From Draconibacterium orientale (lineage in GTDB: Bacteria > Bacteroidota > Bacteroidia > Bacteroidales > JAADGE01): 32,191 nt of DNA. Within the stretch, counting starts at the first letter, position 1. Every line of letters begins with the position of its first letter. Shown in pieces: positions 1-32,191 of the stretch. Made by a program: the position numbers and the translations under genes. The DNA lies in NCBI GenBank assembly GCA_020721645.1, contig DYMH01000030.1, positions 1-32,191 of the forward strand. The letters are read 5' to 3'. Below the pieces are notes generated by a model. That model was given only the letters and a program-made list of their open reading frames with translations. It made no database searches and was not told the DNA's origin.

Positions 1-73
1 ACCTAAAAGATTTATTCAGAATATTTTACGATTTTTTTCAACCCTTGATTCGCATAAGTACATGTAACATACA

Positions 74-110
74 AAAATCGCTAAGCACTTGAAAAGAGCT
101 TAGCGATTTT
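74..110. terminator. Perfect 13-bp hairpin, probable bidirectional terminator
   Basis: AAAATCGCTAAGC at 74-86 pairs exactly with GCTTAGCGATTTT at 98-110 around an 11-base loop. The A-rich and T-rich outer ends give a short U tract on either strand. It could end the minus-strand porin transcript, whose stop is about 220 bases away, or a plus-strand gene lying left of the window. Which one it serves is not visible. Confidence 0.6.
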
Positions 111-119
111 GAATAATAT

Positions 120-278
120 ATGAGTTCAGTTTAAAAAGTCATAAATTAGAAAGTATATAAAGTTATAGTGCTGAAAATAAGGACTTTAAGTTAAATTCAC
201 TTCTTTACATAAATTACTGATTATGAACAATTTTACACTTTTCACTTTCAAACTTTATACTTTTTATACTTGGCTCAT
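120..278. repeat. Probable decayed copy of MITE-like family 2
   Basis: The 20 bases at 121-140 (TGAGTTCAGTTTAAAAAGTC) are identical to the left end of the element at 7557. An imperfect inverted counterpart (about 15 of 19 positions) lies at 260-278. The interior does not resemble the other two copies, and the AGTCGCA..AGCGG inner arms are missing. This is a relic or a solo-end copy at best. Confidence 0.45.
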
Positions 279-330
279 ATATTGAAATTTGACTTTTTAC
301 AAATTCACCCGGACACTTTCATAAAGAACT

Positions 331-1893
331 TTAAAATCTGACTCCCAAAGTCATGGTTGCAAAATAATTGATGTGTTTCAAATCGGCTACGGGCTCGGGA
401 GCATAAACGCTTCCCATTGGGTCGTTCGGGAAATTTGCTTGGGCATCGTAGAGATAGAATTTTTCGTTGTTTTGCATGGCACTGTAAGCCAAATCCAAAA
501 ACACATGTTTTCCGTTAAAACCGATACCGCCCGAATATCCAACCGTTGCATTTTCAAACGCTGCGTCTCCTTTGTAGGGGCTTCCGTAAATTTGATAACC
601 GCCTCGAACGCTGATGATTCCAAAGCTAATTTCGGCACCAAAATGCAAATTTTGAACTGCTTGGTACGAATTTGCGATGGCAATATTTTCGTTCACAAAA
701 TCATAATCATCGGGATTGGCATCTAATTTGGCTCGCGAGAAATCAACATATTCGTAATCGGCACTGAATGTCATCGGTAAAGTGTATAAACTTCCTATTT
801 CATAAGAATCTAAGACAAACGCAATTCCTGCATTTGCACGAAACGGAGTTCGTAATCGCCAATCGAAAGAATTTGGATCCGAACTCCAATAGTAATCATA
901 ATCGTTGTTAACGTCCGGAGTATAAAATTTAGATTCCATCGAGGTTTCGAAGGTGTCGTGCATACTGTAAAAAGAGGAGCTGTGAATGGCACCGCCAAGT
1001 CGAATAAAGGAAACAGGTGTAAACAACATTCCGAATTTGAAATTGAAACCGGTGCCGCGTGTAGTCAAATCTTCGTTGAAAGCAAAATTTTCGGGGTCCA
1101 TACGAACTCCTTCGACATCTACTTCGGTAAAATTACTTTCGGTGTATTTTGATGTTTGAATGTAGCGAACACTTGTAATGCCCATGGTGCCGCCAAGATA
1201 TAAAATGTTATTCAGGTTTCCGCCGAATGTAAAATCGTATTCACCGCTGCCGCCGCGTCGGGTAACAATTTTGCGTTGTGTTTCGCCATACAAATTGGCA
1301 TCGGTTACATGAGAATAATATTCAAGATTATCTTCATCATAATTGACTATATATGTTTCATAAGCCAAATCTTCGCGAAACTTGCTTGCTCGATCAATAT
1401 CTCCGGCAGTTCCGACATAGGAATTATTATCATTATACACAAAAAAATCTATCATGGAACCGATATTATTTTTTCCGTCCACCGAAAATTGTTGAGTGAA
1501 ATCATTGGTTTTGTTGTAGGTGAAACCAAAACTGATTTGTTTCCAAAGCCCGACTCCGGGAAATGCACCGACAATTCCCCAGTTGCTGATGCTTACATCG
1601 AAACGGCTGTCTTTTCGGGTGTTTTCGAACATGGTTCCGTCTGTATTGCTGACCAAAAATGTGGGCGTGAAGGTCATTTGCGATTTCTTAAAAACTGCAA
1701 TGCCTGCCGGATTGACAGTCAAATTGGTCATATCGGCACCAACTGCCGATAGTGAATTGCCCATAGCGATTGACTTTGCGGTACCTCCATAGATATTTTG
1801 CGAATATCGAAGAGCATCAACTTGTGTTTGGGCATAGGAATTTGTGAAGAAAATCAAAAATACAATGGTGAAAAAATATGATGTTTTTTTCAT
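331..1893 (-). CDS. OmpP1/FadL-family outer-membrane protein
   Basis: A 520-residue protein that starts with a clear Sec signal peptide (two lysines, a hydrophobic core, cut after Ala-Gln near residue 22). The mature start reads DALRYSQ then GGTAKSIAMGNSLSAVGAD and NPAGIAVFK. This is the N-terminal hatch-like pattern of the FadL/OmpP1 (often 'hemin receptor') barrel proteins of Bacteroidota. The rest alternates short amphipathic strands and ends in the aromatic tail VRF expected for an outer-membrane barrel. FadL proteins move hydrophobic compounds across the outer membrane; the cargo here cannot be read from sequence. It stands alone, with the terminator of the preceding minus-strand gene just upstream (1952-1993). 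The family call is solid, the substrate unknown. Confidence 0.85.
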   Translation of the reverse strand: MKKTSYFFTIVFLIFFTNSYAQTQVDALRYSQNIYGGTAKSIAMGNSLSAVGADMTNLTVNPAGIAVFKKSQMTFTPTFLVSNTDGTMFENTRKDSRFDVSISNWGIVGAFPGVGLWKQISFGFTYNKTNDFTQQFSVDGKNNIGSMIDFFVYNDNNSYVGTAGDIDRASKFREDLAYETYIVNYDEDNLEYYSHVTDANLYGETQRKIVTRRGGSGEYDFTFGGNLNNILYLGGTMGITSVRYIQTSKYTESNFTEVDVEGVRMDPENFAFNEDLTTRGTGFNFKFGMLFTPVSFIRLGGAIHSSSFYSMHDTFETSMESKFYTPDVNNDYDYYWSSDPNSFDWRLRTPFRANAGIAFVLDSYEIGSLYTLPMTFSADYEYVDFSRAKLDANPDDYDFVNENIAIANSYQAVQNLHFGAEISFGIISVRGGYQIYGSPYKGDAAFENATVGYSGGIGFNGKHVFLDLAYSAMQNNEKFYLYDAQANFPNDPMGSVYAPEPVADLKHINYFATMTLGVRF

Positions 1894-1951
1894 GGCTTTT
1901 GGTTTAATATTGATTGCAATTATTTATGAATTAATTTGATTTGCAGAAAAA

Positions 1952-1993
1952 AAGTTCAAAGTTTCGACCTAAAAAATCTGAAACTTTGAACTT
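1952..1993 (-). terminator. Rho-independent terminator of the N-rich lipoprotein gene
   Basis: AAGTTCAAAGTTTC (1952-1965) pairs perfectly over 14 bp with GAAACTTTGAACTT (1980-1993). Read on the minus strand the stem is followed by seven T. It lies about 20 bases past the stop of the gene ending at 2012 and upstream of the porin, so it separates the two transcripts. Confidence 0.85.
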
Positions 1994-2011
1994 AATTATT
2001 TTAAATCTACT

Positions 2012-3526
2012 TTATTTTCTACCGCTGCGTCCGCTCGAACTCGAAGAGCTTGAAGAACTGCTTCTTCCCGAACTACCTGAACTTGATGACGAACTTCTGT
2101 TAGAGCTTGATGAGCTGCTGTACGATGAGCGATTGCTGCTGTGCGGTGTGGAATTGTTGCTCGATGAATTACTGCTTACATTGCTCGTACCGCTGTTGCT
2201 GTGAGGTGCCGAATATGTAGAGCTTCCATTATTGCGACTTCCGTTGTTTCGGTTCGTGTTATTGTTTTCGCGATTTGTATTGTTTCGGTTCGTGTTGTTG
2301 TTTTCGCGAACATTGTTGCGATTGACATCGTTGTTTGTGTTATTATTTTCGCGAACATTGTTGCGATTGACATCATTGTTTGTGTTATTATTTTCGCGAA
2401 CATTGTTGCGATTGACATCGTTGTTTGTGTTATTATTTTCGCGAACATTGTTGCGATTGACATCATTGTTTGTATTATTGTTTTCCCGAACATTGTTGCG
2501 ATTAACATCATTGTTTGTATTATTATTTTCGCGAACATTGTTGCGATTGACATCAGAGTTTGTGTTATTATTTTCGCGAACAGTGTTCCGATTGACATTT
2601 GTACTATTATTTTCGCGAACATTGTTGCGATTAACATCATTGTTTGTGTTATTATTTTCGCGAACATTGTTGCGATTGACCGTAGAATTGTTGTTTCTGA
2701 TATTTTCATTGTAACGTGCACTTCTATTTACGGTACTTCGATTCACGGTAGTTCGGTTCGCTGTTGTACGGTTTGAGCCGTTTCGTCCGACATCGGAACG
2801 ATTGACTGTTCCATTGTTTCGGTTGGTATTATTGGCATAGTTATCGTTTCGTCCGCCGGTTCTGTTCCCTCTGCCCGAACGATGCCCGTATGTTCCGTTG
2901 TTATACGAATAATAATTGTTGTGTCCGTAATTGTAATATCCGCCGCCGTTGTAATATCCATCGTAATATCCGTCCCAATATCCGTGATTATATCCTGCCC
3001 AATAGCCTCCACCGTAATTATAAGGGTATCCCCAACCATAATAACTGTAAGGACTGTACCAAGAATTATAATAATACGAGGAATAAAAAGGATATCCCCA
3101 AGTTAATGAAACCGATGGGCACCAATACGATGACCAACCACCGTAATAATAGTAATCATCGTAATAATCATGGCTCACATAAACGTTTGAATGAAAACGT
3201 CTGATTCTCGACGAATAGGAAGGATATTCGTGAATGATAACAATGTCGCCATCGGTTATGGCAATTTCTTCTACATTATTTTCACCCGAATAAGAATTGA
3301 TGCCGCTGTCACTCTGATTATTTTCGGCATAATTGTCGAAAACCGGTGTGTTGTCATCGGTTGTTACCGAGTTGTCGGTTGCGTTTGTTGTTGTGTTGCC
3401 GTAACTAACGGCATACGTCGGATTTTGTTTTGAGTAAGCATCGTCATATCCCGCCGAAACACGGGTGCTTGTACACGAGCTCATCAACCAAAGTGCGAAA
3501 CTGATTAATAAAACTGATTTTTTCAT
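2012..3526 (-). CDS. Low-complexity repeat lipoprotein (Tyr/Gly, Asn and Ser blocks)
   Basis: About 504 residues from the ATG at 3526; a longer reading from 3634 is unlikely because a strong AGGAGG sits 8 bases before 3526 and a lipoprotein signal follows (MKKSVLLISFALWLMSSC, Cys18 as lipidation site). Blocks in order: an acidic linker; a short ordered part around IVIIHEYPSYSSRIRRFHSN; a Tyr/Gly/Trp-rich stretch; an Asn/Arg region holding nine units of about 15 residues with core NRNNVRENNNTNNDV; and a C-terminal Ser/Gly/Arg tail. No enzyme domain is visible. Similar Tyr/Gly-rich lipoproteins occur in Bacteroidota without a defined role. A surface or outer-membrane-linked structural or adhesive role is a guess. 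The unit number is probably variable between strains. Confidence 0.75.
   Translation of the reverse strand: MKKSVLLISFALWLMSSCTSTRVSAGYDDAYSKQNPTYAVSYGNTTTNATDNSVTTDDNTPVFDNYAENNQSDSGINSYSGENNVEEIAITDGDIVIIHEYPSYSSRIRRFHSNVYVSHDYYDDYYYYGGWSSYWCPSVSLTWGYPFYSSYYYNSWYSPYSYYGWGYPYNYGGGYWAGYNHGYWDGYYDGYYNGGGYYNYGHNNYYSYNNGTYGHRSGRGNRTGGRNDNYANNTNRNNGTVNRSDVGRNGSNRTTANRTTVNRSTVNRSARYNENIRNNNSTVNRNNVRENNNTNNDVNRNNVRENNSTNVNRNTVRENNNTNSDVNRNNVRENNNTNNDVNRNNVRENNNTNNDVNRNNVRENNNTNNDVNRNNVRENNNTNNDVNRNNVRENNNTNNDVNRNNVRENNNTNRNNTNRENNNTNRNNGSRNNGSSTYSAPHSNSGTSNVSSNSSSNNSTPHSSNRSSYSSSSSSNRSSSSSSGSSGRSSSSSSSSSSGRSGRK
2270..2685. repeat. 45-bp in-frame tandem repeat, nine units
   Basis: The word TTTTCGCGAACATTGTTGCG recurs with period 45; the GCGAA (once CCGAA) anchor is at 2306, 2351, 2396, 2441, 2486, 2531, 2576, 2615 and 2660. 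Only the 2576 to 2615 step is shorter (39 bases, two codons lost), so the reading frame is kept throughout. Units differ by few bases, mostly silent. The period is a multiple of three, so gain or loss of units would only lengthen or shorten the Asn-rich segment. Confidence 0.95.
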
Positions 3527-3534
3527 TTTAATGT

Positions 3535-3540
3535 CCTCCT
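3535..3540 (-). promoter_or_regulatory. Strong Shine-Dalgarno AGGAGG
   Basis: CCTCCT on the plus strand reads AGGAGG on the minus strand, 8 bases before the ATG at 3526. Most genes in this window lack any such site, as is usual in Bacteroidota. The site decides the start of the repeat lipoprotein and suggests unusually strong translation. Confidence 0.75.
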
Positions 3541-3747
3541 TGTGTGATTTTTTGTTTGAGTTAAATATGTTAATCAAATTCTGTGCCAAAATTTTGTATC
3601 GCCTATAAACAGTGGAATACAGCAATAAAAGCATACATTAATTATTGTATAATTTCCGGTATAATATGTAAAGTCTTCACATTAGATTTACATTTGCAAT
3701 ACACTTACTGTAAAGATGATTTATTTTGATATTTTCCATATTTAATA

Positions 3748-3909
3748 CAATGTCGTTTCGTTAAGAATTGTATTTGCTGTTCGGCTTAGGCTCTGCCTAA
3801 GTCGATTTATCAAGACAGGCTCTGCCTGTCAAAGCAAGGCAGAGCCTTGCAAAATAAGCCCGACTAAGGCAGAGCCTCAGCCGAACAGATGCTTAACTTA
3901 ACGACATTG
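3748..3909. repeat. Cruciform-like repeat element, copy 1 (four GGCTCTGCC hairpins)
   Basis: The outer arms CAATGTCGTTTCGTTAAG (3748-3765) and CTTAACTTAACGACATTG (to 3909) are inverted with two mismatches in 18. Inside, CTGTTCGGCT (3777) and AGCCGAACAG (to 3888) pair perfectly. Between them are four mini-hairpins with a three-base loop and a GGC/GCC stem: 3786-3800, 3814-3830, 3834-3850 and 3864-3880. The left and right halves of the core are also imperfect inverted copies of each other, so the whole can fold as one long stem. The core recurs at the right edge of the window. There is no coding capacity. The best description is a REP/MITE-like non-autonomous element. Confidence 0.85.
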
Positions 3910-4012
3910 ATATTTAATAAAGTAAATTAATGATTTGACACTTTGTATTGATGTAATTTGAAATATTGATTTTTTCTTGTTTTTTTATTAAAGTATTTTT
4001 TTATAATTATTC

Positions 4013-4020
4013 TATATTTG
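4013..4020 (+). promoter_or_regulatory. Bacteroidota -7 box (TATATTTG)
   Basis: This is an exact match to TAnnTTTG, 27 bases before the ATG at 4048, in an AT-rich region. No clear TTG is present at the -33 position. The position rules against the longer TTG-started reading at 4018, which would begin inside the promoter box. Confidence 0.6.
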
Positions 4021-4047
4021 TGTTTTCTCTGTAAAAAATTAAAAACT

Positions 4048-4554
4048 ATGAAAACACAATTATTATTCAAATCTTTCACTGTTGCAAGTGCACTTTCGTT
4101 TATTCTGTTTTTTGAAAATTGCGGAAATTCCTCGAATCAATCTGATAATGATGTTGTTGAGGAAGTATCGACCGGGGAAGCATTATTTCCCGACAGCTTA
4201 ATCAGGAATAAAGATACTTTTAGAATACAAAATCCGTCAAAACCAAGTAATTACGAATTAAAACACACTCCTGAAATTGATCTTGGCAGTCCCGATGCAC
4301 AAGGAATTACGACAATTGCAGTTAAGATGGGCTCGGAGGGCATTGTTCACCCCGAAGAAGAAAATCATTGGATATATTGTATCGAATTGCAGATTGATGG
4401 GAAAGTGTTAGAACATCGGCTTTTTGCAAATAATTCGGAGGCAGGGAAAACCGAATTTAAAGCAAATCTGAAAGATGCAAAAAAAATTGCGGTTTGGGCA
4501 AGTTGCAATAAGCATGGAATTTGGGGTAACGAGATATTATTGGGAAAAAACTAG
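4048..4554 (+). CDS. Exported superoxide reductase (desulfoferrodoxin/neelaredoxin-like)
   Basis: A 168-residue protein from the ATG at 4048. The N-terminus is a hydrophobic export signal ending at Cys25 (FFENC, a poor but possible lipobox), then a Ser/Asn/Asp linker. From about residue 65 it is a superoxide reductase domain. All five ligands of the catalytic mononuclear iron are visible: His73 (KHTPEI), His101 and His107 (HPEEENHW), Cys153 and His156 (SCNKHG). Lys72 next to the first His is kept, but the Glu that usually precedes it is Leu71. No N-terminal rubredoxin-like Cys4 site is present, so it is the one-iron type. It would reduce superoxide to peroxide outside the cytoplasm. The electron donor is not evident in the neighbourhood. 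Confidence 0.85.
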   Translation: MKTQLLFKSFTVASALSFILFFENCGNSSNQSDNDVVEEVSTGEALFPDSLIRNKDTFRIQNPSKPSNYELKHTPEIDLGSPDAQGITTIAVKMGSEGIVHPEEENHWIYCIELQIDGKVLEHRLFANNSEAGKTEFKANLKDAKKIAVWASCNKHGIWGNEILLGKN

Positions 4555-4616
4555 ATATATTTACTCTTCAAACTAAGGAGTACTGTTTGAGATTGAGAAA
4601 ATAATACTCACAAAAG

Positions 4617-6572
4617 ATGAAAAAAAACGCATCAAAACCGAAAGTTTCAAAGGAAGAAAAGCAAAATCAAATAGAAAGTTTTTTTGAAAAACACAAAATT
4701 AAAATTTTAGTTGTATCGCTCGTTACAGCAACACTATTTTCTATTTTACTGTTTGATATTAAAACCAGCACCGGCGAAGATGATGCTTGGTATTTGCTTG
4801 CTGCACGTAAATTTCTCGATGGTGTGAGTTTTCCTTCGTGGCACGGTTCGCTGTATCCGATTTTTATCAGTTTTTTTCTCAAAATATTTGGTTTTAAGTT
4901 GATGTTATTCAAATTGTTATCCTTCGTGATGATAATTGCTCATCTCTACGTTTTTTATTTTGCTTTTCGCACAAAAGTTCCGTGGGCAAATTTAATGATG
5001 ACGCTCTTGTTCACTTCGGTTTGTATCGAAATTCTATATTTTTCGAGCCAGACATATAGTGAAGCTTTTTATCTTTTACTGCAAATAGGCACTTTTGCAG
5101 CATTTTATAAAATTTACGATACCGAAAAAAACACCTCAGATAAAATATTTATCAATTGGAAACAATGGTTGTTTTTCGGATTGATGATGTTTCTATTAAC
5201 CCAAACCCGAAACGTTGGCTGGGCAATAATTATAGCTGCAAGTATCTATTATTTGTCAGAAAAAAAATTCCGTCAGATTTTGGCATCTTGGGGTTCATTT
5301 TTAGTATTTTATCTTCCTTACAGCTTGTATAAATTCATATTTTGGAGCTCCGGCGGCATTGGAGTTGAAGGACAGTTCGAGAAAATGTTTTGGATAAATC
5401 CGTACAATAAAAGTGCAGGTTTTGAAACATTTCATGGGTTTATAATTCGATTTATTGAAAACTCAAAACTCTATCTATCCAAACATTTTTTTATCATTTT
5501 AGGCTGGAAAAGCTCATCGGAAACAAGTCTTTTTGTAACAATTCTTGTATATTTTACCTTTCTTTTTGCCCTTGTTATTATTTATAAAAAAAGAAGAGAA
5601 TTACTATTTCCGACACTGTATATTATTATTGCACTGTTAGTTACATTCATATCACAACAAACCATGTGGGACCAAAATCGATTAATATTGATTTTTATTC
5701 CGATTATCGTTCTATTATTATTAACCGCATTAAGCGATTTTTTAGCGAAATACAAACTTCCGTTATTGGGAATCATCCCGGTATTTTTACTATTTTTAAT
5801 GATAATGCCATCGTTAAGTAAGACAATAAAGGCAACGAAATTAAACAGTGAAGTTCTTAAAGCAAATATCGCAGGCGACAAATTGTACGGCTTCACACCC
5901 GATTGGCGGCATTATATTGAGATGGTTGAATGGAGTTCGCAGAATATTCCTAAGAAGGAAATTGTGGCTTGTCGAAAACCCGGAATTGCATTTGTTTATG
6001 GAAACGGACGGAATTTTTTTGGTATCTATTCCATAAAAATCTATCAAATAGACGAAGTACTCGACAATCTTAAAAAAGCAGAATCACATAAATATCATTA
6101 CGCTTTTGAATATAACAGAAAAGATGCAAAATTTGCACAATTATATCCATTTTTTAATGATATTTCGGCAATAGTCAATCAGCAGAGCGGAAAACAATAT
6201 CTTGTTTTCAGTTTAAATAAAGCACAGGACGAAATGTTCAAGCCGATGCTAACAAATTCGGGTTTGCCCGATTATTCTATCGAAAAGCTGAATCAAATGC
6301 TGAGCAAAGATAATAAAAACGATTATGCCGTTTATCCGGATTCTTTGTTGAATTATTTTGAAAAGAATAAAGTTGATTATTTAATACTTGCATCGTTGAG
6401 AGCAAATCCTAAATTGAAAACAACGAACTATATCAACACAATACATCGTTTTGTTCATTTTATCGGCATAAAATATCCCGGAATTTTTATTCCCGTTTAC
6501 CAAACAGGTTCTGACGAAGATGAACCGACATCGCTTATAAAAATTGATTATTCAAAAATTCGGAAAGAATAA
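4617..6572 (+). CDS. GT-C family membrane glycosyltransferase
   Basis: A 651-residue multi-pass protein. After a short charged cytoplasmic N-terminus comes a first membrane helix (about 29-47), then the loop GEDDAWYLLAARKFLDG. This fits the first periplasmic loop of GT39/GT83-type enzymes, where an acidic pair followed by Tyr marks the lipid-phosphate-sugar binding site. About ten further hydrophobic helices run to near residue 405, and a soluble extracytoplasmic domain of about 240 residues follows. Enzymes of this kind move a sugar from a polyprenyl-phosphate donor to a lipid or protein outside the inner membrane. Donor and acceptor are not readable. The gene lies 62 bases after the superoxide reductase in the same direction, so co-transcription is possible, with no obvious shared function. 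Confidence 0.75.
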   Translation: MKKNASKPKVSKEEKQNQIESFFEKHKIKILVVSLVTATLFSILLFDIKTSTGEDDAWYLLAARKFLDGVSFPSWHGSLYPIFISFFLKIFGFKLMLFKLLSFVMIIAHLYVFYFAFRTKVPWANLMMTLLFTSVCIEILYFSSQTYSEAFYLLLQIGTFAAFYKIYDTEKNTSDKIFINWKQWLFFGLMMFLLTQTRNVGWAIIIAASIYYLSEKKFRQILASWGSFLVFYLPYSLYKFIFWSSGGIGVEGQFEKMFWINPYNKSAGFETFHGFIIRFIENSKLYLSKHFFIILGWKSSSETSLFVTILVYFTFLFALVIIYKKRRELLFPTLYIIIALLVTFISQQTMWDQNRLILIFIPIIVLLLLTALSDFLAKYKLPLLGIIPVFLLFLMIMPSLSKTIKATKLNSEVLKANIAGDKLYGFTPDWRHYIEMVEWSSQNIPKKEIVACRKPGIAFVYGNGRNFFGIYSIKIYQIDEVLDNLKKAESHKYHYAFEYNRKDAKFAQLYPFFNDISAIVNQQSGKQYLVFSLNKAQDEMFKPMLTNSGLPDYSIEKLNQMLSKDNKNDYAVYPDSLLNYFEKNKVDYLILASLRANPKLKTTNYINTIHRFVHFIGIKYPGIFIPVYQTGSDEDEPTSLIKIDYSKIRKE

Positions 6573-6585
6573 ATTCCCATAAACG

Positions 6586-6622
6586 GAACAAGGACTACAC
6601 GAAATCAGTGCAATCCTTGTTC
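6586..6622. terminator. Inverted repeat between convergent genes
   Basis: GAACAAGGA (6586-6594) and TCCTTGTTC (6614-6622) pair perfectly around a 19-base loop, between the stops of the glycosyltransferase (plus) and the SDR (minus). No long T tract follows on either strand, so terminator function is likely only from position. Confidence 0.4.
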
Positions 6623-6653
6623 AATAGCTTTGGTATCACATTTTTAAAAACGA

Positions 6654-7505
6654 TTATTCTTTTCCGCGAACAATTTTTTCGTAAATATCCCATTCTTCGG
6701 GTTTTATGGCATCGAGCCAATTAAATTCGCCTGCCGTACCAACGGTTTCACCACCATCAATAGTAATGACATCGCCGGTGATGTATCCGGAAAAATCTGA
6801 AACTAAAAAAGCGGCTAAATTTGCCAATTCGATATGTTCTCCGGGTCGTTTAAGCGGAATACGATTGAGCAACATTTTTTCAAATTTCGGGTCGGGAAGC
6901 AAGCGCTGCCACGCTCCTTTGGTTGGAAAAGGTCCGGGTGCAATGGCATTCAGTCGAATGCCGTATTTTCCCCACTCGGCTGCCAAAGATTTTGTGAGAT
7001 TAACAACTCCCGCTTTACTGATAGCCGAAGGAACGACATAAGCTGTTCCTGTTGTTGCATAAGTAGTTACGGTATTGAGAACGATACCCGGAATTTTATT
7101 TTCTATCCAATATTTTCCGGCAGCCAAAGTGAAATTGTAAGTTCCTTTGAGAACAATATCCACTACCGTGTCAAAAGCACGATAGCTCAACCGTTCGGTG
7201 GGACTTATAAAATTTCCGGCAGCATTGTTCACCAAAACATCAACTTGTCCAAATCGCTCGATTGCTAATTTAAGCACGTCTTCGTTCTCGAATGGTTTGC
7301 GAACATCGGCTTGGGCTGCCATCACCGGATTTCCGGTTTGGGCTTGCAATTCTTTTGCCGTTTCGGATAAAATATCCAATTTTCGACTTGTAATTACAAC
7401 GTTAGCACCTAATTCCGAAAATCGCAGCGACATAGATTTTCCCAAACCCGTTCCGCCGCCTGTTACGATAATGGTTTTGCCTTTCAATAAATCGTCTTTG
7501 TACAT
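6654..7505 (-). CDS. SDR oxidoreductase, 2,4-dienoyl-CoA reductase-like
   Basis: A 283-residue short-chain dehydrogenase from the ATG at 7505 (a longer reading from 7580 would begin inside a repeat element). The cofactor loop GGGTGLG is at 16-22, followed by SRK near 40, suited to NADPH. NNAAGNFISPTERLS (93 on) and LAAEWGKYGIRLNAIAPGP are nearly those of mitochondrial/peroxisomal 2,4-dienoyl-CoA reductase. As in that enzyme there is no classical YxxxK: the likely catalytic pair is Tyr149 (TTYATTG) and Lys164 (SKAG), 15 apart as in the human enzyme. It would reduce 2,4-dienoyl-CoA during oxidation of polyunsaturated fatty acids. Neighbours give no fatty-acid context, so a related enoyl reductase role stays possible. 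Confidence 0.8.
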   Translation of the reverse strand: MYKDDLLKGKTIIVTGGGTGLGKSMSLRFSELGANVVITSRKLDILSETAKELQAQTGNPVMAAQADVRKPFENEDVLKLAIERFGQVDVLVNNAAGNFISPTERLSYRAFDTVVDIVLKGTYNFTLAAGKYWIENKIPGIVLNTVTTYATTGTAYVVPSAISKAGVVNLTKSLAAEWGKYGIRLNAIAPGPFPTKGAWQRLLPDPKFEKMLLNRIPLKRPGEHIELANLAAFLVSDFSGYITGDVITIDGGETVGTAGEFNWLDAIKPEEWDIYEKIVRGKE

Positions 7506-7827
7506 AATTTTTGAGTATGAGATTTTGTGTCTGTAACAATTTTTTTTTGATATGTTTGAGTTCAGTTTAAAAAGTCGCATAGCGGATATTTAAGCAAAAT
7601 GGTTTGCTATCAAAATACTGTAAAACAGTTAATTAGATAACCGCTTTGCGACTCTGATTCCAAAATTTGAGCTTTTTAACCGAACTCATGTTTCAAAATT
7701 ATAAAATATTTCGATAATTGAATATGTTATTCGTATTTTTTAATACTACTAAATTGTAAATCCGGTTTAAAATTTGTTAAAAGAAAATGCACTAAAAACA
7801 CAAAATCCTTAGTTTAAATAAAAAACT
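7506..7827. other. Divergent intergenic region (322 bp)
   Basis: This lies between the SDR (minus) and the channel gene (plus). It is dominated by one MITE-like inverted repeat (7557-7688). The 140 bases after it are AT-rich and must hold the promoter of the plus-strand gene, but no exact TAnnTTTG box is seen. No coding potential was noticed. Confidence 0.6.
7557..7688. repeat. MITE-like family 2, copy A (132 bp)
   Basis: The ends TGAGTTCAGTTTAAAAAG and CTTTTTAACCGAACTCA are inverted copies of each other. A second pair inside, AGTCGCATAGCGG (7574 on) and CCGCTTTGCGACT (7641-7653), is inverted with one mismatch. Two small hairpins sit in the middle: AGCAAA/TTTGCT and ACTGT/ACAGT. The same structure, about 85% identical, lies at 12064-12196 in the same orientation. 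It carries no gene. Confidence 0.85.
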
Positions 7828-9729
7828 ATGAACAAAAAAGTACCATTCCATGACAAACTTCGTTACAAATTTGATAACACCCTTTCGCAGGGAACAATTT
7901 CAATAATCAAGTGGTTGGCAGTACTTTCTGCAATTATGGTTTTGATTTTCGGAGTCATTTATATCGTATCCGGAGTCTATTTTAATGAAGAGCATAAACA
8001 TTCTTTTTTTGAAGCAAGTTGGCAAGCCCTCATGCGAGCTTTCGACCCCGGAATGCTTGGCAGCGACACTGCTTGGAATGCTCGATTGATAGGTGCTGTT
8101 GTAACAATCGGAGGAATATTCCTAATAAGCACCCTGATTGGGGTTTTAACTTCGGGGCTTGGCGAAAAAATAGAAGAAATGCGCAAAGGGCGTTCAACAG
8201 TTCTCGAAACCAACCATACGCTGATTCTCGGCTGGACACCCAAAATATTTCATATCCTTTCGGAATTGATTCTGGCGAACGAAAACAAAAAAAATGCACG
8301 AATCGTAATCCTTGCTGCCAAAGATAAGGTTGAAATGGAAGACGAAATTCGCCAACATATCACGCATTTTATCACCACAAAAATTATTTGCAGAACAGGT
8401 AATCCTATGGATTTGAACGATTTGGCTATCGTAAGTCCAAACACTGCGAAATCTATCATTGTTCTTTCGCCTCCCGAAGATAAGGCAGATATTTTTGTTA
8501 TAAAAACAGTACTTGCACTCACCTACAATCCGGATAGGAAACCTGAAAAATATCACATTGTAGCAGAATTAAAAGATAAAAACAACCTCGAAGCAGCAGA
8601 AGTTGCCGGAAGAAATGAAGCAATTTACATATTGACCTCCGATTTTACGGCTCGAATCGCTGCTCAAACCTGTCGTCAATCGGGTTTAAGCATCATTTAT
8701 TCACAACTTTTGTGCATAGAAGGCGATGAAATATATATCCAAAAAGAATCTTCATTAATCGGGAAAACTTTTAAACAAGCCACATTTGCATATCAAAAAT
8801 CAACAGTTATCGGAATTTGCTTTGCCGATGGAAGTGCACAAGTGAATCCTCCGCAAGATTATGTTTTGAAGACGGGTGATGAGCCGGTTGTCATTTCACA
8901 AGACGACGACACCATTATATTATCCGGTGTTTCCAATTTCGATATCACCCAAAATGTATTGATAAAAGAAATTCCGCAAGAATTGCCGCATAAAGAAAGA
9001 AATTTGATTTTGGGTTGGAATCAACGGGGCAGCACACTTATCAGGGAATTGGATTCTTATGTCGAACAAGGTTCTGAAATACTTGTAGTTTCGGAATTTG
9101 ATAAGCCTGAAAGAATACAAGCCGAAATCGAAACATTAAATTTGAAACAAGAAGTGAAAATTGAAAGAGCATCAACATCATCGAAATCGGTTTTAGAAAA
9201 ATTGAACATTCCGTCGTTCGATAATGTTATTTTGATGAGTTATCCTTTGGAAGATATTCAGGAATCAGATGCAAAAACATTAATTACGCTGCTTCATATA
9301 CGTGATATTATCGACAAATCGGGCAAAAAAATGAATATTGTGAGCGAAATGTGCGACCATAAAAATCGTAAATTAGCCGAAGCAACAAAAGCTGATGATT
9401 TTATTATCAGCGACGATTTAATCAGTCAGATGCTCACACAATTGTCGGAAGATGTCAGGTTGAAGAAGGTGCTCGATGATTTATTCGATGCCAATGGCTC
9501 GGAAATTTATCTGAAAAAAGCAGAAAATTACATTAAATTATTGATGCCTGTCAATTTTTATACGATTCTGGAATCGGCATCGCAAAAAAATGAAACCGCC
9601 GTAGGTTACAGAATCGGTAAATACGCACAACTGAGCGAACACAATTACGGAATTGTGATGAATCCGAAAAAAGACGAAGAAATTGTCTTTGAACAGGGTG
9701 ATAAAATTATTGTAATTGCCGAAAATTAA
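7828..9729 (+). CDS. CASTOR/POLLUX-type (DMI1-like) putative ion channel
   Basis: A 633-residue protein. Membrane helix 1 is at about 27-50, a re-entrant pore region around 62-80 contains AFDPG, and helix 2 is at about 86-108. Two regulatory Rossmann modules follow: one from about 129 (HTLILGWTPK) and one from about 391 (RNLILGWNQRG). Each resembles an RCK domain but has GW in place of the usual Gly-rich nucleotide loop. This order matches the bacterial relatives of the plant nuclear channels CASTOR/POLLUX, which in databases are often labelled as NAD-binding or 'lipoprotein'. A cation channel of the inner membrane gated by a cytoplasmic ligand is the likely role; the ion (K+ or Ca2+) cannot be told. 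It is a single-gene unit between repeat A and the convergent WbqC gene. Confidence 0.8.
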   Translation: MNKKVPFHDKLRYKFDNTLSQGTISIIKWLAVLSAIMVLIFGVIYIVSGVYFNEEHKHSFFEASWQALMRAFDPGMLGSDTAWNARLIGAVVTIGGIFLISTLIGVLTSGLGEKIEEMRKGRSTVLETNHTLILGWTPKIFHILSELILANENKKNARIVILAAKDKVEMEDEIRQHITHFITTKIICRTGNPMDLNDLAIVSPNTAKSIIVLSPPEDKADIFVIKTVLALTYNPDRKPEKYHIVAELKDKNNLEAAEVAGRNEAIYILTSDFTARIAAQTCRQSGLSIIYSQLLCIEGDEIYIQKESSLIGKTFKQATFAYQKSTVIGICFADGSAQVNPPQDYVLKTGDEPVVISQDDDTIILSGVSNFDITQNVLIKEIPQELPHKERNLILGWNQRGSTLIRELDSYVEQGSEILVVSEFDKPERIQAEIETLNLKQEVKIERASTSSKSVLEKLNIPSFDNVILMSYPLEDIQESDAKTLITLLHIRDIIDKSGKKMNIVSEMCDHKNRKLAEATKADDFIISDDLISQMLTQLSEDVRLKKVLDDLFDANGSEIYLKKAENYIKLLMPVNFYTILESASQKNETAVGYRIGKYAQLSEHNYGIVMNPKKDEEIVFEQGDKIIVIAEN

Positions 9730-9794
9730 AAAATTATAAAATGCGAGTATATTATTCGATATAAAAGTGGGCATGACTTTGTGCCGTCCTCATT

Positions 9795-10430
9795 TTATTT
9801 CGATATACATTTTTTTAGAAAATCGGCAGTATTTGGTCCTTCGTTAAATAACAAATCCAAAATACTTAAATTTGGAGTGAAACCAAATTTTTCTGAAAAG
9901 ACCTGTGTATATTCAATCATTTGAAAATGAATATCTTCAAAAATTTTTTTGGGGTGGATTGTATTTCTGAAATCAAATTCGTGTTGCGTTGGATTTTTAT
10001 AAGAATGCGAAAATTCGATGTTTAATTTCATTTCAATTTCTTCTGCAATTTTCTCTATTATTTGCAAATTAAAATCGAACAGGAATACGAATTTTCGTTC
10101 AAAAAACGGCATCAAAGCATCAATGTAATACTCGTGAAAAGGCGAAGAATTGTAAGCAGAATTAATAGCACGTAAATGCAGAATTTGCCAATTTTCGGTG
10201 TCATCGATTTTTGTGTCGATAATTAAAGTTTTCGGCTGCGATGATTTTTTTATAGGTACGCTCAAAGGCAAAATGCCGTTGGCACTTAAAATATGACAGC
10301 GATTTCGGTACGATTGTTTTTCGTAATTTTCGTAACGCTCCAAAACAGTTTGGGGAAACTGAGCCAATTTAGTAAAATAATGTATCGGCGGAAAATATGC
10401 CGTACTCATGAGCACCGAATCAATTGTCAT
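9795..10430 (-). CDS. WbqC-like family protein
   Basis: A 211-residue protein. Its N-terminus DSVLMSTAYFPPIHYFTKL, the YEKQSYRNRCHILSANG stretch and PLSVPI are hallmarks of the WbqC family, small proteins found with surface-polysaccharide genes whose biochemical role is not settled. There is no signal peptide or membrane span. The start at 10430 keeps the first beta strand before STAYFPP; an internal ATG at 10409 would remove it. It overlaps the end of the AlkD-like gene by 11 bases, so the two are translationally coupled. That pairing with a DNA repair enzyme is not functionally obvious. Confidence 0.8.
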   Translation of the reverse strand: MTIDSVLMSTAYFPPIHYFTKLAQFPQTVLERYENYEKQSYRNRCHILSANGILPLSVPIKKSSQPKTLIIDTKIDDTENWQILHLRAINSAYNSSPFHEYYIDALMPFFERKFVFLFDFNLQIIEKIAEEIEMKLNIEFSHSYKNPTQHEFDFRNTIHPKKIFEDIHFQMIEYTQVFSEKFGFTPNLSILDLLFNEGPNTADFLKKCISK

Positions 10431-11103
10431 TGTCTGTTTTGTTTATGATTTTCAGTGCCTCTCTCCTACTGAGCGGTTTGAGTTGAGTTTGGGTAACAAA
10501 ATCGGAAACAACAGTCGAATTAGTTTTTGATAATTGTCGCAAAGCCCAACCTATGGCTTTTTGAATAAAAAATTCGTTTGAATCTGACATCAATTTGATA
10601 TATTTAAACAACAAATCGGTATCCGTATTTTCTTTATAATTCAATTGAAATAACAGAGCACTTCTGCGAAACCAAAAATTTTCGGAATTTGCCCACCGAC
10701 CTGTAATTTCATCTGTAAGATGTGGAAATTTTTTAAAGTACGCACCCGAAAATCGTACACACGAATCCACAGTATCCCACCATTGCTTGTTTTGAATCAT
10801 AAATTCGATGATTTTCAAATCCGATATTTCGAGATTTTTTCGTTTTGTTTCAAGCAATGCAAAGGCGGCATATGCAAACTCTCGTTCAGGCAAATTCCAC
10901 AAATAGCGAACATAATCGTGTAACTTCGAGATATCAGGTTTCCCGAATTGAGCAAAATGCGATTTTATCAATTCATTTCTCAAAGGCGTTTTGATGCCGA
11001 GAAACTCAAATAAATTACGCATATATTGTTTTTGTCCGGCTGCGATATCAGACGATTTATGGGCTCTAAAATTCTCAATTAAAGGATTCAGATAATTGTC
11101 CAT
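10420..11103 (-). CDS. AlkD-like DNA alkylation repair glycosylase
   Basis: A 227-residue all-helical HEAT-repeat protein. The pattern YMRNLFEFLGIKTPLRNEL at the start and the active-site strip WWDTVD (108-113) match the AlkD family. By position Asp113 would be the catalytic acid and Trp109 and Trp186 would contact the lesion, with Arg147 in the RRSALL helix. The enzyme excises positively charged alkylated bases such as N3-methyladenine and N7-methylguanine without base flipping. It is the first gene of a two-gene minus-strand unit with WbqC and diverges from the BtpA-family gene across only 59 bases. Confidence 0.85.
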   Translation of the reverse strand: MDNYLNPLIENFRAHKSSDIAAGQKQYMRNLFEFLGIKTPLRNELIKSHFAQFGKPDISKLHDYVRYLWNLPEREFAYAAFALLETKRKNLEISDLKIIEFMIQNKQWWDTVDSCVRFSGAYFKKFPHLTDEITGRWANSENFWFRRSALLFQLNYKENTDTDLLFKYIKLMSDSNEFFIQKAIGWALRQLSKTNSTVVSDFVTQTQLKPLSRREALKIINKTDNDN

Positions 11104-11120
11104 TACATAGTTTTTTGTAA

Positions 11121-11160
11121 CTTTATACTTTCAACTTCCTACTTTCAACTTTCTACTTTA
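11121..11160. repeat. Short ACTTTCAAC-type degenerate tandem tract
   Basis: The 40 bases between the AlkD and BtpA-like genes are a loose tandem of CTACTTTCAACTT-type words. A similar tract occurs at 235-270. It must overlap the promoters of both divergent genes. No consensus -7 box was recognised in it. Confidence 0.4.
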
Positions 11161-11162
11161 AA

Positions 11163-11966
11163 ATGAGTAACAAATTTAAAACAATTTTCGGTGAATCAAA
11201 AGCCGTAATCGGAATGATTCACGTGCCGGCACTTCCCGGAACGCACAATTATGGCGGCAATGTAAAAGATATTATCAAAAAAAGTTTGGAAGAAGCCAAA
11301 ATTTACCGCCAATGCGGAGTTTCGGCATTGATGATTGAAAACATGCACGATACGCCCTATATAAACCGAAAAGTAGGACACGAAATATCAGCCCTCATGG
11401 CAATCATTGCTTATGAAATTAAGAATTTGACACAATCTGCGGTTGGGATTCAAATTTTGGCAGGTGCCAATAGTGCGGCTTTGTCTGCCGCTCATTCTGC
11501 CGGTATCGATTTTATTCGTGCCGAAGGTTTTGTTTTCGCACATATTGCCGATGAAGGGATGATAAATTCTGATGCCGGAAGTTTGTTGCGGTTTCGCAAA
11601 CAAATTGGTGCGGAAAATATTGCAATTTTCACCGACATCAAAAAAAAACACGCATCTCATACAATTACCGGCGATGTTACTATTGAGCAAACTGCCGAAG
11701 CAGCAGAATTTTTCTTGTCGGACGGCTTAATAATAACCGGCGAATCGACCGGAAAAATAACCAATTTAGACGAATTGATTCGGGTTAAAATCGGCACAAA
11801 TCTGCCTGTTTTAGTCGGTTCGGGAATTACTGCCGAAAACATTTGCGAATATGATGATGTTTGTGATGGATTTATTATCGGCTCGTATTTTAAACGCAAC
11901 GGATTTTGGAAAAACGACCTAGATAAAAATCGTATTTTACTATTAATGAAACAATTACATAAATAG
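11163..11966 (+). CDS. BtpA/SgcQ-family protein
   Basis: A 267-residue TIM-barrel-like protein. The start KAVIGMIHVPALPGTHNYGG, the IENMHDTPY motif, the ILAGAN segment, the RAEGFVFAHIADEG stretch and the final VGSGITAEN..DGFIIGSYFKRNG phosphate-binding pattern are those of the BtpA family (PF03437). The name comes from a cyanobacterial photosystem I biogenesis factor. In non-photosynthetic bacteria the family is associated with nucleoside or sugar-phosphate metabolism, and its exact reaction is unsettled. It is a full-length single gene. The next gene, the peroxiredoxin, has its own promoter box. Confidence 0.8.
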   Translation: MSNKFKTIFGESKAVIGMIHVPALPGTHNYGGNVKDIIKKSLEEAKIYRQCGVSALMIENMHDTPYINRKVGHEISALMAIIAYEIKNLTQSAVGIQILAGANSAALSAAHSAGIDFIRAEGFVFAHIADEGMINSDAGSLLRFRKQIGAENIAIFTDIKKKHASHTITGDVTIEQTAEAAEFFLSDGLIITGESTGKITNLDELIRVKIGTNLPVLVGSGITAENICEYDDVCDGFIIGSYFKRNGFWKNDLDKNRILLLMKQLHK

Positions 11967-12009
11967 TATATAAACCGATAATTTTATTTTATTAATAGGG
12001 ATATTTTCG

Positions 12010-12017
12010 TACTTTTG
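12010..12017 (+). promoter_or_regulatory. Bacteroidota -7 box (TACTTTTG) upstream of peroxiredoxin
   Basis: An exact TAnnTTTG match 44 bases after the BtpA-family stop. If used, the peroxiredoxin mRNA would carry a leader of about 220 bases that contains repeat copy B. No TTG is seen at the -33 distance, so this is a motif call only. Confidence 0.45.
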
Positions 12018-12063
12018 TGTCTGAATATATTCTTTGCAGAACTTTTTTTTGATTTTTATGAAT

Positions 12064-12196
12064 TTGTTCAGTTTAAAAAGTCGCATAGCGGTAATATATG
12101 CAAAATTATTTGTCATTAAAATACTGTAAAACAGATAATTAGATAACCGCTTTGCGACTACGATTCCAAAATTTGCGATTTTTATACCAGACTCAT
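12064..12196. repeat. MITE-like family 2, copy B (about 133 bp)
   Basis: Same architecture and orientation as the element at 7557. It shares the 25 bases from TTCAGTTTAAAAAGTC through AGCGG, the centre ATACTGTAAAACAG, and AATTAGATAACCGCTTTGCGACT followed by GATTCCAAAATTTG. The outer arm is more decayed here. It occupies half of the gap before the peroxiredoxin gene. Confidence 0.85.
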
Positions 12197-12247
12197 GAAT
12201 ATCACATTGAAAATATTTTTTAAATCATCACTTAACACTTAAATATT

Positions 12248-12880
12248 ATGGCAGTATTAGTCGGCAAAAAAGCCCCTTTATTTGAAGCTCCCGCAGTTAT
12301 TAACGGGATTGATATCGAAGATAAATTTTCGTTTGAAGATTATCTCGGCAAGAAATACATTGTATTATTTTTTTATCCTGCAGATTTTACTTTCGTTTGC
12401 CCTACCGAAATCATTGCTTTTCAAGAACATAAGGCAGATTTTGAAAAACGCAATGTTCAGGTTATCGGTGTTTCGACCGATTCGCAATTTTCGCATTGGA
12501 AATGGTTGCAAACCGAACAAAAAAACGGCGGCATAAAAGGCGTTACATTTCCTTTGATAGCAGACCAAGCCAAAACAATTTCGGAAAATTATGATGTCTT
12601 GGCAGGCGGTTACGAATATTCCGAAGACGGCGAATTGGAATTTATCGGAACTCCGATGGCTTATCGCGGATTGTTTTTAATCGACCGAGACGGAATTGTT
12701 CAACATCAAGTTGTTAATAATATGCCTTTGGGTCGCAGCATTTCGGAAACGCTTAGAATGGTAGATGCTCTTCAATTTTTTGAAAAAAACGGCGAAGTTT
12801 GCCCGGCAGACTGGCACAGCGGCGATAAAGGCTTGGTTGCAACACAAGAAGGTATTGCCGATTATTTGAGTAAAAAATAA
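12248..12880 (+). CDS. Typical 2-Cys peroxiredoxin (AhpC/Prx1 type)
   Basis: A 210-residue complete peroxiredoxin. The catalytic site reads PADFTFVCPTE with peroxidatic Cys51, Thr48 and Pro44. The resolving Cys185 lies in GEVCPADW near the C-terminus, as in typical dimeric 2-Cys enzymes. It reduces hydrogen and organic peroxides in the cytoplasm, using thioredoxin or AhpF as donor, neither of which is encoded nearby. It could act in the same oxidative-stress response as the superoxide reductase at 4048, whose product is peroxide. The gene is followed by a strong shared terminator at 12900. Confidence 0.92.
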   Translation: MAVLVGKKAPLFEAPAVINGIDIEDKFSFEDYLGKKYIVLFFYPADFTFVCPTEIIAFQEHKADFEKRNVQVIGVSTDSQFSHWKWLQTEQKNGGIKGVTFPLIADQAKTISENYDVLAGGYEYSEDGELEFIGTPMAYRGLFLIDRDGIVQHQVVNNMPLGRSISETLRMVDALQFFEKNGEVCPADWHSGDKGLVATQEGIADYLSKK

Positions 12881-12899
12881 TATTTTCGGGAATGCTTTT

Positions 12900-12938
12900 A
12901 AAAAATAAAAGACTGAATCAATCAGTCTTTTATTTTTT
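12900..12938. terminator. Strong bidirectional terminator between convergent genes
   Basis: A perfect stem of about 17 bp (12900-12916 with 12922-12938) closes on a five-base loop. The A-run on the left and T-run on the right give a U tract for both strands. On the plus strand it ends the peroxiredoxin. On the minus strand its right arm overlaps the stop codon of the last SiaC gene (12930-12932). Confidence 0.9.
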
Positions 12939-13313
12939 TATCGATCTGAGCTCAAAGGGAAGATACGAAATACTTTTCAGTTCTTCGCCGCGTTCGAGCA
13001 TCACTTCATCATCGCCCAAATATTCCCAAACGACTTTAACATCTTTATCTTTTTCCTGAATTTTTTCGAGTAGGACAATTAATTTGGTAATCATTCGAGC
13101 CGTTGATGAATTGTAATAATCCAAACGAAAATTAAATTCGGTGGATTGATTTGGCGAATCAACATATTCTTGTATCCAATTTAAAATCGGCTCAAAAAAT
13201 TTATTCCCGTCTTCGGGCAATACTCTTCCTGTGATGCTGAAAATATTTTGTTTTGAATCCAACAATACAAAAGGTAAATCGTCTGTTGGCTTTATTTTTA
13301 AGGGTTTTTGCAT
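12930..13313 (-). CDS. SiaC/DUF1987-family regulatory phosphoprotein, third paralogue
   Basis: A 127-residue cytoplasmic protein, the last gene of the siaB-siaC cluster. It shares with the other two copies the layout GR.LPED.NKF..PI..W, then FRLDYYNSSTARM, then DDEVMLERGEEL and a final PFEL. In Pseudomonas, SiaC is phosphorylated by the kinase SiaB on a Thr within an Asn-Thr-Ser context and, when unphosphorylated, activates a diguanylate cyclase. The equivalent residue here would be Ser69 in NSS. It starts 13 bases after the stop of the second copy. Family assignment is firm, partner and output inferred. Confidence 0.85.
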   Translation of the reverse strand: MQKPLKIKPTDDLPFVLLDSKQNIFSITGRVLPEDGNKFFEPILNWIQEYVDSPNQSTEFNFRLDYYNSSTARMITKLIVLLEKIQEKDKDVKVVWEYLGDDEVMLERGEELKSISYLPFELRSIKK

Positions 13314-13326
13314 TTTATATTTACTG

Positions 13327-13716
13327 TTATTCTTCTTGACGATATGATGTAATTTCGAATGGGATATTGACCGTTTGCCTGAAATCTTCGCCGTTTTCGC
13401 CCATCATTTCATCTGATTCTTCAAAAATCCATCGTACTTTAACTTGATGACCCGATTTGTACATTCCTTCGAGAACAACTAAAATATCGACAATTTTACG
13501 AACGGTTGCCGAATTGTAATATTCTAAATTGAGAACGAAAACCGTTTCGGGATTTGGATTTTTGGAATATTCTCGTAACCAAGCCACAATGGGATCGTAA
13601 AATTCATTCACATCTTCGGGCAGGGATTTGCCGATGACTTCAAACGTATTATTTGCTTTGTCTAAAACCACTTTCGGGTGGTCGTTACTTGGTTCTATAT
13701 AGAAAACATCTTTCAT
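13327..13716 (-). CDS. SiaC/DUF1987-family regulatory phosphoprotein, second paralogue
   Basis: A 129-residue protein with the same fold signature: GKSLPEDVNEFYDPIVAWL, then LNLEYYNSATVRK, and SDEMMGENGEDF before PFEI. It is the most divergent of the three: after the presumed phosphosite Ser69 the next residue is Ala70 rather than Ser, and ERG in the acidic loop is ENG. It is separated from the first copy by a 237-base gap, so it and the third copy may have their own promoter. Confidence 0.85.
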   Translation of the reverse strand: MKDVFYIEPSNDHPKVVLDKANNTFEVIGKSLPEDVNEFYDPIVAWLREYSKNPNPETVFVLNLEYYNSATVRKIVDILVVLEGMYKSGHQVKVRWIFEESDEMMGENGEDFRQTVNIPFEITSYRQEE

Positions 13717-13953
13717 CTGTTTATAATTTTATTTTGGCGAGATATTTTTGTGACAGCAAAACCACACGTTTTGCAGATTTCCAACAAATTATTTGATTTT
13801 TTTTCTTATTATTATGCTTTTACTCACTTTTTTATTTATTTTTTTGTGTTCGTGAGGGCTGTGCCGTTGTGTGTTTTACCACAATCATGGACATTTCATG
13901 CGTATATTATAAATTTTTGCTTAAATTGTGGTGGTAAAAAATTATTGGATTGA
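13717..13953. other. Non-coding gap inside the siaB-siaC cluster
   Basis: The 237 bases lie between SiaC copies 1 and 2, whereas the other junctions in this cluster are 2 and 13 bases. TTTTACCAC (13874-13882) and GTGGTAAAA (13931-13939) form an inverted repeat with a 48-base spacer, and GCAAAA/TTTTGC forms a small hairpin near 13756-13774. No protein in this gap looks real. It may hold a promoter or a decayed mobile repeat. Confidence 0.5.
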
Positions 13954-14352
13954 TTATAAATCGAAATCGTCCGATTCATATTCGATGATATCGAAGGGTA
14001 ATTTCGAGACTGCTTTTATTTCCTGTCCGCGTTCCTGAGACATTTCATCACCTTGTTCGAACAACCAAACGACTTTAACTTTTTTGCCGGCGATATGCAA
14101 TTTCTCGAGCAACATAATCAATTTCATAACTTGGCGTGCCGATGATGAATTGAAATATTCTAAATCGAATTTGAATTCTGTTTCCGGATTTGGGTCGGCT
14201 ATATATGCTTCAAGCCACTCATAAATGGGCATATAAAATTTGTTGGGGTCTTCGACTATGGAACGCCCCGAAATTTTGAAAATATTTTCTTCTTTGTTGA
14301 ATATAACTTCCGGATTATTTTTCGATTTTTCAATCGTTAATGGCTGAGGCAT
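13954..14352 (-). CDS. SiaC/DUF1987-family regulatory phosphoprotein, first paralogue
   Basis: A 132-residue protein starting only 2 bases after the SiaB-like stop, so translationally coupled to the kinase. Motifs are GRSIVEDPNKFYMPIYEWL, FDLEYFNSSSARQ (Ser69-Ser70-Ser71 after Asn68) and GDEMSQERGQEI before PFDI, then a short acidic tail. By analogy with Pseudomonas it would be the main substrate of the neighbouring kinase, with the phosphorylated residue in the NSSS stretch. No diguanylate cyclase lies in the window, so the downstream output is unknown. Confidence 0.87.
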   Translation of the reverse strand: MPQPLTIEKSKNNPEVIFNKEENIFKISGRSIVEDPNKFYMPIYEWLEAYIADPNPETEFKFDLEYFNSSSARQVMKLIMLLEKLHIAGKKVKVVWLFEQGDEMSQERGQEIKAVSKLPFDIIEYESDDFDL

Positions 14353-14354
14353 AA

Positions 14355-15458
14355 TTAAAGTTTTACGGTAAGTGAAAAAAATGAATATTTATCGTTAAGC
14401 GGAATGAACCGGTAGTTCAGTTTTTCGTCTGTTTCGCGTGCCAAATCAATTAATCCTAAACCTGCACTTCCGGATTCTGTAATACGTCCTTCACGTAAAT
14501 ATTTACGATACATTTCGTTGAGCTCTTCCAAACTCATCGAATTTACTAAATCTATCTGACTTTTTAAATTTTCTGTTTTAGTATTGTCTATATAATTTCC
14601 GGTGCCTATTTCAAAGCGTCCGTTACGTATTCCAATCATAAAAATTCCTTCACGCTCGTTATCGACAACATAGCCATGTTTACTGATATTTTGAAGTATT
14701 TCGACCAAAAAGTGATAAACTTTTTTTTGCATTTTCAACTTCATGCTGTGCATATTGTCTTCCACCATACGTAAAACCGGAGCAACTGCTTCCTGCGAAA
14801 AACTGCCTTTGTGCATCATCAGCACACGTTCCGAGCTTACAAGTTTATGAATTTTTTGGGCGTCATCTATTTTTACATCATTTTCATCAGATTTTGCGGG
14901 TGCATTTTCATCGACCTCTTCACTTTCCAATTTTATTTGCATGAAAAAAATTGAACGTTCGTCGTTGATTTTGACGAAAGCATAAGGCAATTTACCCTTT
15001 GTTTTTCGCACCATTTCGATAAATCCCAAACCGGCTCCGCCTTTTTCGTTGATTTGTTTGTTGGTTAATACCGTTTTGTACAAATCGTTCAGTTCTTTTT
15101 TGTCGGAGGTATTAACGCGGTCTAATTTTTCTTTGACTTGGGCAATTTTATCATTATCAATCAAATTGGCTGAAATAATATAAAATGCTTTGCCCACATT
15201 TCGTGTCATAAAAAAATCAGATTCTTCCGTCGGTTCATCAAAATCTTCGCCATCGGCATATCGGGCGATGTTTTGGAAACTTTCTATCATCAGAAACGAA
15301 AGTTTGTTTCGCAACTTGGAATGCTCTTCGTCCATGTTATTTTTTATCAGCTCGGTAGCCATTGCAAGGGCTGTATTGCTGAAACTTCCGCGATATGTGA
15401 AACTGATTTTATCTCGTTCCAGTACTTGAAAAAATTCGTAAACGGTTTCGGCTGTCAT
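14355..15458 (-). CDS. Tandem-duplicated SiaB-family kinase
   Basis: A 367-residue protein made of two SiaB-like (HATPase-fold) domains, about 1-178 and 200-367, joined by an acidic linker. Each half has the N-box (MIESFQNIARYADG with Glu59 and Asn63; LVEILQNISKHG with Glu253 and Asn257) and the Gly-rich ATP lid (GGAGLGFIEM near 140; GSAGLGLIDL near 330). SiaB proteins are normally a single domain of about 180 residues and phosphorylate SiaC on Ser/Thr. Both halves look catalytically intact; the two are clearly diverged, so the fusion is old. It heads the minus-strand cluster with three SiaC genes. No SiaA-type PP2C phosphatase is adjacent. Confidence 0.85.
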   Translation of the reverse strand: MTAETVYEFFQVLERDKISFTYRGSFSNTALAMATELIKNNMDEEHSKLRNKLSFLMIESFQNIARYADGEDFDEPTEESDFFMTRNVGKAFYIISANLIDNDKIAQVKEKLDRVNTSDKKELNDLYKTVLTNKQINEKGGAGLGFIEMVRKTKGKLPYAFVKINDERSIFFMQIKLESEEVDENAPAKSDENDVKIDDAQKIHKLVSSERVLMMHKGSFSQEAVAPVLRMVEDNMHSMKLKMQKKVYHFLVEILQNISKHGYVVDNEREGIFMIGIRNGRFEIGTGNYIDNTKTENLKSQIDLVNSMSLEELNEMYRKYLREGRITESGSAGLGLIDLARETDEKLNYRFIPLNDKYSFFSLTVKL

Positions 15459-15595
15459 ATTTTTTGCTTATGATACGGTTGTAAATTTAAGATATTGATA
15501 CTTAAATAAGAAATTTTTTTTACGAAATATGATTTTTTGTTGAAAAATGATTTAAAAAGTGATAAATTAAAAGTGAAAAACAGTATTCCTTTTAT

Positions 15596-15701
15596 TATAC
15601 TAAGCACGCTCATAAATTGCGTTTTACAAATTGTTTAACTTTTTGATATTAAAAGTAATCAGCATATCAGCACATCAAAAAATCAACCAATCAAAGTATA
15701 T
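15596..15701. repeat. Exact 106-bp direct repeat, copy 1
   Basis: This stretch, from TATACTAAGCACGCTCATAA to ACCAATCAAAGTATAT, is identical base for base to 19941-20046. It lies between the start of the SiaB-like gene and the stop of RlmD, 32 bases past the RlmD stop on the minus strand. Read on the minus strand it is rich in TGAT and GCTGAT words. It has no open frame and no clear terminal inverted repeats. Confidence 0.95.
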
Positions 15702-15733
15702 ATTCAATATTTTCATTACACTCATTCGTTTTA

Positions 15734-17161
15734 TTATAATTTCACCAAGAGTGCGATATTTTCTACATGGTGTGTGTGCGGAAACATATCAACGGGTTGA
15801 AATTTTACGGTTTTATATTTTTCGCCAAACAATTGAATATCACGAGCTTGCGTGGCAGGATTACAACTCACATAAACAATTTTTTCGGGCTCGGCTTCCA
15901 ATACTGTTTCCACAACTTTGGGATGCAAACCTGCACGCGGCGGGTCGAGCAAAATAATATCCGGTCTGCCTTTTTCTGCAATAAAATTTTGTGTTAAAAT
16001 ATCTTTCATATCTCCGGCATAAAATTCAGTATTCTCGATATTGTTTATTTTTGAATTGATTTTAGCATCTTCGATTGCTTCGGGTACGTATTCTAAACCA
16101 ATGACATGTTTCACATTTCGTGCCACAAAATTTGCAATAGTTCCGGTTCCGGTATATAAATCGTAAACAATTTCCGTGCCTTTAAATTCTGCAAATTCTC
16201 GTATCTTTTTATACAATTGATAAGCCTGTTTTGAGTTGGTTTGATAAAACGATTTTGGACCAACTTTAAACTTCAAACCTTCCATTTCTTCAAAAAAATG
16301 GTCTTTGCCTTTGTACAAAATAATATCCAAATCGAGAATCGTATCGTTGCTTTTGGGGTTGATAACATACATCAAGGACGTAATTTCGGGAAAACGTTCG
16401 GCGATAAAATTTAAAAGCAACTCACGATGTTCTTTCATTTCATTGAAAAAAGATACAATCACCATCACTTCGCCCGAATCAGGCGTGCGAATAATGAGGT
16501 TTCGCAAAAATCCGCTGACTTGTTTGAGGTCGAAAAATTCAAAATCATTTTCGATACAAAAACGTTTCACTTCGTTACGAATTTCATCGGAAGGTTTGGA
16601 TTGCAAAAAACACTCTTCGATATCAAGAACCTTATCAAATCGCCCCGGAATGTGGTAACCCAAAGCATTTTGTGAGTCCGAAACATCGTTTCCCTTTTCG
16701 GCATCGGTGAGCCAACGTTTGTTGGAAAAAGTGTATTCCAATTTGTTTCGATAGTGTGTCAATTCTTCCGAGCCAAGTATGGGTAAAACCTCGGCATCAG
16801 TAACCTTTCCAATCCGTTTGAGGGTTTCAACAACTTGCCGGTGTTTGTAAAAAAGCTGGTCGGTATAACTGAGATTTTGTCGTGTGCAACCTCCGCAAAC
16901 ATCAAAATGTTTGCAGAAAGGCTTCGTTCGTTTTTCGGAATAATGTATAAATCGAACAGGTTTTGCTTCGCGATAATTTTTTTTTCGCTTCACAACCTGA
17001 ATATCAACCACATCGCCCGGAACTACATTGTTTACAAAAACTGTCAATTCGCCGCTTTCGGCATTTGAATTTTTAATTTTAGCAACTGCTTTTCCTTCAA
17101 TAGCTAAATCGATAATTTCGATGTTTTCGTAAATCGGATATTTATTATTATAATGTCTCAT
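15734..17161 (-). CDS. rlmD: 23S rRNA (uracil-C5)-methyltransferase, RlmD type
   Basis: A 475-residue class I SAM methyltransferase of the TrmA/RlmD group. An N-terminal TRAM RNA-binding domain (about 12-70) is followed by the iron-sulfur cluster cysteines Cys83, Cys89, Cys92 (CKHFDVCGGC) and a fourth in DIEEC. The SAM part has VYDLYTGTGTIANF, the LLDPPRAGLHP motif, and the catalytic cysteine Cys433 in VYVSCNPATQARD. It adds a methyl group to a uracil of 23S rRNA (U1939 in E. coli numbering). In Bacteroidota a single gene often stands for this family, so the exact target could also be the RlmC or RlmCD site. It diverges from YgiQ. Confidence 0.88.
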   Translation of the reverse strand: MRHYNNKYPIYENIEIIDLAIEGKAVAKIKNSNAESGELTVFVNNVVPGDVVDIQVVKRKKNYREAKPVRFIHYSEKRTKPFCKHFDVCGGCTRQNLSYTDQLFYKHRQVVETLKRIGKVTDAEVLPILGSEELTHYRNKLEYTFSNKRWLTDAEKGNDVSDSQNALGYHIPGRFDKVLDIEECFLQSKPSDEIRNEVKRFCIENDFEFFDLKQVSGFLRNLIIRTPDSGEVMVIVSFFNEMKEHRELLLNFIAERFPEITSLMYVINPKSNDTILDLDIILYKGKDHFFEEMEGLKFKVGPKSFYQTNSKQAYQLYKKIREFAEFKGTEIVYDLYTGTGTIANFVARNVKHVIGLEYVPEAIEDAKINSKINNIENTEFYAGDMKDILTQNFIAEKGRPDIILLDPPRAGLHPKVVETVLEAEPEKIVYVSCNPATQARDIQLFGEKYKTVKFQPVDMFPHTHHVENIALLVKL

Positions 17162-17284
17162 ATAATTTCTTTAAAAAGGATTGAATGCTTCGACTAATAA
17201 AAAACAAATATAGATATGTTCGGACAATTAATCGAAAAAGAAATTTTCGTTTACTTTGATAGGACAAATTTTGCTGATAACATT

Positions 17285-17292
17285 TATCTTTG
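17285..17292 (+). promoter_or_regulatory. Bacteroidota -7 box (TATCTTTG) for ygiQ
   Basis: Exact TAnnTTTG, 20 bases before the TTG start at 17313, in the 151-base gap between divergent RlmD and YgiQ. It predicts a very short leader. No -33 TTG at proper distance was found. Confidence 0.55.
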
Positions 17293-17312
17293 TAAAATAA
17301 AATCAGAATAAA

Positions 17313-19142
17313 TTGAACAAAACATATCAACTCACCGATTTTCTTCCCACCACACTCAAAGAAGTACAATTACATGGTTGGGACGAATTAGATGTTATTC
17401 TTTTTTCGGGCGATGCCTATGTGGACCACCCCGCTTTCGGTGCGGCGGTTATCGGGCGAATATTGGAGGCAGAAGGACTTCGGGTGGCAATTGTTCCGCA
17501 ACCGAATTGGAAAGACGATTTGCGTGATTTCAAGAAATTGGGAAAACCTCGCTTATTTTTTGGCGTTACTTCGGGAAATATGGATTCGATGGTAAATCAT
17601 TACACGGCAAATCGCCGTCTGCGTTCCGATGATGCGTACACTCCGGGCGGAATTGCAGGATTTCGCCCCGATAATGCTACAATTGTTTATACGCAAATTT
17701 TGAAAAAATTATTCCCCGATACACCTGTTGTTTTAGGCGGAATTGAAGCGTCGCTGCGACGTTTGACGTATTATGATTATTGGGAAGATAGACTGCGACC
17801 CTGCATTTTGGCAGACAGCAAAGCAGACCTGCTGGTTTACGGCAACGGCGAAAATGCCGTCATCGAAATTGCACGCCTGCTTGCGAAAGGTGTTGAATTT
17901 CCCCAAATTCAAACCGTTCCGCAAACTGTTTTTCTCGTCGATGAAGACGAAAAAACAGCAGGCAATAAAAGTTTGGAAACACGCCTGCTGCATTCTCACG
18001 AAGAATGTTTGGCCGACAAAATTAAATTTGCCGAAAACTTCAAACATATTGAAATTCAGAGTAACAAACTTCATGCCAAACGTCTTATACAAAAAGTACA
18101 AAATAAGTCGATAATTGTAAATCCGCCGTACAGCAAGCTTTCTGAGAAAGAAGCAGATAAGGTTTACGATTTGCCTTACACTCGATTGCCGCACCCAAAA
18201 TACGAAAAACGAGGAAAAATTCCTGCTTATGAGATGATTAAATTCTCGGTGAACACACATCGAGGGTGTTTCGGTGGTTGCAGTTTTTGTACTATTTCGG
18301 CACATCAAGGAAAATTTGTGATTAACAGGTCCGAAAAATCTATTTTGAATGAAGTTGATGAAATTACAAAGATGTCCGATTTCAAAGGACATATCACCGA
18401 TTTGGGCGGACCTTCGGCAAATATGTACCGAATGCAAGGACACGATTTATCGATTTGCGAAACCTGCGAACGCCCATCGTGCATTTTCCCTAAAATTTGT
18501 AAAAACCTGAATACCAATCACGATGCTTTAACGGATTTATATCAAAAAGTGAGAAAAAATCCTTTGGTAAAAATGGCAACTATCGGAAGCGGAATACGTT
18601 ACGATTTGCTGATTGATGCCGAAAATCAAATAAAGGGAGATAAATTGCGTTATGCCGAAGAATTGATTAAATACCATGTTTCCGGTCGCCTCAAAATTGC
18701 CCCGGAACACACGGCAGAACGAGTGTTGAAAACGATGCGTAAACCATCGTTCAAATTGTTCTATATTTTCAAAAAAGTGTTCGACAAAATCAACATCGAA
18801 AACGGTACAAAACAACAATTGATTCCGTATTTTATTTCGAGCCACCCCGGAAGCACCGACGAAGATATGGCAGAATTAGCCGCCGAAACGAAAGCTCTGA
18901 ATTTTCGCCTCGAACAAATCCAAGACCTCACTCCCACTCCGCTCACAGCGTCATCGGTTATGTATTACTCAGGCGTTCACCCCTACACGCTCGAAAAAGT
19001 TTACACGGCACGAACGAAAGAAGAAAAACTTTCGCAACACATGTTTTTCTTTTGGTACAAAAGCGAATTTAGAAATCAGATTATGAAAAAATTACAAGCT
19101 CTCAACCGAAAAGATATTATTGCAAAACTTTTTTCAAAATAA
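17313..19142 (+). CDS. ygiQ: YgiQ-family radical SAM protein
   Basis: A 609-residue protein. The start is TTG at 17313: the family N-terminus (LTDFLPTTLKEVQLHGWDEL, then SGDAYVDHPAFG) begins directly after it and no ATG is near. An N-terminal cobalamin-binding-like region precedes the radical SAM core, whose cluster cysteines are Cys319, Cys323 and Cys326 (GCFGGCSFC). A second Cys group (CETCERPSC..C) follows around 390 and may bind another cluster. The end EHTAERVLKTMRKPS and SSHPGSTDEDM are typical of the family. Its reaction is not established. The length is full and the gene stands alone. Confidence 0.9.
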   Translation: MNKTYQLTDFLPTTLKEVQLHGWDELDVILFSGDAYVDHPAFGAAVIGRILEAEGLRVAIVPQPNWKDDLRDFKKLGKPRLFFGVTSGNMDSMVNHYTANRRLRSDDAYTPGGIAGFRPDNATIVYTQILKKLFPDTPVVLGGIEASLRRLTYYDYWEDRLRPCILADSKADLLVYGNGENAVIEIARLLAKGVEFPQIQTVPQTVFLVDEDEKTAGNKSLETRLLHSHEECLADKIKFAENFKHIEIQSNKLHAKRLIQKVQNKSIIVNPPYSKLSEKEADKVYDLPYTRLPHPKYEKRGKIPAYEMIKFSVNTHRGCFGGCSFCTISAHQGKFVINRSEKSILNEVDEITKMSDFKGHITDLGGPSANMYRMQGHDLSICETCERPSCIFPKICKNLNTNHDALTDLYQKVRKNPLVKMATIGSGIRYDLLIDAENQIKGDKLRYAEELIKYHVSGRLKIAPEHTAERVLKTMRKPSFKLFYIFKKVFDKINIENGTKQQLIPYFISSHPGSTDEDMAELAAETKALNFRLEQIQDLTPTPLTASSVMYYSGVHPYTLEKVYTARTKEEKLSQHMFFFWYKSEFRNQIMKKLQALNRKDIIAKLFSK

Positions 19143-19245
19143 TTTTATTAAAATGAAACAATTATTTAATTTTTTTATTGTTAAGTTTACATTTCAAACG
19201 GGGAAGCTGAAAACCTTAGAGTAGGCAAAATATCACAATATAAAA

Positions 19246-19866
19246 ATGAAAAATTTATTGAAAACCTCAATTTTAGTAGTATTGATTGCACTTTCAATCG
19301 AAACTTTCGGGCAAACAGACCAAGGAAAATTTCTGTTAGGCGGTGCCAGCGACATGACAACCGTGTTCGGCAAAAATAAATATAAAGACAACAATTCGAG
19401 TAATGACAGTTATTCGTATTTGAATTTCAATTTCAGTCCTCAAATTGGATTTTTTGTAATTGATAATTTAGCAGTCGGAGCAAGTCTTCCTATTTCATTT
19501 AATTCTATGGAAGAATCCAATGATGACCCTGACAAATACAAATATTTTTCAGCAGGTTTTGCACCTTTTGTTCGATACTATATTGGTAGTGGAAAAATTA
19601 AACCTTTCGGTTATACCGGTATTGGATTTGGAAGTACAAAAAACACCCATGATTCGAGCTTAGGCAACACAACAACAACTAAATATGGCTATTTTTCTTT
19701 TGAATTAGGTGCCGGTGCAGCATTTTTTATCAACGACAATGTTGCTTTGGATTTGGGTTTAGGTTTTAATTCTTATGCGACAAAAGCCAAAGAAGATAAT
19801 CCAGATGATATGAGAAGTATTACAACCGGTTTTGGTTTAAATATTGGAGTTACCGCATTATTTTAA
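19246..19866 (+). CDS. Small outer-membrane beta-barrel protein
   Basis: A 206-residue protein with a signal peptide (MKNLLKTSILVVLIALSIETFG, cut near 22) followed by alternating hydrophobic strands: LGGASDMT, YLNFNFSPQIGFFVIDNLAVGASLP, FAPFVRYYIG, PFGYTGIGFGS, YFSFELGAGAAFFINDNVALDLGLGF and a final GLNIGVTALF with terminal Phe. This is the usual eight-stranded OmpA/OmpX-like barrel of the 'outer membrane beta-barrel' superfamily in Bacteroidota. No periplasmic domain is present. Function unknown. It is followed by its own terminator. Confidence 0.85.
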   Translation: MKNLLKTSILVVLIALSIETFGQTDQGKFLLGGASDMTTVFGKNKYKDNNSSNDSYSYLNFNFSPQIGFFVIDNLAVGASLPISFNSMEESNDDPDKYKYFSAGFAPFVRYYIGSGKIKPFGYTGIGFGSTKNTHDSSLGNTTTTKYGYFSFELGAGAAFFINDNVALDLGLGFNSYATKAKEDNPDDMRSITTGFGLNIGVTALF

Positions 19867-19908
19867 TCAGAAATTTTGATAGCACATTTTCTGTTTATTT
19901 AAGTGAAA

Positions 19909-19939
19909 AAAAGGACGTTTCGAGTTGAAACGCCCTTTT
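19909..19939 (+). terminator. Terminator of the small barrel protein gene
   Basis: AAAAGG-A-CGTTTC (from 19909) pairs with GAAACG-C-CCTTTT (to 19939), a 12-bp stem with one A/C mismatch and a five-base loop, ending in T residues. It lies 43 bases after the stop. The 106-bp repeat copy 2 begins two bases beyond it. Confidence 0.8.
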
Positions 19940-19940
19940 C

Positions 19941-20046
19941 TATACTAAGCACGCTCATAAATTGCGTTTTACAAATTGTTTAACTTTTTGATATTAAAAG
20001 TAATCAGCATATCAGCACATCAAAAAATCAACCAATCAAAGTATAT
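19941..20046. repeat. Exact 106-bp direct repeat, copy 2
   Basis: Identical to 15596-15701 and in the same orientation, about 4.3 kb away. It fills the space between the terminator of the plus-strand barrel gene and the stop codon of the TonB receptor, starting one base past that stop on the minus strand. Confidence 0.95.
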
Positions 20047-20047
20047 T

Positions 20048-22453
20048 TTAGAAATTATATCGTAAAGAGAGGATAAAATTTCGCCCCGGAGCAACAATAC
20101 CGGAACTGTAAGGTCGATAACGTTGGTCGGTTAAATTTTCGAGACCTGCACTTGCATTCAAATTTTTGGTAATTTGAACCATGGCTTTAAAATTGAGGGT
20201 GTACCATGCGGGTGAATATGGATTTCCGTCAGCATCAATTGCATAAATTTCAGGTTTTCCTTTTTCTTCTTCGGGCATCTCGTTGAATTTTTTCGCTCCG
20301 CTGTAAATTGCATATAACTGCAAACTGATTTTCCCCGAATTATAGCTCAATTTAGAAATGCCAAACCATGGCGGAGCATGTCGCGAAGGACTTTTTGTTC
20401 CGTTATCGAGCTCTTCTTCGCCGATTTGATAATTGAAATCCGACGAAATACCAAAACCCTGCGGCAATTTAATTTCTATTCCGGCTTGAACGCCGTAAAC
20501 ATTGGCAACAGCGGCATTTTGAATTGCTTGCACACGGCTCATCTCCCCGTCGTACATGATGCTGTCTAAACCATTGAGTGTGAAATCTCGGCGTACCATG
20601 GCATTTTTTAAAATAGTATAATATCCGGTGAGGTCGATTTTCAAAAAATTACCGAACATTTTAGCCGCACTTGCATCAATATTGTAAGCATATTCAGCTT
20701 CGAGATTTGGGTTTGGAACAGTAACCGCACCGGGTTCGGAATCGAACACCTTGCCAATATCATCAACATTAGGCGAACGAAATGCAGTTGCGGCATTCAG
20801 GCTGAAAACCCACTTGTCTGTCGGTCGAAAAACAAAGCCCAAACTGCCGGTGAGCGATCCATTATTTAGTTCGGCTTTGGTAAACGGAAATGGATAGAAA
20901 GTGGTATCGAAATCGGCATCTAAGTTAAATTGATTGTACCGTAATCCGGCTTGTATGAGCAACTTATCGGTCATTTGATATTGATCTGAAAGATAAACCC
21001 CAAAAGATGCCCAAGTAGATTGAGGATATCGACTTGCACCCGGCATTTTTTCGTTTGTGTCGATATTTTCATCGACACCCGAAGAAGCGACATTATTTAA
21101 AATCATTTCAAAACCATAAAACAGATTATTTTTTGTCCCCAAAGATTTTGTAAAATCGAGATTGCCCGAATAGGCATCAACTTTTTCGATACGTGTTTCG
21201 CGTTCCGGTTTATTCATATCGCGGCTGATACGACTTTCTTCAAAATATTGCTGAGCCAAACGCAAGCTGACTTGGTCGAAAAGGAGATAATTTTTAGAAT
21301 GTGTGATGTTTAAATTATTCATCGTCCACTTTTGCGGACCGTAAGCCCATTCGCCGTAGCGAGGAAGTCCATTTTTATAGCGGATATGGCGGTCGTAGCG
21401 TGAGTATTCTGATGTTTCGGAATAATGAAAACCGTACTGCAAATCCCAATTTTCGTTGGGGCGAAATCGGAGTTTCTGCATCATATTGATTTGAGAATAT
21501 CCCGAAGGGCGTTGAGTTTTTGGGTCATCGTTTGTAACAACAACGTCCAAACTGTCGATACGTTGCACATAAAAAGGTCGCAAATATTCGTCGGGTCCGT
21601 TGCCTCCCATACGCAAATCGCCGTAATCGTTTGAACTGATACTTGTTACCGAAGCCCATTTTTTCCAACCAAGTCCAACATCGAAATGAGCTGTTTTTTC
21701 GTTATTGGCAGAAGCGTATCGTGTTGCGATATTACTCGTTATCAGAGGTTTATCATTGAGCGAAACTTGCGGTGTAAGGGTTTGAAAACTCATCACTCCG
21801 CCAATGGCATCGCTTCCGTAAATAACAGAACCCGGACCGAAAAAGATTTCGGTATTTTCTAATGCGAATGGGTCGAGCGAAATAACATTTTGCAAATTTC
21901 CGCTTCTGAAAATTGCGGTATTCATACGAACGCCATCCACGGTATATAAAAGTCGATTTGTTGCAAACCCACGAATCATTGGGCTTCCGCCGCCTTGCTG
22001 GCTTTTTTGAATAAACACTTTTCCGGAAACGTTCAGTAAATCGGCTGCTGTTTGAGGATTTTGAAGCATGATTTCTTTTGTTCGTAAGGAAATGATTTTT
22101 GAGGGCACGTTTGCGGTGGTTTGATTCCAACGGGTTGCCGAAACTACGACATCATCTAAGCTGATATTTGAAGGCAACATTTGAAATTTGAAAGACAGAC
22201 TTTCTAATTCCACAAATGATTTTATTTCGGTTTGAAAACCCGGTGAATGAATTTCAATTTTTTCGGCAGATTTAAAAGCCGAAATATCTGCTTGCCCTTG
22301 CACATTTGTACTTGCTTCTGCCTTGGGCTTGTTACTTCTTAAATTAACAGCTTGCAGAAGTTCTCCCGTTTCAACATTTATTACGGTTATTGTTTGCGAA
22401 AAGGCAAGCCGAACCATGCTCATAAAAATGAGCGAAAATATAATTTTTTTCAA
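20048..22453 (-). CDS. TonB-dependent receptor, haemoglobin/haem-type
   Basis: A 801-residue outer-membrane receptor. The start is a TTG at 22453, supported by the KK-plus-hydrophobic signal peptide that begins there (cut after FSQ near residue 20). Residues 21-95 form a carboxypeptidase-regulatory-like domain, then the plug starts at about 100 with DVVVSATRWNQ. The plug text MIRGFATNRLLYTVDGVRMNTAIFR and GPGSVIYGSDAIGGVM fits the haemoglobin/transferrin/lactoferrin receptor group. The barrel runs to the final LSLRYNF. It imports a large ligand, perhaps haem or another metal chelate, driven by TonB. It is last in a minus-strand run with an unknown small exported protein and an FAD enzyme, which does not itself prove the substrate. 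Confidence 0.87.
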   Translation of the reverse strand: MKKIIFSLIFMSMVRLAFSQTITVINVETGELLQAVNLRSNKPKAEASTNVQGQADISAFKSAEKIEIHSPGFQTEIKSFVELESLSFKFQMLPSNISLDDVVVSATRWNQTTANVPSKIISLRTKEIMLQNPQTAADLLNVSGKVFIQKSQQGGGSPMIRGFATNRLLYTVDGVRMNTAIFRSGNLQNVISLDPFALENTEIFFGPGSVIYGSDAIGGVMSFQTLTPQVSLNDKPLITSNIATRYASANNEKTAHFDVGLGWKKWASVTSISSNDYGDLRMGGNGPDEYLRPFYVQRIDSLDVVVTNDDPKTQRPSGYSQINMMQKLRFRPNENWDLQYGFHYSETSEYSRYDRHIRYKNGLPRYGEWAYGPQKWTMNNLNITHSKNYLLFDQVSLRLAQQYFEESRISRDMNKPERETRIEKVDAYSGNLDFTKSLGTKNNLFYGFEMILNNVASSGVDENIDTNEKMPGASRYPQSTWASFGVYLSDQYQMTDKLLIQAGLRYNQFNLDADFDTTFYPFPFTKAELNNGSLTGSLGFVFRPTDKWVFSLNAATAFRSPNVDDIGKVFDSEPGAVTVPNPNLEAEYAYNIDASAAKMFGNFLKIDLTGYYTILKNAMVRRDFTLNGLDSIMYDGEMSRVQAIQNAAVANVYGVQAGIEIKLPQGFGISSDFNYQIGEEELDNGTKSPSRHAPPWFGISKLSYNSGKISLQLYAIYSGAKKFNEMPEEEKGKPEIYAIDADGNPYSPAWYTLNFKAMVQITKNLNASAGLENLTDQRYRPYSSGIVAPGRNFILSLRYNF

Positions 22454-22479
22454 GGTAATATTTTTTTTAAATTTATTAA

Positions 22480-22487
22480 CAAAAATA
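22480..22487 (-). promoter_or_regulatory. Possible -7 box (TATTTTTG) for the TonB receptor
   Basis: CAAAAATA on the plus strand reads TATTTTTG on the minus strand, an exact TAnnTTTG, 26 bases before the TTG start at 22453. It would let the receptor be transcribed apart from the two genes upstream. The motif is short and AT-rich, so chance is possible. Confidence 0.4.
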
Positions 22488-22532
22488 GTATCCGAACTGA
22501 TTATGTGTTCGGAAAAAGCAAACTGTTATTTG

Positions 22533-23066
22533 TTAATAAAATTTGGGGGGAGGAATCGGAGGATTTTGTGTATGAGTTTTGCAAATATCTTTATAAAAAA
22601 AAATGTTTGTATTTGAGTTACAAACAATGGGTTTCCAAAAAAATAAATCTGAAAAATATAAAGATTTTAAAAAGTTAAACAGTCGAATTGTGTTTTCGTT
22701 TTGGTTTCGGCTGTCGTTTCCCAAAGCCAAATCAACAAATTCAATAATGGTTTTATTGAGTTGCGTTTCCGCATTGTCGGCAAAACAAGTAAATACAAGT
22801 GTATCTCCCTTTGTTTCAATGTTCACAATATCAAACATTTGCCGGTTGTATTCAAATTCTTTGTCGTGTTTCCAACGAAGTTGTTGATGTGAATCGGCTT
22901 TACTTATTTTTATTACAATCAAATGTTTTGGCTGCAAATTCGGAACAATGTATTTAATGATTTGTTGTTGATGGTGAAATTTTTTTAAATTAATAACAGA
23001 ATATGTTGCAACAAGTGGAGCTGCAATTGTAAAAAGAAGTAATATGCTGATAATTCTGTTTTTCAA
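22533..23066 (-). CDS. Unknown small exported or membrane-anchored protein
   Basis: A 177-residue protein starting at a TTG (23066), the only start that keeps the N-terminal hydrophobic segment NRIISILLLFTIAAPLVATY. After it come HHQQQI, a predicted alpha/beta part with WKHDKEFEYNRQMFDIV and DTLVFTCFADNAETQLN, and a Pro-rich tail (NPPIPPPK). I do not recognise a named domain. I recall similar proteins next to TonB receptors in Bacteroidota, so an accessory role in that uptake system is plausible. It starts 19 bases after the stop of the FAD enzyme. Confidence 0.65.
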   Translation of the reverse strand: MKNRIISILLLFTIAAPLVATYSVINLKKFHHQQQIIKYIVPNLQPKHLIVIKISKADSHQQLRWKHDKEFEYNRQMFDIVNIETKGDTLVFTCFADNAETQLNKTIIEFVDLALGNDSRNQNENTIRLFNFLKSLYFSDLFFWKPIVCNSNTNIFFYKDICKTHTQNPPIPPPKFY

Positions 23067-23085
23067 TGTATTAATAATTGCGAAC

Positions 23086-24786
23086 TTAAACTTTGTATGT
23101 TACTTTAGATTTTTCTTTGAAATTATCGGTATTCACAGTCGGACTCCACGAATTATCGTACGGTTTTTGGAAACCTGAGTTCGTAATCGAATCGAGTGAA
23201 GTTTTACCGTCGATATAATTTTTAACAAGATTAAAAAGAGCTCTGTTTTCATTTTTCAAAACGAGCAAACTTGCATTCATCGCACTTTGCACGGCAATAG
23301 GAACCCCTCCGCCCAATTCTGCCCAATGCCCGCTGACGAACAAATTTTTTATCGGGGTTTTGTAGTGTGCTACAACGAGTTGCATATTAATTTTGCCGGG
23401 GCGAGTTCCCATAATCGACCCATTTTTATTGCCCGTATATCTGAAATAGGTGATTGGTGTTGAAACATCAAAAAATAGAATATGACTTTTTATATCAATA
23501 TTTAGTTCATTTTCAACACGTTTTATCAGAATTTCGGCAAATTCTTTTTTGTATTTTTTGTAATTCTCGCCGCGAATAAAATTGTTATTTTCGTCTCTTT
23601 CGGTCTGCCAATAATTGTTAAAAGCAATATCAGCAGGTATGTAAATATTCAGAGTCCCTTTGTTTGCCGGGGCTAAGGATTTATCTCGTTCGGAAGGTGA
23701 AATGATGCTCAGAGCACTTGTATGCGGCGAACCCGAATTGTGTTCTTTTCTGTCAATATCGTGCCGGGTTATCGAAATCAGCTCATCGTAAATTCCTATT
23801 TCGCAAGCCGGACAATCCAACGCTATGGAAACAGTGGCACCGGACGAGTACAATTCTGCCATTTCAAATTTGTTCAAGAATTTAGAACTAAGCAATTTAT
23901 TGTCAATCAAATTTTTATAGAGTGTTTCAATATCAATTGCCGAAATTACATATTTTGAGAAAATACGTTGTTTTTCGCCTGCTTTAATAAATTCTACACC
24001 TGTTACATGATTATTTTCATAAATAATTTTGTGTGCAGATGATTTTAGAAAAATATCGTTTTCAAAATATTCGATAACATATTTTAACCAGCGTGTATAA
24101 ATCTGACCGCCGCCCAAAATGGGCAATTGATAATCGTTATTATAAGCCCATGCAACCGGAAAAAGGCACGACAACAAATCGCTTTCCGAATTAAAAAGGC
24201 GGTGTAATTTTTTGTCGGTGAAAAATTTATTAAGCCCCTTTTCAAGTCCTTTATTTCCGGAGTACAAAGCATAGGGAATCATTGGAATTATCGCTCTGAA
24301 AATTTTCAGATTATGAATTGATTTTTCAAAAAAATTCATTGTTTCACTTGTTCTCATCAAATTAGCAAATCTTTTACTTGCCTTTGCTATGTCGACTGCG
24401 ACTTTAAAAAACTTCTCGATACCCTTTTTTTCGTGCGGAAAATCATTGATTAATTGCAATTTAAGCTCGTCAGGCGTGTTCGTCAGCAGGTAATTTATGT
24501 CGGCACTTTTAAAGCGGTGAATGTTGGGCATTGGGTGTGCTTTTGGAAAATCGCTTCCGATAATTTTAAAGATTTTCGTAACCATTCCTTGCTCGCCGCA
24601 CTGATTGAGCCAATGAATTGAGGTGTCGAAAATAAAATCGCCGCGTTTAAAACCCTGCAAATAACCTCCAATGTTCGGCTCTTTTTCGATGATGCAACAA
24701 GAAAACCCTAAACGGCTCATTAATGCTGCATTTGTAAGCCCGCTGATGCCGCCGCCAATGATTATAACATCGTATTGATTTTTCAA
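23086..24786 (-). CDS. FAD-dependent phytoene desaturase/carotenoid isomerase-like oxidoreductase
   Basis: A 566-residue flavoprotein. The N-terminal dinucleotide fold VIIIGGGISGLTNAALMSRLG (Gly11-Gly16 region) is followed by IIEKEPNIGGYLQGF and FDTSIHWLN. The C-terminal FAD motif is NLFVSGHWAELGGGVPIAVQSAMNASLLVL (near 490-520). This arrangement is that of the CrtI/CrtISO/RetSat branch rather than of amine oxidases. The start is TTG at 24786, giving MKNQYDVIIIGG. No other carotenoid gene is nearby, so the substrate (a carotenoid, retinoid or other polyene lipid) is open. It is first in a minus-strand run with the unknown exported protein and the TonB receptor. Confidence 0.75.
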   Translation of the reverse strand: MKNQYDVIIIGGGISGLTNAALMSRLGFSCCIIEKEPNIGGYLQGFKRGDFIFDTSIHWLNQCGEQGMVTKIFKIIGSDFPKAHPMPNIHRFKSADINYLLTNTPDELKLQLINDFPHEKKGIEKFFKVAVDIAKASKRFANLMRTSETMNFFEKSIHNLKIFRAIIPMIPYALYSGNKGLEKGLNKFFTDKKLHRLFNSESDLLSCLFPVAWAYNNDYQLPILGGGQIYTRWLKYVIEYFENDIFLKSSAHKIIYENNHVTGVEFIKAGEKQRIFSKYVISAIDIETLYKNLIDNKLLSSKFLNKFEMAELYSSGATVSIALDCPACEIGIYDELISITRHDIDRKEHNSGSPHTSALSIISPSERDKSLAPANKGTLNIYIPADIAFNNYWQTERDENNNFIRGENYKKYKKEFAEILIKRVENELNIDIKSHILFFDVSTPITYFRYTGNKNGSIMGTRPGKINMQLVVAHYKTPIKNLFVSGHWAELGGGVPIAVQSAMNASLLVLKNENRALFNLVKNYIDGKTSLDSITNSGFQKPYDNSWSPTVNTDNFKEKSKVTYKV

Positions 24787-24960
24787 AATATTTGAATAAA
24801 GAATTTTTACTGTTTTTTTTGATTATTTCAAAAACCTCTTGAAATTTATTCATAGAACAACAAAAGAATAATAAATTTTGATATAAAAAAAATAAAGGAA
24901 TTTCGACTTCGGTACTCAGTTTTCATCAATTTTAATTTTATTTTCTGTCAAAGGATTCAT

Positions 24961-24968
24961 TAACTTTG
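24961..24968 (+). promoter_or_regulatory. Bacteroidota -7 box (TAACTTTG) for asnB
   Basis: Exact TAnnTTTG, 73 bases upstream of the asnB ATG, in the 255-base gap that divides it from the divergent FAD enzyme. It implies a leader of about 65 bases. The rest of the gap shows no other clear signal. Confidence 0.55.
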
Positions 24969-25041
24969 CAAAATAAATACATAATCTTTTGTTAAAAGAT
25001 ACCGGATACAATCAACAGCATCAACAAAAAAATATCTCACA

Positions 25042-26904
25042 ATGTGCGGAATCAGCGGAATTTATCATTTTCAAAAGACACAAAACTCGGCAGAACTTGT
25101 AAAAAAGATGAATGCGGCAATGGCACACCGAGGTCCGGATAACGACGGAATTTTTGAAAACGATAAAATTGTTTTAGGGCATCGCCGCCTGTCGATTATC
25201 GACCTGAGCAAAGAGGCTAACCAACCGATGAGCGACAACTCCGAACGCTATACCATCGTGTTCAACGGCGAAATTTATAATTTTCAATCGCTTAAAAATC
25301 AACTTCCAAACTATCGCTTTAAAACACATTCGGACAGCGAAGTGATTTTAGCTCTATACATGGAATATGGTTCGAAATGCGTGGATTATTTAGACGGAAT
25401 GTTTGCGTTTGCTGTTTGGGATAAATCGGAACAAACTTTATTTCTTGTCCGCGACCGTTTTGGCAAAAAACCTTTGTACTACCACTTCAACGGCGAACAT
25501 TTTATTTTTGCTTCCGAAATCAGAGCATTGTTGGCAAGCGGTTTGGTAAGTCGAAAAATATCGAAGGCTGCGGTAATCGATTTTTTACGCTATCAAACCG
25601 TTCATGCTCCGAATACCCTTGTTGAAGATATTAAAATGTTGATGCCGGGACATACAATAATGATAAAAGGAGCGAAAATAGAATTTAATAAATATTGGAG
25701 TGTTGATAAAGTAAAAATCGATATAAGTAGATATACAGACTTGAAAAATATCCAAAAAAATGTAAAAGAACTCCTTTATGCATCTGTCGAAAAACGGATG
25801 CTTTCCGATGTTCCGTTCGGAGCCTTTTTATCCGGAGGAATTGATTCGAGTGCGGTTGTGGGTATCATGTCTCAAATATCGAATCATAAAATTCGAACAT
25901 TTTCAGTTACTTTCAACGAAGAAAAGTATAGCGAAGCCCGATTTGCACGACAAATTGCCCAACAATTTAATACCGAACACACCGAAATAAAATTAACACC
26001 CGATGATTTTCTTACACTTTTGCCCGAAGCCATGCAAGCAATGGACCGCCCCTGCGGCGATGGAGCAAATACCTATGTGGTTTCAAAAGTTACTAAGGAT
26101 AAAGGTGTAACCATGGCACTTTCCGGCTTGGGAGGCGATGAAATATTTGCAGGTTATGATGTTTTTAAAAGACTTACGCAGAGCGAAAAATATAAATCGC
26201 TGTCGAAAATGCCGAGATTTGTTAAAAAAGGATTTGCCAATGGTTTAACGAGATTTAAACCGGGAATCGGCAGTCGAAAAATTGCTGAAATATTGAAGTT
26301 GAACTCATGGAATTTACCGGACACATATCCGGTTTCGCGCTTAATATTTATGGATTTTGAATTGAATAAATTACTGAAAAACAATGAATTAACTAATAAT
26401 TCTAACACAATGATATTAAGCGAATTGGATTTGGATTCGTTTCCCTTTTTGAGTCAAATTTCGTTTGCCGAAATCAGTACCTACATGCAAAATGTATTGC
26501 TTTTAGATGCCGACCAAATGAGTATGGCAAGCAGTTTGGAAATTCGTGTTCCGTTTTTAGATTATCAGTTGGCAGAATATGTTTTCAATGTACCGGATAA
26601 ATTTAAGTATCCGACATCTCCGAAAAAATTATTGGTCGATTCGCTGGGTTTTCTGCCCGATGAAATTGTGAATCGCCCCAAAATGGGATTTTCATTTCCT
26701 TGGGAGCAATGGATACGCAACGAATTGTACGAATTTTGCGATTCACAAATTCAGGAATTATCGAAACAAGCCATTTTTAATTCCAATGAAATACTCGCTG
26801 TGTGGAAACGATTTTTGGCACACGATAAATCGGTTAATTGGGCACGAATTTGGCTTTTAGTGAGTCTGCAACATTATATTTCGTTCAATAAATTAGAATT
26901 TTAA
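25042..26904 (+). CDS. asnB: Asparagine synthase (glutamine-hydrolysing)
   Basis: A 620-residue class II amidotransferase. The N-terminus MCGISGIYHF supplies the nucleophile Cys2 of the glutaminase domain (about 1-200, with HRGPDNDG, HRRLSIIDLS and FNGEIYNF). The synthetase domain carries the PP-loop SGGIDS (264-269) and, further on, SGLGGDEIFAGYDVFKR. The end has LEIRVPFLDYQLAEYV and NRPKMGFSFPWEQW. It converts aspartate, glutamine and ATP to asparagine, or in polysaccharide clusters amidates another carboxylate. At 620 residues it is the longer AsnB form often found near surface-glycan genes, so the alternative substrate is possible. DUF2461 follows 11 bases downstream. Confidence 0.88.
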   Translation: MCGISGIYHFQKTQNSAELVKKMNAAMAHRGPDNDGIFENDKIVLGHRRLSIIDLSKEANQPMSDNSERYTIVFNGEIYNFQSLKNQLPNYRFKTHSDSEVILALYMEYGSKCVDYLDGMFAFAVWDKSEQTLFLVRDRFGKKPLYYHFNGEHFIFASEIRALLASGLVSRKISKAAVIDFLRYQTVHAPNTLVEDIKMLMPGHTIMIKGAKIEFNKYWSVDKVKIDISRYTDLKNIQKNVKELLYASVEKRMLSDVPFGAFLSGGIDSSAVVGIMSQISNHKIRTFSVTFNEEKYSEARFARQIAQQFNTEHTEIKLTPDDFLTLLPEAMQAMDRPCGDGANTYVVSKVTKDKGVTMALSGLGGDEIFAGYDVFKRLTQSEKYKSLSKMPRFVKKGFANGLTRFKPGIGSRKIAEILKLNSWNLPDTYPVSRLIFMDFELNKLLKNNELTNNSNTMILSELDLDSFPFLSQISFAEISTYMQNVLLLDADQMSMASSLEIRVPFLDYQLAEYVFNVPDKFKYPTSPKKLLVDSLGFLPDEIVNRPKMGFSFPWEQWIRNELYEFCDSQIQELSKQAIFNSNEILAVWKRFLAHDKSVNWARIWLLVSLQHYISFNKLEF

Positions 26905-26915
26905 ATGTTATAATA

Positions 26916-27572
26916 ATGAAAATTATCCTTTCTTTTCTTCGTCAATTAAATGAAAATAACAACAGAGACTGGTTTGCTGCCAATAAATTGATGTACGAGC
27001 AAGCTAAAAATCGTTTTGAAGAATATGTCGAGATTTTATTGCCAAAAATAAAACAAATAGACCCCAAAGTCGATGTGATGTCGGCAAAAGAATGCACTTT
27101 TCGCATTTATCGCGATGCTCGGTTTTCGAAAGATAAAACGCCTTTTAAAAATCATTTTGGTGCTTACCTCGTTCGAGGCGGGAAAAAAAGCGGAAATGCC
27201 GGTTACTATCTGCAAATACAGCCCGATGATAATTCATTTATGGGAGGCGGTATATACTCGCCGGAACCTGCAAATTTATTGAAAATTCGACAGGCGGTTT
27301 ACGAAAATGTCGATGAATTTATTGAAATTTTATCGGATAAAAAATTTAAAAAACAGTTTCCATACCTGCTCGATGATAAATTACAAAACGTTCCCCGGTC
27401 TTTCCCAAAAGATTTTGAACACGGACAATGGCTTAAATACAAGAGTTATACCGTAATTAAACAATTGAAAGACAGCTATTTAATAAAAGATAATTTTATT
27501 GATTCGCTTTGTGAAATCTTTGCAATTCAAAAACCTTTGAATGATTTTTTAAATCAGGCTTTAACCGAATAA
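26916..27572 (+). CDS. DUF2461-family protein
   Basis: A 218-residue protein matching the DUF2461/TIGR02453 pattern: an N-terminal FLRQLNENNNRDWFAANK, then CTFRIYRDARFSKDKTPFKNHFGAYLVRGGK, and GGGIYSPEPANLLKIRQAV. No signal peptide or membrane span is seen. The family is widespread with no established biochemical role. It starts 11 bases after asnB ends, so both are probably on one mRNA. Its stop is 23 bases from the convergent kinase gene and no terminator hairpin is evident between them. Confidence 0.88.
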   Translation: MKIILSFLRQLNENNNRDWFAANKLMYEQAKNRFEEYVEILLPKIKQIDPKVDVMSAKECTFRIYRDARFSKDKTPFKNHFGAYLVRGGKKSGNAGYYLQIQPDDNSFMGGGIYSPEPANLLKIRQAVYENVDEFIEILSDKKFKKQFPYLLDDKLQNVPRSFPKDFEHGQWLKYKSYTVIKQLKDSYLIKDNFIDSLCEIFAIQKPLNDFLNQALTE

Positions 27573-27595
27573 ACTAAAATCTCCTTAACCAACAC

Positions 27596-29335
27596 CTATT
27601 TGGGTTGCACATACACGTTGAACATTTTTTCGTAGGTATTGAAGAGATACAATAGATTTTGTTTCGTGTCCGTATTGTACAAAAGCAAGCCTTCGGAAAG
27701 AAGATAGTCGAATTTTTGAATTTCCGAAAAAATACCGGCTTCATCACGATGTTTAAAGGTTTCGCCCATAAACCATTTTCCGCCGTTTTTATCCTTCTCA
27801 ACTTTCTTTATTTTAACAGCAGTATTTTTATAATCCACAGAATAATATTCGGTTAAATTATCGAAAAATATTAATAATTTGTACTGATTTGTTTCGATAT
27901 TACTGATAACACACGCAAAATCGGGAATCGAATTATTGTTAAAATCGCCTTCCGAAATGGTGCTGTATTCAAAATCCTTTTTAGGCTCAGCAAACAATTT
28001 CCAAGAAGTGTAGTTTTGAGACATCATGTTATTTTGAATAAAAAATTTTCGTAAAGCCCTTTTATATTTCGATGGAACCATGGTTCCAGCCAAAGTATTC
28101 CCGAAAACGGAATTTATTTGTCGATAAATTTGCGGTATTTCGAGCGATGATTTCGGAACGTAGCCTGCATTTCCTCTCAAACTGTAAACTTTTATCCAGT
28201 ATATTCCGTCTTTTGCCGGACGTGCCGAAAAATTCAAAACCTTCACTGTTTCGCCGTAATTCAGCACTTCAATTGGTTCGGCATTCAAACTGTCGCCGGC
28301 TAAAAGCAATTGTTTGTCTTCTATCACATGCCGCACATCTTTTTTGGTTAAAAAATAGATTCCGGAAACAACGGCTGCAAGAAATCCGACCGTAGCAAAT
28401 AATAAGATGAGATGCTGCCAAAATGTTTTTGAAAATATTCGGGTATTCAAATCCACATCAACGGCTTCTATCAAGCGAGTTTTTAGCGACACTGTGCTTT
28501 GCACTTCGGTCGTTTCGGGCTTATCCGACAAGTCTTTGCGTAACTCATCGCAGGATTGGTATCTGTCGAGAGGTTTTTTTTGAGTTGCTTTACTTATAAC
28601 ATCAAGCATCTTTTGTGAAACACCTGTATAAAAATCTTTTGCAGAAGGCAAGGGGTCGTTCACAATTTTATTGTAAATTTCGTATTCGGACGTAGATTTT
28701 TCGTAGGGATATTGTCCGGTAACCATTTGAAAAAGAGTTACTCCAAGCGAGTAAATATCCGTTCGACGATCTAATACCTGCCCTTTCACCTGCTGCGGAC
28801 TCATATAGAACGTTGTGCCCACTTTCGTACCGTCCTTTGTCAGCAAATGATTTGTATCATCGAGCGATTTTGCGATACCGAAATCAATGATTCTGATGTC
28901 ATTATCGCTGGTTATCATAAAATTTGAAGGTTTTATATCGCGATGAATAATATTATTAAAGTGCATATATTCAACGGCATCTAAAATTTTCAGCAAAATT
29001 TTTATGCTTCGTGTTTCGGAAATCGGACCCGAAACTTGGTCGATATATTCTTCGAGTGTTTGCCCTTTCACATATTCGGTGATGATAAAAATTCCGTCTT
29101 TGTTTTCTATGTAATCGTAAAAAGACAAAATCCCGGGGTGTTTCAATTGCGACAGCAAGAGAGCTTCGTTCCGAAATCGTTCGATATAATTGGGTTTCTT
29201 TTGTAAAAGCGGATTGAGGGCTTTTATTGCAACTTTATAGCCAATATCTTTGTGTATTCCCAAATATACGGTGGACATTCCGCCGCTTTCGATTATTTCA
29301 TCGACCTCATAACTATTCACATATTTCCCTATCAT
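27596..29335 (-). CDS. Membrane Hanks-type Ser/Thr protein kinase with periplasmic SH3-like part
   Basis: A 579-residue protein. The kinase domain (about 9-270) has Lys38 (VAIK), Glu57, the catalytic loop HRDIKPSN (Asp133), DFG at 151 and the DIYSLGV segment. The Gly-rich loop is IESGGMSTV, lacking the first and third Gly of the usual GxGxxG. A single membrane helix lies at about 308-330. After it, residues 345-400 look like a bacterial SH3 domain (ETVKVLNF..YWIKVYSLRGNAGYVPKSSLEI), then a C-terminal module with a DFNNNSIPDFACVIS stretch like VCBS/FG-GAP repeats. So the kinase is cytoplasmic and the sensor part external. The start overlaps the phosphatase stop by 4 bases. Confidence 0.88.
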   Translation of the reverse strand: MIGKYVNSYEVDEIIESGGMSTVYLGIHKDIGYKVAIKALNPLLQKKPNYIERFRNEALLLSQLKHPGILSFYDYIENKDGIFIITEYVKGQTLEEYIDQVSGPISETRSIKILLKILDAVEYMHFNNIIHRDIKPSNFMITSDNDIRIIDFGIAKSLDDTNHLLTKDGTKVGTTFYMSPQQVKGQVLDRRTDIYSLGVTLFQMVTGQYPYEKSTSEYEIYNKIVNDPLPSAKDFYTGVSQKMLDVISKATQKKPLDRYQSCDELRKDLSDKPETTEVQSTVSLKTRLIEAVDVDLNTRIFSKTFWQHLILLFATVGFLAAVVSGIYFLTKKDVRHVIEDKQLLLAGDSLNAEPIEVLNYGETVKVLNFSARPAKDGIYWIKVYSLRGNAGYVPKSSLEIPQIYRQINSVFGNTLAGTMVPSKYKRALRKFFIQNNMMSQNYTSWKLFAEPKKDFEYSTISEGDFNNNSIPDFACVISNIETNQYKLLIFFDNLTEYYSVDYKNTAVKIKKVEKDKNGGKWFMGETFKHRDEAGIFSEIQKFDYLLSEGLLLYNTDTKQNLLYLFNTYEKMFNVYVQPK

Positions 29336-30630
29336 AATTCAACGGTCTTTGGTGATGAAAGTGGTAGTATGATGCGTTCGCCGGGTATAAAATACAAAGT
29401 CGATTTACCGGAAGCTTTCAAAATATCCTCATATTTAAGACTTTCGACATGCAAGATTGCAAAAATTTCGTTTCCTAATATAAGCTGTTTTTCGTCGCAT
29501 ATCGAAAATTTTAGGTATGTATTTTTTTTAAATTTATGAAAATTTTCAACTGCCTGAACTTTATTTGGTGCTGCTGAAAAGCGATTTATTGCATTTTCGT
29601 AATCCTTGTAATTGTTAATTTTCAGATTAATAAAAGTATCTTTTGTGCATTTTGTATAGCAAAAAACCGGAACTTTTGACATTTGAACCTGATTGGAATT
29701 GCCGTTCAATGGTTTTTCGGAGCTTTGCCATTCTTGGTACAAAAATCTGAACATAAAAAATATTAAAACAAAAAACAGTAAGACAAACCCGGTGAAACTG
29801 ATTTTTCGTTTTAACGTAACTTTTGAAGAGTTGTGTTTCAGATTTTCAAAATTAAGGCTGATGTCGTTCAAATTTCCGGTGTTAAAAAATCTGATAATTT
29901 GAACGGTTATATTGTCATCACTGCCTTTTTCGATAGCCGATTGAATAAAATTTGAGGCTTTTTCTTTCAATGAATTTTCTGAAAATAAGATGTCGGCAAA
30001 AGTATTTTGGTCGATATAAGAGCTTAAACCATCGGTACACAATACAAGAAAGGAATCGTTTGTGGGGTAAAAAGGGCGGAGCGATATTTGCGGTTTTATT
30101 TTTTCCGAAATTCCGAGAGCTTGTGTAATTTCGTTGGCACGCGGGTGTTGTTTGGCTTGCTCGGCAGTTATAATATTTTTATTGACCAATTGTTGAACAA
30201 ATGAGTGGTCTTCGGTTAGTTGAAAAATCTTACTTCCGCCCGAAAAATAGATTCGGCTGTCGCCAATATGGGAAAAATAAAATTTATTGTCTCTAATTAA
30301 AACAGCAACCGCCGTAGTTCCCAAACCGAAATTTTGCGTATTTTCATTGCCGTATTTTAGAATGTTATCGTTTGCAAGCTCAAATGATTTACGCAGGGCA
30401 GAAACGGGATTTTTATGCCAATCGGTGGTAAAATAGCGAATTATTTCATTGACAGCAATTTTCGAAGCAATTTCACCTGCCGGATTACCGCCGATACCAT
30501 CGCAAACAATGAAAATATGACCGTTAATTGTTTCGGCATATCCGAAGTTATCTTCATTTTTTTGTCTCAGGGAACCAATATCGGACAAGCCGAATTGTTC
30601 AAAAATTTTGAGTTCTACTGTTTTTTCCAT
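29332..30630 (-). CDS. Membrane PP2C-type protein phosphatase
   Basis: A 432-residue protein. The PP2C domain (about 10-250) carries the metal-binding residues: Asp27 in RQKNEDNFG, Asp44 in VCDGIGGN, Asp124 in HIGDSRIYF, Asp200 in LCTDGLSSY and Asp239 in GSDDNIT. A membrane helix follows at about 277-297, then an external C-terminal part of about 130 residues. That part includes a possible LysM-like segment (LILGNEIFAILHVESLKYEDILKASG..YFIPGERIILP). It should reverse phosphorylation by the kinase encoded next, with which it is translationally coupled by an ATGA overlap. It starts 15 bases after the FHA gene ends. Confidence 0.9.
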   Translation of the reverse strand: MEKTVELKIFEQFGLSDIGSLRQKNEDNFGYAETINGHIFIVCDGIGGNPAGEIASKIAVNEIIRYFTTDWHKNPVSALRKSFELANDNILKYGNENTQNFGLGTTAVAVLIRDNKFYFSHIGDSRIYFSGGSKIFQLTEDHSFVQQLVNKNIITAEQAKQHPRANEITQALGISEKIKPQISLRPFYPTNDSFLVLCTDGLSSYIDQNTFADILFSENSLKEKASNFIQSAIEKGSDDNITVQIIRFFNTGNLNDISLNFENLKHNSSKVTLKRKISFTGFVLLFFVLIFFMFRFLYQEWQSSEKPLNGNSNQVQMSKVPVFCYTKCTKDTFINLKINNYKDYENAINRFSAAPNKVQAVENFHKFKKNTYLKFSICDEKQLILGNEIFAILHVESLKYEDILKASGKSTLYFIPGERIILPLSSPKTVEL

Positions 30631-30645
30631 TGCAATTCGGAATCG

Positions 30646-32016
30646 TTATTTCTTCACTTTTAGATATGTTTTGCCTAACTGAATTATATCATTTTTTTTA
30701 ATTGTTGTTTTTACAATTTTTTTCCCGTTCACAAAAACTCCATTGGCACTTCCTTTGTCGTAGATACATATTTTCCCGTTTTGTATTTCGATTTCGGCAT
30801 GTCGTTTTGATACCGTTTCGTCTTCCAAGCAAATTTGGCAGTCTGCATCACGCCCGATAACTGTTATATCTCTTGCCAATTTATAGTGAATTGGTTTTTC
30901 CGAATTTAGTGTCAAAAGCGAAGGTGTTTCGTACAAATTGTTTAATAATTTCGTATTTCTGTTCGATAGCTTTCGTATCAGTATTTTCAAATATATTGTT
31001 AGAATACGAATCTTTCTGCTGTGTCTGAAAATTAAAAGCAAAATTATAAGAACCACCACCATAGCAAAAAACAATAAGAGCAAATGGTCCGAAATGAATC
31101 TCATAACAATTTTATACAGGGATTGATAAGGCAAATTAATCGTTCTTTTTTCTCCTTTATAAACCAGTTCATATTTCGACTTTGAATCGGCAGTGAAGGT
31201 GAGAATGTATGATTTTTCGTTTTGCGGGTTCAAACCAATGTCCTCCAAATCATTAATCAATGCAGAATCAATTATCGAATGAGCAGTATTTGTATAAACT
31301 CCGCCCGATTCGGTACATAAACGGGCTATATTTTTTTCAGTATTTTCGGTAACAGTTTCGGTGGCAATTATATATATGGGAACTTCATTTTTTTTTGTAT
31401 CAATTATGCTCTTATTTAGTAATTTGGGATTTACAAAGGAAATATTTCCGCAAAAGTAAAGCAGGGCAAAACCTGTGTTTTTATTGCTTCGGGTGCTTAT
31501 AAATTCAACCGATTTCAGAATACTTTCTAAAATGTTGTTATTTTTATTAACTGTCGATTTTTTTTCTAAATGTTTCTCGGTTAAAGTCGTTGCAATAAAA
31601 TCATGATCTGTTGTAAATTCGGCACTTAAAAATTCGGTTTTTATTCCCGCAGAATCGTTAGGCAAAGAATAACCGATATTGAGAAAATCGTTTTTGCTGA
31701 TATATGACACGGCATTGAAGGTACTTTTTGTAATTTCAGTCAAAATACTGTCGGAAGAAATACTTCCCACATCTAAAAAAATCAAGAGTGATTTGGTCGT
31801 TTTCGGTATATTATTTTCACTGTTTCTTAATTTGAAATCGTATTTTTTATTATCTTTCAGAAGATGTATTTCAGATGTATCAACATGATTATCACGTGTT
31901 TTTAACACAATTTTCACTGTCGGATACAGTGAATTATCTATTGATGTCAGCTCAAAATTTTGGGCTTTTACCAACACATTAAGAAATACAAGCAGAGAGA
32001 GTAAAATTGTTTTCAT
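30646..32016 (-). CDS. Membrane protein with extracytoplasmic vWA-like part and cytoplasmic FHA domain
   Basis: A 456-residue protein from the ATG at 32016; a TTG six codons earlier would spoil the signal peptide MKTILLSLLVFLNVLVKAQ. Residues 20-300 form an exported part that looks like a diverged von Willebrand A fold (SLLIFLDVGSIS near 76-87, NNNILESILKSVEFI, FALLYFCG, PIYIIATE). A membrane helix lies at about 311-330. After a basic linker a canonical FHA domain closes the protein (about 384-456: IGRDADC, VSKRHAEI, GSANGVFVNG). FHA domains bind phosphothreonine, so it probably docks to a target or autophosphorylation site of the kinase two genes on. It heads the three-gene operon. Confidence 0.85.
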   Translation of the reverse strand: MKTILLSLLVFLNVLVKAQNFELTSIDNSLYPTVKIVLKTRDNHVDTSEIHLLKDNKKYDFKLRNSENNIPKTTKSLLIFLDVGSISSDSILTEITKSTFNAVSYISKNDFLNIGYSLPNDSAGIKTEFLSAEFTTDHDFIATTLTEKHLEKKSTVNKNNNILESILKSVEFISTRSNKNTGFALLYFCGNISFVNPKLLNKSIIDTKKNEVPIYIIATETVTENTEKNIARLCTESGGVYTNTAHSIIDSALINDLEDIGLNPQNEKSYILTFTADSKSKYELVYKGEKRTINLPYQSLYKIVMRFISDHLLLLFFAMVVVLIILLLIFRHSRKIRILTIYLKILIRKLSNRNTKLLNNLYETPSLLTLNSEKPIHYKLARDITVIGRDADCQICLEDETVSKRHAEIEIQNGKICIYDKGSANGVFVNGKKIVKTTIKKNDIIQLGKTYLKVKK

Positions 32017-32127
32017 CGAAAACAAAATTAACAAATTCGATGTAAAACTACATTAAAATATTAGAAATTACTTTGTAATGCGAATCAAGAGTCAAAATTT
32101 TAAATGATGAATTTGTTTCCGGTTTTG

Positions 32128-32191
32128 TGTTCGGCGGAGGCTCTGCCTCAGTCGGACTTATTTTGCAAGGCTCTGCCTTGCTTTGACAGAC
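32128..32191. repeat. Cruciform-like repeat element, copy 2 (cut by the window edge)
   Basis: TGTTCGGCGGAGGCTCTGCC at 32128 and the following bases match, as the reverse complement, the right half of the core at 3777-3888. This covers GTCGG(A/G)CTTATTTTGCAAGG through CTTTGACAG. It lacks the flanking AATGTCGTT arm present at the first copy. Two of the four GGCTCTGCC mini-hairpins are visible, and the rest lies beyond the window. Confidence 0.85.

Follow-up and report, generated by a model that had tools for sequence, protein, structure and literature searches.

The closest described relative of the locus analysed here is the SiaABCD system of Pseudomonas aeruginosa, known from PMC7278518, PMC8457831 and PMC7647112. 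In these papers the action of SiaC is worked out in one case, in which it activates a diguanylate cyclase (PMC7278518 and PMC8457831), and residues for dimer formation by SiaB have been reported (PMC7278518). A search of the PMC literature, with subscription papers and preprints outside its scope, returned nothing on SiaB, SiaC or DUF6272 in Bacteroidota. The combination of a fused SiaB with several SiaC proteins, noticed in a first-pass annotation, was likewise not found described in PMC. Here we analyse this combination in a 32,191-nucleotide stretch of Draconibacterium orientale DNA, referred to as the window.

A two-domain kinase gene followed by three SiaC genes

The kinase gene, which we call SiaBB (14355–15458, minus strand), encodes 367 amino acids and contains, as first annotated, two SiaB-like domains that both have an intact N-box and Gly-rich lid. 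The N-half (residues 1–180; 14919–15458, minus strand) carries N-box residues E59 and N63, the lid GGAGLG at 140–145 and the motif SAN at 96–98. The C-half (residues 203–367; 14358–14852, minus strand) carries E253 and N257, GSAGLG at 330–335 and TGN at 286–288. The Pfam family PF19788 (DUF6272) matches SiaBB in two stretches with a total of 219 bits against a cut-off of 26.6 (118.8 bits for the C-half and 111.1 bits for the N-half), and the NCBIfam model NF038262, ‘SiaB family protein kinase’, also matches in two stretches, with 250 bits against a cut-off of 85. The score for NF038264, the equivalog of Pseudomonas SiaB, is 117.8 bits and thus below the cut-off of 225. By profile score, N-box and lid, SiaBB is a SiaB family protein kinase of predicted activity. 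P. aeruginosa SiaB (PDB 6kko_A) is matched both by the whole protein, with the best stretch in the C-half, and by the N-half alone; the two halves share 32% identity. An AlphaFold2 model based on an alignment of three sequences (mean pLDDT 61.6, pTM 0.55) is not good enough to show the packing of the two halves and was used for a Foldseek comparison only, in which the top match was 6kko SiaB, with weaker matches to SpoIIAB and RsbW.

SiaC1 (13954–14352; 132 amino acids) begins 2 bp beyond SiaBB and is followed by SiaC2 (13327–13716; 129 amino acids) and SiaC3 (12930–13313; 127 amino acids), all on the minus strand. The reported divergence of these three genes holds (40–46% pairwise identity), and each protein exceeds the PF09345 cut-off of 24.5 bits by a wide margin (126.9, 121.5 and 117.9 bits, respectively). 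On the SiaC equivalog NF038265, the three score 69.6, 81.9 and 75.3 bits, below the cut-off of 150. All have the motif Y-x-N-[TS], as YFNSSS in SiaC1, YYNSAT in SiaC2 and YYNSST in SiaC3; in each, Ser69 aligns with the phosphorylated Thr68 of Pseudomonas SiaC and is the predicted phospho-acceptor.

SiaBB and the SiaC genes are probably co-transcribed. SiaC1 and SiaC2 are separated by 237 bp (13717–13953), and an internal promoter in this gap was rejected on the grounds that its sigma-70-like matches do not exceed those in shuffled sequence. The promoter consensus of Bacteroidota is TTTG-N17-23-TAnnTTTG, which has no match in the gap, and no terminator-like site was found in 12700–15900. A plus-strand open reading frame (13678–13953; 91 amino acids) that overlies the gap looks spurious in our judgement.

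Spread and age of the fusion

The two-domain architecture, for which a search across relatives had been suggested, recurs in at least 56 of 395 genomes of the class. SiaBB orthologs with 62–71% identity occur in 19 of the 20 family relatives; none was found in the remaining assembly (G020), which is 70% complete. In all 18 family loci that are uncut by a contig end, SiaBB is followed by two to five SiaC genes (those of G016 and G019, which run into a contig end, were excluded from this count). As the layout recurs across the family, chance or mis-assembly was rejected as its source; judged from these genomes, it is neither a chance arrangement nor unique.

In domain trees, several long branches of which were flagged, the sampled N-halves lie on one side of a branch that separates them from all other SiaB domains (SH-aLRT 99; FastTree 0.995), and the fusion would therefore most simply be one old event. 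The trees do not establish a clade of C-halves: six single domains fall among them in the FastTree tree, and the SH-aLRT tree has two changes. A recent duplication of one kinase half was rejected on the basis of both trees. Behind other SiaBB genes there is mostly a single SiaC (27 of 42 cases) or a single fused one (6 of 42); these loci, like a set of 46, were selected from the best SiaBB matches, with several from one genome and some being paralogues within the family's own genomes. The genome of the window itself encodes a natural SiaB–SiaB–SiaC fusion, on contig C224. Fusion and expansion had been presented together as one layout, and both are present, but on this distribution they are separate events, of which the fusion is the older.

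Divergence within the SiaC array

SiaC1 has an ortholog in all 19 family loci with a contig that extends past SiaBB. With the SiaC loci of relatives included in part, the SiaC2 and SiaC3 ortholog groups cover the seven genomes outside genus g4, that is, six of seven genera. Across seven genomes, mean identity is 0.68, 0.54 and 0.69 within the SiaC1, SiaC2 and SiaC3 groups and 0.38–0.45 between groups. One relative (G002) carries a fourth SiaC similar to SiaC2, and another (G001) has a Uma2 gene between SiaC1 and SiaC2.

Serine occupies the position equivalent to Thr68 in all 55 array SiaC proteins. Over the SiaBB tree as a whole, the acceptor state changes 5 times, versus about 18 times in shuffles, a pattern that common descent would also produce; one clade has 19 threonines and 4 serines, the rest has 3 threonines and 34 serines, and 6 SiaBB genes are without a linked SiaC. 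Group-specific positions make up 5 of 10 positions equivalent to SiaD contacts versus 7 of the remaining 120 (Fisher P = 0.0005), with contacts taken as named in a single passage of PMC8457831 and two tail positions left out; among group-conserved positions only, the same contacts give P = 0.08. SiaC groups with specific residues at interface equivalents would fit several targets. The docking face of SiaC may also bind SiaB, however, so that such residues need not mean separate outputs.

Phosphatase and output

Close to the array, the window encodes neither a PP2C phosphatase nor a cyclase, as the first-pass annotation had stated. For the phosphatase this appears to be a matter of gene location, as the gene for a likely cognate PP2C sits on another contig (C178) of the same genome, which has 15 SiaC, 20 DUF6272 and 41 SpoIIE matches overall. 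A PP2C gene adjoins the array in 2 of 20 family loci, and other SiaBB loci often have a SpoIIE/PP2C phosphatase nearby; Pfam finds SpoIIE in seven of eight selected SiaBB–SiaC neighbours, in addition to one SpoIIE–SiaB–SiaB fusion. In a tree of 40 of the 41 PP2Cs of the genome, from which a partial one on contig C39 and one linked fragment of less than 300 amino acids were left out, the C178 protein is the only one of the 40 to fall in a clade (SH-aLRT 95) with SiaBB-linked PP2Cs (9 of 18, of which 3 are tandem genes of one locus). As the other nine linked PP2Cs lie elsewhere in the tree, being linked to SiaBB does not by itself identify a single type of phosphatase. Orthologs of the C178 PP2C are present in all seven genomes outside g4, our own included, and are array-adjacent in two relatives. 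Within g4, none of the 14 genomes has an ortholog (E ≤ 1e-90), although 13 retain SiaBB (SiaC1 was seen in 12 of these, and the other contig ends at SiaBB); the C178 PP2C therefore cannot serve all arrays. This pattern of presence and absence amounts to one phylogenetic split. We consider the C178 PP2C a likely cognate phosphatase of the proposed switch.

No GGDEF match was found in the genome or in 20 family relatives, as represented by incomplete assemblies, and only 1 of 60 relatives has one. The output is therefore not a SiaD-type cyclase, and in a genome with so many SiaC matches SiaC must act otherwise. An output gene adjoining the array was rejected, as none is conserved beside it in 20 family loci, and no sigma factor was seen there. 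The upstream neighbour, an RNA (uracil-5-)methyltransferase (15734–17161, minus strand; Pfam tRNA_U5-meth_tr and TRAM), belongs to a family conserved in 15 loci; we do not count it as a component of the switch. Two genes scanned downstream of the array in g4 encode a PcrB-like protein and a prolyl oligopeptidase family peptidase. In a relative of the same order (G036), genes for an RsbW-like and a STAS protein follow SiaBB–SiaC–SiaC.

A proposed switch with several targets

Our best explanation, to which we give an even chance, is a balance between one SiaBB and the C178 phosphatase that acts on three SiaCs with several targets in trans. In this relative of the SiaABC switch, which would not depend on c-di-GMP, SiaBB would be a covalently joined kinase pair that phosphorylates Ser69 of the three SiaCs encoded behind it, and the TPR-SpoIIE phosphatase from contig C178 would strip the phosphate. 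Each SiaC, once free of phosphate, would bind a target of its own in trans through the Ser69/alpha-2 face, and a single kinase/phosphatase balance would set several outputs. Kinase activity, co-transcription, the C178 assignment and the separate targets are what we infer. The multi-target switch suggested earlier is thus partly borne out, by intact and distinct halves, separate SiaC ortholog groups and specific residues that lie partly at SiaD-interface equivalents. More tentatively, SiaB and SiaC may form a general partner-switching network in Bacteroidia without GGDEF, with a different non-cyclase target for each SiaC, such as a transporter or channel, phosphatases in trans and an ancient SiaBB heterodimer that drives a growing serine-type SiaC array.

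Among the alternatives, a covalent pseudo-dimer, in which only one half need be active (the N-half by conservation) and the other substitutes for the second subunit of the SiaB dimer, with a regulatory or docking role, survives best, but is somewhat unlikely. The dimer residues reported for P. aeruginosa SiaB (PMC7278518) favour it, as do the motifs, which are intact in 56 of 57 N-halves versus 52 of 57 C-halves of the SiaBB proteins compared. In the ortholog group of the window, however, the core motifs are invariant in both halves in all 20 family loci (E..QN in both, GAGLG in the N-half and SAGLG in the C-half), and it is in the N-half that Ala replaces a Gly near the ATP site, so that the activity of this half may differ. 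As a statement on the kinase only, the pseudo-dimer could hold alongside our best explanation.

Titration, with SiaC1 as the sole output carrier and SiaC2 and SiaC3 as decoy substrates that tie up or buffer SiaBB and set the SiaC1 threshold, is decidedly unlikely. It would account for the ubiquity of SiaC1 in the family, for its slow change in g4 (mean identity 0.83 versus 0.57, 0.47 and 0.68 for the second, third and fourth copies, compared by position) and for the variable copy number. Outside g4, however, SiaC3 is as conserved as SiaC1 and has fixed residues of its own, which a decoy does not need.

A division of labour in which each kinase half has its own SiaC substrates, as first proposed, seems improbable. 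The two halves represent separate ancient lineages, keep their motifs intact in the ortholog group and differ steadily as SAN versus TGN in 20 of 20 family loci; however, the prevalence of single SiaCs at other SiaBB genes means that several substrates do not explain two heads, and 5 of 57 proteins have a C-half with damaged motifs. A redundant tandem duplication without special function is highly improbable: copy number does differ between genomes, and the fourth copy in G002 resembles SiaC2, but the ortholog groups cross genera, two of them (SiaC1 and SiaC3) approach the mean identity of the kinase itself (0.71), and no copy has lost the acceptor serine.

The array, the old two-headed kinase and the candidate phosphatase make it directly testable what SiaC binds in a lineage without a cyclase. 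For studies of specificity, the family also offers a natural series in which a single kinase faces between two and five substrates.

Comparison with known systems

The slr1658/slr1659 regulators of cyanobacteria (NCBIfam superfamilies) show a weak likeness, SiaBB to slr1658 and two SiaCs to slr1659, but at scores far under the curated cut-offs (46 versus 100, and 21 and 18 versus 100). The SpoIIAB/RsbW–SpoIIAA/RsbV–SpoIIE/RsbU switches share a GHKL-fold kinase, a small phospho-acceptor and a SpoIIE-type phosphatase; here, however, the substrate is SiaC/DUF1987 rather than a Pfam STAS match, and the array lacks a visible sigma factor. Compared with SiaABCD of P. aeruginosa, this locus has two kinase domains fused in one protein and, in place of a single SiaC with Thr68, three with an acceptor serine; its candidate PP2C is encoded elsewhere, and neither the genome nor any of its 20 family relatives has a GGDEF match. 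What the two systems have in common is a SiaB-type kinase that adjoins its SiaC-type substrate, a conserved acceptor motif and a PP2C phosphatase as the likely partner.

A fused kinase with an array of SiaC genes

The window, contig C211, belongs to a 3.83-Mb assembly that carries type IX secretion signals and represents a Bacteroidota-like genome. On its minus strand lies SiaBB (14355–15458), which encodes 367 residues with two SiaB-type (DUF6272) domains by Pfam, followed after a gap of 2 bp by SiaC1 (13954–14352) and then by SiaC2 (13327–13716) and SiaC3 (12930–13313). The first-pass annotation had described a two-domain SiaB with three SiaC genes, and Pfam confirms this, with every score far above the cut-offs. 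NCBIfam labels SiaBB a SiaB family protein kinase; it was not assigned to the Pseudomonas SiaB equivalog, and none of the three SiaCs reached the cut-off of the SiaC equivalog. Both halves of SiaBB match Pseudomonas aeruginosa SiaB (6kko_A), and SiaC1 aligns with P. aeruginosa SiaC without gaps, which places Ser69, the predicted acceptor, at the position of Thr68.

A tree built from 147 SiaB domains gathers all of the 57 N-halves into one clade; the 57 C-halves are placed outside it, and 6 single domains are interspersed among them. In an IQ-TREE phylogeny of 127 domains, the branch separating the N-halves has an SH-aLRT support of 99. Most simply, the two halves were fused once, long ago, before the SiaBB lineages diverged. 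Of the 57 proteins, 56 keep intact catalytic motifs in the N-half and 52 in the C-half. Across the ortholog group of the window, the motifs of both halves are steady; at one place the N-half has SAN and the C-half TGN. Across the class, a SiaB relative was found in 209 of 395 genomes, and at least 56 of the 395 have a match over both halves (counted by eye among the matches listed). The window's genome encodes a two-domain paralogue on contig C75 (L028:8561–9643). In its N-half, Asp replaces the Glu of the N-box and the lid is changed to GASLAM; the C-half passes the motif test that the N-half fails.

Conservation and divergence of the array

The first-pass annotation also proposed a search for the two-domain architecture across Bacteroidota. 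SiaBB orthologs (62–71% identity) are present in 19 of the 20 family relatives searched; the sole exception, G020, is 70% complete. Behind SiaBB, the 18 loci uncut by contig ends, the window included, have 2 to 5 SiaC genes (two in five loci, three in nine, four in three and five in one). A SiaC1 ortholog is present in all 19 loci in which the position is visible, SiaC2 and SiaC3 form ortholog groups in the seven genomes outside genus g4, and g4 arrays have their own tandem copies. Across those seven genomes, mean identity is 0.68, 0.54 and 0.69 within the SiaC1, SiaC2 and SiaC3 groups and 0.38–0.45 between them; for SiaBB it is 0.71 in each half and 0.36 in the linker. A gene for Uma2, a putative endonuclease, sits between SiaC1 and SiaC2 in one relative (G001, L067:9210–9836).

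Tyr66, Asn68 and Ser69 are invariant in all three SiaC groups. Serine occupies the Thr68 position in 55 of 55 family array SiaCs; the 51 other SiaC domains in fetched loci have Thr (30) or Ser (21), and, when 12 further SiaCs from the window's genome were compared, 10 had Thr. Some positions are constant inside each group, with one exception per group allowed, and differ between groups. They include 5 (30, 32, 70, 72 and 108) of the 10 equivalents of SiaC residues that a single passage on the SiaC–SiaD interface names (PMC8457831) and 7 of 120 others (P = 0.0005, two tail positions left out; P = 0.08 when only group-conserved positions are counted). The reading best supported for these retained and diverged copies is that they serve several targets in trans; titration of the kinase by the SiaCs and a pairing of each kinase half with particular SiaCs are less likely alternatives.

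A probable phosphatase partner encoded elsewhere

A PP2C gene, detected with a profile built for this analysis, lies within four genes of SiaBB in 2 of 20 family arrays, both from genus g6, compared with 23 of 46 other SiaBB loci. The g6 phosphatase combines TPR and SpoIIE domains (594 aa in G008), and the window's genome encodes a full-length relative (56%) on contig C178. With a threshold of E ≤ 1e-90, each of the seven non-g4 genomes, that of the window included, yields a single match to the C178 protein (truncated in G002, where the contig ends). The 14 g4 genomes yield none at this level; weaker PP2Cs do occur there. A tree was built from 40 PP2Cs of the window's genome, 18 SiaBB-linked PP2Cs and both g6 proteins. 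One of its clades (SH-aLRT 95) holds the g6 pair together with nine SiaBB-linked proteins from seven loci, and of the 40 PP2Cs C178 alone belongs to it; the remaining nine SiaBB-linked proteins fall outside this clade. C178 is interpreted as the likely counterpart of SiaA. The joint absence of C178, SiaC2 and SiaC3 from g4 is suggestive, yet represents a single split.

Other SiaBB loci and candidate outputs

Among 42 other SiaBB genes, counting paralogues in family genomes, 27 are followed by one SiaC and 2 by two (G036 and G055). A fused SiaC occurs in 6, and the other 7, one of which lies at the end of its contig, lack a SiaC. Pfam searches of eight hand-picked neighbours identified seven SpoIIE proteins and one histidine kinase. 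In G095 (contig C55, L116:5322–9944), a 1,540-aa Reg_prop–Y_Y_Y–SpoIIE protein is fused to two SiaB domains, with SiaC next. The G036 locus (contig C662, L081:1925–4701) encodes SiaBB–SiaC–SiaC and then an RsbW-like HATPase and a STAS protein, and so joins two types of partner switch. On contig C34 of G055 (L117:5132–7051), a 639-aa protein has a single SiaB domain, preceded by ~490 residues for which Pfam gave no family at E 0.001.

The window's genome (3.8 Mb) has 15 SiaC, 20 DUF6272 and 41 SpoIIE matches, and four further two-domain SiaB proteins (C189, C181, C75 and C224). The C224 protein is a 505-residue SiaB–SiaB–SiaC fusion (L027:6030–7547), flanked by a hydrogenase-like/PAS/SpoIIE sensor phosphatase on one side and, downstream, by genes that encode an ion-channel protein and a polyphosphate kinase; the order of fusion, ~663 aa and ~690 aa, lengths resembling those of its downstream genes, recurs in three loci (L096, L098 and L099).

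Because GGDEF has no match in this genome or the 20 family relatives, a SiaD mechanism is unlikely for this array. The only gene that accompanies it in family loci is an upstream RNA methyltransferase (15 loci). Single-domain SiaB–SiaC pairs likewise lie behind a THUMP/RlmL-type RNA methyltransferase gene in L017 (contig C264 of the window's genome), L125, L128, L131 and L133. Other SiaC modules of these genomes, among them the C224 fusion and the G036 locus, hint at possible targets. In all ten loci fetched for resemblance to the SiaC of contig C121 (L134–L143), SpoIIE–SiaB–SiaC is followed by a gene of 1,044–1,093 aa, the product of which, a TerB–ABC transporter on C121 (L019), is a candidate non-cyclase output. 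Genes of ~300 and ~153 aa come next in the same ten loci.

Comparison with the Pseudomonas switch

In P. aeruginosa, SiaB phosphorylates SiaC at Thr68, SiaA removes the phosphate, and unphosphorylated SiaC binds the target (PMC7278518). By analogy with these three proteins, SiaBB would phosphorylate Ser69 of the SiaCs and the C178 phosphatase would reverse this. The component families are known; the literature searched describes neither the old fused kinase nor the array of serine-type SiaCs nor the absence of a cyclase. The acceptor itself would differ, being Thr68 in P. aeruginosa SiaC and, by prediction, Ser69 in SiaC1 of the window.
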